A DNA stretch of 64,000 nucleotides from Acetobacter indonesiensis (GTDB taxonomy: Bacteria; Pseudomonadota; Alphaproteobacteria; Acetobacterales; Acetobacteraceae): NCBI RefSeq assembly GCF_000963945.1, contig NZ_BAMW01000021.1, positions 1 to 64,000 on the forward strand, written 5' to 3'. This document shows, one piece after another, positions 1-64,000 of this stretch (the first letter of the stretch is position 1; each line of letters begins with the position of its first letter). Position numbers and translations under genes: made by a program. The notes under the pieces are model-generated. The model was not told where the DNA came from. It saw nothing but the letters and a program-made list of their open reading frames with translations, and made no database searches.

Positions 1-224
1 ACAACACTGTCAACACCACCACAAAAATCACCAAAAAACCCAGAAAACAGCCGTTTATGCCTCAAAAACAATGATCTAACCGGCCATTCCTCACATTACA
101 TCTCGTTAATTTATATTTTTGTGGCTTTTGCCTTCCCTAAAGGCGAACCACTTTTATGCTGTTCAAATATGCTCAGAAATCCTTTTAAGTAGCGAAGACT
201 GTTGCCCACATTGAGGAGGATCTC

Positions 225-662
225 TTGCCATCACCTGACGCTGATACCGTTATCCGTATTGCAACAGCGCTTATCGTAAACCCGCAAGGTTACGTCTTGC
301 TTGTCAGAAAAGCTGGGGCCGCGGCTTTCATGCAAGCAGGCGGAAAGATAGACACGGGAGAAACCGCAGAACAAACTCTGCGCCGCGAATTAGTTGAAGA
401 ACTTTCGCTCCCCTTACCTGACGGGTCACCTGAATATATTGGTTTTTTCCGGGCCCCAGCTGCCAATGAGCCCGGTCGTTATGTGGAAGCTGACTGCTTC
501 TTTGTTGCGACCAACCAGCAATTCTCTCCTCAAGCCGAAATTGAGGAAGCGCTCTGGATTGATCCTTTTTCTCCGCCAACAATCACGTTGGCTCCCCTTA
601 CCCGCGACTATATCTTGCCACTGGCACGGGAACGGTTGGGAGCAGGCAAGGCTACCCGCTAG
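225..662 (+). CDS. NUDIX hydrolase
   Basis: Small (145 aa) NUDIX-family hydrolase, which would cleave a nucleoside diphosphate linked to another group; the substrate cannot be read from the sequence. The NUDIX box spans about residues 40-62 (G40, E46, then RELVEEL at 54-60), with Ser61 where the consensus has Gly. That substitution is tolerated in some family members. The start is TTG at 225, chosen because a strong Shine-Dalgarno (GAGGAGGA, 213-220) sits 4 nt upstream and no ATG fits. The gene converges on the lipase gene. The family is clear, the substrate unknown. Confidence 0.9.
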   Translation: MPSPDADTVIRIATALIVNPQGYVLLVRKAGAAAFMQAGGKIDTGETAEQTLRRELVEELSLPLPDGSPEYIGFFRAPAANEPGRYVEADCFFVATNQQFSPQAEIEEALWIDPFSPPTITLAPLTRDYILPLARERLGAGKATR

Positions 663-673
663 ACTGGATTAAT

Positions 674-719
674 GTGAGTAACTTTCCTATCGAAGCAAAC
701 CAGGAGGAAAGCTACTCAC
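674..719. terminator. bidirectional hairpin between convergent genes
   Basis: Inverted repeat: GTGAGTA-A-CTTTCC (674-687) pairs with GGAAAG-C-TACTCAC (706-719), 13 pairs with one A/C mismatch and an 18-nt loop. It lies in the 71-bp gap between the converging NUDIX and lipase genes, so it can end both transcripts. No good U-run follows. Confidence 0.6.
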
Positions 720-733
720 AGAACGATCCACCT

Positions 734-1963
734 TTAGTGTGCTGAAGCCGCGCAGTTGCCTGTCACAGGCAGCCCATCCATGACTGCCTTGGTAAAGGCC
801 GCAGAGTCAAGCAGAGATGCCAAGACGGTTTGAGAGTGGTCCAAACCTTTATAAACATGCGCTTGTACCGTTGCCCCTGCTGCACAAGCCGCCTTAACCA
901 AAGCCTGCTGTGAGCTGGCGGCGACATCAATATCCGCAGAACCTGTGCCCACGAACAGAGGCTGCTTCAAGGCAAGCGTTGGGTACATCATTCCCTGGAA
1001 TACCGGGCTGAGCGCTTTACCGAAGGTCGGTTGAAGGGTATTTTTCCGTGTCAGACCGTCTTCTTTTATCTGCGCCATCAAGGGACCAAGGCACACCTTG
1101 GATGCTGATTGGTAAGCAGGCATTGCTTTTGCTGTAAACGCTTCATCAGGCTTGAAGTCAGGATCGATATTCCCCAAAGAAGCCCCAAGAAGCAAAGCAT
1201 ACGCCACAACAGGGTCTTGCTGTTTGATCGCCTTCTTGGCTTTGGACGATGTATGCTCTTTTTGCGTCAAAAGCATCTTGAGTACTTCAGGCGTCATGTA
1301 AGGGATGCCAGTGGCAACTGTACCGCGAATATCAAGTGAAGGCGCATAGTCGGGAGCATAGGCAGCCGCCCCAAAAGCAGCCCCTGCCCCTTGAGATTGC
1401 CCCACCAACATAACCTTGTTCTGCAACCCCGGAACACCAGCCAGTGCTGCGCGGATAGAATCAAGCACACTATAAGCTTCCGTCCGCACGTTCAGATAAG
1501 GATGGGGTCCTTCTCCTCCCAAGCCTTGATAATCTGTCGCGACAATAGCAAAGCCGCGATTTAACCATGCTGTCAGATAGGCCTTATTCCGTTCAGTATA
1601 GGGATGAAGCGACGGAGCACAGCTATCGGCAATCCCCACTGTTCCATGGGACCAGGCAACAATCGGCCATCCCCCAGCCGGAGCCTCCCCTTTGGGGAAA
1701 ATCACTTCAGCCGTCACCGGCACCAAACCAGAGCCAGTAATACCATTGGTGGACAGATAGGTGATCCGAAGCGATTTGCCAGCATCTGGCAAACTCAAAC
1801 CAGCGTCGAGCGGCGCGCTGTTCACTAACTGCCCTGCTGTTTGTGCAGGCGGCGCAACGGGTTTGGTGTCAGGCGTTGCACAAGCACTTAATGACAGGCC
1901 AACTACCCCCGCCATAACGAGGGCATTGAAAGAACGTTTTTGCTTGAAAGTCTGATTTGCCAT
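734..1963 (-). CDS. alpha/beta-hydrolase lipoprotein, secretory-lipase family
   Basis: Exported alpha/beta-hydrolase of 409 aa that resembles the secretory lipase (LIP) family. The N-terminus has basic residues, a hydrophobic stretch and a lipobox LSAC with Cys28, so it is probably a lipid-anchored envelope protein. The nucleophile elbow is GQSQG with Ser190; an oxyanion-type SHG lies near residue 105; a late Asp (GTGSADID) and His (GLDHS) can complete the triad. AAGGA lies about 11 nt before the ATG. It is likely to act on esters outside the cytoplasm; the substrate is unknown. Confidence 0.85.
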   Translation of the reverse strand: MANQTFKQKRSFNALVMAGVVGLSLSACATPDTKPVAPPAQTAGQLVNSAPLDAGLSLPDAGKSLRITYLSTNGITGSGLVPVTAEVIFPKGEAPAGGWPIVAWSHGTVGIADSCAPSLHPYTERNKAYLTAWLNRGFAIVATDYQGLGGEGPHPYLNVRTEAYSVLDSIRAALAGVPGLQNKVMLVGQSQGAGAAFGAAAYAPDYAPSLDIRGTVATGIPYMTPEVLKMLLTQKEHTSSKAKKAIKQQDPVVAYALLLGASLGNIDPDFKPDEAFTAKAMPAYQSASKVCLGPLMAQIKEDGLTRKNTLQPTFGKALSPVFQGMMYPTLALKQPLFVGTGSADIDVAASSQQALVKAACAAGATVQAHVYKGLDHSQTVLASLLDSAAFTKAVMDGLPVTGNCAASAH

Positions 1964-2038
1964 GAAATGACTTATCCTTAATTCCGTTTCGGGCAGATAA
2001 ATGCGCCCTACGTCAGTCTACCTGTAATCAACCCTACC

Positions 2039-4564
2039 TTAGTTTACATACTGGGCAAGGAATGGTGCCGTACGACTGTCAGGATTCATAGAAACGTCAT
2101 CGGGTGTGCCGCTGGCAACAATCTGGCCTCCTTCCTCGCCTGCCCCCGGCCCCATATCAATGACCCAGTCACAGGCAGCCACCAGACGCATGTTATGTTC
2201 AGCCAACACCACGCTGCTATTTTGGTTCACCAGCGCCTGTAGCTGTTTGAGCAAACGGTCAACATCAGCTGGATGAAGGCCCGTTGTCGGTTCATCCAGC
2301 ACATATAAGATATGGCCCGAACGGCGTTTTTGTAATTCGGTTGCCAGTTTGACCCGCTGGGCTTCGCCCCCTGAAAGTTCTGTCGCAGGCTGCCCAAGCC
2401 GTAAATACCCTAACCCACCATCTTTCAGGGTCTGGAAGCCATGCGCCAGACTGCTTTCCTCTGCAAAGAAATCGCAGGCTTCATCGACACTCATGGCCAG
2501 AATGTCGGCTATCGTTTTGCCCCGGAATGTTACCGCAAGCACGTCAGATTTGTATCGAGACCCATGACATTCCGGGCATGGTGCGTACACGCTTGGCAGG
2601 AATAAAAGCTCGACCATAACCGAGCCAACACCCTCGCACTTCGGGCAGCGCCCTTTCGCGACATTGAACGAAAACCATCCGGCATCGAATTTGCGTTTTT
2701 TTGCTTCAGGCGTGGCCGCAAACAACTGTCTTATCTGGTCAAATAAGCCTGTATAGGTTGCCAGATTAGAGCGCGGTGTCCGACCGATGGGTTTCTGATC
2801 TATAACAACCAACCGACGCACAGCATCCAACCCGGACGCAACACAACCCTTTGGAGCGTTTTCACGCGCCAAATCAAATCCGCCTTCATTCCCTTCATTT
2901 TCCTCAACAGGCACAGACTGCCCCAGAGCACGGGAGAGAATAGAGACCAATGCCTGCTCAATCAGGCTGGATTTTCCGGAACCAGAAACACCCGTCACAG
3001 CGACCAACACACCCAGCGGAAGCGACACAGTAAGATCTTGCAGGTTATTCCACGTCACATGCGCCAAGGTAAGAAAATGTTCCGGCTTGCGCGGAGGATG
3101 AAGCCGCGGGGTGGGCTTATCAAAAAGATAGCGCCGAGTTTGAGACTCCTGAATATTCTTCAAACCCTCGGTTGCCCCACTGTAAAGCACCTGACCACCG
3201 TGCTCGCCCGCTGCGGGTCCGACATCGACCAACCATTGAGCCTGCCGAATAACATCGGGATTATGTTCAACCACCAAAAGAGAATTCCCGGCTTTCAGCA
3301 ATCCGTCTAACGCCCGCAGGAGAGCCTGCGTATCGACCGGGTGCAGGCCAGAACTTGGCTCATCAAGCACATAAACAACGCCGAACAAGTTTGATCGAAT
3401 TTGAGTGCCCAAACGCAGGCGTTGATATTCGCCGGGCGATAATGTCTGAACGCTTCGACTGAGTTGCAGATACCCAAGCCCCAGATCAAGCAACACAGCT
3501 ATTCGGTCAATCAGTGCGCTAACAATGCCTTCGGCAGCAATTCCCACTGCTGTCTCCGCCGATAGTGACGGAAGAATTTCTGAGAGTGCCTGCGCAATAT
3601 GCTTCAAAGGGTGCGCTGAAAACTCTGCTATGTTCTGGCCGCCAAAAGTCACCTTCAACGCATCCGGGTTCAGCCGTTGCCCATTGCATAACGGGCATAC
3701 GGAACCGACCATAAAAGATGCGGCCCGTGCACGCATCTTGGCGCTTTGAGACTTGGTAAATGTCTGCAACACATAGCGGCGGGCACCTGTGAATGTGCCG
3801 TTATAGTCTGCCGGGTCCCCCCGCTTTATAGCTGCCAGAACCTCAGCATGAGTGCGTCCAGGATAAACCGGTTCTGTGGGCGTTTCTTCTGTATATAAAA
3901 TCCAGTCCCGTGTTTTTTGAGGTAAATTCTTCCACGGCGTATCAACATCCACACCGCGCGTAATCAGAATATCCCGCAGATTTTGGCCCTGCCATGCTGT
4001 CGGCCACGCTGCTACCGCCCTTTGCCTGATGGTCAAAGTATCATCCGGCACAAGTGTTTTCTCGGTCACATCATAAATGCTGCCCAAACCATGACACCGC
4101 GGACAAGCCCCCATAGGGGTATTGGGTGAGAAAGATTCCGCCTCAAGCTGCGGCATTCCCTTAGGGTATGTCCCTGCCCGCGAATACAACATGCGCAACA
4201 GATTAGAGAGCGTCGTAACACTCCCTACAGTTGACCGACCGCTGCTTCCCCCGCGTTGCTGCTGTAACGCCACAGCAGGTGGCAGCCCTTCAATACTGGC
4301 AACGGCAGGCACTGGCATCTGGTTAAACAGTCGCCGGGCGTACGGTGAGACAGATTCAAGATACCGACGCTGTGCTTCGGCATAAATGGTGCCAAATGCC
4401 AGAGAAGATTTCCCTGACCCGGAAACCCCGGTAAAAACCACCAACTGATCGCGTGGCAAGTCTACATCGACGTTCTTCAGATTGTGTTCACGCGCACCGC
4501 GAACACAAATGAAAGACCGGGAGGATACAAGGGCATCAACAGGGGCATCAAAAGAGTTTGTCAT
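2039..4564 (-). CDS. UvrA-like ABC ATPase lacking the UvrB-binding domain (UvrA2 class)
   Basis: Duplicated ABC ATPase of the UvrA family, 841 aa against about 940 for housekeeping UvrA. Both Walker A motifs (GVSGSGKSS, twice), both signature motifs (LSPGEYQR and LSGGEAQR) and the zinc-type CPxC pairs are present. After the RSTVG segment the protein runs almost directly into the CPRCHGLG cysteines, so the UvrB-interaction domain of about 120 residues found in E. coli UvrA is missing. This is the class II / UvrA2 arrangement known from stress- and drug-tolerance loci. It probably binds distorted DNA but should not load UvrB in the usual way. No LexA box was seen upstream. Confidence 0.9.
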   Translation of the reverse strand: MTNSFDAPVDALVSSRSFICVRGAREHNLKNVDVDLPRDQLVVFTGVSGSGKSSLAFGTIYAEAQRRYLESVSPYARRLFNQMPVPAVASIEGLPPAVALQQQRGGSSGRSTVGSVTTLSNLLRMLYSRAGTYPKGMPQLEAESFSPNTPMGACPRCHGLGSIYDVTEKTLVPDDTLTIRQRAVAAWPTAWQGQNLRDILITRGVDVDTPWKNLPQKTRDWILYTEETPTEPVYPGRTHAEVLAAIKRGDPADYNGTFTGARRYVLQTFTKSQSAKMRARAASFMVGSVCPLCNGQRLNPDALKVTFGGQNIAEFSAHPLKHIAQALSEILPSLSAETAVGIAAEGIVSALIDRIAVLLDLGLGYLQLSRSVQTLSPGEYQRLRLGTQIRSNLFGVVYVLDEPSSGLHPVDTQALLRALDGLLKAGNSLLVVEHNPDVIRQAQWLVDVGPAAGEHGGQVLYSGATEGLKNIQESQTRRYLFDKPTPRLHPPRKPEHFLTLAHVTWNNLQDLTVSLPLGVLVAVTGVSGSGKSSLIEQALVSILSRALGQSVPVEENEGNEGGFDLARENAPKGCVASGLDAVRRLVVIDQKPIGRTPRSNLATYTGLFDQIRQLFAATPEAKKRKFDAGWFSFNVAKGRCPKCEGVGSVMVELLFLPSVYAPCPECHGSRYKSDVLAVTFRGKTIADILAMSVDEACDFFAEESSLAHGFQTLKDGGLGYLRLGQPATELSGGEAQRVKLATELQKRRSGHILYVLDEPTTGLHPADVDRLLKQLQALVNQNSSVVLAEHNMRLVAACDWVIDMGPGAGEEGGQIVASGTPDDVSMNPDSRTAPFLAQYVN

Positions 4565-4657
4565 AAGAACAGTATACCGCCCCGTAGCGGACTATGCGAA
4601 ACCCGACCCTGCATCAGAGTTATGCACAGTTCGTCACGATATACGCTACTGCGCGCA

Positions 4658-4996
4658 TCATTTACCCTGCGCAGCTTCCAAACCCATCCACTGGGGCTTA
4701 CGCCGCTCGACCCAAGCCAGCGCCTTGTCGGTCAAGCGCCGCAGAAATGCGACATCTTCAGCCAGCAACATAATCCCTAATGGCAGCATCCAAAGGCCCA
4801 ATACAGGCAGGATAGAGAGGCACCCTCCACAAATCAGCAAAAAACCTGCGGGAATACGCGCCCATTTTGCTTCTGGTTTTCGCATCCACCTGACTGACGG
4901 CTGTACTTTCTCTGGCAATCGCAAGATTAACAGTTCGATGCGACGCTCTCTCTCATCCTGAATTTGCAAGACTTCTGTAAAATTATGTTCTGTCAT
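4658..4996 (-). CDS. small membrane protein of unknown function
   Basis: 112 aa, not assigned to a family. A charged N-terminal third (many Glu/Arg) is followed by a hydrophobic region at about residues 45-80 that would form a hairpin of two membrane segments, then a basic C-terminus. Its ATG overlaps the stop of the upstream GST gene by 4 nt (ATGA), so the two are probably translationally coupled. Coding status rests on this coupling and on the clean membrane-protein pattern. Confidence 0.65.
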   Translation of the reverse strand: MTEHNFTEVLQIQDERERRIELLILRLPEKVQPSVRWMRKPEAKWARIPAGFLLICGGCLSILPVLGLWMLPLGIMLLAEDVAFLRRLTDKALAWVERRKPQWMGLEAAQGK

Positions 4997-6000
4997 TCTG
5001 CTTTCTGTTCCTTTGTGCCCTGCAACCTTCTGGCATTTGGCCTCCCAAAATGAGGTTCTGGCCCCATCGGGACAATGCCAGTCGGGTTAATCCACGGATG
5101 ACTAAGATAATAATGATTTTTGATGTGAGAAAAATTTATCGTGTCTGCCACTCCCGGCACATCATATAGTCTCCGTAAGTAGCTGCTTAGAAGCGGATAA
5201 TCACACAAGCGCCGCAAGTTACATTTGAAATGCCCTACATACACCGCATCAAAACGGATCAATGTGGTGAAAAGACGCCAATCTGCTTCGGTCAGCTGCT
5301 CCCCCACAAGCCAGCGCTTGCCGCGCAAATGGTCTTCAAGCCAGTCCAGCGTGGCAAACACGCCTTGCAGGGCGTTTTCATAAGCCCTTTGGGATGTCGC
5401 AAAGCCAGCTTTATACACGCCATTATTCAAATTGCCGTAAATACGCTGATTAAAAGCATCTATCGTGCTGCGTAAAGCTATTGGATAGTAATCGCCATCC
5501 CGTGCCCCAACATCATTAAAGGCACTATTCATCATACGAATGATATCGGCGGATTCATTACTAACGATTGTCTCTTTGTGTTTGTCCCACAATACGGGCA
5601 CGGTAACATTGCCTGTATATGTCGGGTCTGCTCGTTGGTAGAGCTCATAAAGGTAAGTTGCGCCGTTCACGGTATCAGGCTGCACTCCGTCAGCCGCCTC
5701 AAAACTCCACCCTTTTTCTCCCATCAACCAATGTGTGACAGATAGTCCGATATGGCTGGTAAGTCCCTTGATCTGCCTGAAAATCAAAGTGCGATGCGCC
5801 CACGGACAGGCAAGCGACACATAAAGATGATACCGTCCGGCCTCCGCCCTGAACCCTCCATCGCCTGTGGGGCCTGCACGTCCATCTGATGTTACCCAGT
5901 GACGAAATTGCGAGGGTTGACGCTTGAAGCTGCCTTCCTCCTCGCTATCCCGCACGAGCCCCTGTGTGGAGCGCCAGATGCCGTTTTGCAAATACCCCAT
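4993..6000 (-). CDS. glutathionyl-hydroquinone reductase (Xi-class GST, YqjG-like)
   Basis: About 335-aa glutathione transferase of the Xi/ECM4 class, which reduces glutathionyl-hydroquinones with glutathione in the cytoplasm. The active site is the ACPWAHR motif with Cys about 65 residues in; the thioredoxin-like N-terminal domain and all-helical C-terminal domain (LVGEQLTEADWRLF) are both complete. ATG at 6000 is preferred over an upstream TTG because AAGG lies about 8 nt before it and the family begins M-G-x-L. It overlaps the downstream small membrane protein by 4 nt. Confidence 0.88.
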   Translation of the reverse strand: MGYLQNGIWRSTQGLVRDSEEEGSFKRQPSQFRHWVTSDGRAGPTGDGGFRAEAGRYHLYVSLACPWAHRTLIFRQIKGLTSHIGLSVTHWLMGEKGWSFEAADGVQPDTVNGATYLYELYQRADPTYTGNVTVPVLWDKHKETIVSNESADIIRMMNSAFNDVGARDGDYYPIALRSTIDAFNQRIYGNLNNGVYKAGFATSQRAYENALQGVFATLDWLEDHLRGKRWLVGEQLTEADWRLFTTLIRFDAVYVGHFKCNLRRLCDYPLLSSYLRRLYDVPGVADTINFSHIKNHYYLSHPWINPTGIVPMGPEPHFGRPNARRLQGTKEQKAE

Positions 6001-6150
6001 TTTCGGCAACCTTTGTTTCTTGCGTTCCTACCTCTCTAACGCCCCAAGCTGCCAAGCTTTCCCTGCGGATTATTCTTTCAGCTTCCGTATTCGGGCTACG
6101 CCCCTGTCATGATATGAAAAAATCATGTTCAATCATGTTTGGAGCTAATG

Positions 6151-6675
6151 ATGCCGTCCGCCTCTCAACAAGCCGTTATAGGGCTGGTCGGCCGCAGTGG
6201 GTCAGGCAAAACGCATTTAATGGCACGCCTGCTTCCTCTGCTCAAAGCACGAGGTCTGAGGGTCTCAACTATAAAACATACGCATCATCACATAGACATT
6301 GATAAACCCGGCAAGGATTCCTTCATCCACCGTCAAGCAGGTGCATCAGAGGTCATGCTAGCGACGCCAGAACGGTGGGTTCTACAGCACAGCCCCCCGG
6401 AGACACCCCCTACCCTGCCCGATCTTTTACGACGTATGAGCCGCGTTGATCTGGTTGTTGTTGAAGGGTTTCATGCTGACGTCCCTGCGACGATTGAGGT
6501 CTTCCGACCGGAAGTGGGCAAGGATGCCCTTTTTCACACGCAAACCAACATTATTGCCGTCGCGACAACAACACCTGCTATGATTGCAGCCAGTCTTATG
6601 ACGCTCAATCTAGATGACACATCTGCCATTGCAGAGTTTGCTCTCCGGCATGCCTACGTTTTTCATCTGGATTGA
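6151..6675 (+). CDS. mobB: molybdopterin-guanine dinucleotide biosynthesis protein MobB
   Basis: GTP-binding adaptor of about 174 aa that assists MobA in making the MGD form of molybdenum cofactor, the form used by formate dehydrogenases. The P-loop GRSGSGKTHL lies at the N-terminus, followed by the family segment ending KHTHHH and by VVVEGFH. ATG 6151 is chosen because GGAG (6141-6144) is 6 nt upstream; ATG 6148 is possible. The 3' end overlaps moeA on the other strand by 13 bp. No mobA is in the window. Confidence 0.9.
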   Translation: MPSASQQAVIGLVGRSGSGKTHLMARLLPLLKARGLRVSTIKHTHHHIDIDKPGKDSFIHRQAGASEVMLATPERWVLQHSPPETPPTLPDLLRRMSRVDLVVVEGFHADVPATIEVFRPEVGKDALFHTQTNIIAVATTTPAMIAASLMTLNLDDTSAIAEFALRHAYVFHLD

Positions 6676-7880
6676 AGTGGCAAAACCCAGCAGACCTGCC
6701 CAGAAACAACTGGCTTTTCTGCATCAACGCGAAGAAGTGCGGTTGCTTGTGTAAAGACCCGAATGTCAGAAGCGCCAACCGATGAAACGTGCGATATCTG
6801 CCATCCGTTCTGGCTGGGCAGACACCTGACGGGCACAAAGTGGGTGGTGTCACATACCGGGTTAAAATCGAAATCAACAACCCCAGGCTGCAAAGTCATG
6901 CCGTTGCTCTTACCCATAGCAGCACGAAGATATGGTAACAGAAAAGCCAAGGCACATATAGCGGATGCCCCCGGGTTGCCCGGAAGACAAAAGGCGAGTT
7001 TTCCGGCACGTTGCATGACTGAAAGCGGTTTACCCGGACGAATTTTCACACCCCGAAAAACTGTTTCCGCGCCAATATTTTTCAGGGCGTCGAGAACATT
7101 GTCTGTATTGCCAACGGAGATACCGCCCGTTGTCACAATAACATCCGCAGCGTTCCACGCCTTAGAAAGAGCCTTCTCTAGTTCTTCTGCATCATCTGAA
7201 TAAACTTGATAGGTTTGGCTCTCAGCACCAACAGAAGCCACCATTGCCGCAAGCATGGGCGTGTTTGAATCTGTCCGGCTATCTGCGGCGTCTGGTGCCA
7301 ATTCGGCTCCGTTAGCAATAATTGCGACATTTATCGGCTTCATGACGTGACCATGCGTCATTCCTTGCGACGCCATGAGCGCAATATGTCGCCAATCCAG
7401 AACCTGACCGCGCTGCACCAACACCGTGCCTTGCGTAAATTCTTCACCCGCCTTGCGAATATTAGCACCCTGCGCTGCCAAAGTCTGGAGGGGTTTAACA
7501 AGACCTGTATGCTCATCATACTGCATACGTTCACCCGCCATCACGCAATCTGCGCCAGAGGGAATGCGTGATCCGGTTAGGATAGCTAAGGCTGCACCAG
7601 ATGGTATGGGAGCAGGCATGTCCCCGGCGACGCTTTGGCCTACAACAGGCAATCCTGCAGATGCCGAAGCCATTGCCGCGTGTGAAAAAGCATAGCCGTC
7701 CATCGCTGAGATATCGGCAACAGGCCGAGGCTCCTTGGCAAGAATATCTTGCGCAGCAATACGGCCTGACAGTTGGGATAGTGGCAGAACGTCATGGTGC
7801 TCTCGTTCTGGAGCGACACAGGCTAAAATCAGTTGCAAGGCTGTGGCATAATCAACCATGCCCGTGAACATGTTTCGCAT
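6663..7880 (-). CDS. moeA: molybdopterin molybdenumtransferase MoeA
   Basis: Inserts molybdate into adenylylated molybdopterin, a late step of Moco synthesis. Family segments are complete: DISAMDGYAF, the PSGAD stretch, VTTGGISVGNTDN (MoCF-binding type), RGVKIRPGKP and FCLPGNPGA. The start is uncertain. ATG 7880 has AGGTAG just upstream; ATGs at 7871 and 7859 also fit, and a longer frame from 7946 adds an unconserved tail. It lies downstream of fdhE on the same strand, about 150 nt away, so it may be co-transcribed with the formate dehydrogenase it serves. Confidence 0.93.
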   Translation of the reverse strand: MRNMFTGMVDYATALQLILACVAPEREHHDVLPLSQLSGRIAAQDILAKEPRPVADISAMDGYAFSHAAMASASAGLPVVGQSVAGDMPAPIPSGAALAILTGSRIPSGADCVMAGERMQYDEHTGLVKPLQTLAAQGANIRKAGEEFTQGTVLVQRGQVLDWRHIALMASQGMTHGHVMKPINVAIIANGAELAPDAADSRTDSNTPMLAAMVASVGAESQTYQVYSDDAEELEKALSKAWNAADVIVTTGGISVGNTDNVLDALKNIGAETVFRGVKIRPGKPLSVMQRAGKLAFCLPGNPGASAICALAFLLPYLRAAMGKSNGMTLQPGVVDFDFNPVCDTTHFVPVRCLPSQNGWQISHVSSVGASDIRVFTQATALLRVDAEKPVVSGQVCWVLPLQSR

Positions 7881-8029
7881 AGCTACCTGTGTATTCTTCT
7901 TTATGGAATGATCATTCACCAGCCCTTGATAGAGTATCAAAAGCAAAAATAAGGGCTGGTGGAAATCAATAAAGCGTACCCTGTTCTATATCGGGCCTTA
8001 GATGTTCGTGAGACTTTTCGCCAACGCAC

Positions 8030-8980
8030 TTAACGTGAAGGAAAAGAGAAAGGATTAAGCGCCGCGCGGATGAAGCCCTGTTCTTCTAAAGCGGCATCCA
8101 GTCCTAGTGACGCGAGATCATCGGCCACAACTTCCAAGTCAGGATCACGGTCCTGGCGAAACAGTTTTATATAGCCGTGACAGTCCCCACAGGTTTCAAC
8201 CTGAATGGGGGCATCGGTCGTGTCAAAAGACCAGTAATCGACATGCTCGGTACCGCCACACATAGTGCAGGCCGCACGGACTTTATGCCACCGTGTTTCA
8301 CACAAGCTACACTGCAAATAGCGCAAGCCCTCACGGTCACCCGTCAGCACCAACCCACCAGAAGCAGGTGCACCGCAGCACGGACAAGAGGCACCGTGGC
8401 TGACAGGAGCTTCCTCCCCTGCCCCATGTGGCTGCGCCAAAGCAACAGCCTGTGACCAGAAAACAGACAACCCGGCCCATAGAAAAACTGAGGCACCGGC
8501 TTCTACGTCTTCATATGTTCCATTCAGAAGTGCGGAGGCTTTTGCCGCAAGAGTGGCCTTATCACTTTGGGTCAGATCATGTAGGCTGGCCGCAATCTGC
8601 TGTGGCATCTGCGGGCTAAGGATGCGTACAAAGGCTTTGAACGCATCCTGCCAGTAAACAGAACTTTCCAGCAATGAGACTGAAGGTTTTTCTGCGGCAG
8701 ATAACCCGTCACCCAACAAAGCACTGATCGGCATCGCCTGTTCAGCACTCAAGGGTGTTTCTTCTACAAAGCGGGCCTGCTCTTCAACTAAACGCGCAGC
8801 AAAACCCAGATAGCTTGATGAAACCTCATCTGAGCCACCGTCTGCACTATCCAGCACACGCAGGCGTTCGGCCCGCCTGCGATAAAGGACGTGAAGACGA
8901 GGCTGGAGAAGTTGCTCAATAGCCTGAACACCGGGAACAGTCTTATCAAGCGGCGGTATATCAGAAAAGTTATTGCGCAT
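8030..8980 (-). CDS. fdhE: formate dehydrogenase accessory protein FdhE
   Basis: 316-aa cytoplasmic maturation factor needed for activity of membrane formate dehydrogenases. The C-terminal half has the rubredoxin-like metal-binding cysteine pairs of the family: CPCC, CSLC, CTMC and CGDC. The ATG shares one base with the stop of fdnI (TAATG), which indicates coupled translation in the fdnGHI-fdhE operon. Confidence 0.93.
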   Translation of the reverse strand: MRNNFSDIPPLDKTVPGVQAIEQLLQPRLHVLYRRRAERLRVLDSADGGSDEVSSSYLGFAARLVEEQARFVEETPLSAEQAMPISALLGDGLSAAEKPSVSLLESSVYWQDAFKAFVRILSPQMPQQIAASLHDLTQSDKATLAAKASALLNGTYEDVEAGASVFLWAGLSVFWSQAVALAQPHGAGEEAPVSHGASCPCCGAPASGGLVLTGDREGLRYLQCSLCETRWHKVRAACTMCGGTEHVDYWSFDTTDAPIQVETCGDCHGYIKLFRQDRDPDLEVVADDLASLGLDAALEEQGFIRAALNPFSFPSR

Positions 8981-9630
8981 TAGTGGTGTTTGACTGGCGC
9001 ATCAGAGGACGGATTGACTTCTTCATCATACCATCTGTCGTGGTGCTGTTTGGCCCAGGCGCGTGAGACATAACCGGTCAACATGCCAGTGATAGACCCG
9101 CGTACCCAGATACCCATATAGATATGCCCAATCACCAGCAGAATAAGCCCTAGACCGGCACAGGCATGCGCCAGCAAGGCAAGCCGAATAACCGGAATGG
9201 GGAAATAAGCGGCAAAATAGGCCCGCCACGCAACAATCCCCGTAAAGAACAATACCGAGATCAAGGACATAATACCCCAGAACAGCAGCTTCTGGCCGGC
9301 GTTGTATTTCCCGATTCGGAGCTTCTGCCCATGCTTGTTCATCAGAACATCGAGCACATGCCGAAACCAGATACCGTCTGTGCGCACCAGAAGGTTATGA
9401 TGCACAAAACGGAAGAACATCACCACCAATAGAAGGAAAACGACTGTACCAAGGAAAGGGTGCAGAATGCGTGCTGTCTGCGGTGTTCCCAGAACGCTCC
9501 CCATCCAGTTCAGGCTGGGGAAAAACCAGGAAAGGCCGGACATGGCTACCAGAAAGAAGCAAGCTACCATTGTCCAGTGACACATACGGTCAAAGAACTT
9601 GGTGCGTAGAATCGAATTTTTGGTGTCCAT
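8980..9630 (-). CDS. fdnI: formate dehydrogenase cytochrome b556 (gamma) subunit
   Basis: 216-aa integral membrane subunit that carries haem b and passes electrons from the periplasmic alpha-beta pair to quinone. Four hydrophobic segments are visible, with conserved His residues in DRMCHWTM, ILHPFLG and the later AHACAGLGLILLVIGH stretch that fit haem ligation. It starts 2 nt after fdnH stops and overlaps fdhE by one base. Length matches E. coli FdnI/FdoI. Confidence 0.94.
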   Translation of the reverse strand: MDTKNSILRTKFFDRMCHWTMVACFFLVAMSGLSWFFPSLNWMGSVLGTPQTARILHPFLGTVVFLLLVVMFFRFVHHNLLVRTDGIWFRHVLDVLMNKHGQKLRIGKYNAGQKLLFWGIMSLISVLFFTGIVAWRAYFAAYFPIPVIRLALLAHACAGLGLILLVIGHIYMGIWVRGSITGMLTGYVSRAWAKQHHDRWYDEEVNPSSDAPVKHH

Positions 9631-9632
9631 AA

Positions 9633-10589
9633 TTATTCCCTCCCTTCCGGACGGCTATCCGCAGGGTGCTGTGGAGCAGACGCGTCTGCATCCGCCAGTT
9701 CTTTGGGGGGCTCTGCCGGGTGCTCATCTTCGTCAGTCGTGTTCGGACCAACACCCACATAATGGGCGAAAGAGGCTGCGAGCGTTGCAATAAAGCCCAA
9801 TGCCCCCACGGGTTTAAGCCACTCTTTCCACCCGCGCACAACCGGACTGATATAAGGGTCTTTCGGCAAACGGTGATAAATCTGCGGTGTGTCAGCGTGG
9901 GTCAGCACATACATGACGTGCGTACCGCCAACGCCTTCCGGGTCATAAAGACCTGCGCCGTCATGGCCACGGCTTTTCAGTTCTTCAACGCGATTGGCCG
10001 CAAGCTGCTTCATATCCGCCTTGGAACCGAAGGCGATTGCACCTGTCGGGCAGGTTTTGACGCAAGCAGGCTCCTGCCCAACGGCCACACGGTCCGCACA
10101 CAGGGTGCATTTATAGGCTTTGTTATCTTTCTTGCTGATACGCGGCACATCAAACGGGCAGCCGGCAACGCAGTAACCACACCCGATGCACTGATCAGAC
10201 TGGAAATCAACAATGCCGTTGGCAAACTGTACAATTGCGCCGGGGCTTGGGCAGGCTTTCAGGCATCCGGGGTCTGCACAATGCATGCAGCCTTCTTTGC
10301 GTAAAAGCCATTCCAGCTTGCCGCTTTCGTCTTCATATTCGTCAAACCGAATGACGGTCCACGTTTCAGGCGTCAGGTCGGCAGGGTTGTCATACACCCC
10401 GACGTTATGCCCTACTTCGTCACGTAGGTCGTTCCATTCAGAACAGGCGACCTGACACCCCTTGCACCCAGTGCAAAGGGAGACGTCAATCAGCTTCGCA
10501 ACTTCTTCCTGATGGCTGCGGGCCTGTGGCGCGGGCGTCATGCCATTGGTGGCAGAGCGCTTGATGATATCCTGTGACTGCATGCTCAT
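9633..10589 (-). CDS. fdnH: formate dehydrogenase iron-sulfur (beta) subunit
   Basis: 318-aa electron-transfer subunit with four [4Fe-4S] cysteine sets: [34 protein letters not shown] and CTLCADR-CVKTCP. A single membrane helix lies near the C-terminus (about residues 260-280), followed by an acidic, Pro-rich tail. GAGG lies about 6 nt before the ATG. It begins 8 nt after the fdnG stop. The 212-aa reading frame opposite is a shadow. Confidence 0.95.
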
Positions 10590-10597
10590 CGCGCACC

Positions 10598-13500
10598 TCA
10601 GACTTTTTCTACGTTAACAAGGAAGGCTTTGAACTCTGGTGTCTGGGAGTTCGCATCCCCGACAGCAGGGCTAAGAGTATTGGCCAGATAGCCCTTACGG
10701 GTTGCCCCCCTAAACCCCCAGTGGCACGGAATGCCGATCTGATCGAGATCACGCCCCATGACGTTCAGGGTCTTGATACGCTTGGTGACCACAGCCTTGG
10801 CTTCAATGTAACCACGGGCAGAAGAGACCTTCACCATATCCCCTGCGGAAATATGAAGCTTTTCTGCCAGTTTTTCACCAATTTCCACAAACTGTTCAGG
10901 CTGGATAATTGCATTCAGGCGTGAATGCTTGGTCCAGTGACGGAAAAGCTCGGTAATGGAATAGGTTGTCGCCACGTACGGGAAATTTTTGGGGGATCCC
11001 ATCCGTGCCCGATCATCCTTCAGCACGCGTGCCGTCGGGTTATAAGACACAGCTGGATGCAACGGATTATTCTCAAGCGGAGATTCCGTTGGTTCATACT
11101 GCTCAGGGAACGGACCATCCGTCATGCCACCGCAGGCAAACAGACGCCCTACCCCATCCGGCTGCATGATGAACGGGCTGACGCCGCTTCCCGGTGGCGA
11201 TGTGACGGGATAATCCGGCACGTCAGCGCCCTTCCAGCGCTCACCTGTCCACTCCAGAATCTGGCGTTTCGGGTCCCAAGGATGACCAGCCGGATCAAGT
11301 GACGCACGGTTATAAAGAATACGGCGGTTAGCAGGCCATGCCCACGCCCAGCCTGGCGTGCAGCCCAAGCCGGTATCCGTATTATCGCGACGCGCCATCT
11401 GGTTGCCGGCTTCTGTCCAGGAACCAGCAAAAATCCATGTGAAACTCGACGTTGTGCCGTCATCTTTCATGACGGAGAAATCAGGCAGCAACTGGCCTTT
11501 TTTCACTATGACTTTGCCCTGATCATCCACCAGGTCAGCCAGTGCATAGCCGTTTGATTCCTTGGCGACTTCTTCCGGCGTTGGGTCTTCAGGGTCTCGG
11601 TAGTTCCACTGCATATTCAGCACTGGTTCTGGGCATACCCCGCCTTCTTTGCGATAAAGATCGCGGATTTTAGTGAAGATGGTGCCAAGAATTTTCCCGT
11701 CCTGCCATGCTTCGCCCGGCGGTTCCGCGCCAGCAAAATGCCACTGCAACCAACGACCTGAATTGACGATGGAACCGTTTTCTTCAGCAAAGCAGGAAGA
11801 CGGTAGACGGAAGACTTCGGTCTGAATGTCTTCTGTCTTCACATCGTTATAGACACCCTCGTTCTGCCAGAAGGACCCTGTTTCCGTAGCCAAAGGATCA
11901 ATCACGACAAGGAACTTCAGTTTTGCCAGTGCCTGTGCCGTCTTGTTTTTATCTGGCATGGCGGCAAGCGGGTTAAAGCCCTGCGCAATATAGCCGTTCA
12001 CTTTGCCCTGATACATCAGGTCAATATAGGCCAGCATGTCGTAACTGCGGTCCCATTTGGGCAACCAGTCATAGCCCCAGCTATTTTCAGCCGTGGCGTG
12101 CTCACCCCACAGGGTTTTCATCAGGCTGACAAAAAACTTTGGCGTGTGATGCCAATAGTTGACCTGTCCCGGCACATCCGTGGCTGGTGTGGTTTCTTTC
12201 AGGTAAGTTGCAATGTCAGGCTGCTTTTCAGACGGCAGGTTCATATAACCCGGCAACCGCAAAGAAAGCAGACCAAGGTCGGTATAGCCCTGAATGTTGG
12301 AATGCCCACGCAGGGCGTTCATACCACCTCCCGGCATACCAATATTGCCCAGCAGAAGCTGAACCATGGCCGCAGACCGAATAACCTGAGACCCACTGGT
12401 ATGGTGTGTCCATCCCAGCGCAAACAGGAACGTCGATGTCAGGTCAGGCGCACTGGTGCGTGCCAGTTCTTCGCAGACATGCAGGAAGTCTTTTACTGGC
12501 GTGCCGCAAAGCTTCGTCACCATTTCTGGCGTGTAACGCTCAACGTGCTTACGCAACAGGTTCAGAACACAACGTGGGTTCTGAAGTGTGGGGTCCTGCT
12601 TGGCAAAGCCCTTTTCATCACGCTCATACGTCCACGAGCTTTTGTCATAAGCACGTTTCTCTGCGTCGTAGCCGCTGAAAAGCCCGTCATTAAATTCATA
12701 GTCTTCGCGAACAATCAGGGCTGCGTTGGTATAGGCCTTAACATACTCATGCTGAATTTTGTCGTGCGTCAGCAGGTAGTTGACAACGCCCAGCATAAAC
12801 GCCGCATCCGCACCCGCCCGGATGGGGGTATAAAAATCGGCAACGGCCGCGCTTCGGTTAAAGCGTGGGTCAACCACCATGACCTTCGCGCCGTTGCGGA
12901 TCTTGGCTTCCATAACCCACTTGAAACCCACAGGGTGTGCTTCAGCCGGGTTGCCGCCCATAATCAGGACGACGTTCGCATTCTTGATATCGACCCAGTT
13001 GTTGGTCATCGCCCCACGCCCGAAGGTGGGAGCCAAGGCAGAAACTGTCGGTGCGTGGCAGACGCGCGCCTGACAATCCAGCCCCAGCATCCCCAGCGCA
13101 CGGGCAAACTTGAAATCAAGCACACCTGTTTCATTGCTGGCGGCTGATGACGCCAACATACCAGAACTTAGCCACCGGTTAACGGTCTGACCTTTTTCAT
13201 TCCGTTCGATAAAATTTTTGTCGCGGTCTTCTTTCAGCAGGCTAGCAATGCGGTCAGTTGCTTCTTCCCAACTGATACGCTTCCATTCTTTCGACCCTGG
13301 GGCACGATATTCAGGGTATTTCAGGCGGCCTTCACTGTGAATGAAATCGACCAGCCCTGCTCCTTTGGGGCACAGGGAGCCACGGCTTACGGGATGGTCA
13401 GGATCACCTTCAATATGGAAGATGTTGGGTTTGGCATTCTTTGCACCGTCACCCAGACTGTACATTAGAATCCCACACCCGACCGAACAGTAAGTGCAGT

Positions 13501-13648
13501 TGTTGCGTGTCTCTTTTGCGCGCAGCAATTTGTACTGCCGGGAATCACCAGCGTAAGCCTTTGGCGGCGCAAACCCCAAAGCTACTGCACTGGCCCCCGC
13601 AGCACAGGTGCCGCAGGCTTGTAGAAATTGCCGTCTTCCCAGAGTCAT
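10598..13648 (-). CDS. fdnG: formate dehydrogenase catalytic (alpha) subunit, cysteine form
   Basis: 1016-aa molybdopterin oxidoreductase that oxidises formate to CO2 in the periplasm. A Tat signal (GRRQFLQ, residues 4-10) ends near AYA. The [4Fe-4S] site uses Cys51, Cys54, Cys58 and Cys93. The metal ligand falls in [18 protein letters not shown] at Cys197, aligned with Sec196 of E. coli FdnG, so no selenocysteine is needed. Length matches FdnG/FdoG. First gene of fdnG-fdnH-fdnI-fdhE. An FNR-type box and -10 precede it. Confidence 0.96.
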
Positions 13649-14127
13649 TATAGTCGTGCCTTTTTTACCGCAACTAACTGCATAACCTCTATTTAAGTTC
13701 TCTTGTGCAACATGAAATTGATGCAGATCATTGACAAAACGGTGTGATTATATCCATAAATATACGGACATACTTTCACGAAATTAATAATTATATTTAT
13801 AATACATTGATTTTATTGAATTATTTTCACAAACCCTGAATGGCATCTTTGCTTTATATATCAACTTCTTCGATAATTTTCCTTGGCTGCCATCGCTCAC
13901 AAGCATGGCATTTCCACCCCTTTTTTCACTTCAAACGCACTCATTGGTAATTTTTTAATTGCAATTAAGAGTTGTTCTCATTAAATGCAGTTTCAGGAGC
14001 ACCTGTCGGCGGTATCCCGTCCGTCTTCCCCAATCCTGACAGTGTGCTCCACCCATAGCTGACGCCTTTAACCGCAACCAACGAAGTCAGCTTTTTTGAC
14101 CCCCAGCCATGGGCAGAGAATATCACG
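13649..14127. other. AT-rich divergent intergenic region
   Basis: 479-bp gap between fdnG and the divergent 325-aa gene. Besides the FNR-type promoter near fdnG it is AT-rich, especially 13740-13990, with no reading frame or RNA that I recognise. A promoter for the right-hand gene must lie here but I cannot place it. Confidence 0.5.
13683..13731 (-). promoter_or_regulatory. FNR-type class II promoter of fdnGHI
   Basis: TTGAT-GCAG-ATCAT (13718-13731) matches the FNR consensus TTGATN4ATCAA in 9 of 10 defined bases. Reading toward fdnG, a -10 like TAAATA lies at 13695-13690. That would put the start of transcription near 13683, and the centre of the box (13724.5) then falls at -41.5, the position expected for class II FNR activation. 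The leader would be about 35 nt. The transcription start is inferred, not measured. Confidence 0.6.
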
Positions 14128-15105
14128 ATGACTGACGCTACCGTTTACGACACTCACTGGCATCTGGCGCACTCACAACCGTCTGTTCTTCTAGATTATT
14201 TTAACCCGACCCGCGGCTTTATCCCTCAGATCAATATTCTTTTCAGCCGCTTCAAAGCCATTCAAACGCTCTGTGATGCTGGACAGGCAGACGAACCCCT
14301 TACCCGCCTGAGAAATGAGCTTGCCTTTCATCTGGTCAAGATGTCGCGCTGGTGGGGGTTTGATTTCTGCCCGCGTGGCCTGACCGGCGTGAAAAATCCG
14401 TTATTTCTGACCTATGTGAAAGCTCACATCAGCCGGTCAATTGATGACGAATGTTTTTTTGATCTTTTTACCATGCAGCGACAGATGCACGGTGGGGATT
14501 CAGGCCATATTTTGGTGCTCGGTCGGGATCAATTCAGCACTTCAGCACGCACCATTCTCTATGGTGTCGATGGCTGTAAAAGCTTCCGCTTTGCCAACCA
14601 GCAGAAAAATACCGAGCCGGAGTGGCACCGTTATAGCTATCCTGATTTTGCAAGCGCATGGTTGGCCGCATGGTCAACGCACTGCTCGGGTGAAAATGTC
14701 TGCAAAAATCTGCGCGAACATCTGGCCGCAGAACGCGAACATGCTTGCGCGCGCAGCTGGCACCAACGCTATTTCCATCATCTGGACGCACGTCGCGCCA
14801 TCAAACAGTATGCCGAGGCCCAAACCCAACTTGAAATCTGCCAATCCCCTTTTGGGAAGGCTGAATTCGAAACCATTGTAAACAGTCTGGCCTTCGACAT
14901 TGTCAAAGCGGCGTTTGATCGCTCCATCACTATTGCGGATTTGATGGAAGAATCTGGCACGTCAGACGGTACGCTTCGCACCGCCAATACCATCAAATAC
15001 AGAGCCCGAACCCACGTTGCGACCAACGTGGACCCTTGCCATAAACCAGATATGGACACGCTTCTGGACCGGACGCTGTCCTACATTCCACGTCGCTGTG
15101 CCTGA
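14128..15105 (+). CDS. unrecognised 325-aa soluble protein divergent from fdnG
   Basis: I do not recognise a family. The protein is soluble, with no signal peptide or membrane helix. It is rich in His, Trp and Cys for a protein this size and predicted mostly helical. Notable segments are a KMSRWWGFDFCPRG stretch near residue 75 and a C-terminal part (FDRSITIADLMEESGTSDG) that looks like a short helix-turn-helix or hinge. Codon use resembles its neighbours and the frame is long and open, so it is probably real. Position beside fdnG suggests, but does not show, a link to formate metabolism. The RBS is weak. Confidence 0.75.
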   Translation: MTDATVYDTHWHLAHSQPSVLLDYFNPTRGFIPQINILFSRFKAIQTLCDAGQADEPLTRLRNELAFHLVKMSRWWGFDFCPRGLTGVKNPLFLTYVKAHISRSIDDECFFDLFTMQRQMHGGDSGHILVLGRDQFSTSARTILYGVDGCKSFRFANQQKNTEPEWHRYSYPDFASAWLAAWSTHCSGENVCKNLREHLAAEREHACARSWHQRYFHHLDARRAIKQYAEAQTQLEICQSPFGKAEFETIVNSLAFDIVKAAFDRSITIADLMEESGTSDGTLRTANTIKYRARTHVATNVDPCHKPDMDTLLDRTLSYIPRRCA

Positions 15106-15160
15106 TAGTCAAAAAGGCATCTTATTGCTTCACTGACCACCTGCCACCAAACTGGTTGTT

Positions 15161-15198
15161 GTTCTCTTTGCCACGCAAAAAAGCATGGCAAAGAGAAT
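15161..15198. terminator. bidirectional terminator
   Basis: Perfect 12-bp inverted repeat TTCTCTTTGCCA (15162-15173) / TGGCAAAGAGAA (15186-15197) with a 12-nt loop containing an A-run. It lies between the convergent 325-aa gene and pckA and can serve both. Confidence 0.8.
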
Positions 15199-15205
15199 TG
15201 TCGCT

Positions 15206-16828
15206 TTAAGAAACGGCTGCGCCAATTCCCGCTTTTAGCAGTTCCGGGCTCAGGCCGCCTGAAAAGCCTTCAGCGTTCTGTTTGAACAGATCAACCAGCT
15301 TGTTGGCTTGCTGTGCATAGGCAGCCTTGTCGGCCCAAGCATGTTCCGGGTTGAGAATATCGGCTGGCACACCAGCAACCTGCTTTGGAATATGCAGCCC
15401 AAAATACGGCTCGACTTCACATTCAGCATCATTCAGACGGTCTTCCAGCACAGCAGCCAGAATGGCCCGTGTATGAGCCAGAGACATACGCTTGCCTGTT
15501 CCATAAGCTCCGCCAGTCCAGCCTGTATTTACCAGCCAGCAGGAAACGTTGCCCTTTGCAAGGCGGTCACGCAGAAGTTGCCCATACACAGCAGGCGAAC
15601 GCGGCAGGAAAGGTGCGCCGAAACACGCGGAGAATGTTGCTTCAGGCTCATTCCCCAAGCCTTTTTCCGTCCCCGCAATCCGCGCTGTATAACCAGACAG
15701 GAAATGATACATGGCCTGATCCGGTGTTAGCTTGGAAACAGGTGGCAGAACACCAAAAGCATCGGCCGTCAGCATCAACACATGGCGGGGCTTGCCGCCC
15801 TGCCCGCTGGCAACCGCATTCGGAATGAAGTCAGTCGGATAGCATGAACGTGTATTTTCGGTGCGTGATGAATCATCCAGATCAAGCTTACCACGCGGTC
15901 CGACTGTTACGTTTTCAAGCACAACACCAAACCGATGCGACGCATTCCAGATGTCCGGCTCAGCTTCCTGATTCAGACGGATAACTTTGGCGTAGCAACC
16001 GCCTTCAAAGTTGAAGACGCCCTCATCTGACCATCCATGCTCGTCATCGCCAATCAAAGGGCGATTACGATCAGACGACAATGTTGTTTTCCCTGTGCCT
16101 GACAGACCAAAGAACAAAGCGCTTTCGCCCTTCGCATCAATGTTGGCAGAGCAATGCATAGGCAGCACGCCCTTGGGCGGCAGCAACCAGTTCATGACCG
16201 TGAAAATAGATTTCTTGATTTCACCCGCATACTGGGTGCCTGCAATGACAATCAGCTTCTGCTCAAAGGACAGGACGACAGCCGTAGAGGACCGCAGATT
16301 ATAACTTTCGGCATCAAGCGCCAGATCAGGAGCATGCAGAATAACATAGTCAGGCACGAAATCAGCCAGATCTTCAACCGGCGGCCGAATGAACATGTTC
16401 CGTGCAAACTGGGCATGCCATGCGTTGGTTGTGACAACCCGAACCCGAATACGATGCGCCGGATCAGCCCCTGCATACAAATCTTGCGTGAAAAGCTCCT
16501 GCCCAGCCAGATAGCCACGAACCGTGTCAGTCAGACGCGTAAAGTGGTCAGGTGCCATTTTCTGGTTGATAGCGCTCCACCAGACCTGATCGCGAGTAGC
16601 GGGTTCATCGACAATAAATTTATCTTTGGCAGAACGGCCTGTGTGCTCACCTGTATAGACAGCCAGCGCCCCATCTTCTGACAATACGCCTTCCTGACGC
16701 TCCAACGCCTCGGCCACCAGTTCAGACGCTGAAAGATTGGCATGCACGGCATACAGCGGCTTTACCCCTGTTTTGTCCAATGCCTTGTGGGAATCTTCTC
16801 CCATTACGCTTTCAAATACCTTAGCCAT
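15206..16828 (-). CDS. pckA: phosphoenolpyruvate carboxykinase (ATP)
   Basis: Converts oxaloacetate and ATP to PEP, CO2 and ADP; the entry step of gluconeogenesis from acetate or lactate. The ATP-dependent type is shown by the P-loop GLSGTGKTTLS, GDDEHGWSDEGVFN with its metal-binding Asp residues, the YTGEHTGRSAKDKF segment near the N-terminus, and NTGWTGGAYGTGKRM near the C-terminus. About 540 aa, usual for the family. ATG 16828 is preferred (AAGAG 6-7 nt upstream); a start at 16843 with a more distant AGGAAG is possible. Confidence 0.96.
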   Translation of the reverse strand: MAKVFESVMGEDSHKALDKTGVKPLYAVHANLSASELVAEALERQEGVLSEDGALAVYTGEHTGRSAKDKFIVDEPATRDQVWWSAINQKMAPDHFTRLTDTVRGYLAGQELFTQDLYAGADPAHRIRVRVVTTNAWHAQFARNMFIRPPVEDLADFVPDYVILHAPDLALDAESYNLRSSTAVVLSFEQKLIVIAGTQYAGEIKKSIFTVMNWLLPPKGVLPMHCSANIDAKGESALFFGLSGTGKTTLSSDRNRPLIGDDEHGWSDEGVFNFEGGCYAKVIRLNQEAEPDIWNASHRFGVVLENVTVGPRGKLDLDDSSRTENTRSCYPTDFIPNAVASGQGGKPRHVLMLTADAFGVLPPVSKLTPDQAMYHFLSGYTARIAGTEKGLGNEPEATFSACFGAPFLPRSPAVYGQLLRDRLAKGNVSCWLVNTGWTGGAYGTGKRMSLAHTRAILAAVLEDRLNDAECEVEPYFGLHIPKQVAGVPADILNPEHAWADKAAYAQQANKLVDLFKQNAEGFSGGLSPELLKAGIGAAVS

Positions 16829-17124
16829 AAGATGCTCTTGCATGATTTTTTCATCTTCCTTTTTTTCATGCGTTTGCTGTCAGTCATCCGCTACGAAATG
16901 CTCTGCTAGTATGCAAAACCAGTCCCGAACAAAAGCATCAGACCTTACCGTGCAATAACAAGGCAGCTACTATCCCTCACTGTAGGCAATTTTCAAAGCC
17001 TAAATCCTCATGGGTTCTTGAGACCCTTCTATGCTCGAATTTTGCCTTTTAGATGACACCCTGTCCTAGCCTTTGTTTCCTCACATGATAAACAGAACGA
17101 TTTATTTTATATCACCCAACAAAG

Positions 17125-18363
17125 TTAGAATTTTATTTGCATCATAGATAAAACAGCTTGAAATCTTTCTGTATTATTGACTTCCTGTATTTTTCCATTT
17201 TCGTATTGCAATGTAACACGCAGAATATCGACCGGCCACCAGGTCAAGGCTGCGGACCACGCTTGTTGCCTTCCCCCATTAACAGCACCTGATCTCAAAT
17301 CCGCTTCAGAAAACCGTGCAGCAGCTTCAACCACACCGGCTCCATCGCACAAAAAAGTTCTATTTTTTTGACAAGTAGGGGAAGAAAAGGCCGCTGTACG
17401 AGATTTCCACTTTCTGGGCGTGCCAAGCAAAGTATAACTGGCCTGTGCATACCACCCTGAGAAGTGCAAATGCTGCACTCCGGTTTCAATACGCTTATTG
17501 GCTTCAATTTCGTAGGCTTCTCCCGCCAAAAGCAGTTTCTTCCACGCGACAGCAGCCTCAAGACCAAAAGCCCCAGCGTCTTTCAGCGGTATCTTGCCTG
17601 TATTGAGAAACTTACCCGTCAGCCCAACATTCAGTTCGGGAAAGTCAGAAAAATCAACAGCAGGTGCCTGACCGGGACTCTGGGCTGCTTTAAAGACCCA
17701 CTCCCCTGAAAATCCCACATGAACCAACAGGTCATGAGTGCTGACTGGCACCCCAACCAATCGAAACACCATTGCACGTTGGTTACCATCATGATCAGGC
17801 CCAGCAGTACCGGCGGTCCCTGCAATCGCAATATGATAGTGTTTCCCATGCGCTTCTATCTGGACTGCCTGACGGGCAATGCCGGCTGCCAGATTTCGCG
17901 TAATTGTAGAAATACTGGAGCGCTCGATAAAAACTGTGTCGCCCTGCGCCTGCATGGATTCCAAACCGAAACTGGGTTTGAAAATACCGGCCGTCAGCAC
18001 AAAATGCTTAATCCCAGTATAGCTTACCTGTCCTTCAAACAGACGCATCGGCCCTTTGGGAACCGGGCCGAAATCCCAGATCGCACCGATTTCAAACTGC
18101 TTATGAATTGTTATGCGCGCGCCGTTACGCAGCCGAGCAGCTCTTACCCCTACACCGTCCACCGGCACCGTGCTTTGGGGGAAACCTCCGATATCCAACT
18201 GATCCGTCGCGTAGGGTTTTATAACCACGTCCCCTAGAACAATGGTTGGAACCGTACTCCCCACAGCCTGACACGCAGAAAAAAAAGACACTCCAGCAAA
18301 CAGGACGCCTGACCAGTAGCGCCCCAGTACCCTCTTTCTCTTCTGACAAACAATAAACGACAT
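17125..18363 (-). CDS. outer-membrane porin, phosphate-selective O/P type
   Basis: 412-aa predicted beta-barrel that resembles the OprP/OprO porin family. An N-terminal hydrophobic signal is followed by alternating amphipathic strands (for example FVLTAGIFKPSFGLES, typical of the family) and a C-terminal Phe (MQIKF) as used for outer-membrane insertion. A Cys-containing loop (SPTCQKNRTFLCDG) lies near residue 330. Substrate preference cannot be read; many acetic acid bacteria have several such porins of unknown specificity. Confidence 0.82.
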   Translation of the reverse strand: MSFIVCQKRKRVLGRYWSGVLFAGVSFFSACQAVGSTVPTIVLGDVVIKPYATDQLDIGGFPQSTVPVDGVGVRAARLRNGARITIHKQFEIGAIWDFGPVPKGPMRLFEGQVSYTGIKHFVLTAGIFKPSFGLESMQAQGDTVFIERSSISTITRNLAAGIARQAVQIEAHGKHYHIAIAGTAGTAGPDHDGNQRAMVFRLVGVPVSTHDLLVHVGFSGEWVFKAAQSPGQAPAVDFSDFPELNVGLTGKFLNTGKIPLKDAGAFGLEAAVAWKKLLLAGEAYEIEANKRIETGVQHLHFSGWYAQASYTLLGTPRKWKSRTAAFSSPTCQKNRTFLCDGAGVVEAAARFSEADLRSGAVNGGRQQAWSAALTWWPVDILRVTLQYENGKIQEVNNTERFQAVLSMMQIKF

Positions 18364-18507
18364 ATTCTCTGCTGCTAACCGTGGCCAACCACCGCTTGTT
18401 TAACGATGAAAACACTGAACCCCAATCAATGCATCCATGTTCATATCCACGCCCTGCTACGCTTCAATATCAGAGCGCGGGACAGTCTGCTATTTTGATA
18501 ACCTGCG

Positions 18508-19755
18508 TCAAACCGACTGTGCTCGCTGAAGAAAATTCTGCCGCATGGGGCGCAAAACTGCCATTGCCAACACAGCCGTCAGAATATCTCCACCAATCGC
18601 GCAGGCAAATACCCCGTACCAACTTCCCGTTGCCTGATGCATCCATGCCGCCAACGGACCACCAACAATGGCCCCTACTCCTTGGGCAATATAGAGGCAC
18701 CCATAGTTCCGTGAGGCATCCTTGGTACCAAAGGTGTCGGTCAATGTTGCGGGGAACAGGGAAAAAATCTCCCCCCACCCTAGAAAGACAACGCCTGACA
18801 AAAGGACAAAAGCAACAGGATGATGCGCCAAGGCCAACCAGCAAACCAATGCAATGGCTTCCAGACTGAACGCAAACGCCATGGTTTGCTCCCTTCCCCA
18901 TCTGTCAGACACCCATCCGAACAAGGGGCGCGTCAAACCGTTTGCAATCCGATCCAACGTCATGGCAAGTGGCACGGCGGCCATACCAAACAGGCTTAAT
19001 TTTGCGACACCGAAGTCTGTCGCAATCTGAACCAACTGCGATGTAACCATTAACCCGGACGTGGCCATAGTCGCCATCATGAAAAACATGACCCAGAAAA
19101 GGCGCGTTTTCAAAACTTGTGGCGTCATGTAGCCAAACTGGCCATTCGCAACAGGTGTCGTGCTGTCTTTATTCGGCACGCGCAGAAAAGCCGCTGCCAG
19201 TAAGCCAACAGCCGCCATAATCACACCAAACAGAGAAAACGTAGGCCGCCACCCATACACAGCAAGGACTTGCGCTATGGGAAAAGTGGTCAGCATGGCC
19301 CCCATACCATAACCCGCCGCAGCAGCGCCTGCGGCCATCCCCCGATTGTGCGGGAACCACTGCATAAGCAACGTCACAACGCCCACATACACAATGCCTG
19401 TGCCGACCCCGCCCAGCCCCCCATATGTCAGATACAGCATGGGCAATGACGTAACCTGTGCCGCCGCAACCCAGCTTAAACCGGTTATGACAATTCCCAC
19501 CATAATCAGCTTTCGGGGGTGGATATGCTGCGCGATCCATCCCTGCACAGGAGAGAAAACTGTTTGTAAAATAATCAGTAAGGAAAAAGTCACCTGAAGA
19601 GCCGCAGCGCTAACCTTGAATTCTTCTTTCAATAAAGGCGTAAAGAGAGTCCAGACATATTGGGGCGATGAAATGGCCGCCATACACAGCAGACAGGCAC
19701 ACATCTGCTGCCATTTTGTGCCGCCGTCCTGTTTTGTGGTGGAGTATGGAAGCAT
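18508..19755 (-). CDS. MFS transporter, oxalate/formate antiporter (OFA) type
   Basis: 415-aa major facilitator with twelve predicted membrane segments. The pattern around YLTYGGLGGVGTGIVYVGVVTLLMQWFPHNRGMAAG and DRIANGLTRPLFGWVSDRWGR is typical of the OFA family. This family includes oxalate:formate exchange, but most members move other small carboxylates, so the substrate is open. ATG 19755 has AAGGA 8-9 nt upstream; the TTG just before it is less likely. It is not operonic with the formate dehydrogenase. Confidence 0.85.
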   Translation of the reverse strand: MLPYSTTKQDGGTKWQQMCACLLCMAAISSPQYVWTLFTPLLKEEFKVSAAALQVTFSLLIILQTVFSPVQGWIAQHIHPRKLIMVGIVITGLSWVAAAQVTSLPMLYLTYGGLGGVGTGIVYVGVVTLLMQWFPHNRGMAAGAAAAGYGMGAMLTTFPIAQVLAVYGWRPTFSLFGVIMAAVGLLAAAFLRVPNKDSTTPVANGQFGYMTPQVLKTRLFWVMFFMMATMATSGLMVTSQLVQIATDFGVAKLSLFGMAAVPLAMTLDRIANGLTRPLFGWVSDRWGREQTMAFAFSLEAIALVCWLALAHHPVAFVLLSGVVFLGWGEIFSLFPATLTDTFGTKDASRNYGCLYIAQGVGAIVGGPLAAWMHQATGSWYGVFACAIGGDILTAVLAMAVLRPMRQNFLQRAQSV

Positions 19756-19815
19756 CAAACTTCATCCTTACGCATGCCTGAATGCATAAGGTGGCTGCCT
19801 CATTCAAGCATGTCA

Positions 19816-20670
19816 CTACGGAATCGATTTGATTTTATTTTTATAACGGTCTTGTAATTTTTTATGAAAAAGAGGCGGCTCTTGAGGTTGCTGGGCCGCC
19901 ATCGCTTCTACGCGTGCTCCCGCCTGCGCCAGCATCTGCGGGATAAGCTGTGTTTCAGGAAGATTTTTCCAGTATTTTCGCGGCATTTCAGACCGCATTG
20001 CTTTGGTTTTGATACGTGCCGGATTAAAGATGGACACATAATATGTCTGCCACAGCAAATCGACATCATCAGTGACATCAGGTTTGTCGCAGGGGTTTCT
20101 GCTGATGGCACATTGCTGCCCATTCCATGCAATCGAACCCTTAGGTGTCAGAATAACCCAGTCCATATCGGTAAAACGCCGCGTGAAAAAAGGGGCAACG
20201 GTCTGTAAAATATAATGGTCTGGTTCAAACCACGCCAAAAACTGACGCCTCCCTCCGCTCCCCTCACCTTGTTCACGAAACCGCAAAAACGCTTCCATTT
20301 TATGGGCATCCCGGCGCACCTGATGCATCATGCGGAGGGCTCGGGCGATGTCAGGGTCAACCGGAATAGAAGCCAAAGCCGGTTCAGCCTGCGCGCGCCA
20401 TAAAATACGATAGGCAAGATCAAACCGTCCCTGATCGGAATGGCGCAAAACGGACTTCAATAGCGCCAAACAGGTATTCCGTAGCACCGGCTGCGCCGCG
20501 TCTTCTTTGGGTTCAGGCCCTTTCAAGGGGGCATCAAACAGACTCACTTCAGCCTTTGTACTGCGCCACTCAATATTTTCGGGAGCCAACCCAGCCAGAA
20601 AACATTGACGCGCAAGAACCCGCCATTCCTGAAAATTGGTGTTGTCCGGTAATGTAAAACCGTAAACCAT
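19816..20670 (-). CDS. DUF4130 protein, partner of radical-SAM DNA-linked enzyme (TIGR03915 type)
   Basis: 284 aa with the DUF4130 pattern: an Arg-rich middle, FLAWFEPDHYILQTVAPFF and TRRFTDMDWVILTPKG. This family is named only by association with a radical-SAM protein and, elsewhere, with the uracil-DNA glycosylase-like UdgX, to which it can be fused. No glycosylase domain is fused here. ATG 20670 lies 2 nt after the radical-SAM stop; a longer frame from 20754 would overlap that gene and is unlikely. It is probably co-transcribed with the radical-SAM gene and under the same LexA site. Biochemical role unknown. Confidence 0.88.
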   Translation of the reverse strand: MVYGFTLPDNTNFQEWRVLARQCFLAGLAPENIEWRSTKAEVSLFDAPLKGPEPKEDAAQPVLRNTCLALLKSVLRHSDQGRFDLAYRILWRAQAEPALASIPVDPDIARALRMMHQVRRDAHKMEAFLRFREQGEGSGGRRQFLAWFEPDHYILQTVAPFFTRRFTDMDWVILTPKGSIAWNGQQCAISRNPCDKPDVTDDVDLLWQTYYVSIFNPARIKTKAMRSEMPRKYWKNLPETQLIPQMLAQAGARVEAMAAQQPQEPPLFHKKLQDRYKNKIKSIP

Positions 20671-20672
20671 CC

Positions 20673-21902
20673 CTAGAACAGTGTAAGTTGCTGCGGCTGA
20701 GGCAGGAAAAGCTGCCGAATATTCTGCTGGTCTGCCAATTGAACAGGTGACCATCCAACAGCATGCAGAAACGGTTTTACCTTCCGTAAGGAGACATTCA
20801 GTTTTGCCAGATCTTCCAACCGCAAACGCCTATGCCGACGGGCCGTTACAATGGCATTGACGGACCGCACACCCAGCCCCGGCACACGTAAGAGCATTTC
20901 CCGGCTGGCACGGTTCAGATCAACAGGAAACTGCTCTCTGTTTGCCAAAGCCCAAGCCAGTTTAGGGTCTAGGGCAAGGTCAAGCATGCCATCGGGGCTG
21001 GCTGCGGTAATTTCAGAAAACTGAAACCCATAGAAGCGGAATAACCAATCAGCCTGATATAAACGGTGCTCCCGTAGCAGAGGGGGGGCTTTGACTGGCA
21101 AAATAGCCGATGCATCAGGGATAGGACTGAACGCGGAATAATAGACCCGGCGCAGGCGGTATCCAGTGTAAAGAGAAGAACTGCTTGATAAAATGTCCCG
21201 ATCTGTTGCGGTATCGGCCCCTACAATCATTTGCGTGCTTTGACCGCCCGGAGCAAAGCGAGGAGCAGCCCGACCAGCCAATGTGCGGTCTTTGCCGGCG
21301 TCAATACGAGTACGCATCTCACCCATGGCATGACGGATTTCTGATGCCTGTTTTTGCGGGGCATAGTCTGCAAGCCCACGTTCCGTTGGCATCTCCACAT
21401 TGATAGACAACCGGTCTGCATACAGCCCGGCTTCTGCCAGAAGCCCCGGCGATGCATTGGGGATGGTCTTCAGGTGAATATACCCACGGAAATTATGCAC
21501 TTCACGCAGTTCTCGGGCCACACGCACCATTTGGGCCATAGTATCATCGGACGAGCGGATGATGCCCGATGACAGGAACAAGCCTTCAATATAATTGCGC
21601 CGATAAAATTCTAACGTCAGCCAGATGACTTCATCTGCCGTAAAGCGTGCTCTCTGCACATTGGATGAAGACCGGTTGATGCAATAAGCGCAATCATAAA
21701 TACAAAAATTGGTCAGCAGAATTTTCAGGAGGGAAATGCAGCGCCCATCGGGCGTGTAAGCATGGCAAATGCCATTGCCGGTAGAGCCCAGGCCTTTTGT
21801 GGCCGCAGAATCCCGCTTACCCGCCCCGCTTGATGAGCATGAGGCATCGTATTTTGCGGCATCTGATAAAATGGCCAACCGGTCTGAAAGGCTGCTCTTC
21901 AT
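20673..21902 (-). CDS. radical-SAM protein linked to DNA repair/modification (TIGR03916 type)
   Basis: 409 aa. The cluster-binding CxxxCxxC is at Cys67-Cys71-Cys74 (CIYDCAYC), and the N-terminal AKYDASCSSSG matches the family that pairs with DUF4130. The C-terminus has a helix-hairpin-helix DNA-binding motif (LLRVPGLGVRSVNAIV), so it probably acts on DNA. The start at ATG 21902 is supported by family N-termini but has no Shine-Dalgarno. A LexA box ends 4 nt upstream and overlaps the likely -10, so the mRNA may be leaderless. The reaction is uncharacterised. Confidence 0.9.
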   Translation of the reverse strand: MKSSLSDRLAILSDAAKYDASCSSSGAGKRDSAATKGLGSTGNGICHAYTPDGRCISLLKILLTNFCIYDCAYCINRSSSNVQRARFTADEVIWLTLEFYRRNYIEGLFLSSGIIRSSDDTMAQMVRVARELREVHNFRGYIHLKTIPNASPGLLAEAGLYADRLSINVEMPTERGLADYAPQKQASEIRHAMGEMRTRIDAGKDRTLAGRAAPRFAPGGQSTQMIVGADTATDRDILSSSSSLYTGYRLRRVYYSAFSPIPDASAILPVKAPPLLREHRLYQADWLFRFYGFQFSEITAASPDGMLDLALDPKLAWALANREQFPVDLNRASREMLLRVPGLGVRSVNAIVTARRHRRLRLEDLAKLNVSLRKVKPFLHAVGWSPVQLADQQNIRQLFLPQPQQLTLF

Positions 21903-21939
21903 AGTTGTTCATGTTATGTTCTCTTTCTAGCCTGTGCAA
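21903..21939 (-). promoter_or_regulatory. LexA-controlled promoter of the radical-SAM/DUF4130 operon
   Basis: GTTC-N7-GTTC on the plus strand (21907-21921), read as GAACATAACATGAAC toward the gene: a perfect alphaproteobacterial LexA box. A -35 TTGCAC (21939-21934), a 17-nt spacer and a -10 TAACAT (21916-21911) place the -10 inside the operator, a direct repression layout. The predicted transcription start is within about 1-3 nt of the ATG at 21902. Confidence 0.75.
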
Positions 21940-22007
21940 GCCTTATCTTTATCTCGTCACGTGTACCGTTGTGCTTCCCTCCTCCTATCAGAGGGAAGCA
22001 CTCACTC

Positions 22008-23435
22008 TCAGCCAGCGTAGACCGGGCCTTCAGGCAGCAGTTTACCGGGGTTGAGAATATTGTGCGGGTCCAACGTCGCCTTTAATGCTCGCATGACACT
22101 CAACGCCCCCTCACCATGTTCGGCTGCCAGAAACTCCAGCTTGCCAAGACCCACACCATGTTCACCACTGCAAGAGCCGCCGAGTGCCAAGGCCCGTGCT
22201 ACAATCTTGCGGTCAAGATCAAGGGCTTGCTGATAGCCTTGGTCGGTCTCTTCCGTAACAATAATGGTATGAAAATTACCATCACCCACATGGCCGAGAA
22301 TGGCTGCATAGAGACCCGACTTCTGAATATCGTCCTTCACACCCGAAATAAGCGCTGTCAGTTGAGAAATGGGGACGATGCAATCGGTACTAATCAACCG
22401 CATGCCCGGATGCTGTGCTTTAATGGCCCAAAAAGCGTTATGTCTGGCCTTCCAAAGACGGGCCCGTTCATCCGCACTATCGGCCCACGCAAACCCTAGA
22501 CCTATGTTATCAAGGGCCAGCGTTTCCGTGACAGCAATTTGTTCTTTCACGGCTTCTGGCGATCCTGAAAATTCGAAAAACAGGGTCGTCAGAGCACGAT
22601 ATTCGTTAAGGTCAGAATAGCGGATGCAGGCATCCATCTGCACATCATCCAGCAATTCAACGCGTGCAATCGGAATACCCATTTGGATAATTTCAACGGC
22701 CGTATTAACGGCGTCGTCCAGATTTTCGAATTGACAGACGGCAGCGGAAAGCTGTTCCGGCTGACCATGCAACCGTAGTTGTACCTCTGTAATAATACCC
22801 AGCGTGCCTTCAGACCCCACAAACAGAGACGTCAGATCATAACCGGTCGACGACTTCCGGACACGCCCACCCGTCTGAATAATTTCTCCGTTCGCCAGCA
22901 CGACTGTCAAACCGAGAACATTTTCCTTGATGGTCCCATATTTCACCGCGGCAGTGCCGGATGCGCGCGTTGCACACATGCCCCCTAATGTCGCCTCTCC
23001 ACCCGGATCAACTGGGAAAAAGAGGCCAGTATCACGAAGAAAAGCATTAAGAGACTGTCGGGTTACGCCAGCCTGCACACGGCAATCCAAATCGGCCTGA
23101 TTGACCTCCAGCACACGCGCCATCCGCGAAAGGTCGAGACTTATTCCCCCATCAGGCGGAGTGACATGCCCTTCAACAGATGTACCGGCCCCAAACGCAA
23201 CCACAGGAACACGATGCTCGTGGCACAAACGCAGCGTTGCGGACACATCTTCCGAAGTTTCAGCAAAAACGACCCCGACCGGCATATTGGCTACCGGAAG
23301 CGCTTCACCATGGCTATGCGCATCACAGACGGACGCATTTGTGGAAATTTTGTCGCCAAGTTGCACACGCAAAGCCGATAAAACAGCATTGGCGCGTGCC
23401 GTGGCATGAAGAGGGAGTGAAGCAGTCTCCGACAT
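22008..23435 (-). CDS. FAD-linked oxidase, D-lactate dehydrogenase / GlcD type
   Basis: 475-aa flavoprotein of the VAO family that oxidises a 2-hydroxy acid, most likely D-lactate or glycolate, feeding electrons to a quinone or cytochrome. The FAD-binding half has VVAFGAGTSVEGH, PVDPGGEATLGGM and TGYDLTSLFVGSEGTLGIITE; the C-terminal half has GHVGDGNFH and CSGEHGVGLGK, which carry the substrate and metal ligands. No membrane segment. Sequence alone does not separate lactate from glycolate. Confidence 0.88.
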   Translation of the reverse strand: MSETASLPLHATARANAVLSALRVQLGDKISTNASVCDAHSHGEALPVANMPVGVVFAETSEDVSATLRLCHEHRVPVVAFGAGTSVEGHVTPPDGGISLDLSRMARVLEVNQADLDCRVQAGVTRQSLNAFLRDTGLFFPVDPGGEATLGGMCATRASGTAAVKYGTIKENVLGLTVVLANGEIIQTGGRVRKSSTGYDLTSLFVGSEGTLGIITEVQLRLHGQPEQLSAAVCQFENLDDAVNTAVEIIQMGIPIARVELLDDVQMDACIRYSDLNEYRALTTLFFEFSGSPEAVKEQIAVTETLALDNIGLGFAWADSADERARLWKARHNAFWAIKAQHPGMRLISTDCIVPISQLTALISGVKDDIQKSGLYAAILGHVGDGNFHTIIVTEETDQGYQQALDLDRKIVARALALGGSCSGEHGVGLGKLEFLAAEHGEGALSVMRALKATLDPHNILNPGKLLPEGPVYAG

Positions 23436-23586
23436 AATGAGGGCTCTCTATCGCTATAATCCAGACGTTGCCGGACCATAGCGTTAGAAAACCGGATAGG
23501 TCGAGAGCCGCAGCAACGAGCCTCCCCTTCTGCAAGTGAAGGGCAAGCCGTCATCCGCCTATGTTAGGGACTGATTTAGATCACAC

Positions 23587-24231
23587 TCAAACAGCCAGAC
23601 CGTCCAGCAATGGAACACCACACTTCAGAGACATGGTCTGACGATAAGCCTCAACTTCGGGGGGATAAATCAGCCCTTTAATTAAGGAGAGGCTGTGAAG
23701 TTGTGCAAAAAGATGAATATCATCCGTCGAAAGAACCGTATTAACAGCTTCTTTTGAGTGAATCAGACTTGCAAGCTCGGCAAGTAAACTATTCAACGGA
23801 GCCAGAGCTTCTGGCCCCTCACTAAGAATATCCGTGAAAGCACCGGTTGAGCGCTCTTTATTACGAATAAAATAGGCCCGACCTGATGTTGTCGAAAATT
23901 CAGGAAATGGTGCTGACGCGGCACGAGGCAGAAACTGTCGATAAAGGGGACCATTCAGCCGCTTCATCCAGTCTGACACTGCGGGGTTTATTTGCCCGGT
24001 GAGTATAGGCGCTCCCTCTTGATCAATACGGGCCACAATATCCATGCTTTCCCCCATGAAGTGACCATTATCTTCAAGGATAGGCACCATCTTGGCACCG
24101 ATCATGCGTTTAGGGGTTGCTTCATCATCATTCTGCAAAATGACCAAGTTGAATGGTATATTTTTCAGGCCAAAAATCATTCTGGCCTTAATGCAAAAGG
24201 GGCAGTGATCATAAACATATAATTGATACAT
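23587..24231 (-). CDS. grxB: glutaredoxin 2
   Basis: 214-aa GST-like glutaredoxin that reduces disulfides with glutathione in the cytoplasm. The dithiol active site CPFC is at residues 10-13, followed by the family segments GAKMVPIL and the ESMDIV glutathione-binding turn; the helical C-terminal domain matches E. coli Grx2 (215 aa). It is divergent from the flavin monooxygenase gene. Confidence 0.92.
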   Translation of the reverse strand: MYQLYVYDHCPFCIKARMIFGLKNIPFNLVILQNDDEATPKRMIGAKMVPILEDNGHFMGESMDIVARIDQEGAPILTGQINPAVSDWMKRLNGPLYRQFLPRAASAPFPEFSTTSGRAYFIRNKERSTGAFTDILSEGPEALAPLNSLLAELASLIHSKEAVNTVLSTDDIHLFAQLHSLSLIKGLIYPPEVEAYRQTMSLKCGVPLLDGLAV

Positions 24232-24464
24232 AGAATAAAAATCCCTTCAGAAGCGGTGAGATAGAGTTACTCTAAGCAGAACGTCATGCCCCCTAAAGAC
24301 CAACTCCTCACATAAACGTGCTTTTCCACCATCGTTGAACATCTTTGCCAAACGGTCCTCCACCTGCCCGCAAGGTCTTTCCTGACTGGTGCAGAGCCAT
24401 GTGCAACACCATATGCATTAGAGCGATCTACCCTAAGGCATTTCCGTTTTCGAGGAAGACTATC

Positions 24465-25463
24465 GTGACGATCCCGTTTTCTGTTCTTGATCTCTCCCTG
24501 ATTGCCCGCGGAAAAGGCCCAGCTGATGCATTTCAAAACACGATACACTTTGCGCAGTTAGCAGAGCGCCTTGATTTCAAACGGTATTGGCTGGCTGAAC
24601 ACCATAACATGCCGGGTATTGCTTCTGCCGCAACCTCCATTCTAGTTGCACAGGTTGCATCCGCCACCCGCCACATCAGGGTCGGATCAGGCGGCATTAT
24701 GCTTCCCAATCACTCCCCCTTGATTATCGCGGAACAGTTTGGAACGCTCGAAACGCTTTTTCCGGGCCGCATTGATTTGGGCCTTGGTCGTGCTCCAGGG
24801 GCTGACCAGCAAACTGCACGAGCACTGCGGAGAGACCTTCACGCTCCTGACCGTTTTCCTGAAGATGTTGCCGAACTTCTGACTTACTTTGAACCGGGCA
24901 CCATGAATGATACCCACTTGATCCACGCTGTTCCCGGCATGGGATTACAGGTGCCGGTATGGATTTTAGGGTCATCTCTATTTTCGGCAGTTTTGGCGGC
25001 TCATCTCGGCCTACCATATGCTTTCGCATCCCACTTTGCGCCCGCACAAATGGCGGAAGCCATCACACTCTACCGTGCGCGCTTTACACCATCAGCCCGC
25101 TGTCCGGCTCCGTACGTTATGCTCACCATAAATATTATTGCGGCCGATACAGACGCGGAAGCACGCAGACTAAAGACTTCTCTTGAACAGTATTTTCTTG
25201 CATTACGTCGGGGCCGCCCTATTGCTTTCCCACCACCATTAGAGAGCGAAAATGCTCCTTGGACAAAGCCGGAGCAAGACCTTCTGGATAGCAGCCTGCG
25301 TTATACTTACGCAGGCACTCCGGAAACCATAAGGCACATATTAAAAGACTTTGTTGATTTTCATCAACCACAGGAAATTATGGTCGCCGCCCCTATTTTT
25401 GACCACGCAATGCGGTGCCAAAGCCTTGAACTGACAAGTCAGATCAAGGCTTTGTTGGATTAA
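24465..25463 (+). CDS. luciferase-like flavin-dependent monooxygenase
   Basis: About 332-aa member of the bacterial luciferase-like (LLM) family, MsnO8 subgroup, using reduced FMN or F420; substrate unknown. Typical stretches are [34 protein letters not shown] and [14 protein letters not shown], and near the end [13 protein letters not shown]. The start is GTG 24465, with GAGGAAG (24452-24458) 6 nt upstream; a longer frame to 24345 has no conserved residues and no RBS. Confidence 0.9.
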
Positions 25464-26548
25464 TGACGCCGTCTCGGGCCATGGTAGTCTGTTTCAAGAT
25501 ACGGAATGGTCGTTAGTATCTGGACGTTCAGCATCCCAAGCCCTCTGGTAAGCTGGCCTTTTATCGGAAGGTGAGCATGACCGTTGGTCCAGCGTCCGCC
25601 ATCTTCTTCTGGTGGATGCCAGCCGTCCAGATCTCTGGAAATATGGGTTGTCAGTCTTTTACGCTTCCGTGAGTCAAACAGAACAATATCACCGACATGG
25701 ATGCCCAGATATCTTTTATCCTGCACATATGGGCCAATCACATCCACAGGGCGGCTTGCTCTTGAGGACAAATGAACCTCCTGAACGTCAGGCGGCAACA
25801 TGAATGTTGCGACGTCATTTTTCTCAAGCGCTTTCTTGATAACCTGCCCCTTGTCGGTGACAAGCTGCAAATCGTGGTCATCGGTTATTTCCGGATGGTA
25901 AAAAAGAGGCTCCAACCCTCCCCGTTCAGCCCGAAGTTTAAGGCGATGATACAAGGGCTCTACAACATCGCGCTCTGTCACGACGGGCACTTCGGTGCGG
26001 GAGTGCCAATGCGTATCATTTGGGCATGGAGGCAGAGCACTGGCGACAAGGAGATTTTCCGCAATAAGAACAGCATGCGGATCTGTCTGAACTGGGTAGG
26101 CTTTATACGAGGTATATGAGCGATCATAAAAAATCGACAGTCGGTTAATCAGTAAGCAAACCGGAATAAATTTATCTTCAAAAAATAGACAATGATCTGG
26201 CGTTAACAATAGGTCTTTTGCTGGTAAACCGTCGGCTATCGCGTCTTTCAAAATACGCACAGGGTAGCCTGCTTCATCGTCCGGCAGTCCCGGCAGAGTG
26301 ATCCCATAAGAAACAGAAACGCGCGTTACGTCATGGTGCTGCTCCACCCCATCCGCATACCCCAGAACAGCATGGCCGGGACGCAGTTCTTCCACGCTAA
26401 CGTGCCCATCGGGCGCATGAAGTGTCGTGCCGTGCAAAAAACTGGCTTCTGGTACGATAGGGCTCGTCAGCTCGTTCTTTTTCGCAGCAAGCACCTCTGT
26501 CGGATCGGGAACTACCGGGTTTTGCAAAAAATTATCTCCTTTGCACAT
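25460..26548 (-). CDS. Hint-domain protein without N-terminal surface module
   Basis: About 362 aa. The Hint (hedgehog/intein) fold is read from [19 protein letters not shown] at the start and the block-B motif TPDH (about residues 116-119). The position that is Cys in the larger paralogue (N-C-F-L-S-G) is Ser here (A-S-F-L-H-G). The C-terminal domain of about 150 aa also matches the paralogue at 40231-41967. There is no signal peptide or membrane helix. The start is uncertain; ATG 26548 is preferred to 26563. Its 3' end overlaps the monooxygenase gene by 4 nt on the other strand. Confidence 0.8.
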
Positions 26549-27182
26549 GGAACGCTCTATCATTTCTGTCGTTCAGACCTCGGCAGGGAATGGACCATAC
26601 CAGATATTAAAAATCTGTCGGTTTTCCCCAACAATAAACAATTTTTGCTTCAGAAAGCCTTTTTCAACCGTCAAACTGAAAAAGAGGCACCCTGAATTGA
26701 CACATATCGGTGCGTTTTAATGTGTTACAAAAATTATTTTAGCAAGAGTATTCCAAAAACTTTTCCTAAAATTGTCGCTATGGTCAGCGTAAAATCTCTA
26801 AAAGACCGAGCGATTCCGCCTCTCTTTTACAAAAATAAACGAATGATTAAATAAAATACATAGTCCTTAAGATTTTAGTTTTTGACTTAAATCAACATAT
26901 ATTCACCATTCACATGAATCAACTTTTAGATTTTCCATTAAAAATAAATATTATTTATATTTTGTTTTTCTCAACAGCTTCCAGATTTTTGATCTTTTTT
27001 GTCTATCGAGTAATTAAAATCAATAATTTTGAATTATATTCTCTCCGAAAAAACAAAAACTTCGATGCTTAAATAGTTTTATAGATGACAATATCTTCCC
27101 TATATTCATTTTCTTGCTGAAAAAATCATTCCCATTTAATCATAAGAAACAAAACAATCCTTGCTTGTCAGGAAGTCATTAT
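26549..27182. other. AT-rich intergenic region upstream of Hint gene and ribokinase
   Basis: 634 bp between divergent genes, strongly AT-rich from about 26700 to 27170 with many A/T runs. A TTGACA at 26697-26702 on the plus strand is followed by TAATGT after 15 nt, a poor promoter candidate. No gene, RNA or repeat recognised. Confidence 0.4.
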
Positions 27183-28130
27183 ATGTCCGTTATCCATCCT
27201 GCTATTGTATCATTTGGCAGCATCAATGTTGATCTGACTGTGCATGTAGATACTTTCCCAAAAGCCGGTGAAACCAAGCATGCTTCCAATTACGCTATAG
27301 GATTAGGAGGCAAAGGAGCAAATCAAGCCGCCGCAGTTGCACGCCTCTGTCAGGATAGCCAAACCAAAACCGCTCTTATCGGGCGCGTGGGCGCAGATGA
27401 TTTTGGTATTTTCGCCAAAGACACATTGGCCGCTTTTGGTGTAGAAACATCTCTTATTCATACAGATCAGTCTCAGGCGACCGGCATCGCGCTAATCAAC
27501 ATTGATGCAAAAGGTGAAAACTGCATCACCGTAGTCGGTGCAGCCAACATGGCCGTGTCGGAAATCGACATAGAAAAAAACATCGCGCATCTGGAGAATG
27601 CCAGCGTTCTTCTTTTGCAGCTCGAATGCCCTTTAACAATCGTGACAAAGGCTGCTGCTAAAACACGCTCCGCCGGAGGTCAGGTCATTCTTGACCCAGC
27701 CCCTGTTCCCCAGGACGATCTTCCCAAAGCGCTTTGGGACGCTATCGACGTCATCACCCCTAATGAAACAGAAACCCATCGCCTCACAAATATATTGCCT
27801 GACACTCCAGAAAGTGCGGCCCAAGCAGCGGAAAAACTGCTCCAGAAAGGTGTTCGTGCAGTCGTTATTAAAATGGGGCATCGCGGCACATATTGGCACG
27901 ATGGGACAAAAGGCGATTTCGTAAAGCCCTTTTCTGTGACGGCAATAGATACGGTGGCAGCAGGCGACTGCTTTAATGCAGGGCTTGCCGTCGCTTTAAA
28001 TGAAGGGAAACCCTTACCTCAGGCTGTTCGCTTTGCTTCTGCCTGCGGCGCCCTCGCGACGACAAAAAAGGGGGCCGCAGATTCTGCTCCAACCAGAGAA
28101 GAAGTCGGAAAACTTCTTAATTCATATTAA
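27183..28130 (+). CDS. rbsK: ribokinase
   Basis: 315-aa PfkB-family kinase that phosphorylates ribose to ribose-5-phosphate. Family signatures are the N-terminal FGSINVDL with GLGGKGANQAAAVARL, and the C-terminal DTVAAGDCFNAGLAVAL with the catalytic Asp. The start is ATG 27183, with AGGAAG 7 nt upstream; a longer frame to 27114 is not conserved. No ribose transporter is adjacent. The nucleoside hydrolases 4-9 kb away provide a ribose source. Confidence 0.92.
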   Translation: MSVIHPAIVSFGSINVDLTVHVDTFPKAGETKHASNYAIGLGGKGANQAAAVARLCQDSQTKTALIGRVGADDFGIFAKDTLAAFGVETSLIHTDQSQATGIALINIDAKGENCITVVGAANMAVSEIDIEKNIAHLENASVLLLQLECPLTIVTKAAAKTRSAGGQVILDPAPVPQDDLPKALWDAIDVITPNETETHRLTNILPDTPESAAQAAEKLLQKGVRAVVIKMGHRGTYWHDGTKGDFVKPFSVTAIDTVAAGDCFNAGLAVALNEGKPLPQAVRFASACGALATTKKGAADSAPTREEVGKLLNSY

Positions 28131-28153
28131 GTTATTTCCATCAATTTTGAATC

Positions 28154-28196
28154 AGAGAAAATTTAAAAGAACACACTATCATTTTAGATTTTCTCT
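28154..28196 (+). terminator. AT-rich hairpin after rbsK
   Basis: Inverted repeat AGAGAAAAT (28154-28162) / ATTTTCTCT (28188-28196), extended by TAAAA/TTTTA inside, with the loop near 28170-28181. It lies 24 nt after the ribokinase stop. Confidence 0.5.
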
Positions 28197-28267
28197 CTCA
28201 AAAAATTGAACCGTGCTCTTTTTTATGGGAAGATAATTCTAACTTCTTATGATCTTACGAGACCGGC

Positions 28268-29872
28268 ATGCCCCCCTTTTTTTCTTCTCTGACTTTAGCC
28301 TGTTTTTCAGCCCGTGCAGGCCGCTCTCTAAAAAAGCTTTCCTTGATTGCAACCGTCAGTCTGCTGCTGGCACCGAATGCACCAACGCATGCAGCAAAGG
28401 TCGAACATCAACCTGATCTGTCGGCCATTCAGACTGTCGTTGTCATTTTTGCTGAAAACCGATCTTTTGATAATCTGTATCGTGGCTTTCCGGGAGCTGA
28501 AACGTCAGCTAACCTTCCTCCAGACAAGTTTCAGCAAAAAGATCGGGATGGGTCTGTTTTAAAAGAACTTCCCCCTGTCTGGGGTGGCCTGACAGCACGC
28601 GGTATTCCTAACCCTATCACCCAGTCAATGACAGAGCATCTACCCAACAAGCCCTTTGCTGTGGATGACCCTGCGAGCTTCAATGTCCCCTTGAACACCT
28701 TAACCCATGATTTATGGCATCGGTTTTACCAAAACCAGATGCAGATCAATCACGGCAAAAACGACATGTTCGTCGCTTGGGCAGACACAGGTGCCATGCC
28801 GATGGGGTATTGGAATGGTAGCCACATGAAAATGTGGAAAATTGCCGAAAAATATACCATGGCAGACCATTTTTTCATGGGGGCTTTCGGCAGTTCGTTC
28901 CTGAACCATCAGTGGCTCGCCTGCGCCTGCGCCCCCTTTTACCCAAATGCAGACACCAGCCCGTCCCATCCATCCATCGTTACAGCCAACACTGCGGGGG
29001 ACGCTCTGATTGTGGCTGCCAATTCACCTCATTCGGCTCTCGACGGTGTACCGAAATTTGTCCGTGATGGTAATCTGACCCCTGACTTCCATGCTGTTAA
29101 CACCATGCAGCCAGCCTATCAGCCTAGCGGAAACAAACCTGCTGACGGGCAAGACCCTCGTTTTGCAGACCCCAGCCGCCCCACAACCCTTCCTCCACAG
29201 ACAATCCCCACAGTGGGAGACCGACTAAGCGAAAAAAATATCAGTTGGGCATGGTTTTCAGGAGCATGGCAGCATGTGCTTGATCACGGAAATGCGTATC
29301 CAATGCCGGATTTTCAGTATCATCATCAGCCCTATAATTTTTACGCAAACTATGCCCCGGGTACCACTGCGCGTGAACAGCATCTCCAGGATGGAGGGCT
29401 AAATGGCTCACGCTTCATTAAGCTGATTGATGAAGGCAAACTGCCACAGGTGTCGTTTTATAAGCCGCAAGGTAATCTTAACGAGCATTCGGGTTACGCT
29501 GATATTGAATCAGGCGATAGCCATATTGCGGACCTAATCAGCCATTTAGAAAAAAGCCCTCAATGGCAGCATATGCTCGTCATTGTTACATATGATGAAA
29601 ATGGCGGCCTCTGGGATCATGTTGCCCCCCCCAAAGGCGACCGCTGGGGCCCTGGTTCGCGTATTCCGGCCATCATCGTATCCCCATTTGCGCGTCGTCA
29701 TTATGTTGACAAAACGGTGCAGGATACGACCTCGATTATTAAGTTCTTAACAGAACGCTATGCCCTTCGACCACTAGACGGGCTTGTTCAGCGAGACCAA
29801 GGAATTGAAGCCAGCACTGGTAAACCTTTGGGGGATTTAACGGGGGCGCTCATTCTGCCCAAGGCTAGATAA
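28268..29872 (+). CDS. secreted phosphoesterase, acid phosphatase / phospholipase C family
   Basis: 534-aa periplasmic or secreted enzyme of the phosphoesterase (PF04185) family. A Sec signal ends near APTHAA. The N-terminal metal site VVVIFAENRSFDNL carries the family Glu-Asn catalytic pair; HEHSGYADIESGD-type and TYDENGGLWDHVAPP segments follow as in AcpA-like acid phosphatases. The activity could be on nucleotides or phospholipids. If nucleotides, it would supply nucleosides to the salvage block downstream. That link is inference. Confidence 0.88.
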   Translation: MPPFFSSLTLACFSARAGRSLKKLSLIATVSLLLAPNAPTHAAKVEHQPDLSAIQTVVVIFAENRSFDNLYRGFPGAETSANLPPDKFQQKDRDGSVLKELPPVWGGLTARGIPNPITQSMTEHLPNKPFAVDDPASFNVPLNTLTHDLWHRFYQNQMQINHGKNDMFVAWADTGAMPMGYWNGSHMKMWKIAEKYTMADHFFMGAFGSSFLNHQWLACACAPFYPNADTSPSHPSIVTANTAGDALIVAANSPHSALDGVPKFVRDGNLTPDFHAVNTMQPAYQPSGNKPADGQDPRFADPSRPTTLPPQTIPTVGDRLSEKNISWAWFSGAWQHVLDHGNAYPMPDFQYHHQPYNFYANYAPGTTAREQHLQDGGLNGSRFIKLIDEGKLPQVSFYKPQGNLNEHSGYADIESGDSHIADLISHLEKSPQWQHMLVIVTYDENGGLWDHVAPPKGDRWGPGSRIPAIIVSPFARRHYVDKTVQDTTSIIKFLTERYALRPLDGLVQRDQGIEASTGKPLGDLTGALILPKAR

Positions 29873-29883
29873 ACGACTTTACC

Positions 29884-29908
29884 GGCAGGCTTTATTTCGA
29901 AGCCTGCC
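29884..29908. terminator. bidirectional terminator
   Basis: Perfect 9-bp stem GGCAGGCTT (29884-29892) / AAGCCTGCC (29900-29908) with a 7-nt loop. It sits between the phosphoesterase and the convergent peroxidase gene, whose stop codon lies inside it. Only a weak T-run follows. Confidence 0.65.
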
Positions 29909-31139
29909 CTTTCGATTCATTTCTACTGACAGAATAACCGTCGGTCAGTGTCTTTAGAAATATAACAATAGCATCAATTTCTTTATCAGATAGAACAGGT
30001 TTATTATCCACCTGTGGTCCAAATGGTGGGTCCATATTTATATTCTGATCATATTTTTTAGGAAGGTCATCATATTTCATGACCTTCCCATTTATTGTTG
30101 GGTAGATTTTTTCGGGCTGCGTATCGCGTAATACGTAAAATGCCACGGCCTCTCGCAGTGTGTGATAGACACCGTTGTGGAAAAACGTCTTCCGTGTCGC
30201 GCTATTCCTTAAAGACGGGGTACGGAATAAGCCACAATACTCAGCATGCGTGGCTAAGTCTGTTCGGTCTGGTCCACACAAACCTAGATCAAAATTATCT
30301 GGTTTTTTGTTGAAAGGTAAGTCCCGGTTCCGTGGCACGCCTGCAGCAATCATCCCATAATCTGTAAATTGCGGGGGTGTACCATCATTATCGGGTTGGC
30401 TCTTGTGGCAAGAGGCACAATTTCCCTTCTCTGGGTCTTCAAACAGCTTTAGCCCCAGTTGCTCCTCTGCCGTAAGAGCAACCTTCCCTGCCAAGTAAGC
30501 ATCATACTTACTTGTGTAAGGGTAAAAGGTGCGCCAATCCTGCTGATAAGCTTCCAGCGCTTTCTGTATCACCAGAAACAAATTATCTGTCCGCATATAA
30601 CCAGCAAGCTGTTTCAAATCCCCAGCATAACCGGCATCTACAGCCAGCTTGACCACATCAGATGCTGATCTATTGCCCATTTCAAAAGGAGCAAGTAGCG
30701 GTATGGCAGCCTGTTCCGCTAACGTATTGGCACGACCATCCCACGTCAGACCACCGGCAGGTCCGTTATCAATACTCTCATCCGCCTCATCCTCAGCATC
30801 GAAAAAATGTTCCGTAAACTGCGGAACATTTTGGAGGTACTTTAGAGAAGGAACAGATCGATGCCCCTGCTGCTGCATATCCGCCCCGCCATATTGCACG
30901 GACAGATCATTGGCCGGCGCAAACGCGGCAGAGGCTGTGTGACAGCTTGCACAAGATAATTTTCCTGACACAGATAACCGCGGGTCATGAAACAGCTTCT
31001 CGCCCAAGCGAGTGAGCAAAGCTGTATTTTTATAAACCTCAGCGCGGCTAAGGCCCTGCTGTGCATAGGCAACCGGTGTGCTGACCACTGCACAGCCGAT
31101 TGCGAAAACAGCAACAAAAAAAGAGGAATTAACAGTCAT
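29892..31139 (-). CDS. dihaem cytochrome-c peroxidase (MauG/CcpA family)
   Basis: About 415-aa periplasmic peroxidase that would reduce hydrogen peroxide with electrons from a cytochrome. Two haem c motifs are present, CASCHT near residue 65 and CASCHK near residue 235, and the family segments LGEKLFHDPRLS and FRTPSLRNSATRKTFFHNG. The N-terminal hydrophobic signal ends near VAYAQQ. ATG 31139 is chosen so that the signal peptide is the N-terminus; no clear RBS. Confidence 0.9.
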   Translation of the reverse strand: MTVNSSFFVAVFAIGCAVVSTPVAYAQQGLSRAEVYKNTALLTRLGEKLFHDPRLSVSGKLSCASCHTASAAFAPANDLSVQYGGADMQQQGHRSVPSLKYLQNVPQFTEHFFDAEDEADESIDNGPAGGLTWDGRANTLAEQAAIPLLAPFEMGNRSASDVVKLAVDAGYAGDLKQLAGYMRTDNLFLVIQKALEAYQQDWRTFYPYTSKYDAYLAGKVALTAEEQLGLKLFEDPEKGNCASCHKSQPDNDGTPPQFTDYGMIAAGVPRNRDLPFNKKPDNFDLGLCGPDRTDLATHAEYCGLFRTPSLRNSATRKTFFHNGVYHTLREAVAFYVLRDTQPEKIYPTINGKVMKYDDLPKKYDQNINMDPPFGPQVDNKPVLSDKEIDAIVIFLKTLTDGYSVSRNESKGQASK

Positions 31140-31203
31140 TGTGCAGACAATAATAGCAAGTCTGCACAAAAAAATCTTCCGGTTTGAACAAAAAGACCGT
31201 TTA

Positions 31204-32319
31204 TCAGGGCTTGGAGATTAAGTCCTTTATCAACGCCTTCATACGCGGCACATCAATTGTCAGGACAACCTTTTCCTTCTGTTCTCCCACGTCGGGCTGA
31301 TACCCCTCCGACCAGGACAGAATATCCCCATATTGTGCGCCGAACATAGTATTCACATCCACATACAAGTCCGCACTGGTGCGGATAAGTGACGGGTCAA
31401 GCCACACAGCCGCAGCAATTTCGTCCCATAGTGGGAAGTTATTTGCTGAACGCTTTACAATACGCGCAATGGGCGTATCGGCTGCTGCAATATCTTTGAC
31501 AAATTCAGCCGACATTTCTGTTTCAGTCGATGGATCGACCGGCACCATGACAATACGTTTCCACGGGGCGCGCATAGTGATTGATGCGGCCTCAGGGTCA
31601 AAGCGGATGTTAAATTCACGTCGTGGAGAATTACCAAATTCCCGCGCGAATTGGGCAGATGCCGGACTGGTCAATTTCTGACGCGGGTTGAGGCTCCCCC
31701 CCATGTAAACCAGCTCCTTGGCCAGACTGGCAAATTCAGGGTCAAGCTTTTGTGCCAAGGCCAGATTGGTCATGGGGCCACATTCAATGATACTAACCTG
31801 CCCCGGATACTGATGTACCATCCGGATCATGAACATGGCTGCATTTTCAGCCGACGGCTTCAGCGTGGGGTTCCCCCATGGCAGATCAGGAACCACGTCT
31901 GCCGCATGGTATGGCGGCAGAGGCTGGGTTGTTTTTTCAACCCAACTCCGCATCCATGCGCCTTTCCATACCAGTTTGCCGTATAGGGCCTCCCACTTGT
32001 CGGTCAGCTTTTCCGAGTTCACCAGTGGATAAGTTGCCCCCTGTACAACAGGCACATCTTTACGATTAGCAATTTCCAGCCCACGTAGCGCGTAAGCCGT
32101 AGCCTCTTTCTGCCAGAAATCACCGCTAACTGTTGCTATGCCCAAAACTTTGACATGCGGCGCTTTCAAAACCATCCATTGCGCAAGCGCGAACCCGTCA
32201 TCATCGAAAATGACCATTCGGTCTGTTTCAGCATGCACAATCGATGGAACTATGGCCCCGATCAAGCCACCAGCAAGCAGACAGGCGCGGGTAAAATGTT
32301 TAAAAGACGCCAGTTTCAT
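31204..32319 (-). CDS. secreted nucleoside hydrolase with altered Asp motif
   Basis: 371-aa member of the inosine-uridine nucleoside hydrolase fold with a Sec signal ending near VHAET, so it acts outside the cytoplasm. The calcium motif DTDxGxDD of the family reads FDDDGFAL here, losing the last two Asp, whereas the later Asp in PLWDEIAAA is kept and so is IIECGPMTNLALAQ. It may therefore be a divergent active branch or a changed activity. The ATG overlaps the cdd stop by 4 nt, in a ndt-like, cdd, hydrolase operon. Confidence 0.85.
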   Translation of the reverse strand: MKLASFKHFTRACLLAGGLIGAIVPSIVHAETDRMVIFDDDGFALAQWMVLKAPHVKVLGIATVSGDFWQKEATAYALRGLEIANRKDVPVVQGATYPLVNSEKLTDKWEALYGKLVWKGAWMRSWVEKTTQPLPPYHAADVVPDLPWGNPTLKPSAENAAMFMIRMVHQYPGQVSIIECGPMTNLALAQKLDPEFASLAKELVYMGGSLNPRQKLTSPASAQFAREFGNSPRREFNIRFDPEAASITMRAPWKRIVMVPVDPSTETEMSAEFVKDIAAADTPIARIVKRSANNFPLWDEIAAAVWLDPSLIRTSADLYVDVNTMFGAQYGDILSWSEGYQPDVGEQKEKVVLTIDVPRMKALIKDLISKP

Positions 32320-32753
32320 TCTGCCTGTTCTTTCTGATTGCTTGTTTCTAAATTTTCCGGGCCAAACGAAAATGGCAAAATGGAATGCAGGCTGTCTTTA
32401 AAAAGCTGCTCGCCGTTTTCATCGACCACTAAAACGCAGGTGCGTTCAGTTGCAAATTCGCGGATTTTCTGACGACACCCTCCGCAGGGCAAACACGGTA
32501 TTAGCCCCTTCCCCGCTATCGTGATGGTTTCAATAACACGTGAGCCTCCGGCCGACACCATGGCCGAAATCGCGCCAGCTTCCGCACACACGCCTTCAGG
32601 ATAAGCAGCGTTTTCTACATTACACCCTGAAAAAACCTGCCCATCATCCGTTATCAGCGCTGCGCCGACCTGAAAATGGGAATAAGGTGCGTAAGCATTG
32701 TTCCGTGCTGCCAACGCATGCTGCGTCAGTTTGCCAATCACAGCCTCATCCAT
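32316..32753 (-). CDS. cdd: cytidine deaminase
   Basis: 145-aa zinc enzyme that converts cytidine and deoxycytidine to uridine and deoxyuridine. The zinc motifs are CAEAGA (Cys-Ala-Glu) and PCGGCRQ, with the substrate segment NVENAAYPEGVCAE before. ATG 32753 (MDEAVIG) is preferred to the longer frame at 32783, which would run further into the upstream gene. It overlaps that gene by 8 nt and the downstream hydrolase by 4 nt, a tight operon. Confidence 0.93.
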   Translation of the reverse strand: MDEAVIGKLTQHALAARNNAYAPYSHFQVGAALITDDGQVFSGCNVENAAYPEGVCAEAGAISAMVSAGGSRVIETITIAGKGLIPCLPCGGCRQKIREFATERTCVLVVDENGEQLFKDSLHSILPFSFGPENLETSNQKEQAE

Positions 32754-33378
32754 GAGACATATCACCCTTGGCAGATGCGCCATAAATCAAGCCAGCCAAA
32801 TCCTTTGCCGCAGATGTAAAGGCTGTCAGAATATCAGACGCAACAGCAATATCGCCCCCTGCCTGCCGAATAAAACCTTCCACCATCGCGTTCTGAAGCA
32901 GTCCTTCTGAATGGACAATCATGGAATCAGCATCCAGCCAGCGCACTCTCCCTCCGTTCTCCGGTTTTTCTTCCGTCAGCGGACTCTGCCATGCCTGTTC
33001 AAAATAGCGTTGGACTTTGTCATGGTATGATCGGCCATCAACAGTGTAACCGGCCATAGGCTTGTTCTGGGCTGCCATGTAGCCAATTTCTACGGCGGTA
33101 CCGGGGTCCATGTCCGCTGCCCGGCGGAATGGGTCAATGCAGAACAAGGCGGCGTCACACTCATCCATCAAACCGCGATCAAGCCTGGCAATCAGCAGGC
33201 TGGTTTCCTGACCAGGCGGCAATGCTTCAACCTCGTCCTGCCCGTCAAATGGCGATACACCATGCAGACGCACCGCCGTACAGGCCTCTTTGAACGCCTT
33301 GAAAAGCTGCTGGGCATCTTTTCTAAAAACAAGGTCTCCACCAAGGTAAACCTTGGGGTAAGCCGCACTCTTGGTCAT
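32746..33378 (-). CDS. nucleoside 2-deoxyribosyltransferase family protein
   Basis: 210 aa of the Nuc_deoxyrib_tr fold, which swaps bases on deoxyribose or hydrolyses deoxynucleosides or deoxynucleotides. Visible motifs are VYLGGDLVFRKDA at the start, CDAALFCIDPFRRAADMDPGTAVEIGYMAAQNKP with the Asp and catalytic Glu. First gene of the operon with cdd and the secreted hydrolase. Precise substrate not readable. Confidence 0.87.
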   Translation of the reverse strand: MTKSAAYPKVYLGGDLVFRKDAQQLFKAFKEACTAVRLHGVSPFDGQDEVEALPPGQETSLLIARLDRGLMDECDAALFCIDPFRRAADMDPGTAVEIGYMAAQNKPMAGYTVDGRSYHDKVQRYFEQAWQSPLTEEKPENGGRVRWLDADSMIVHSEGLLQNAMVEGFIRQAGGDIAVASDILTAFTSAAKDLAGLIYGASAKGDMSHG

Positions 33379-33575
33379 CAGATCTTCCGTGCTGCATGAA
33401 GGCCTCTTCCTTAAATCAGAGACCTATGCTGTGAATAAAAATTGTCTGAAACAATACGGTTTCGTTATAGAAAACCATAGACACCACACAAGATGTAAGC
33501 AAGAACGATAATCCTGTGCGCCCTATAGCAGGACGCATTTTTGTTTACTGAACCACCATCAGGATTATACGGCAC

Positions 33576-34367
33576 ATGCGGGCAGCCTCTCTTTTTCTAT
33601 CCAGTCTTTTTGCCGCCTGTGCTTTCCTTTCCGCCTGCACGCAACAACCGCCCCAGCCTGCACGGCCCTCCCTTTCCTCTCCGTCTCTGATCGTGCCGCA
33701 GCATGCAGATTTTGGTCACTATACACTGGCCCTGACATGGCAGCCCGGTTTCTGTTCTGGGCCTGAAGGAACGACGTGTCGGGCAGATCAACCTGCGACC
33801 CCGCTCATCGGCTTGCATGGCCTGTGGGCCTCCCGCCCCTCCGATCTTATTAAAGCCCAACTTCCCGTCACCACATGGTGGCGCAAGGGCTGCGGTATTT
33901 ATGAAGCCGAGGATGCAGCCCCCACTCTCACTCTGTCTCCGGCACTATCACACCGATTGTCAGAAGTTGTAGCCCACACCCACTCTGACCTTATAAGCCA
34001 TGAATACGCCAAGCATGTTCATTGCTTCGCCATAGATGGTGAACAGTTCTTCACTACAGCCACTAACCTGCGTGATCGTTTTGCAGATCTTCCTTCAGCC
34101 AGCTATCTGACATCTTTGGAAGGACATGAAGTAGAAAAGCAGGATCTTGTCACGCACATTACAGCAGATACTGGGGCCCTGCCGGAACGGGGCGTTCAGT
34201 TTCAGTGCAACAAAAATGCGTCTGGTCAAACAGTCCTTGCCCAGATCTGGTTCACTCTGAAGCCCAATGCCCTGTCCGCTTTTCCCAAAGCGGATGCTTT
34301 TCTGTCCAGCCCACAGATGCAGGATAACTGTCCGGCACGCTTCCTCGTGCCGCGATGGACGCATTAA
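33576..34367 (+). CDS. RNase T2 family lipoprotein
   Basis: 263-aa endoribonuclease that would cut extracellular RNA via a cyclic phosphate. The N-terminus is a lipoprotein signal with lipobox LSAC and Cys21. The two catalytic segments are HGLWAS (His81) and HEYAKH (His142 and His147), the CAS-1 and CAS-2 boxes. It is the first step of a probable RNA-scavenging block with the transporter and hydrolase next to it. Membrane anchoring implies a cell-surface or periplasmic site. Confidence 0.9.
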   Translation: MRAASLFLSSLFAACAFLSACTQQPPQPARPSLSSPSLIVPQHADFGHYTLALTWQPGFCSGPEGTTCRADQPATPLIGLHGLWASRPSDLIKAQLPVTTWWRKGCGIYEAEDAAPTLTLSPALSHRLSEVVAHTHSDLISHEYAKHVHCFAIDGEQFFTTATNLRDRFADLPSASYLTSLEGHEVEKQDLVTHITADTGALPERGVQFQCNKNASGQTVLAQIWFTLKPNALSAFPKADAFLSSPQMQDNCPARFLVPRWTH

Positions 34368-34476
34368 AAGGCTTGTGGATGCAGTCGGCTTTCTGGTGCA
34401 TGGATTGTTGTGTTGTTTTCTCATTATCTTAAGCCAAAATCAGCGGCGTTATCTCCCGTGATAGAAGGACCGTTTC

Positions 34477-35712
34477 ATGCATAGTCGCGGGTGCCTGGGT
34501 ATTCTCGTTCTGATTGGCATTGCGGTCTTTTTTTCCACTGACCGGAAAAACATCAGCCTCCGTACCGTTCTGGCCTGCCTGGGAGCACAAATTGCCATTG
34601 GTTTGCTTGTGCTTCGCGTGCCCGCAGGCCAGCAGCTTCTGTGGGAAGTATCGCAGTTTGTAACCCGCATTTTATCTTGCGGTGATGAAGGGGCACGTTT
34701 TCTGTTTGGCGCATTAGCCAGCGATAAAATGGACAGCGTTTTCCCGCACGACGGGTTTGTCTTCGCCTTTCGCGTCCTCCCGTCCCTCGTCTATGTCAGC
34801 GCACTGATTGCCATCCTGTTTCATATTGGGGCCATGCAATTTTTTGCCCGTGTGACCGGCAAACTGCTGCAAAAATTGCTCGGCACCTCACCTGTTGAGT
34901 CATTCGGTGCCGTCATCACCATTTTCATTGGCCAAAGCGAACTCCCCGTCGCGCTTGGTCCGTATTTGCGCACCATGGCTTCTACAGAACTCTTCAGCGT
35001 GCTGTGCAGTGGTGCGGCCTCGGTCTCTGGGGCGACGTTGGTTGGCTATGTCGGGCTGGGTGTTCCCGCACATTATCTGGTCGCTGCTTCCTTCATGGCT
35101 ATCCCTGGCGGGATGATGTTTGCCAAAATCCTGCAACCCCGTGCGCCCGGCAGCCCGGTTGATACACTGGCTGCTGGTCAGCACTCTTATAATCAAGCCA
35201 TTTTTGAAACCATTACGGAAGGCGCTTTGAAAGGCACCCGCACCGCGGTTGCTGTTGCTGCCACACTGGTGGCATTTATTGGTCTGATCGCTTTGGTCAA
35301 CAGCGGACTACAAGCTCTTGGCCCACTTATTCATCTGCCAGCATTATCTCTGGAATATCTGTTCGGCATGGTGTTCTCCCCCATTGCGTGGCTATTGGGG
35401 GTGCCTGCGGGGGAGTGTAGCATTGTCGGGTCTGTTCTGGGGCTGAAGCTGGTCATCAACGAATTTGTTGCCTATCTGCACCTCAGCCCATCTTTACAGA
35501 ACGGCGTTCTTTCTGCTCGAAGCGGGGCAATTGCCGCGTTCGCCTTATGCGGCTTCGCCAACTTAAGTTCCATTGGTATTCTTGTGGCCGCATTTGGCAG
35601 TCAGTGCCCAGAACGCCGTGAAGAACTGGCCCGCGTGGCAGCCAGAGCCGTGCTGGCAGGCATGTTGTCCAACTTCATGAGCGCAGCTATTGCTGGCGTC
35701 CTGATTGCATAG
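34477..35712 (+). CDS. concentrative nucleoside transporter (NupC/CNT family)
   Basis: 411-aa membrane protein that brings nucleosides in with protons or sodium. Family segments include FGAVITIFIGQSELPVALGPYL, the PGGMMFAKILQP region and GVLSARSGAIAAFALCGFANLSSIGILV. AAGGA lies 8 nt before the ATG. It is followed 31 nt later by the cytosolic nucleoside hydrolase, which would use what it imports. Confidence 0.93.
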   Translation: MHSRGCLGILVLIGIAVFFSTDRKNISLRTVLACLGAQIAIGLLVLRVPAGQQLLWEVSQFVTRILSCGDEGARFLFGALASDKMDSVFPHDGFVFAFRVLPSLVYVSALIAILFHIGAMQFFARVTGKLLQKLLGTSPVESFGAVITIFIGQSELPVALGPYLRTMASTELFSVLCSGAASVSGATLVGYVGLGVPAHYLVAASFMAIPGGMMFAKILQPRAPGSPVDTLAAGQHSYNQAIFETITEGALKGTRTAVAVAATLVAFIGLIALVNSGLQALGPLIHLPALSLEYLFGMVFSPIAWLLGVPAGECSIVGSVLGLKLVINEFVAYLHLSPSLQNGVLSARSGAIAAFALCGFANLSSIGILVAAFGSQCPERREELARVAARAVLAGMLSNFMSAAIAGVLIA

Positions 35713-35743
35713 CGTCGCCAAAAGAAGCGTAAAATAGAAGGGA

Positions 35744-36691
35744 ATGCCCATGGACCGGCAGAAAATTATTATAGACACCGACCCTGGGCAAGATGATGCG
35801 ATTGCCATCATGCTGGCACTCGCATCGCCACAAATTGAGCTTCTGGGGTTGATTGCGGCAACAGGAAATGTCCCAGTCACCCAGACGGCGGAGAATGCCT
35901 GCAAAATTCTTGAACTGGCACAAAGGCCAGACATCAAGGTTTACAAGGGCTGCCCTCGTCCCATGCGTCGGCCACCGATCAATGCACAGCATGTGCATGG
36001 GCAGACCGGTATGGATGGCCCGACACTCCCTACGCCAAAGCATCAGCCAGAAGCCCAACATGGTGTTTCATTTCTGCTTGAAACGCTTGCCAATCATCCA
36101 GAACATAGCATTACACTTGTGACCATTGGTCCTATGACCAATCTGGCAACGGCACTTATTCAAGCTCCAGATGTTGTTAAACGTCTGAAACAGGTTGTCG
36201 CCATGGGTGGGGCTTGGTCTGAAACGGGTAACATCAGCCCCGCGGCGGAATTCAACGCGTTTGCAGACCCGGACGCAGCCGCAATCGTGCTAAACAGCGG
36301 TCTGCCTGTTACACTCGTGCCGCTTGATGTGACACATAGCTTCCTCATAACAACTGACCGCCTACAGGCCTTGTCAGCGCTTTCCGGCACCTGCGCGCGT
36401 GCCGCCTATGAAATGCTGACGTTTTCCTCACGCTTTGATCTTGAGAAATACGGTTGGTCAGGTGCTCCCTTGCATGACCCCTGCACTATCGGCTGGCTGT
36501 TAGCTCCCCAACTCTTCACCGGGCGAAACGTGAATGTTGAAGTTGAGGTCGCCAGCCCCTTAACCTTGGGCGCAACTGTTGTGGATTGGTGGAATGTTAC
36601 CAACCGCCCTATCAACGCCCATTTCCTGCGCACCGTCGATGCAGACCAACTCTGGGCACTGATTCTGGATGGTCTGTCACGCCTGCCATAA
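35744..36691 (+). CDS. cytosolic nucleoside hydrolase (Rih/IunH family)
   Basis: 315-aa ribonucleoside hydrolase that releases the base and ribose. The calcium site DTDPGQDDAIA is complete, as are TIGPMTNLATAL, NAFADPDAAAIVL and the C-terminal LHDPCTIGWLL that holds the last Asp. No signal peptide. Co-directional with the nucleoside transporter at 31 nt, so probably one operon. Base preference cannot be read. Confidence 0.94.
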   Translation: MPMDRQKIIIDTDPGQDDAIAIMLALASPQIELLGLIAATGNVPVTQTAENACKILELAQRPDIKVYKGCPRPMRRPPINAQHVHGQTGMDGPTLPTPKHQPEAQHGVSFLLETLANHPEHSITLVTIGPMTNLATALIQAPDVVKRLKQVVAMGGAWSETGNISPAAEFNAFADPDAAAIVLNSGLPVTLVPLDVTHSFLITTDRLQALSALSGTCARAAYEMLTFSSRFDLEKYGWSGAPLHDPCTIGWLLAPQLFTGRNVNVEVEVASPLTLGATVVDWWNVTNRPINAHFLRTVDADQLWALILDGLSRLP

Positions 36692-36711
36692 CAGCGTTAG
36701 TTTTGAAACCC

Positions 36712-37350
36712 CTACTTTGAGGCAAGATGCCACGCGACTTCCGTTGCTGGGCACTTGCCTTTCAGACCGCCCGAAACCGCATGCTTATCAAGCATCTGAA
36801 CGGTATAAAATTCAGTATAATGGCGCAGCACTTCCTCTGTCCTTACAGAAAACGGAGGGCCATTCAGGCATGCCTGATCATAATCCAGCGTAACCAGCAA
36901 CATTGGCGCTTTGTTCGTAATATCGGCAATATGCCGAGCGTATTCGATACGCATGGTGTCAGGCAAAGCAATCAACGCCGCCCGGTCATATGTCGCATCG
37001 ACCTCGCCAAGTTCTGCTTGCGTTAACGCAAAGATGTTTCCTGCATAGATACAGATATTCTCCGCCACAAAACGCTGCACTTTACTGGCTTGCGTTATCT
37101 GGGGCACGAGACCCAACTCCTGAAACAGACTTTCAATCGCTATTATACTGAGCTCAATACCGATGACTGAAAACCCGTGCGCTAACAACCAGTGAATATC
37201 AAGGCTTTTGCCGCACAGGGGCACGAAGACCCTTGCGCCCTTCTCAAGGCACAGTTCCGGGAAAAAACGGACTAAAAAGGGATGAGGCTTATTTTCATGA
37301 AACCCAATCTGATTGAGTTCCCATTTGTTCTGCCAAAATGCCTCATCCAT
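36712..37350 (-). CDS. thiopurine S-methyltransferase family protein
   Basis: About 212-aa SAM-dependent methyltransferase that matches bacterial TPMT, linked in other species to tellurite or selenium methylation. Typical stretches are FWQNKWELNQIGFHE, RVFVPLCGKSLDIHWLLAHGFSVIGIELS and TYDRAALIALPDTMR. ATG 37350 is supported by AGGAT about 8 nt upstream and family N-termini; a frame to 37386 is longer than needed. It converges on the nucleoside hydrolase gene. Confidence 0.9.
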   Translation of the reverse strand: MDEAFWQNKWELNQIGFHENKPHPFLVRFFPELCLEKGARVFVPLCGKSLDIHWLLAHGFSVIGIELSIIAIESLFQELGLVPQITQASKVQRFVAENICIYAGNIFALTQAELGEVDATYDRAALIALPDTMRIEYARHIADITNKAPMLLVTLDYDQACLNGPPFSVRTEEVLRHYTEFYTVQMLDKHAVSGGLKGKCPATEVAWHLASK

Positions 37351-37468
37351 CGCGTGTATCCTGAAATGCAGCCTTAGTCCGGCCAAGAATAACGCTTTTG
37401 GAGCACAGTCACCATTCCTGCCATAAGAGCGAACCAGTCCCGGCTCCTTACCACGCTAGAAAAATGCT

Positions 37469-38269
37469 TTATTCGCCTTCTTCCATGGCTTTCAGCCGAT
37501 CAGGCCGGAAACCAGTGGCGACAACATACAACTCACTGGAATCCTTGCGGCTGGCAGGCGGCTTGGCATGTCTTACCTGACTAAATGCCTGCTTGAGCGT
37601 ATCCAGCATCTGCTTTTCCGAACCACCCTGGAAAACCTTGGCAACAAAGCCGCCGCCTTCTGCCAGAATTTCAAAGGCAAAATGAAGTGCCTCATGGGTC
37701 AGGCCAATAATACGCATATGGTCGGTCGGGCCATGGCCAGTGGTATTGGGGGCCATATCGGACAGAACCAGATCAGCCTTACCATCCAGCATAGTCGTCA
37801 GACGTTCCGCCATTGTCGGGTCTGTAAAATCCCCTTCAATGATTTCTGCCCCTGCCACCGGATCAACCGGCAGAAGATCAACCCCAACGACACGGCTTGC
37901 CCCGCGCTTGACAATAACCTGCGTCCACCCACCCGGCGCGGCACCCAGATCAACCACACGCATGCCCGGCTTGATCAGATGGAAACGGTCATCAAGTTCA
38001 ATCAGTTTGAACGCCGCACGTGAACGCCACCCCTGTTTATGGGCCGCCTGCACATACGGGTCATTCAACTGGCGTGCCAACCAGCGCTGCTGCGCGGTTG
38101 TACGCCCGCGCGCCGTACGCAACGAAACCGATTTCGTGCGGAGTTGACGGGGGGCATCTGAATCGTCCTGCCCCAAGCTGGCACCTGGGTTGGAACTGCT
38201 TTTACGGGCACGCCCTGGCACACGCAAAGGCTGGTTTCTCCGGCCCGAGCCGGATTTCTCGTTCGTCAT
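37469..38269 (-). CDS. rlmE: 23S rRNA 2'-O-ribose methyltransferase RlmE (FtsJ)
   Basis: 266-aa enzyme that methylates U2552 of 23S rRNA. A basic N-terminal extension of about 60 aa precedes the core. SAM site VVDLGAAPGGWTQV, and the K-D-K-E tetrad fits SRAAFKLIE, LSDMAPN, FVAKVFQGG and SSELYVVATG. Its ATG overlaps the stop of the upstream ppx/gppA gene by 4 nt. Confidence 0.95.
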   Translation of the reverse strand: MTNEKSGSGRRNQPLRVPGRARKSSSNPGASLGQDDSDAPRQLRTKSVSLRTARGRTTAQQRWLARQLNDPYVQAAHKQGWRSRAAFKLIELDDRFHLIKPGMRVVDLGAAPGGWTQVIVKRGASRVVGVDLLPVDPVAGAEIIEGDFTDPTMAERLTTMLDGKADLVLSDMAPNTTGHGPTDHMRIIGLTHEALHFAFEILAEGGGFVAKVFQGGSEKQMLDTLKQAFSQVRHAKPPASRKDSSELYVVATGFRPDRLKAMEEGE

Positions 38270-39393
38270 GATCCTGTCGCTTGAATAGACTGCTGAAAGG
38301 GTATGGGCCCCAGCATGGGAGAACGCTGAAAGCGCCGTTGCGACGACCCCGCTTTCTGGATCATACGCAAAACCATGCCGTCCCTTAGACCACGATCAGC
38401 CACAATGATATCTTCAATAGGCCACGTATCGTGAATAGCCTCGAAAATAGCACATCCGGGTAACACAAATGCAGCCCGATCAGGGCCAATGCAAGGATGC
38501 TTTTCAACACCTTGCGGCCCCATTTCCTGCAACATACGCACAGCCCGCCGTGCACTGACAGAGGGCAGTTGTGACCCATCAACCGCCGCCCGCGCGTAAC
38601 GCGGCAAATTCAACACCAGACTGGCCAGCGTTGTTACTGTGCCACTTGTACCGATAAACCGCGTCTGCCGCCGCCGAATTTCCGGCCCAATGCGGTGCAC
38701 GCTTTCAAAGTGCTGCAAGGATGCCTTGGTAAAGGCCACCATTTCCTTATAACAGCCAGGATCATGACTGCTGGCAGGCCCAAACTGTTCAGATAGGGTT
38801 ATGACACCCACTGGCAGGCTGAGATAGCCAATCAGGTCCTGCGCCTGCCGAAACGGGTCCACCCTAACCCACGCAATTTCGGTTGACCCGCCACCGATAT
38901 CAAACAGCAACGCCCGATTACGGGGGGCGCCAAAACGCGGATTGTGTATCAGGTTCGCACAACTTTCCACCGCCAGGCAGGCTTCCTCACGCCCGGAGAT
39001 GATGTTGATATCAAAGCCTGTCTCTGACCGTACACGCTCCAAAAACGCAAAACCGTTTTCAGCACGACGGCAAGCTTCCGTCGCAACAGCGCGAATGTCT
39101 TTAACCTGCCTGCGGCCAACACGGTCTGCACAGGTGCGCAAGGCATCCAGTGTGCGTTCCATGGCTGGTTCACCCAGGCGGCCCGTATGGTGCAACCCTT
39201 CACCGAGTTTTACCATCCGGCTGTAGCTGTCAACCACACGAAAGCCACCGGATGTCTGCGCTGCCACCATCAGGCGGCAGTTGTTGGTTCCAAGGTCAAG
39301 CGCTGCAAACAATTCATCCTCAGACTGCCGAGGATAAGATGAAGAATAGACGGGTCTGCCCGGGCGACCGGCCCAGGGGGGAATGCGATCCAT
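38266..39393 (-). CDS. Ppx/GppA exopolyphosphatase family protein
   Basis: 375-aa phosphatase of the ASKHA fold that removes phosphate from polyphosphate or pppGpp. The N-terminal phosphate loop FAALDLGTNNCRLMV and the second LLFDIGGGSTEIAWV are complete. Length is that of the short Ppx/GppA form without the C-terminal HD domain. Coupled with rlmE by a 4-nt overlap. Confidence 0.93.
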   Translation of the reverse strand: MDRIPPWAGRPGRPVYSSSYPRQSEDELFAALDLGTNNCRLMVAAQTSGGFRVVDSYSRMVKLGEGLHHTGRLGEPAMERTLDALRTCADRVGRRQVKDIRAVATEACRRAENGFAFLERVRSETGFDINIISGREEACLAVESCANLIHNPRFGAPRNRALLFDIGGGSTEIAWVRVDPFRQAQDLIGYLSLPVGVITLSEQFGPASSHDPGCYKEMVAFTKASLQHFESVHRIGPEIRRRQTRFIGTSGTVTTLASLVLNLPRYARAAVDGSQLPSVSARRAVRMLQEMGPQGVEKHPCIGPDRAAFVLPGCAIFEAIHDTWPIEDIIVADRGLRDGMVLRMIQKAGSSQRRFQRSPMLGPIPFQQSIQATGS

Positions 39394-39509
39394 CTGTCCG
39401 GTCCTTCTTGGTAAGAGGTTGATACATCGTTAGTTCCTATTTTTGGGGACGGACGCCAAAGGAGCAAGACAAATATGCATCAAAATGAGAAATCTTTTTG
39501 CAAACCCAC

Positions 39510-39538
39510 TTGCGCACCTGTTTTGCTGGTGCTAGGAG
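39510..39538 (+). promoter_or_regulatory. candidate tRNA promoter
   Basis: TTGCGC (39510-39515), 17-nt spacer, TAGGAG (39533-39538). The -35 is of the type seen before alphaproteobacterial stable RNAs, the -10 is weak. It lies about 50 nt before the tRNA. Confidence 0.35.
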
Positions 39539-39588
39539 AGCGTCACCGACACGGAAGTGATTGAGAACGCTTTCGAAAGTCCCCATGC

Positions 39589-39662
39589 TGGGGGATAGTT
39601 TAGCGGTAGAACTACCGGCTCTGACCCGGTCAGCCCTGGTTCGAATCCAGGTCCCCCAGCCA
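39589..39662 (+). tRNA. tRNA-Gln(CUG)
   Basis: 74 nt with encoded CCA. Acceptor TGGGGGA pairs with TCCCCCA, with the U1-A72 pair usual in tRNA-Gln; discriminator G. Anticodon stem ACCGG/CCGGT encloses loop CTCTGAC, giving anticodon CTG at 39621-39623. The T arm CCTGG-TTCGAAT-CCAGG is perfect. Confidence 0.96.
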
Positions 39663-40230
39663 AAATTCACAAACAATAGTTTTAAAATTAGGATGTGGCT
39701 TTCTATTCTGCTTCAAAGTTATGAAGTCGCCAGCTCCACCCTTGCAGCGCACACCACGAATAATTCCGCATCACAAGCTACACGGTCTTTCAGATATTCC
39801 CTTTGAAACTTTAATATCGAATATTTTGGAATATCATTTCTGATCGGCTGCATATGTTTGTTCTTAACTCACCCCGCTCGTTCCATGTTGAGTTATTTTA
39901 TGTGTGGAAGGCGTAAAGAGACGAATATTCTTCCCCAAAAGAACTCCCCTTTGAGCATATAAATATAAATTTTTGACAATACCAATTATATATAAAAATA
40001 TAATTTCGTTATTTCATTAAAATTTCTTTCTTGTTTTTCAGTTTTACATAATTTTTCTTATATTATGAAATATTTTTTTAGATTTATTTCGATAATTCGA
40101 AAAATTATTCTTAATTTTCACAGGAAATAAATTCAAAAAATTATTTTGTTTTTGTTGACTTAACAAAAAAATTATTTAATTTTCGACATGTTCACGATTT
40201 ACAAACTTATTTTGATTGAGGTTACGTATT
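39663..40230. other. AT-rich region upstream of large Hint gene
   Basis: 568 bp, very AT-rich from about 39950, with poly-A/T tracts likely to be curved. A TTGACT (40155-40160), 16-nt spacer and TAATTT (40177-40182) is a possible promoter about 50 nt before the Hint ATG. No gene seen. Confidence 0.45.
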
Positions 40231-41967
40231 ATGGCCGACACAACAACAGATACCTGGACCGGAGCCGCTGGCACCAGCAACTGGAATGACGCTGGTAACT
40301 GGAGCAACGGTGTTCCAACTTCTACATCAGATGTCGTTATTGATTCGGGAGCGCTTGGCTCTACCCTTTCCATCACACTTCCTGAAGGAGGAACGTCAGC
40401 AACCATCGCCAATTTAACAATTACCGGTGATGGTAATGTGACATTGAATGGATTAAGAAACGCCAAAAATACCCGAACATTATTAACAGTAAACGGTGAC
40501 ATCGTTGTTCCCACAAATGGCGTTACAACGTTCAATTCAACGTATATTACAGCCAACAATGTTTCTGGTGGTTCTCTTGTTGTAGCCAAAGGCACCACAC
40601 TTATGGCCAACATAACAACGCCGCTTATATTTCCTTCCACAAATGATGGGATATGGCCGAACTCAATTACGCTATACGGACCAGGCGTCCCGTCTAGTGT
40701 TACAAATTTTTCTACAAACGATTCAATCACTTTTGGGTGGCTTGGTGGTCACGGGGATGTTGTTTACATTCGTGACGCCCCTGGCAGCACAGGATCGACC
40801 TATGAAGTCTATGACGAAACAACAGACACCGTGCTGATTTCGCCACTAACAATGGCGCTTGGTGAGTCTCCTGAATCCCTCACATGGGATAGCTTTTTAG
40901 GTATGCTCAATTGCTTCTTGAGCGGTAGCCTCATTCGCACACCAAGAGGAGATGTTGCTGTCGAAGAAATCAGCATTGGTGACGAAGTTATCACTTTTGA
41001 CTGGAAAACTAACCAGGAAATCTCCCAGAAAGTTATCTGGGTCGGCAAAGCCAATACCCAAGTAAAGCCTCACCTTTCTGATGATGAAGCGGGTTGGCCT
41101 GTGCGCATTCTCAAAAATGCGATTTCTGAGGGTGTTCCATTCAAAGACATGCTGATTACCCCCGAACATTGCTTATTTTTTGAAGGCAAGTTCGTACCAG
41201 CACGTATGTTGGTCAATGGCGCGTCTATTTTCTTCGATAAATCCATTACGTCCTATGATTACTATCATGTAGAAACTGCCCAGCATTCTGTTATCACAGC
41301 GGATGGCATGCTGACCGAAAGCTATTTAGATACCGGCAACCGGGCGTCTTTCAGTCAGGAGGGCAAGGTCGTCAGTATATTGCGTGGGGTTGGTCGAACC
41401 TGGGAAGATGATGCCGCTGCACCATTGTGCGTAGATCGTGCCTTTGTTGAACCCTTGTTCCATAAAATTGTGGCACAGAATGCCAATCTGGCCACTTCCC
41501 CGGCATCTGCCACAACAGCAGAACTGGTTACAGATCCAGATTTACATCTGGTCACGGACAATGGTGCAGTGATTCGCCCTATTCGTCACAATGGACAGAT
41601 TTATAACTTTATGCTGCCTGCCAATGTCAGCTCGGTGCGTATTGTGTCTCGCGCAAGTCGTCCTTCTGACGTGGTTGGGCCATTTATCGATGATCGTCGC
41701 TATTTTGGCGTCTCCGTCGCCGAAGTGCACCTCCTTTGTGCAGAGCAGCAGTTTGACATCACGGCTCATCTTCAGTCCAAGAAGCCCAAAGGCTGGCTGG
41801 AAAACACTGACACAAAATCATCTTGGACAAACGGTGACGCAGAGCTGCCGTTAGGCGACCATCTCGCTGATGGAAAAATTGGCCTTCTGTCCATGACCAT
41901 CAATGCCGCTGGCCCTTACGTGGTCAAAGACAAGGATGACGCAAACAGAGAAGCTAAATCCGCCTAA
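40231..41967 (+). CDS. Hint-domain protein with N-terminal repetitive beta-rich module
   Basis: 578 aa. Residues 1-220 are Thr/Ser/Asn/Gly-rich beta-type sequence (TWTGAAGTSNWNDAGNWSNGVP and following), resembling surface or adhesin repeats. The Hint domain begins at NCFLSGSLIRTPRG (Cys228), has TPEH at 310-313, and a C-terminal domain follows. Cys228 and the TxxH motif allow self-processing. No signal peptide is visible, so export by another route is possible. ATG 40231 has GAGG 9 nt upstream. Paralogue of the gene at 25460. Confidence 0.87.
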   Translation: MADTTTDTWTGAAGTSNWNDAGNWSNGVPTSTSDVVIDSGALGSTLSITLPEGGTSATIANLTITGDGNVTLNGLRNAKNTRTLLTVNGDIVVPTNGVTTFNSTYITANNVSGGSLVVAKGTTLMANITTPLIFPSTNDGIWPNSITLYGPGVPSSVTNFSTNDSITFGWLGGHGDVVYIRDAPGSTGSTYEVYDETTDTVLISPLTMALGESPESLTWDSFLGMLNCFLSGSLIRTPRGDVAVEEISIGDEVITFDWKTNQEISQKVIWVGKANTQVKPHLSDDEAGWPVRILKNAISEGVPFKDMLITPEHCLFFEGKFVPARMLVNGASIFFDKSITSYDYYHVETAQHSVITADGMLTESYLDTGNRASFSQEGKVVSILRGVGRTWEDDAAAPLCVDRAFVEPLFHKIVAQNANLATSPASATTAELVTDPDLHLVTDNGAVIRPIRHNGQIYNFMLPANVSSVRIVSRASRPSDVVGPFIDDRRYFGVSVAEVHLLCAEQQFDITAHLQSKKPKGWLENTDTKSSWTNGDAELPLGDHLADGKIGLLSMTINAAGPYVVKDKDDANREAKSA

Positions 41968-41992
41968 AATATTATAAATTAGGGTTTCCATG

Positions 41993-42026
41993 CAGGCTCT
42001 GTCTTTTTTGGCAGAGCCTGTTTTTT
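41993..42026 (+). terminator. rho-independent terminator
   Basis: Perfect stem CAGGCTCTG (41993-42001) / CAGAGCCTG (42012-42020) followed by TTTTTT. It lies 26 nt after the large Hint gene. Confidence 0.9.
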
Positions 42027-42185
42027 ATTCTGTATGGCCAGACACCAACCGTTAATTAAAAATGACACCTTTGATGCGTAGCTGATCATTGTAGAGTTTC
42101 CTCTCTAGCGCTCTTGAAAAAACGTCAGCAAGCGCCACAACGCTCTTTACGTCAGCGATAATCGGTCATGAACCCTCTATCATAG

Positions 42186-42614
42186 CTACTGACAGGTATG
42201 GGCAGAGCACGTCAGCCGATCTAGTGTAAAAGCCTCCCCATAAAGCGCAACATACGCTCCGGTTGATGGGTCGTACGTGTCATCATCTTTACCAAATTGC
42301 ATATGAATTTTACCTAAAACAGGAATCTTGATATCCATACCGTTAGCGTAAATGTTTTCAGATTTTTCTGGGTAAATATTTTTTCTTTTACCCTTTACTG
42401 TTATGTCTTCACTCTGTGAAACACGATTTAAAAATGTTGCCTGCTCCGAAGAGAACGACAATACTTTTGGCGATATAGGGTGACACAGTAAATTACTTGC
42501 GCTGTGTCCCTGACATGTTGGAGGGATAATGAGAGGATCAATTTTTTCGGCCCGAACAACGACACTCCCATTATAAAGCAAATACAAAAGGAAAATATTT
42601 TTGAAACGAATCAT
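42186..42614 (-). CDS. small secreted protein of unknown function
   Basis: 142 aa, no family recognised. A signal peptide (MIRFKNIFLLYLLY and following) ends near VVVRAE. The mature part of about 120 aa has four Cys that could form two disulfides, Pro-rich and Gly-rich stretches and no membrane helix. It lies alone between the Hint and serine dehydratase genes in AT-rich DNA, which suggests accessory content. It could be an envelope or secreted factor. Confidence 0.6.
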   Translation of the reverse strand: MIRFKNIFLLYLLYNGSVVVRAEKIDPLIIPPTCQGHSASNLLCHPISPKVLSFSSEQATFLNRVSQSEDITVKGKRKNIYPEKSENIYANGMDIKIPVLGKIHMQFGKDDDTYDPSTGAYVALYGEAFTLDRLTCSAHTCQ

Positions 42615-42960
42615 TTCTAAATAACTCTCCCATTCCTAAATAATAGAGACTGATTACTCACCTTATAAAGATAAATTAAAATGTTTCCAAAAATCCTGTA
42701 TAATTTATAAACGATATCCATATCAAAACTATAAATTTCAAATTATATTCCACGTTATATTTTTATTTTCATCAGAAATAATCAAACTATTATCATTGGT
42801 CCGTAGAAAATATCCTCCACATAATAAAGAGACCAAATAACATATTCAGAAAAACACCCCGATCATCTGAACCACATAGCCAAATCTGTTTTAGTATATC
42901 CACCTACCGGCCGATCCAGAACCTTGTGTCAGGCTACAGAACCAAAAGAGCCATTCCTCT
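42615..42960. other. AT-rich gap
   Basis: 346 bp between the divergent secreted protein and sdaA genes. AT-rich with no reading frame, hairpin or recognisable operator; a promoter for either gene could not be placed. Confidence 0.4.
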
Positions 42961-44319
42961 ATGATCAGTTTGTTCGACCTTTTTAAAATTGGCATTGGCC
43001 CCTCGTCTTCTCATACAGTTGGACCAATGCGTGCTGCGCGGCGCTTTATCCATTCTCTGGAACCCAACGTAGAAATTGGCCGCATAATGGTCACTCTGTA
43101 CGGATCATTAGCTTGGACTGCCAGTGGCCATGCAACAGATAAAGCCGTCGTTCTGGGGCTAGCCGGGGAAACGCCAGAAAGCATAGACCCCAACACTGCC
43201 AACAGTATTGTAGAAAATGTGAATACACAGTGCTTGCTGTTATCAGATGCAGGGCACATCCGGTTTGATCCAAAAACAGATATTGTTCTTGATAAAGAAA
43301 CAATCCCTCCGGTACATCCTAATACACTTCAGTTTGAAGCTTTCTCTCCTAACGGTTCTTTAATTGCACAAGCCCGATTCTGCTCGGTAGGTGGTGGCTT
43401 TATTGTTCCTGAAATTCATACCGAAGGATCAACTTACACGCTGCCAGACATGCCGCATGACTTTTCTAGCGGACAGGAACTTTTGGAGCGGACAGCAGAA
43501 AGCGAACAAAGCATTTCTGAGGTTGTTTTGGCAAATGAAGCTGCCTTACGTCCACCCTACGAGGTTGAAACGTATCTGGACAAAATTATCGATACAATGA
43601 TGGCGTGCATTGAGCGAGGCCTTTGCGAAACAGGCACCCTGCCCGGCCGCCTGAAGGTCAACCGTCGTGCCGCAAAGCTGTACCAACGGCTCACCGAAAG
43701 GTCGTTACAAAATGACCGCCCAGCCCACGAGGTCATGGATTGGGTCAGCCTGTTTGCCATCGCTGTCAATGAGGAAAATGCGGCCGGAGGCCGGGTCGTC
43801 ACGGCCCCCACAAACGGGGCAGCCGGTGTCATACCAGCGGTGCTTCGCTATTATCGTGACTTCTGTCCCGGCTCTTCACAGCAAGGCATGCGGGATTTTC
43901 TTCTGACCGCTGCCGCTATTGGGGGATTATTCAAACTCAATGCCTCTATTTCAGGGGCAGAGGTTGGATGCCAGGGGGAAGTTGGTGTCGCATCCTCAAT
44001 GGCAGCGGCTGGTCTTGCCGCCGCACTTGGTGCGAACCCACTTCAAATTGAAAATGCCGCAGAAATTGGCATGGAACACCATTTGGGCATGACGTGTGAC
44101 CCCGTGGCTGGGCTGGTGCAGATCCCGTGTATCGAACGGAATGCTTTTGGCGCAATCAAAGCCATTAACGCTGCATCTCTGGCTATGCATGGTGACGGGG
44201 CACACCATGTTTCACTGGATCAGGTTATTCGCACCATGGCGGAAACAGGCCGGGATATGAACCATCGCTACAAGGAAACATCTCTGGGAGGCCTCGCTGT
44301 CAATTTCCCGGAATGCTGA
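42961..44319 (+). CDS. sdaA: L-serine dehydratase (single-chain, iron-sulfur)
   Basis: 452-aa enzyme that deaminates serine to pyruvate and ammonia. The N-terminal [21 protein letters not shown], the central [19 protein letters not shown] and the C-terminal [22 protein letters not shown] segments match the family, with the Cys ligands of the [4Fe-4S] cluster in the last two regions. One chain joins the alpha and beta parts found separately in Gram-positive bacteria. Confidence 0.95.
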
Positions 44320-44376
44320 CACCCATTAAGGACGCCCGACTTTTGTGACATTCCATGCAGGGCGTTCTCTTATTTC

Positions 44377-44405
44377 TTGTGTTCTTGTTTTGTTCTTGGT
44401 ATTGC
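44377..44405 (+). promoter_or_regulatory. LexA-controlled promoter of imuA
   Basis: GTTC-TTGTTTT-GTTC (44381-44395) is a perfect alphaproteobacterial LexA box. TTGTGT (44377-44382), 17-nt spacer, TATTGC (44400-44405) gives a promoter with the box in the spacer. The predicted start is near 44412 and GGGAG (44418-44422) lies 6 nt before ATG 44429. Confidence 0.7.
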
Positions 44406-44428
44406 GGACGAGAACAAGGGAGAACGCC

Positions 44429-45211
44429 ATGACCTCGCCTCACTCCGATACCGTTGCTCTTCTGCGTGAGAGACTGATACGCATGGAGCAGTGTGGAAAC
44501 GTCGTTAGTAATTTTATTCCGACGGGTCAGTCCTCTATCGACCACTATCTGACTGGCGGACTGGAGCGAGGTGCTGTGCACGAATTTTATGGTGCCGCCA
44601 GTAACCGAATGACTCTGGCAAAACCCTCCCGCTTTGTTGCGTCCGCTTTGGCAAACATTGCCGGGCCTGTTCTATGGGTGGGAGAAGAGTATCTTGATGT
44701 ATCCGTTGCCGGTATTCGCGACACAGCCCTAAATCCCGGCAGATTACTCTGCGTCACGGCGGCCAAAAATGCCTTACAGGGGTTATGCGAAGAAATATTA
44801 CATGAGGCGGGCATCGCAGCCCTTATCATTGATATGCGTGCGCCCCCATCCCCGGCAGAATCAAATCGTCTTTACCGTGCTGCCAAATCTAGTGGGGTAA
44901 CCGTTTTCCTGTTGTTACCGCAGTCGGCGTTGGGCTCTCCTCTTATCGGGACATCAAGCACAACACAGTGGCACATTGGGACACATTCCCCTGCTTCGAC
45001 ACATCCTGCATCCGGCGGGGTTCGGTCGCTTTTGAACGATCAACGATGGAATGTGGAACTCCTCTCCTATCAAGGACAACCTGGCAGATCTTGGGCTATT
45101 GATCCTTCACTTTTTGGGGTTACAGGAAGTGCCACTATAAACAACGAGAAATCGCCCAAAAATCGTAGCCGCTGGCATCCTTCTCGGTGGATTGAGGCTG
45201 CTTCCGCTTGA
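44429..45211 (+). CDS. imuA: ImuA-type SOS translesion-synthesis accessory protein
   Basis: 260 aa, related to RecA-like ImuA, which works with ImuB and DnaE2 in error-prone repair. The N-terminal FIPTGQSSIDHYLTGGLERGAVHEFYG and later WVGEEYLD match the family; the Walker A is degenerate, as usual in ImuA. ATG 44429 is set by a good Shine-Dalgarno. A LexA box precedes it. imuB and dnaE2, normally in one operon, do not follow: a TonB receptor begins 240 nt after the stop. They may be elsewhere or lost. Confidence 0.83.
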   Translation: MTSPHSDTVALLRERLIRMEQCGNVVSNFIPTGQSSIDHYLTGGLERGAVHEFYGAASNRMTLAKPSRFVASALANIAGPVLWVGEEYLDVSVAGIRDTALNPGRLLCVTAAKNALQGLCEEILHEAGIAALIIDMRAPPSPAESNRLYRAAKSSGVTVFLLLPQSALGSPLIGTSSTTQWHIGTHSPASTHPASGGVRSLLNDQRWNVELLSYQGQPGRSWAIDPSLFGVTGSATINNEKSPKNRSRWHPSRWIEAASA

Positions 45212-45450
45212 TATGGCCCCTTACTTATTCTGCACCCCCAACCACAGTATGTAGCCCTATTGCATAGTGTCCGGGCTTCAACATTCAGGCTCGATTAGCT
45301 TGTAAATGGCTATTTCCCTGTAAAAACAAGAAATCATCCAAAATGTAACAGAATTATCACACTGTGACTTGAATGCTTTGCATATGTGGTGGACATGCGG
45401 TTAAGACACCGGTCTTTACTATAACCGTACGTTCTGGAGTATTGGCCACA

Positions 45451-47862
45451 GTGCGCACTAAAAATCTGCTTTTGTCTTCCATTGCACTGTTTGCCATGCA
45501 GCATACTGCTGTAGCAGCCCAGGGCGAGGCCACTCATAAACAGACTACGCGCCATAAAGTGGCCAAACCGTCGCTATCCCACTCACAGACAAATGCGCCG
45601 GACCATCAGCCAGCCGTAGCATCCCGTCGCCACACCAAACCAACCAATGTGGAAGCGCATGAAGCAGAAAATGTTTCTGTAACAGCACGGCAGCTTACAG
45701 GGCGAGACGCCGAACAAGCAGTCTCAAAAGCCATCATGCGTCAATATGTTCCGGGCACCAGCCCGTATAAAATGCTTGATCGGCTGCCGGGCGTCAGTTT
45801 CTCCTCCACCGACGCATTTGGTATCGATAGCTTTGGTGCCAACCTGTACGTCCGCGGCTTCTTCATGAATCAGATGGGCGTCACTGTTGATGGCGTTCCA
45901 CTAAACGACCAGACTTATCAGTCAGTCAGTGGAATGAGCTTGGCATCCGCCATTATTCCTGACGACATTCAGTATATGCGTATGTCTCAAGGTGCAGGGT
46001 CTGTTGAACTTCCCTCCACCAACACCTTGGGCGGCACCATTCAGATTGGTTCGGCTGATCCGCTTGACCAACGCGGTGGGAAAGTCAGTCAGACATTTGG
46101 CAGTTATAATTCCTACCGTACTTACGTTCGACTAGATTCTGGTAAACTGAATAAAAGCGGCACCAAATTTTTCACATCCTATGCCCGCACGGATGAAGGG
46201 ATGTGGATGGGAAGTGGCGACCAGTTCATGCAGCAGGTTGATGCCAAGCTGGTTCAGCCAATTGGGGAACGCAGCCGCATGTCTGCATTCTTTAACTGGT
46301 CAAGTCTGGCGCAATGGAATTATCCAGACACCTCAGTCGGTATTCTGAAAAATCTTGGCTGGCGCACGCCCCATCTTTATCCCAACTACGCCCAAGCATA
46401 CGGTATCGCAAATGGTACCGCCAGCCTGCCCGCCGGATATGGGAATGTTCCGGGTATCGATGGCTCTGAAATTGCCATGTATGACGGCGGTCAGGCTGAA
46501 ACCAACTATATGGGCGGCCTGCATTTTGACCTTGCCCTGACTGACCACCTGACCTGGAACACAACCATATATGGTCACAGCCAGACAGGTTATTACAGCT
46601 ATACCGATAGCGAAGATCCCTCCCCCAACGGCGCTCCCTTTTCCGAAGAGGTCTGGCAGAACCGTCAGGAACGCTACGGTCTGGACACAACACTACGCTA
46701 TATTTGGGGCAGACATACTTTCGAAGGCGGTGTCTGGTATGAAAATAACAACCAGCAGGCTGGTCTCTTCAACTATCAGCAGCCCGTCCTTGGGCAGGGT
46801 TCGCCTCTAAAGGCTGTCGGACCATACAACACGTATGGACCCGCTTTTTTACAAGGCTATAATTTTCAGTGGACCACCAATGTCATGCAGTTTCATCTGC
46901 AAGACAGCATCAAGCTGACCCCCGGCCTAACACTGCACGCCGGGTTCAAATCCATGGTTGCCACAACAGCTGGCGGTGCCACGTATAATAATGCGGACTG
47001 GACCGGCGCAGATGCCCTGCCTAATGGTTCACTCACGGCATCTCAGGCTTTTCTGCCCCACGTCAATCTGGACTGGCATATCAATCCCCACCATGAAATC
47101 TATATAGACGTTGCTGAAAACATGCGCGCCTATGAAGTCTCCGCCTATGGCGTGGCTAACTCTGTCTATTCTGTACAAGATCAGGCCACTTTTCAGGCCC
47201 AGAAAAAAACGCTCGAACCGTCAAAGGCTTGGGTTTATCTGGGTGGCTACCGCTACACATCCCGCTTTGTTCAGGCAAATGCCACCATCTATCATGCCAG
47301 CCTGATCCACCCTATTCTGGCCGCAGCCGTAGGCTCACTTACCAACCCGGTGTCTCAGGTTATCGATTTTGGTCATATTTCCATGACCGGGGCTAACGGT
47401 GCGATTACCCTTACGCCCATTCACGGCCTGAATTTTACCAATACGTTAAGCTATAATAAGGGCACCTATGATCGGAATGTAGACACGGTCGGTGGATACT
47501 ATGCTCTTGCAGGCAAGAATATCGTCAACTATCCGGCCTGGATGTATAAAACGGCCCTCTCTTATACGTGGAGAGGCCTAACCGCCCATTTTGATGCGAA
47601 CTATTTTGGACGCCGCTACTATAGCTTCATGAATGATACCTCCACTCCGGGCTACTGGCTTGCCAACGCAGGCGTAGAATATCGGTTCGGGAAGCTAAGC
47701 GTGCTGAAAGATGTCACAGCCAGCTTTAATGTCTATAACCTGTTCAACAATAAATATATTTCCATGATGGGTCAGAACGACAACCCCGCCACAGGAGACT
47801 ATCAGTCTATGGAACGCGGGGCTGTCAGGCAGTTTTTTGGTACTGTCAGCGCTGCATTCTGA
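45451..47862 (+). CDS. TonB-dependent outer-membrane receptor
   Basis: About 803 aa. A signal peptide (VRTKNLLLSSIALFAMQ to VAA) is followed by a plug domain (TSPYKMLDRLPGVSF, DGVPLNDQ) and a 22-strand-type barrel ending in Phe. The start is probably GTG 45451, with GGAG 11 nt before; ATG 45373 gives a longer N-terminus that hides the signal. Ligand unknown (siderophore, vitamin or glycan). No TonB box or Fur site is clear. Confidence 0.9.
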   Translation: MRTKNLLLSSIALFAMQHTAVAAQGEATHKQTTRHKVAKPSLSHSQTNAPDHQPAVASRRHTKPTNVEAHEAENVSVTARQLTGRDAEQAVSKAIMRQYVPGTSPYKMLDRLPGVSFSSTDAFGIDSFGANLYVRGFFMNQMGVTVDGVPLNDQTYQSVSGMSLASAIIPDDIQYMRMSQGAGSVELPSTNTLGGTIQIGSADPLDQRGGKVSQTFGSYNSYRTYVRLDSGKLNKSGTKFFTSYARTDEGMWMGSGDQFMQQVDAKLVQPIGERSRMSAFFNWSSLAQWNYPDTSVGILKNLGWRTPHLYPNYAQAYGIANGTASLPAGYGNVPGIDGSEIAMYDGGQAETNYMGGLHFDLALTDHLTWNTTIYGHSQTGYYSYTDSEDPSPNGAPFSEEVWQNRQERYGLDTTLRYIWGRHTFEGGVWYENNNQQAGLFNYQQPVLGQGSPLKAVGPYNTYGPAFLQGYNFQWTTNVMQFHLQDSIKLTPGLTLHAGFKSMVATTAGGATYNNADWTGADALPNGSLTASQAFLPHVNLDWHINPHHEIYIDVAENMRAYEVSAYGVANSVYSVQDQATFQAQKKTLEPSKAWVYLGGYRYTSRFVQANATIYHASLIHPILAAAVGSLTNPVSQVIDFGHISMTGANGAITLTPIHGLNFTNTLSYNKGTYDRNVDTVGGYYALAGKNIVNYPAWMYKTALSYTWRGLTAHFDANYFGRRYYSFMNDTSTPGYWLANAGVEYRFGKLSVLKDVTASFNVYNLFNNKYISMMGQNDNPATGDYQSMERGAVRQFFGTVSAAF

Positions 47863-47869
47863 CACCAAA

Positions 47870-47908
47870 TATTCGGGTCTCTATTCTTGTTTCGTAGAGA
47901 CCCGAATA
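47870..47908. terminator. bidirectional terminator
   Basis: Perfect 14-bp inverted repeat TATTCGGGTCTCTA (47870-47883) / TAGAGACCCGAATA (47895-47908) with an 11-nt loop, between the TonB receptor and the convergent flippase gene. Confidence 0.85.
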
Positions 47909-47932
47909 AACAAATTATTGAAAATAATTTCT

Positions 47933-49276
47933 CTATTTAAAAATAGAAAGACCCTTTTTGTTTTCTCTCCCGCATAAGAAAGAGAAAACAGGAATACCGC
48001 ACACCAGTAACATAAGAAATGACGCCAGAACGCTGGAAAGTGCTGCCCCGTCTACACCCCATTGAAGAAGCAAGACATATAAGAGAGGAAAATAAACCGC
48101 TATGACTGTTATCCGTGCTCTCAACACCATCGCAATCTGCCCCAACACTGTCAGTAGCGGTTCCAGCGGCACAAGCCCGATATCCAGCAACGCGCTGGAA
48201 ACCAGCAACACAAGAATGGTTTTCTGGCCGGGCCAACTATGATGCAGCATATAGGAAAACAGACTATTCCCCACAGTAACAGTCAGAAGAAAAACCAGAA
48301 TAGAAAATGCTGCAATCAACCCGAATAATTTGAGTGTAACCTGACGCATGCCCTGCCAGTCCTGCTTATCACGAAAGCGGATAAATTCAGGATAAAGGGT
48401 TGGCAGCATCATTTGCGCAGGCTTTGAAAGTCCGTTGCTTATCTGCCGGGCTACCCGATAAACAGCCGCCTCCCCCGCACCCAGAACTGCACCGATAACC
48501 AGAGTGCCACCTTGTTGAAATACAGATTCCAGAACCTGATTGACACTTGTGCTCAGGGTAAACTTCCATATCCCCGGCACATTTCTTACAGGGCTTAAGA
48601 GTGTCCTCATAGGCAAGAAAGCGCCGGTCTGTTTACGCAAAAGATAAAGCCCTGCGCACGTGCATGACAAAAACATAGTCAACTGTGTCGCGCACCAGAC
48701 AAATAGAAAATACCCCAAACCTAAATGCAGCAAATACCCTATGCCACAACCACCTGTGCGCACGCAGGTTGTAATAAATTCATAAAATGTTACCAGCTTG
48801 AAGCGGTTACACAACCGCAACATCCCGGTTGACCACCCTGTATTCATGAACAGGATGGTCAGCATGCAGAGAAGAGCATCTGGTTTTATAGAGTCTGGCC
48901 ATCCCAGAAAAACCGGGCCTACCAGCATGATCGCTCCAAGCCCGCATATCATGCCGACTGCACCACTCAGAAAATCAGCGCGCACACAGAAGGCCAAAAT
49001 ATTATAAAACTGGTCATATTTCTTTTGACTAAACGGGGCCGTTCCGTAATGCAGAAGCGCCTGCCACGACTGAAGATGCGTAATATCAGACACTAAAGAC
49101 GCAAAGGTCGTGACCAGAATCATGACGCCAAATGCATCAAGCCCAAGTGTCTGGGCGGTCCAGGCAACATAAACAAAGCTGCACACCGCATTCACTACGC
49201 GCCCGGTAATCAAGACCCCAGTGTTGCTCAGAATACGCGTGAAAACAGAATGCGAACCAGATGCCATATGAACCAT
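47933..49276 (-). CDS. polysaccharide flippase (MATE/PST-type, Wzx-like)
   Basis: About 447 aa with 12 or more hydrophobic segments. The layout resembles O-antigen and exopolysaccharide flippases, with QGGTLVIGAVLGAGEAAVYRVARQ in the middle. It would carry lipid-linked repeat units across the inner membrane. ATG 49276 is preferred to the TTG before it. It is divergent from the first GT4 gene, 210 bp away. Confidence 0.85.
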   Translation of the reverse strand: MVHMASGSHSVFTRILSNTGVLITGRVVNAVCSFVYVAWTAQTLGLDAFGVMILVTTFASLVSDITHLQSWQALLHYGTAPFSQKKYDQFYNILAFCVRADFLSGAVGMICGLGAIMLVGPVFLGWPDSIKPDALLCMLTILFMNTGWSTGMLRLCNRFKLVTFYEFITTCVRTGGCGIGYLLHLGLGYFLFVWCATQLTMFLSCTCAGLYLLRKQTGAFLPMRTLLSPVRNVPGIWKFTLSTSVNQVLESVFQQGGTLVIGAVLGAGEAAVYRVARQISNGLSKPAQMMLPTLYPEFIRFRDKQDWQGMRQVTLKLFGLIAAFSILVFLLTVTVGNSLFSYMLHHSWPGQKTILVLLVSSALLDIGLVPLEPLLTVLGQIAMVLRARITVIAVYFPLLYVLLLQWGVDGAALSSVLASFLMLLVCGIPVFSFLCGRENKKGLSIFK

Positions 49277-49488
49277 CAAACTCTGTCTAAAATCAGCCTT
49301 TAAGGCGACGTGACAGGGTTAGAACCTGCTTTGGCCCCGAAGGCAATAAAAAGACAATTTGATTAAGAATTATTTGGCATACAGTAATTTGTGTCAAAAT
49401 TGACATATCGGGCAAAGTGCGGCAGAACTTCATTACATGCACGCCACAGGAAAAGCGTTATTTTTCAGCTTATTAAAGTATTTTTTAA

Positions 49489-50553
49489 ATGAATATCGGG
49501 TTCGTCATTCACAACATTCACCTTATGGGTGGCACAGAACGATCCGCCTGCGCCGTCATGAATGGACTTGCAGACAAGGCGCAGATTCACCTGATAGAAG
49601 TTGCCGGAACAGATGCTCCCGCTTATCCTCTGGATCCTCGGATCAATCGCACCTGTTTGTTTACCCATCCTGTCTCACTTCTTAACTCGTGGCCTCGCCT
49701 TACCGTCAGGCTGGCACGACTGATCAGACGTCTGCGGCTAGATGCGCTGGTCATAGTGGAAAGCACACACGCCCTGTATGCCGTGCTCGCTGCCCGCATT
49801 GCTGGTGTCAGAAGCATCGTGTGGGAGCATTTCAACTTCAATGTGCTGCTGGGAAAGAAGAAGCGCGGCTGGGGCCGACGGGTTGCTGCACGATGGGCCA
49901 ATGATGTCATTACACTGACCCAACGCGATATTGCATTGTGGACCGATGCAGCCTGCCCCAAAGCCCATATAACCTGTATTCCGAACATGGCTCCGGCTGC
50001 GTCAAACATCTTTTCGCCCACGGCGCATACAGTCATGGCGTTAGGACGCTTAACAACGCAAAAAGGGTTTGATCGGCTTCTCGCTGCTTGGCACCTGATT
50101 GAGGCCGATCCGCGCTCTACGGACTGGATGCTTCAGATAGTCGGGGAAGGCCCGCAACAGGCCAGTTTATCTCAGCAAGCTGAGGCCATGCAGCGCGTAA
50201 GAATTCAACCACCGACCAAGAACGTCGAAAAACTTTATGGTGACGCGGGTATCGTGGTCTCCTCATCACGCTATGAAGGCTTGCCCATGGTCCTGCTGGA
50301 GGCCTGCGCCTATGGTATTCCTGTCGTAGCTTTTGACTGTGAAACCGGACCTGCAGAAATTATCGCACATGGAGAAAGCGGCTATCTTGTGCCCCAAGGC
50401 GATATTAAAGGGCTGGCGGAAACACTCCTTCAGCTCATGGCGTCGCCTGCGTTGAGGCAAAAATTTTCCCAAGCCGCCAGCAAAAACAGTGACCGTTTCA
50501 GCAAGATCATGGTTATGCAGAAATGGACCACCCTTCTCAACATTCCGAACTGA
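49489..50553 (+). CDS. glycosyltransferase family 4
   Basis: 354-aa GT-B-fold retaining transferase. N-terminal VIHNIHLMGGTERSACAVMNGL and the C-terminal donor-site SSSRYEGLPMVLLEACAYGIPVVAFDCETGPAEII, with the EX7E pattern, are typical. First gene of the rightward glycan run with a second GT4 and a propeller protein. Sugar and acceptor unknown. Confidence 0.9.
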   Translation: MNIGFVIHNIHLMGGTERSACAVMNGLADKAQIHLIEVAGTDAPAYPLDPRINRTCLFTHPVSLLNSWPRLTVRLARLIRRLRLDALVIVESTHALYAVLAARIAGVRSIVWEHFNFNVLLGKKKRGWGRRVAARWANDVITLTQRDIALWTDAACPKAHITCIPNMAPAASNIFSPTAHTVMALGRLTTQKGFDRLLAAWHLIEADPRSTDWMLQIVGEGPQQASLSQQAEAMQRVRIQPPTKNVEKLYGDAGIVVSSSRYEGLPMVLLEACAYGIPVVAFDCETGPAEIIAHGESGYLVPQGDIKGLAETLLQLMASPALRQKFSQAASKNSDRFSKIMVMQKWTTLLNIPN

Positions 50554-50595
50554 CGCCTGATAATGCCGCACCCTAGCAGAGCAACAAAGACCGCG

Positions 50596-51708
50596 ATGCC
50601 TCGCTTGACCATCGGCATCGTTATTCATGATTTCAATCTGGGTGGGTCGGAACGGATTGCCATTCGACTAGCCAATTACTGGCGTGAGCAAGGGCATAAC
50701 ATTATAATTTTCTGTGGCCAGAAAAATGGCCAAATGCGCGACCTTCTTTCTAAAGACATCACTGTCATTCCTGCTTCACCTATCATTATACGGGGCAAAA
50801 ATTCTGTTCGTGCTCTGGCACATGCAGCGAGAAAATATTTTTCCTCTCATCTGGTCGATTTTTGTTATATTCCCGGCAATTACCACTGGCAGGTGTCTCA
50901 CCAGTTACAGAAAATAGCGCCAACGTCACGGCCAATTATTGTGTCACAAATTAGCTCGCTCATTTACAAACCAAAAAGAAAACTTATCTGTCAAAAAATA
51001 TTTAATATTCGCATGAAGTATCTTTTGAAAAAGAGCGATATTGTTGTTGCTATGGATCCGTTAACGGCCAAGCAAAGCAATTCCATCCTTAAAAGAGACG
51101 ATACTCTTACTATTCCTCTTCCTGCTTTGCCTATGCGCCCTTCTGTTCCTACGATTACCCACGCGCATACGCCTTATTCAGTTTTGGCAGCAGGTCGCCT
51201 GACCGAACAGAAGGGCTTTGACACGCTTATTAATGCCTTCCGACTTGTGGTCGATACGCACCCCGAAGCAAAACTAACTATTTGTGGAGAAGGTGAAGAT
51301 CGCCCTGCACTGGAGGCACAGATAAAATCTCTTCATTTGGAAAATAATATCCATATTCAGGGATATGTTGCTGATATCACCCCCTATCTGCGCGAAAACT
51401 CCCTCTTTGTTCTTTCTTCGCGTCGCGAAGGATACGGCGCAGTTTTACTCGAAGCGCTAGATGCCGGCTGCCGTGTGGTGACTACCGACTGCACCCCCGC
51501 TATTCGCGATATCTTTATGAATACGCCAGCAGGAAGCGTTGTTCCTGTTGATAATGTTTCAGCGCTTTCAACCGCCATTATAAAAGAACTCTCTACTTTT
51601 TCTTCCGAAAGAACATCTCATTCTGCTCAAATGGATAGATACCGAATTAATGTGGGCGGGGATCTTTATCTCGATGCTGTGCGCTCAATTCAAAAGAGTA
51701 TGCAGTAA
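50596..51708 (+). CDS. glycosyltransferase family 4
   Basis: About 370 aa. N-terminal GIVIHDFNLGGSERIAIRLANYW, and C-terminal ECGAV-like EGYGAVLLEALDAGCRVV with a retained EX7E pattern. The start is uncertain: ATG 50596 gives a typical GT4 N-terminus, ATG 50563 adds a short tail. It follows the first GT4 by 42 nt and precedes the propeller gene by 11 nt. Lower GC than flanking housekeeping genes. Confidence 0.87.
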   Translation: MPRLTIGIVIHDFNLGGSERIAIRLANYWREQGHNIIIFCGQKNGQMRDLLSKDITVIPASPIIIRGKNSVRALAHAARKYFSSHLVDFCYIPGNYHWQVSHQLQKIAPTSRPIIVSQISSLIYKPKRKLICQKIFNIRMKYLLKKSDIVVAMDPLTAKQSNSILKRDDTLTIPLPALPMRPSVPTITHAHTPYSVLAAGRLTEQKGFDTLINAFRLVVDTHPEAKLTICGEGEDRPALEAQIKSLHLENNIHIQGYVADITPYLRENSLFVLSSRREGYGAVLLEALDAGCRVVTTDCTPAIRDIFMNTPAGSVVPVDNVSALSTAIIKELSTFSSERTSHSAQMDRYRINVGGDLYLDAVRSIQKSMQ

Positions 51709-51719
51709 GGGCTTATCTC

Positions 51720-52610
51720 ATGGGACTCCGTAAAGATATCTGGAAAGTCTTTCTGGTAAAAAAAAGCCTTCAGGAAATTATGACATCGGGCTTTTTACCC
51801 GATACGGCTATCGATATAACCGGAGACCTCAAATTCTATACTTTTTTAGCTGACCCATTCGGACTTAAAGAAGATAATATTTTTTACATTTTTGCAGAAT
51901 ACTATGATTATAGAACGCGAAAAGGTATTATTGAGTGCCTTTCTTTTGATGAAAATATTACCTTGCGAGAAAGAAAAACCGTTCTTTCCGAACCCTGGCA
52001 TCTTTCCTATCCCTACGTGTTCAAACAGGATGACTGCTTTTACCTTTTACCTGAAGCGTCAAAAAACAATAAATTAACTCTTTATCAGGCCTATATATTT
52101 CCTGATAAATGGGAAAAACTTTGCGACATTGATTTGGGTGGAGATATTGCTGTTGATGCCACACCATTTTTTCATAATGGCCTGTGGTGGCTTTTTTATA
52201 TGCTGGCGACTAAGTCACCCGGTAGACAGCATGAACTTCATGTCGCTTATGCCTCTTGTTTAACCGGGCCATGGACACGCCATAAACAAAACCCAATACA
52301 AAAAGGGGCGGCATCATCCCGCCCTGGCGGCACGCCTATTATCTTACCGAATGGAAGCATCATTCTTCCCGTGCAGGACTGTCTAACGACCTATGGCCGC
52401 GGCATACGCCCCCTTATTTTTGAAGCCCTAACGCCCGACCATATTTGCTGCACCCCAGGATCACTCCTCAAAATACCGACCTCATTAGCCCCCTATAATG
52501 AAGGCCTTCATACGCTCTCCAGTATTGGCGATATGACGCTCATTGACGCAAAAAAAACTGATCTTTCAGCAAAAGGTATAGTTTTACAAATTCTTCGCGA
52601 ACTTAAATAA
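51720..52610 (+). CDS. glycosidase-like beta-propeller protein (GINT1_N-like)
   Basis: 296 aa with the pattern of a five-bladed propeller related to GH32/43/68 and to the N-terminal domain of plant glucosamine inositolphosphorylceramide transferase (WHLSYPYVFKQDDCFYLLPEAS, FFHNGLWWLFYMLA, SSRPGGTPI). This domain is found in bacterial glycan loci, often with formyl- or glycosyltransferases. AAGGG lies 8 nt before the ATG. It is the last gene of the GT4 run. Whether it is catalytic is unknown. Confidence 0.75.
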   Translation: MGLRKDIWKVFLVKKSLQEIMTSGFLPDTAIDITGDLKFYTFLADPFGLKEDNIFYIFAEYYDYRTRKGIIECLSFDENITLRERKTVLSEPWHLSYPYVFKQDDCFYLLPEASKNNKLTLYQAYIFPDKWEKLCDIDLGGDIAVDATPFFHNGLWWLFYMLATKSPGRQHELHVAYASCLTGPWTRHKQNPIQKGAASSRPGGTPIILPNGSIILPVQDCLTTYGRGIRPLIFEALTPDHICCTPGSLLKIPTSLAPYNEGLHTLSSIGDMTLIDAKKTDLSAKGIVLQILRELK

Positions 52611-52959
52611 TACCCATTAAATTCATTTTTTATCTTCAGAGAGAATTAAAAACAAAACCAAAGTTTTAATCCCTCCTTCGAACTCTACCGTATTTTTGCA
52701 CCATCACTCATTATAACCCTTACACTATTTTTTATAGCATATTGCATATTTCAAAAAAGTTTGCTTTCTTGAGCTTCCTATTTTTTTCAACATCCTTACG
52801 AGCATCCAAATGCGGCACCCAGCTTAAGTAACCTCCTTAACCGTCCATCGTCATGTTCCAGTTAAGACGCTCTCTCTTCACTTGGCCCCTCCCCTACCTA
52901 CGGAATTAAGTTCTGTAGGTTACGTTGTTTTACCTATTTTCTGTAAAGGCACTTTCCAA
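52611..52959. other. gap with leader hairpin before TonB receptor
   Basis: 349-bp AT-rich gap. The only structure seen is the hairpin at 52896-52920. I see no Fur-type box or known riboswitch. Confidence 0.4.
52896..52920 (+). promoter_or_regulatory. leader hairpin or terminator 40 nt before receptor start
   Basis: ACCTACGGAA (52896-52905) pairs with TTCTGTAGGT (52911-52920), 10 pairs including one G-U, loop TTAAG. It could end transcription from the glycan run or attenuate the receptor gene. Confidence 0.45.
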
Positions 52960-55245
52960 ATGCGCAATCCTAATTATAGTATATGCTATAATTATAAGCA
53001 CAATCGTTCTATGTTGTTTCCTCGACCTATACCTTATAAATTGTCCTGTTTGGTTGGAGCGAGTTGCCTGTTATGTGCCCTCAGCACACACCCAGCCTAT
53101 GCTGCCTCTCCTCTGGTGGAGAAAAGCAACGATAAGAACGCTGTTATCAGTGAAAAGAAACAGAAGACTGACGCTACCAAACTTGATGACAAGAAGCCTA
53201 AAGAAAGTGTTCTTGTTGTAGGACACCTTAACCGCGAACGGGCCCGTATATTTCCGGGGTTAGGGGCAGTTGATTACACCATTGATCAGAAACAGATTGC
53301 CGCAACCCCACAAGGCCAGAATGCGGCGTTCAACCAGATTCTTCTACGCGTGCCAGGTGTGGTTCTTGATAGCTATGGAGAGGTCCACGTTCGCGGCGAA
53401 CATGGTGGTCTAACTTACCGGGTGAATGGTGTGTTACTACCCGAAGGGCTAAATGGGTTTGGGCAGGAACTCGATACCCGCATCATTCAATCTGTTGACT
53501 TACTGACTGGCACCCTACCCGCTCAATTTGGGTTCCGCACTGCTGGTGTTGTCGATGTTACAACCAAAACGGGCTCCAGCCTGAAACATAACCAGTTGTC
53601 TTTATATGGCGGCAGTTACAATACCTTTGTGCCGTCTCTCCAACTTGGTGGCCAGAAGGGCAAACTTGATTATTTTACAACCTTTTCCTTCACGCATAAT
53701 ACAATAGGTATTGAAAACCCGACCGCCAGTTTTCGGCCGGTCCATGACCTGACACAACAAGGGAAAGCGTTTTCATATCTGTCCTATCACATTGATGACG
53801 CCAACCGCGTTACACTCCTGACCAGCGCATCTTATGCTGATTTTGAGATACCGAATTCATTCAAAACCTTTGACATAACAAGCCCGAACTATACTCCAAT
53901 CTATGATGTAGCCGGCGTTGATCCTCACACACCAGAAATGAACTGGGCAAAACTGGACGATAGCCAGACGGAGCAAAATTATTATGCTGTTGTTTCATAT
54001 CAACACAGTGAAGATAAACTAAATTTTCAGCTCTCTCCTTACTTCCGATATGGGCGCATTGATTACAAACCTGATCCTGTTAGAGATCTTATTTATCAAG
54101 GCGCTTCCGAGCACGAGGTTAACGACTTCACAACCGGCGGTGCTCAGTTTGACCTATCTTATGACATAGCAAAACATCACACGCTTCGTTTTGGTCTGCT
54201 TGGCCAATATACCGCTGAAAAGCTGCAAACAAATACGCTTGCTTTCCTGACGGATGAAGCTGGTAACCAGGCATCAAACGTGCCAACCAGAATTATTGAC
54301 AATACAGGAAACTGGTCTGTCGAAGCTGGAGCCTACCTTCAGGACGAATATAAAGTCACATCCAATCTGACATTTAACTATGGCATCCGCTATGATCGTT
54401 TCGCGTCTTCTTTCGGGAACGAGGGGCAACTTAGCCCCCGCGCTAACATGGTCTGGAAGCCAACACGCACAACCACCTTGCATATTGGTTACTCGCGTTA
54501 CTTTGCGCCTCCTTCACCCCAGTTTGTCTATTCCTCCACACTTGCCCGTTTTCAAGGCACAACAAATGCCGCTGAAAACACCCTGAATACCCCCACCAAA
54601 GTAGAAAAATCGCATTATGTCGATGCTGGTATTTTACAAAAAATAACTCCTAATTTTCAGATTACGATAGATGCCTATAGTAAATGGGCGCACGACCTGA
54701 CCGACCTGGGCCAATTTGGTAGAGCCGTCATACTCGCACCCTTCAGCTACAAACGTGGACGCGTCTATGGTGCAGAGTTCGGCAGTTCATGGCGGCGTGG
54801 GCACTGGTCTGTGTTTGGAAACTTTTCATTCGTGAAAACATCCGCGCGCGATATTAATTCTGCCCAATATCAATTTAGCGTCGAGGAGCTATCCTACATC
54901 AAAAACCACGCTATACAGCTTGACCACCAAGGCCTTTATACCGCAACCGCTGGTGTCTCATACGCCACCAAGCATGACATGGCTTACGTCGATTTTGTTT
55001 ACGGAAACGGTTTAAGAAGCGGCTTTGCCAACCAGGAAAAAGAGCCCGAATATGACGTGTTCAACATTGGATATGAACACACATTCACCCACGTCCCAAT
55101 CGGACATGCCTTCAAATTAAGGGCCGACATCGTCAATCTCTTTGATAAACGATACCAGTTACGAGACGGCAGTGGCGTTGGTATTTATCAGGCGCAATAT
55201 GGTCAGCGCCGGGGAGCATATTTTTCTGCAGTTTCAGAATTTTGA
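52960..55245 (+). CDS. TonB-dependent outer-membrane receptor
   Basis: About 761 aa with a long N-terminal part, a signal near LSCLVGASCLLCALS to AYAAS, a Lys-rich linker, a plug (QNAAFNQILLRVPGVVLDSYGEVHVRGEHGG), and a barrel with the C-terminal Phe of outer-membrane proteins. The start among ATG 52960, 53011 and an earlier frame from 52882 is not decided. Not closely similar to the receptor at 45451 by eye. Ligand unknown. Confidence 0.87.
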   Translation: MRNPNYSICYNYKHNRSMLFPRPIPYKLSCLVGASCLLCALSTHPAYAASPLVEKSNDKNAVISEKKQKTDATKLDDKKPKESVLVVGHLNRERARIFPGLGAVDYTIDQKQIAATPQGQNAAFNQILLRVPGVVLDSYGEVHVRGEHGGLTYRVNGVLLPEGLNGFGQELDTRIIQSVDLLTGTLPAQFGFRTAGVVDVTTKTGSSLKHNQLSLYGGSYNTFVPSLQLGGQKGKLDYFTTFSFTHNTIGIENPTASFRPVHDLTQQGKAFSYLSYHIDDANRVTLLTSASYADFEIPNSFKTFDITSPNYTPIYDVAGVDPHTPEMNWAKLDDSQTEQNYYAVVSYQHSEDKLNFQLSPYFRYGRIDYKPDPVRDLIYQGASEHEVNDFTTGGAQFDLSYDIAKHHTLRFGLLGQYTAEKLQTNTLAFLTDEAGNQASNVPTRIIDNTGNWSVEAGAYLQDEYKVTSNLTFNYGIRYDRFASSFGNEGQLSPRANMVWKPTRTTTLHIGYSRYFAPPSPQFVYSSTLARFQGTTNAAENTLNTPTKVEKSHYVDAGILQKITPNFQITIDAYSKWAHDLTDLGQFGRAVILAPFSYKRGRVYGAEFGSSWRRGHWSVFGNFSFVKTSARDINSAQYQFSVEELSYIKNHAIQLDHQGLYTATAGVSYATKHDMAYVDFVYGNGLRSGFANQEKEPEYDVFNIGYEHTFTHVPIGHAFKLRADIVNLFDKRYQLRDGSGVGIYQAQYGQRRGAYFSAVSEF

Positions 55246-55580
55246 TAAAAACTTTTAGGTTATTGTTCGGCTAAAAATTAAGGAAAGACTGTCCCTTTTG
55301 CTGCGGCAGTCTTTCCCATTTCTTACTTTACTCTTCACTCTGCAATACATTTCGACTTACGACGCTTTTCGCATCAGTCAAATAGTCATGAATCAGACAC
55401 AAAACGTGGTGTGTCTATTTTGATAAGCATAGACCCAATCTTTGCCACACATTTTTCACCTTATAAGCACACATTATGTGAGGCTTAATACTATGCTTGT
55501 CTATACTTACAAAAACTTTGGTTTATTTTATTCATTAGAATTTATTGATTAGAGATTTTTTGTTTGTGGATAATGTAATA
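55246..55580. other. gap between receptor and GT2 gene
   Basis: 335 bp. It holds the terminator at 55282-55316; the rest is AT-rich and I see no gene in it. Confidence 0.4.
55282..55316 (+). terminator. hairpin after TonB receptor
   Basis: Perfect 10-bp stem GGAAAGACTG (55282-55291) / CAGTCTTTCC (55307-55316) with a 15-nt loop. No clear T-run. Confidence 0.65.
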
Positions 55581-56375
55581 ATGTCTAGCACGCTAACCAG
55601 CATCCCAAATCTAAAAACAGATACTTTCAAGAAAATAGTCGCTGATACACATCTTACTAATGGCACGACTGTCAGCATCATTGTCCCGTGTTATAATGAA
55701 GTAGATAATATTAACCCCTTCATTACTGCTATAAAAAATTGTGACCTTCCCTATAATTGGGAAATCATTTTTGTCGATGATAACTCACCCGATGGGACAA
55801 CAGAGGTTGTTAGACACTGCGCGGCGCTAGACCCACGCATCCGAGGCATCCGTCGCCTTCATCGAAAAGGCCTCGCTTCAGCAGTTATTGAGGGCGTTCT
55901 CTCTTCTTCCGCTTCCCTTGCTGTCGTTATGGACGGGGATCTCCAACACGACGAAGCCTGTATTAAACCCATGCTGCATGAAATTTGTGAGAATGGGTAT
56001 GATCTGGCGGTTGCCAGCCGTATGGTGGCAGGTGGCACCAACGACGGCCTGAAAAATAACTGGAGACGCGCTTTGTCTCTTGTTGGGTGCTTTGTAAGCA
56101 AGCTACTTTTACCCGTTGCCTTAAAAGACCCAATGAGTGGCTTTTTTGCATTCAAACGTGACCTGTTTGAAGAAGCAGCCCCCAGAATGACGGGAAGTGG
56201 ATTCAAAATATTATTGGATTTTATTTTTACGTCGAAACCTACTTTGAAAATAAAAGAAGTGCCTATGGTTTTCCGTCCCCGGCTGCATGGGGAAAGTAAA
56301 CTTGACCTTAAGGTTTCTCTGAAACTCATCACATTTCTTGTCAGAAGCAGAATGAAAAAACAGAATACTATTTAA
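55581..56375 (+). CDS. DPM1-like family 2 glycosyltransferase
   Basis: About 264 aa, similar to dolichol- or polyprenyl-phosphate sugar synthases. Motifs SIIVPCYNEVDNI, FVDDNSPDGTTE and VMDGDLQHDEA (metal-binding DxD) and the RPRLHGESKLDLKV C-terminus match. It lacks the C-terminal membrane helices of GtrB-type members, so it is the soluble DPM1 form. A longer frame from 55545 is unlikely. Coupled to a GT39-like membrane protein 11 nt downstream. Confidence 0.9.
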   Translation: MSSTLTSIPNLKTDTFKKIVADTHLTNGTTVSIIVPCYNEVDNINPFITAIKNCDLPYNWEIIFVDDNSPDGTTEVVRHCAALDPRIRGIRRLHRKGLASAVIEGVLSSSASLAVVMDGDLQHDEACIKPMLHEICENGYDLAVASRMVAGGTNDGLKNNWRRALSLVGCFVSKLLLPVALKDPMSGFFAFKRDLFEEAAPRMTGSGFKILLDFIFTSKPTLKIKEVPMVFRPRLHGESKLDLKVSLKLITFLVRSRMKKQNTI

Positions 56376-56386
56376 GGATTGTTCCA

Positions 56387-57871
56387 ATGAATATTTTGGC
56401 AAAATCGTATCTCAATAAGAAAAATTATTTTTATTTTATAATATTTATATTTGCCATTTTTTCCCGGGCCTCCTCTCTTAACAATCCGCTGATTGATGTC
56501 GATGAAGGATTTTATCTCTTTACGGGGGGGCAATTACTGCATGGTTATTTTCCATTTGTCGATATATGGGATCGCAAACCATTCGGGTTGTTTTTGATTT
56601 ATGCTTTTTTTCATTTATTCGGTGCTTACAGAATAATCGCATATCAAATTGGTGCCACAGTATGCGTTATGCTTACGGCAATTTTTATTATGAAAATGGC
56701 CAGAACCATCGCATCCTCTACAGGTGCCTTAATTTCTTCTCTCCTTTATGTATCTTACTTAAATATTGCGGGGGGGGAAGGCGGCCAATCGCCCATTTTC
56801 TATAATTTGATTGTCTGCGCAGCACTATACATTCTTTCAAAATATATTGTTAACGACAAATATAATACTCAAAATCTTTGTCATACTGCCTATAAAGTGA
56901 TGTTTCTATTTGGTATTGCATTACAGATAAAATACACAACAGTTTTCGAAGGTGTATTTTCTGGCTGTTTCCTGATATCGATACTCTACAAAAAAACACG
57001 CTCCATAGAAAAAGTTATTACTCAAAGCCTCGTATGGATTCTTATAGCAGTCCTCCCAACCGTTTCTGTGGCAGTCTTTTATTTTGCGTTTGGCTATGGT
57101 CATGAATGGTGGTTTGCCAACATAAATTCTATTTTCCACCGGGGGCACCGCCCGCCAGAAATCGTCAGACATCAAGCCATCAAACTCTCATTGATGGTTA
57201 TTCCTCTGGTTATTAGCATCCCTTTCAGGCGTTTTTTTAGCCCAAAGATGAGCAAATGCCAGAAATCATGCTCTCTATTTCTTAATTTATGGGCCTGCTC
57301 TGCTCTATTGGGCGTAATCGTTTTCGGTAGTTGGTATACGCATTACGCTCTCCCTCTTTTCCCACCACTTTGTATAGCTTGTGCGCCATTATGGAACAAA
57401 AATGCAGGAAAAGTCTGGCTTTCTCTTCTTCTTTGTTATTCAACCGTAAAAGGGCAGGTCACTGTTGCAAAGCATCAGAGCACAAGAGGAGATAATACAC
57501 TTTTCCACACTATTTTACGCACCATGAATAGTCAGAAAGGATGCCTGTTTATCTATAGTGGATCACCTATTTTTTATGACTTTTATAATTTCTGCTATCT
57601 GACGACACGCCCCTTCCCTGGTCACTTTCATGAACTGATTGAACAGGACGCAACAGGCATGCAGCCAGCGAAGGAAATAACACGTATTCTTGCCGGAAAC
57701 CCCCTATACATCATGTCTCGGGAACCTGCACTTGCGGGTGAAAATACGGACGTTCGCCGCATATTATATCAAAAACTAGATACTGATTATCATCTGGTGT
57801 TCAAAGCACCTCAAGGCGATACCTCTCTGACACTCTATCAGCTAAATACGCCCGCTGCCGCCATTCACTAA
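56387..57871 (+). CDS. GT39-like membrane glycosyltransferase
   Basis: 494-aa polytopic protein with an early DVDEGFYLFTGGQLLHGYFPFVD segment in which the Asp-Glu pair fits the PMT/GT39 and ArnT catalytic region, and about 9-10 further membrane segments. It probably uses the polyprenyl-linked sugar made by the GT2 gene upstream to decorate a lipid, glycan or protein. AAGGA lies 8 nt before the ATG. AT-rich codons. Confidence 0.8.
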   Translation: MNILAKSYLNKKNYFYFIIFIFAIFSRASSLNNPLIDVDEGFYLFTGGQLLHGYFPFVDIWDRKPFGLFLIYAFFHLFGAYRIIAYQIGATVCVMLTAIFIMKMARTIASSTGALISSLLYVSYLNIAGGEGGQSPIFYNLIVCAALYILSKYIVNDKYNTQNLCHTAYKVMFLFGIALQIKYTTVFEGVFSGCFLISILYKKTRSIEKVITQSLVWILIAVLPTVSVAVFYFAFGYGHEWWFANINSIFHRGHRPPEIVRHQAIKLSLMVIPLVISIPFRRFFSPKMSKCQKSCSLFLNLWACSALLGVIVFGSWYTHYALPLFPPLCIACAPLWNKNAGKVWLSLLLCYSTVKGQVTVAKHQSTRGDNTLFHTILRTMNSQKGCLFIYSGSPIFYDFYNFCYLTTRPFPGHFHELIEQDATGMQPAKEITRILAGNPLYIMSREPALAGENTDVRRILYQKLDTDYHLVFKAPQGDTSLTLYQLNTPAAAIH

Positions 57872-58088
57872 CGTTTACACTAAAAGTATTTATTTTCATT
57901 TTTGACATAAAGTCGTGCCCGGACAGCATTGGCGTGATTTTTCATAAAATTACGCCTACAATTCCAGATAAGCGCTTTGTTAATACCACATACGGACAGT
58001 CTTATTGGAACAGCCTTACCAGTTTGTTTCTCTATTTTTACGCTTTCACGTTATGGTATCAAGCTAGTTTATCACCCTGAGGTACGCA

Positions 58089-58871
58089 TTGTCAGAACAT
58101 AACCCAAGCTCTCCGGCTGCCCCTTTGATAGAAGATCAGTCATCGCCGTCCGGCACCCATACTCCGCATATTCTGGTAGTTGAGGATGACCCTGAAATAT
58201 GTGGCTTGCTGCAACGCTATCTCCAGCGCTTGGGTTATACAGTTTCTACTGCCATTAATCTGGCAGGGGTCATTACCGCTCAGCAGAAAGCCCCGATTGA
58301 TCTGACACTTCTTGACCTGATGCTGCCCGAAGAAGACGGGCAAACCATTTGCCGGCATCTACGCCAATTTTCTTTGTCGCGTATCATCATGGTTAGTGCG
58401 CTTAATGATTTACGAGACCGCATTTCCGGCCTGGACTTGGGCGCTGATGATTATGTTTCCAAACCGTTCGACCTTGAAGAACTCGCGGCGCGTATTCGCG
58501 CTATTCTCAGACGTGCCGCAACACCGGTTGCAACTTCTGCAACAGAAGCGGTATTGCAGTATCGTTTTGATAACTGGCTTTTTGAACCAGCAAAACGCGC
58601 ACTTTACGGTAAAACAGGTATTCGGGTTGCGCTAACAGGCTCAGAAACTGATCTGCTGCTCATCCTGTGCCAGAATATGCATCGTGTTTTTACACGAGAA
58701 GAACTGCTGTCACGAATGCATGGGGATGAAAAGAACATAGACCCCCGCGCCATTGACCTGCTGATAAGCCGCCTGCGCCGTAAACTGTCACATGAAGGCC
58801 GCCAGCTTGAACTGATCCGAACCATTCGTGGAGATGGCTATATCTTCGATCCCGACGATATCAGACCATGA
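58089..58871 (+). CDS. OmpR-family response regulator
   Basis: 260-aa DNA-binding regulator. The receiver has the acidic pair in VVEDDPE, the phospho-acceptor Asp76 in LTLLDLMLPEE and the Lys of YVSKPF; a winged-helix domain follows with FTREELLSRMHGDEKNIDPRAIDLLISRLRRKL. The start is TTG 58089 with GAGG 6 nt upstream. A 25-residue Pro/Ser-rich N-terminal extension precedes the receiver. Overlaps the kinase gene by 4 nt. Confidence 0.94.
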   Translation: MSEHNPSSPAAPLIEDQSSPSGTHTPHILVVEDDPEICGLLQRYLQRLGYTVSTAINLAGVITAQQKAPIDLTLLDLMLPEEDGQTICRHLRQFSLSRIIMVSALNDLRDRISGLDLGADDYVSKPFDLEELAARIRAILRRAATPVATSATEAVLQYRFDNWLFEPAKRALYGKTGIRVALTGSETDLLLILCQNMHRVFTREELLSRMHGDEKNIDPRAIDLLISRLRRKLSHEGRQLELIRTIRGDGYIFDPDDIRP

Positions 58872-60217
58872 AAAAATTTCGTCGTCTCTACCCTCACACC
58901 ATTTACGGTCAGATGGTCATGCTCGTTTCTTTGAGCATGATCCTGACCTTAAGCGTTATTTCTTTTTTGCTCTATCAGTTCCGCCCCGTTATGCCCCCTG
59001 TCCCGCCGGGTCCTTGGGCCAACGCACAGGCTATGGAAACAGGGATTCAGGCACTTCAGGCAGCACCGCTTGCAACTCGGGAAGCGATTGCAAAAAAAAT
59101 TTCTAATTCTGAAATTACCTTTTCCGTTACTGTTCCCTTACCTTGTGAAGAAGTCCCGGTTGATCATCTTGCCGAACTCCTCCACCGTATTCTCCTCTCC
59201 CGTCTGGATATGAGCGAGCGCCAAATCCAGCTCAAAAGCTGCGCGCCAGATGAGTCTGGGCGACCATCTTCTTATATCTACCTGCCAGAAGGCACGATTA
59301 GTATTCGTGCTTACAATTTTCCCCATATCCATTTTCATCACTTCATGCATTTGACGACACCTCTCATGGTGTCTTTCCTGTCATTATTAAGCATTACTTT
59401 GTCTTTAACATTCTGGAGCATCTGGTATATCAGCCGCCCCCTGCGTAACATCGCTAAAGGTGCAGATGCGTTTGGGTACGATATCGCGCCTGATCCTTTA
59501 CCCGAACAAGGCCCCACAGAAGTCAAGCGCCTCACACGTGCGTTTAACCGCATGCAGGCCCGTATTGCGGCTTCTGTAGAAGAGCGTACCCGCATGCTGA
59601 TTGCCATCGGGCATGATCTGCGCACACCTTTAACACGCCTGTTCATGCGGCTGGAAATTGGCGGAGAAGAAGCGTCACCCCAAGCGTTGCATCATGATTT
59701 AACGCTTATGAACAAAATGCTAAATGGCGCCCTCTACTTCTTGCGCGAGCAGACAGAGGCAGAAAAGCCCGAGCGGACAGATCTTGCCTCTCTGCTTGAA
59801 AGCTTAAGCATGGAGTATAGTGCTGTTGGTAGAAACGTAACCTACAAAGGCCCGTCAGACCTTATTTGTGTGTGCCAGACAACAGCTTTGGAACGTGCTT
59901 TAAGCAATCTTGTCGATAACGGCCTAAAATACGGGTCAGAAGTCTCCATCCATCTTGAAAGCGACACACGTCACGCCATTATCACGATATGCGATGATGG
60001 TCCCGGTATCCCGGATGCGCAGCTTCCCTCTGCTTTATTGCCATTTTACAGACTGGATCCCGCCCGTGCATCCGATGGAGGTCTTGGTCTGGGTTTGTCT
60101 ATTGCAGAAGCCATTGTCAGTCGGCACCAAGGAAAGCTCGTTTTGAGCAACGTCAAGCCTCATGGCCTTCAGGCACAGATTACCTTACCACTACACAATT
60201 CGAAGCTGACCGCCTGA
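58868..60217 (+). CDS. EnvZ-type sensor histidine kinase
   Basis: 449 aa. A membrane segment at about residues 15-37, a periplasmic region of about 120 aa, a second segment at about 165-188, HAMP, His249 in IGHDLRTPLTRL, then the ATPase boxes (NLVDNGLKYG, DDGPGIP, GLGLGLSIAEAI). It would phosphorylate the regulator encoded just before it. The periplasmic part does not reveal the stimulus. Confidence 0.94.
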   Translation: MKKFRRLYPHTIYGQMVMLVSLSMILTLSVISFLLYQFRPVMPPVPPGPWANAQAMETGIQALQAAPLATREAIAKKISNSEITFSVTVPLPCEEVPVDHLAELLHRILLSRLDMSERQIQLKSCAPDESGRPSSYIYLPEGTISIRAYNFPHIHFHHFMHLTTPLMVSFLSLLSITLSLTFWSIWYISRPLRNIAKGADAFGYDIAPDPLPEQGPTEVKRLTRAFNRMQARIAASVEERTRMLIAIGHDLRTPLTRLFMRLEIGGEEASPQALHHDLTLMNKMLNGALYFLREQTEAEKPERTDLASLLESLSMEYSAVGRNVTYKGPSDLICVCQTTALERALSNLVDNGLKYGSEVSIHLESDTRHAIITICDDGPGIPDAQLPSALLPFYRLDPARASDGGLGLGLSIAEAIVSRHQGKLVLSNVKPHGLQAQITLPLHNSKLTA

Positions 60218-60259
60218 AAATTGAGGCCACAGTTTAAAGCGCTGTCAAAAGAAAATATA

Positions 60260-60289
60260 TGACGAAGGCAGGGGTTAATGCCTTCGTCA
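60260..60289. terminator. bidirectional terminator
   Basis: Perfect 11-bp stem TGACGAAGGCA (60260-60270) / TGCCTTCGTCA (60279-60289), 8-nt loop, between the converging kinase and yegP genes. Confidence 0.8.
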
Positions 60290-60295
60290 CCCTAC

Positions 60296-60637
60296 TCATG
60301 CGGCCGCAGTTAAATCTACAATCGTAGCCGTTGGGGCATTATTCTTGACGGATTCAATACCTGCGTCACGTGCTGAAGTGCTATTGTAAAGTTCGCTCGT
60401 CCCAATAATCTGGCCGTTAGCTGCCTTCAGATTAAACATTGGTTTTGACGAGGTAGACACTTTTTTCTCGTAATGCGCCTCAATCGGCGCATTCTTCTTT
60501 ACAGAGTCAATGCCATTTTCGACGCTGGCTTTCTGCTTATACCCTTCACTGACAAGGATAATTTCGCCGTTTCCTGCTTTAAGGCGAAACCGATATTCCT
60601 CGGCTTTGTCTTTGTAGAGTTCGAATTTGCCAACCAT
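60296..60637 (-). CDS. yegP: YegP family protein with two DUF1508 repeats
   Basis: 113 aa, the length of E. coli YegP (110). Two tandem repeats of about 50 aa: FRLKAGNGEIILVSEGY, then FNLKAANGQIIGTSELY, each followed by a GI-x-SVK-x-NAP segment. ATG 60637 with GGAGG about 10 nt upstream is preferred to 60685, because it aligns with the E. coli start. Function in E. coli is not defined. Confidence 0.9.
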   Translation of the reverse strand: MVGKFELYKDKAEEYRFRLKAGNGEIILVSEGYKQKASVENGIDSVKKNAPIEAHYEKKVSTSSKPMFNLKAANGQIIGTSELYNSTSARDAGIESVKNNAPTATIVDLTAAA

Positions 60638-61289
60638 GCCCCAGAAACCTCCTTTGAAATTTACAAGGTAAGGTATTTTACCCATATCTAATTAAAAATA
60701 AAATTAAGGATAAATTACGCCGAAAAAACGATGACAAATCGTTATTTCCGATAAAAATGTGGACCTGCAATTCTCAATTTGAGATCACAGAAACGTTATT
60801 GCTTTTTCGGCCAGACAACATCCCATGTCTAAGCCAAATTTTGATTTTGAAAGAATATTACACTCCGACCATCCTTGACAGCAGGACGTTGCGTTGTAAC
60901 AATCCCCACCCTACCAAATCGATCTTTCATTCCACTTTTGTCACAGCATGAGCAGTCAAGACCCCCTATGGCTATTGTAACTCTTATCCTTCATACTACG
61001 TTAGTAAGTGATACGCTGCTTGCTCACTAAGGGTAATTTACAGTTCCGTATCAGGTCAGGTCGGAACCCCGACAGCAGCCACATGTTGATATATAAAAGA
61101 GGTCCAAGACTGGCGGAAAGATTATTACATTACAGTCAAATCATGTTGCCCTCGGGTGTGACATCTTCTCAATTTCATGTACCCAACACATGAAGCCTCT
61201 TTGACGGAAGAAACGTAAGATGTCCTTTTTTAAGGATACCGGTTCTTCTGCCTTCGTTTTTGAACTCTCAGCACCGGATTTATGGAACT
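60638..61289. other. long intergenic region before the aldehyde dehydrogenase
   Basis: 652 bp. A promoter-like TTGACA (about 60888) with TAACAA 16 nt later, and the SRP-like element at 61048-61091, are the only structures seen. The dehydrogenase RBS region is at the end. No reading frame is supported. Confidence 0.4.
61009..61110 (+). ncRNA. candidate small SRP-like RNA
   Basis: Around 61049-61091, TATCA-GG-TCAGG-TCGG-AACC-CCGA-C-AGCAG-CC folds as a stem-loop with TATCA/TGATA at its base. The facing TCAGG and AGCAG segments match the symmetric loop of SRP RNA domain IV. The apical GGAA tetraloop and GGA of the canonical motif are replaced, and an extra C is present; no convincing 5'/3' helix could be drawn. 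The boundaries are guesses. GCTGCT upstream can also pair with AGCAGC. Confidence 0.35.
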
Positions 61290-62681
61290 ATGGCTTACGC
61301 AACAACCAATCCCTACACTGGTGAAACGGTAAAAACGTTCCCTGAAGCAACTGATGCAGAAATCAAAGTTGCTCTGGATGATGCCTACGAAGCGTTTAAA
61401 AGCTGGCGTAACGTCTCCTTTGCCGAACGCGCAAAGGTTATGACCGCAGCGGCAAACATTCTTCGTCGTGACATTGATAAATATGCCAAGTTGCTGACGC
61501 TTGAAATGGGCAAGCTTTACGAAGAAGCAAAGCTTGAAACCATTCTGTCAGCCGAAATTTTTGAATACTACGCAAAAAATGCCGAAAATCTGCTGAAGCC
61601 AGAAGATCTGCCGGTAGCGGACCCCAAGGAAGGCAAAGCGGTTCTGGTTCACCAGCCGCAGGGCATTGTATTCGCCATTGAACCCTGGAACTTCCCTTAC
61701 TACCAGATTGCCCGCATCATTGCGCCACAGCTTTCTGCCGGTAACACTGTTCTTCTGAAGCATGCCTCCAACGTGCCCCAGAGCGCTGCGATTTTTGATG
61801 ATCTGATGCTGGAAGCTGGCCTGCCAAAAGGCGCATTCCGCAACCTCTATGCAGCCCGTCACCACACTGAAGTCATCCTGAATGACCCTCGCGTCTGCGG
61901 TGTGGCTTTGACTGGGTCTGAAGGTGCTGGTGCTATTGTTGCCAGTGTTGCTGGTAAGGCTCTGAAAAAAGCCACCATGGAACTGGGCGGTGCGGATGCT
62001 TTCATCGTTCTGGAAGATGCAGACGTTGAAAAGTCTGCAAAATGGGCTGCTTTCGGCCGTCACTGGAACGCCGGACAGGTTTGCGTATCTTCCAAGCGCC
62101 TGATCGTTGTTGATTCCGTTTACGACCAGTTCCTGGAAATCTACAAAGCAGAAGTTGCCAAGTTGAAAGCTGGTGACCCAATGGACCCAGCAACCACGCT
62201 CGCTCCTCTGTCTTCCCAGAAAGCGGCTGATGACCTGAAAGCTCAGGTTGAAGAAGCAAAGAAGCATGGTGCTGTGGTTGAAGTTATCGGTGCGCCAGTG
62301 CCTGAAAAAGGTGCCTTCTTCCAGCCTCTGCTGATGACCAATCTGCATGAGAACAATGAAGCCCGTCACTGGGAGTTCTTTGGCCCCGTAACGCAGCTTT
62401 ATCGCGCCAAGGACGAAGCAGACGCCATTCGCATTGCCAATGACTCACCCTTTGGTCTTGGTGGCTCTGTCTTTACCAAAGACACTGCACGCGGCGTGAA
62501 AGTGGCTGAACAGATTCACACTGGTATGGTGTATGTAAACCACCCGACAATGGTGAAGGCGGATCTACCGTTCGGTGGTGTTGCACGGTCAGGCTATGGC
62601 CGTGAACTGATCGGTTTGGGCATCAAAGAGTTTGTTAACCACAAGCTTATTGACGTCGTTGATATCGACGCACCGTTCTAA
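61290..62681 (+). CDS. aldehyde dehydrogenase, succinate-semialdehyde type
   Basis: 463-aa NAD(P)-dependent dehydrogenase. The catalytic Glu231 is in ELGGADAF and the nucleophile Cys265 in GQVCVSS; cofactor contacts include IEPWNFPYYQ and LTGSEGAG. It is most like short-form succinate-semialdehyde dehydrogenases, which act in GABA or 2-oxoglutarate bypass routes. ATG 61290 is preferred to the TTG frame from 61260. Substrate by family only. Confidence 0.9.
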   Translation: MAYATTNPYTGETVKTFPEATDAEIKVALDDAYEAFKSWRNVSFAERAKVMTAAANILRRDIDKYAKLLTLEMGKLYEEAKLETILSAEIFEYYAKNAENLLKPEDLPVADPKEGKAVLVHQPQGIVFAIEPWNFPYYQIARIIAPQLSAGNTVLLKHASNVPQSAAIFDDLMLEAGLPKGAFRNLYAARHHTEVILNDPRVCGVALTGSEGAGAIVASVAGKALKKATMELGGADAFIVLEDADVEKSAKWAAFGRHWNAGQVCVSSKRLIVVDSVYDQFLEIYKAEVAKLKAGDPMDPATTLAPLSSQKAADDLKAQVEEAKKHGAVVEVIGAPVPEKGAFFQPLLMTNLHENNEARHWEFFGPVTQLYRAKDEADAIRIANDSPFGLGGSVFTKDTARGVKVAEQIHTGMVYVNHPTMVKADLPFGGVARSGYGRELIGLGIKEFVNHKLIDVVDIDAPF

Positions 62682-62689
62682 CTGATTAT

Positions 62690-62779
62690 GGGCACTCCTT
62701 GAAATCAGGGAGTGCCCTAAATTGGGTTTTTGATTTTTCTGGAAAACGGCCTGATTTCTGTCAGGCCGTTTTCTTTTTT
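62690..62779 (+). terminator. tandem terminators
   Basis: Two hairpins: GGGCACTCC (62690-62698) / GGAGTGCCC (62709-62717), then AAAACGGCCTGA (62743-62754) / TCAGGCCGTTTT (62761-62772), followed by CTTTTTTC. The second is a strong rho-independent terminator. Confidence 0.88.
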
Positions 62780-62875
62780 CCGATCACGAAATTGAACCGG
62801 GATACGGACCAACTCGATAACGAGAGAGACTTGGTCAGCCTCTCAGGCCATTTCCATGCTTAACGAATGGAAGGG

Positions 62876-63772
62876 TTAATTACCCCACAACCATGCTGCG
62901 CCACGCACACCAGAACTATCACCGTGTTTGTTTTTCAACAGTTCGGTGTTGCACTCTGGCGTAATAGCGTAACGCTTCATGACGTCTGGTACTTTGTCAT
63001 AAATCGTCTGAAGGTTTGATACACCGCCACCTAACACAATGGCGTCTGGGTCAAGCATATTCACAACCAATGCACATGCACGGCCTAGACGATCCACATA
63101 CAGGTCAAGAGCCCGGATTGCGGCTTCATCGCCAGATGCTGCGGCTTCCTCTATCCCTTGAGTGCTCCGCTCACCAGGGCCTTTCCATGATTCTGCCAGC
63201 GCCGACCCACACAGAAAACGCTCCAGGCAGCCAGAATTACCACAGAAGCATTTTGGCATCGGGAACTCTTCTTCCCTAACCCAAGGTAGCGGAATATGCC
63301 CCCATTCCCCGGCAATGTGATGTAGGCCCGTCATGGGCTCCCCATTCACAATAATGCCGCCGCCAACACCGGAGCCAAGGATAACGCCAAACACCACTTT
63401 GCGGCCTGCTGCGGCCCCGTCGATGGCTTCCGACAGCGCAAAACAGTTGGCGTCATTCTCTACACGGACAGGACAACCGAGAGCTTTTTCCAGGTCATCC
63501 CCAAAAGGCCGACCATTGAGCCAAGTGGCATTAGCATTTTTGACGCAACGCGTACGGGCATCAATTGCCCCCGGTATACCAATACCCAGCGTTGCGGCTG
63601 GGCTGGTTTCGGCCTTTGCCGCATCAACCATCTGCTGGATTTTGACTAAAAGCGCGTCGTAGGAGCCAGGATTAGGCTCCCGGTGCCGTATGAGAATTTC
63701 CCCAGCAGGGTCGAGAGCTGCAATTTCGATCTTAGTACCCCCAAGATCGATTCCAAGGCGATAATCTGACAT
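62876..63772 (-). CDS. ROK family sugar kinase
   Basis: 298-aa sugar kinase, fructokinase or glucosamine-type. N-terminal GIDLGGTKIEIAAL (ATP), LGIGIPGAID, a zinc motif with GEWGHIPL and CFCGNSGCLERF, and catalytic Asp in NDANCFAL. Substrate unresolved between fructose, mannose and N-acetylhexosamine. It is convergent with the aldehyde dehydrogenase. Confidence 0.9.
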   Translation of the reverse strand: MSDYRLGIDLGGTKIEIAALDPAGEILIRHREPNPGSYDALLVKIQQMVDAAKAETSPAATLGIGIPGAIDARTRCVKNANATWLNGRPFGDDLEKALGCPVRVENDANCFALSEAIDGAAAGRKVVFGVILGSGVGGGIIVNGEPMTGLHHIAGEWGHIPLPWVREEEFPMPKCFCGNSGCLERFLCGSALAESWKGPGERSTQGIEEAAASGDEAAIRALDLYVDRLGRACALVVNMLDPDAIVLGGGVSNLQTIYDKVPDVMKRYAITPECNTELLKNKHGDSSGVRGAAWLWGN

Positions 63773-63885
63773 ATAGCGACCTAACGTCTCTTCCGGCTAA
63801 AACAACGCGATTGCCATGAGGCATGGGATAATTCAGTGAAATATGCAATCACACATCTTTGTCTCTCTATACAAGGCTATGTGTC

Positions 63886-64000
63886 ATGAATGAGGCTCTT
63901 CTTGATGCGCGGGGGTTAAGTTGCCCCATCCCGGTTTTAAAGGCCAACCGTCTTCTTCGTTCCATGGACGCAGGCGGAAGATTACGGGTTCTGACAACCG
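63886..64000 (+). CDS. TusA-family sulfurtransferase, cut by window edge
   Basis: The first 38 codons of a TusA/SirA-like protein: ALLDARGLSCPIPVLKANR, with the CPxP active-site Cys, then LRSMDAGGRLRVLTT. Such proteins carry persulfide sulfur for tRNA or cofactor synthesis. ATG 63886; AAGG lies about 10 nt upstream. It continues past position 64000, so length and role are not known. Confidence 0.85.
   Translation, partial: MNEALLDARGLSCPIPVLKANRLLRSMDAGGRLRVLTT

Follow-up and report, generated by a model that had tools for sequence, protein, structure and literature searches.

The position of a perfect LexA box almost at the start codon of an uncharacterised radical-SAM (rSAM) gene raises the question of whether this gene, together with the DUF4130 gene behind it, is controlled by LexA and what the two products act upon. 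The locus was studied within a window of 64,000 nucleotides of Acetobacter indonesiensis (contig NZ_BAMW01000021.1, positions 1 to 64,000) and compared with rSAM loci of the genus, the family, named alphaproteobacterial relatives and a sample of the phylum.

Organization of the locus

The rSAM gene (20673-21902, minus strand) encodes a protein of 409 amino acids with a CxxxCxxC motif, which matches TIGR03916 (rSAM_link_UDG) at 566.7 bits (cut-off 343.5) and the Pfam family Radical_SAM (PF04055) at 32.6 bits, also over the cut-off. The adjacent DUF4130 frame on the same strand is open from 20754; its likely start, the ATG at 20670, follows the rSAM stop codon at a distance of 2 nt, and therefore the two genes look like one operon. 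The second protein (19816-20670) matches TIGR03915 at 199.2 bits (cut-off 112.25) and DUF4130 at 130.2 bits, and profile searches of 19816-20754 found no UDG domain in it.

An exact GTTC-N7-GTTC match, GTTCATGTTATGTTC, occupies positions 21907-21921 in plus-strand reading, corresponding to GAAC-N7-GAAC on the strand of the genes. The motif is given as the alphaproteobacterial LexA consensus in an excerpt of PMC8565304, and sequence, coordinates and consensus were all as originally predicted. Along the minus strand, the putative -35 hexamer TTGCAC (21934-21939) is followed after 17 nt by the putative -10 hexamer TAACAT (21911-21916) within GAACATAACATGAAC, then by AACT and the ATG (21902-21900). 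Hence, 4 nt separate the LexA box from the rSAM start codon, and no Shine-Dalgarno-like string occurs in the sequence ahead of it; both features had been claimed and can be read directly. The proposed promoter held up in its positions and spacing but not in its strength, as the hexamers are weak for a stand-alone promoter (TTGCAC agrees with TTGACA at 3/6 positions, TAACAT with TATAAT at 4/6) and a promoter scan of 21850-22060 reported no promoter.

Positions 21971-22001, between the gene of an FAD oxidase (whose stop codon is at 22008) and the LexA box, form a perfect inverted repeat of 11 bp on each side of a 9-nt loop, possibly the end signal of the FAD-oxidase gene; the scan reported no T run at the repeat.

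Frequency of the motif and other boxes in the genome

The motif alone proves nothing. Two perfect boxes occur in the window against 1.64 expected, and the whole genome holds 83 against 74 for a reversed control pattern, so that GTTC-N7-GTTC is not enriched genome-wide; many of the boxes fall within open frames, as chance occurrence would predict. At this density some 0.002 copies are expected in a given 100 nt. As the motif by itself is not rare, its evidential weight rests on position and conservation. When the boxes were ranked by a model of the spacer, built from 70 rSAM boxes of named loci that belong neither to Acetobacter nor to Gluconobacter, the rSAM box came first among the genome's 83.

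In this genome lexA (TIGR00498, 187.3 bits) has its own box upstream, and recA (579.8 bits) and the gene of DNA polymerase IV (449.1 bits) are each located behind one. Further boxes stand upstream of genes whose matches are below the respective cut-offs, namely a recN-type gene truncated where its stretch ends (355.8 bits), a divergent pair of an ImuA-like gene (66.7 bits) and a gene of a UvrD/PcrA-type helicase (309 bits, partial), and the gene of a UmuD-like protein (52.2 bits, partial). The second perfect box in the window (44381-44395) is followed 33 nt later by an open frame on the plus strand (44429-45211), whose product resembles a RecA/ImuA-type protein; it reaches 19.1 bits with the ImuA model, far below the cut-off, and has no Pfam match.

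Conservation of the box in Alphaproteobacteria

The box, whose absence from close relatives with the gene would contradict the original prediction, is present in them. Within the genus, an rSAM gene over the cut-off occurs in 24 of 49 genomes, and in all 24 a perfect box lies within 300 nt ahead of the anchor motif (one locus, L290, was judged on 87 nt). In the family, 111 of 299 genomes carry the gene over the cut-off, and a perfect box was found at 88 of 110 loci, the count leaving aside G146, whose gene is at a contig end. Control searches at these 110 loci gave 0-3 matches for spacings of 4-6 and 8-12, two for the reversed motif and one for a window 600-900 nt upstream. The perfect box further precedes the rSAM gene at 80/80 named alphaproteobacterial loci, the top 80 out of at least 587 relatives, the nearest rSAM protein among these 80 being that of Acetobacter malorum (89% identity). 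It is also present at 53/53 alphaproteobacterial loci of the class sample other than the own genome and a family member already counted. Sub-cut-off rSAM matches were left out of the genus, family and phylum-sample counts.

The 22 family loci lacking a perfect box include all four of genus g18 and five of seven of genus g4 (L169 and L198 being among these five), and several of the 22 show imperfect boxes by eye. The g18 loci (L170, L171, L173 and L174) have no GTTC-N7-GTTC, and a palindrome, GAACAAACGTTC, is present just before the ATG, which we take to resemble a Gram-positive LexA site. A change of the LexA motif in g18 was considered and dropped, since lexA keeps GTTC-N7-GTTC in three of the four genomes; in the fourth, which is 73% complete, lexA was not found. 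The g18 rSAM genes may have lost LexA control.

Replacement of the operator outside Alphaproteobacteria

In the phylum sample, 84 of 398 genomes were over the rSAM cut-off, comprising the own genome, the one counted family member, 53 other Alphaproteobacteria and 29 Proteobacteria of other classes. The alphaproteobacterial box occurs at the rSAM gene in 53/53 of the former but in 0/29 of the latter. Conversely, the E. coli-type site CTG[TC]-N8-[AG]CAG was found at 0/53 alphaproteobacterial and 19/29 non-alphaproteobacterial loci, and the looser CTG-N10-CAG at 5/53 and 24/29, respectively, leaving five of the 29 loci where the latter was not found. As E. coli-type sites take the place of the alphaproteobacterial box, the operator tracks the LexA motif of the lineage, which we regard as the strongest evidence in the case.

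The lexA gene itself was inspected in 13 non-alphaproteobacterial genomes, 11 of which were over the lexA cut-off. CTG-N10-CAG was present at lexA in eight, and all eight carry one at rSAM as well. Another genome, G384, has the motif at rSAM and none at lexA, and in G412, G432, G639 and G695 it was found at neither gene (the lexA matches of G412 and G695 are below the cut-off). Three rSAM loci of genus g227 (L372, L384 and L395) show no recognisable LexA site; in the two of these three genomes looked at, lexA is accompanied by TTAGTAGTAATACTACTAA rather than an E. coli-type box.

Distance to the start codon and mRNA leader

Leader statistics were restricted to boxes read as GAAC-N7-GAAC (24 genus, 76 named, 39 class and 78 family loci). 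In the genus, the start codon lies 2-5 nt after the box at 22 of 24 loci and 15 nt after it at the other two, and none of the 24 has a Shine-Dalgarno-like string. A hexamer with at most two mismatches to TTGACA occurs 16-18 nt from the central hexamer at 14/24 genus loci, compared to 8% at shifted positions. This set of 14 does not include the TTGCAC of the window, which has three mismatches. Starts within 7 nt of the box were found at 70/76 named loci (Shine-Dalgarno-like strings at 4/76) and at 31/39 loci of the class sample (6/39). In the family they drop to 28/78, with Shine-Dalgarno-like strings at 19/78 and distances often of 13-50 nt. The close arrangement of box and start codon is common, not universal, and it is not general in the family.

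For Gluconobacter oxydans, the part of PMC5756330 consulted reports 62 leaderless mRNAs, 5% of 1344 assigned starts, with a weak -10 motif, which makes the idea of a leaderless message reasonable here. The leaderless mRNA originally called probable is judged on spacing: the short distance, the missing Shine-Dalgarno sequence and the 22/24 genus loci agree with it, whereas the family figures do not extend it beyond the genus, where an mRNA with no leader, or hardly any, is plausible.

Features of the two proteins

The cysteines of the CxxxCxxC motif (C67, C71 and C74) are invariant in 41 rSAM sequences. A putative C-terminal helix-hairpin-helix reaches 21.8 bits with PF12836, which is under the gathering score of 27. 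Of the NCBIfam models searched, which may or may not include one of spore photoproduct lyase (SPL), only TIGR03916 gave a match. The predicted model (pLDDT 75) shows a radical-SAM barrel comparable to lipoyl synthase (8tsk_A; Z 13.9, rmsd 4.0, 217 residues aligned). Sequence searches against solved structures gave no match for the rSAM protein at E 0.01 and two chance-level matches for the DUF4130 protein (E <1), and a PADLOC search found no family.

For the predicted DUF4130 model (pLDDT 82), Foldseek returned no match at an E-value of 0.001 or less. Among the 50 matches listed by a second structural comparison, most are DHH-type proteins such as RecJ, Cdc45 and family II pyrophosphatase. The best match reached Z 6.6 (rmsd 4.8, 172 aligned), and values of Z <8 may mean a common arrangement, so that a RecJ/DHH-like fold of DUF4130 may be taken as a weak lead. 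A D-H-H/Y triplet is located at positions 179-181; the part of the protein that holds it was matched to the second, DHHA, half. The triplet was not counted as a catalytic motif because of this placement and because only H180 is invariant.

Association with UdgX

Where DUF4130 was found downstream of rSAM, a UDG half follows it at 64/72 named and 85/95 family loci, and neither DUF4130 nor a UDG half was seen at 7/79 named loci (L116, without the anchor motif, is not in this tally) and 15/110 family loci, some of these stretches being cut. The three such fusions scanned (from L084, L089 and L119) exceed the cut-offs of TIGR03914 (UdgX) and TIGR03915 alike. Of the 24 genomes of the genus in which rSAM is present, four have a UDG match next to it and ten have one over the cut-off elsewhere; the remaining ten have only TIGR03914 matches of <100 bits, and UdgX therefore looks optional to the rSAM-DUF4130 pair.

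A separate protein of the same genome as the window, L286 (G000:C175:102238-102810), has a strong UdgX domain match (288.1 bits) and a DUF4130 part below the cut-off (21.6 bits). Proteins of this type were found in many congeners, with or without the rSAM gene. A tie between such a separate protein and the loss of the UDG half was considered and found unsupported: 31 of 49 genus genomes have TIGR03914 over the cut-off, and 20 of these 31 are without rSAM over its cut-off.

Discussion

The original prediction had placed an uncharacterised enzyme pair in the SOS response, and this is supported by a box that is kept in relatives and by boxes at lexA and recA of the same genome. Judged from these sequence comparisons, LexA control of the rSAM-DUF4130 operon is very likely. 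As one account, it is highly probable that a working LexA operator represses the operon, that DNA damage induces it, and that its products act on a damaged DNA base. We infer that LexA bound to GTTC-N7-GTTC would cover the -10 region, 4 nt from the start codon, and so block RNA polymerase. Upon DNA damage, RecA filaments would stimulate LexA to cleave itself and the operon would be transcribed, in the genus probably as a leaderless mRNA or one with a leader of few nt. The rSAM enzyme with its helix-hairpin-helix-like tail and the DUF4130 partner would then most likely act jointly on a damaged or altered DNA base.

A chance occurrence of the box, with the gene outside LexA control, would fit the 83 genome copies against 74 of the reversed pattern and the window count at expectation. 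However, chance is hardly credible when the box recurs in the same place at 24/24, 80/80 and 53/53 loci with controls near zero, and when another LexA motif takes over in other classes. A greater, though still minor, probability applies to the reading that LexA control is real but a promoter further upstream gives the mRNA an ordinary leader, LexA being a roadblock over the start codon. The weak -35 and -10 hexamers, the lack of a promoter in the scan and the family loci with 13-50 nt between box and start and Shine-Dalgarno-like strings (19/78) would be in line with such a roadblock, whereas the genus loci (starts 2-5 nt past the box at 22/24, no Shine-Dalgarno-like string at any of the 24, a TTGACA-like hexamer at 16-18 nt in 14/24 against 8%) argue against it.

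With respect to function, the operon might instead serve uracil-DNA repair, the UdgX domain doing the work and rSAM-DUF4130 being accessory. The frequent UDG half with DUF4130 (64/72 named and 85/95 family loci), the three fusions over both the TIGR03914 and TIGR03915 cut-offs and the label of a putative UDG-based base excision repair system, used for a related operon in the text seen of PMC8565304, all speak for it. We nevertheless consider it unlikely, as a UDG domain is lacking in the window protein and 10/24 rSAM genus genomes have TIGR03914 matches of <100 bits only, yet the genome does have a UdgX protein elsewhere.

A damage-related role of the pair can hardly be questioned, given that its LexA site is present at 53/53 alphaproteobacterial loci of one sample and, in other proteobacterial classes, differs along with the LexA motif. 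It leads directly to the question of which lesion rSAM-DUF4130 acts on, and genus genomes that have the pair and no strong UdgX match allow it to be studied alone. A more far-reaching and rather doubtful version would have rSAM-DUF4130 as a core SOS enzyme, with an operator rebuilt as the LexA motif changes and UdgX dispensable; a RecJ/Cdc45-like DUF4130 protein would keep damaged DNA in place while radical-SAM chemistry acts on a base so far not counted among SOS lesions, and the message would be leaderless in the genus.

Comparison with known systems

We take COG4277 to correspond to TIGR03916. The accessible passages of PMC8565304 describe SOS control of a COG1573-COG4277 operon (UDG plus helix-hairpin-helix/rSAM) in Bacteroidetes, which they label a putative UDG-based base excision repair system, and cite the same control in Verrucomicrobia (Erill 2016) and Alphaproteobacteria (da Rocha 2008, Caulobacter). 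If the operon type is the same, the SOS link is already known in kind for these three groups; new here are the motif-switch test, the size and sharpness of the comparison, the missing UdgX half and the RecJ/DHH-like lead for DUF4130. In the Caulobacter passages searched the rSAM gene is not named, and literature searches on UdgX together with radical SAM and under the TIGR family names found nothing related. Elsewhere, in the respective excerpts, an Acinetobacter gene bearing the name of the TIGR03916 family rises under desiccation (PMC13130816), and a Streptomyces LexA list includes one radical-SAM protein (PMC9380542).

The DUF4130-UdgX fusions (TIGR03915 plus TIGR03914) share gene position and DUF4130 half with the window protein, which differs in being without the UdgX half. 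The part of PMC3765255 consulted predicts DUF4130 to be a mutagenesis-related enzyme and connects it with SplB-like rSAM and UDG proteins. The SplB-like photolyases of that source resemble the present system in radical SAM chemistry, SOS neighbourhood and, according to a figure legend, the DUF4130 link; in contrast, the NCBIfam match of the window protein is TIGR03916 only. The Bacteroidetes operon, as far as the passages of PMC8565304 go, is alike in SOS control, in the rSAM gene (if COG4277 equals TIGR03916) and in having a UDG-linked partner, but it is preceded by other LexA motifs, whereas in A. indonesiensis the partner is without a UDG half and the LexA box touches the start codon.
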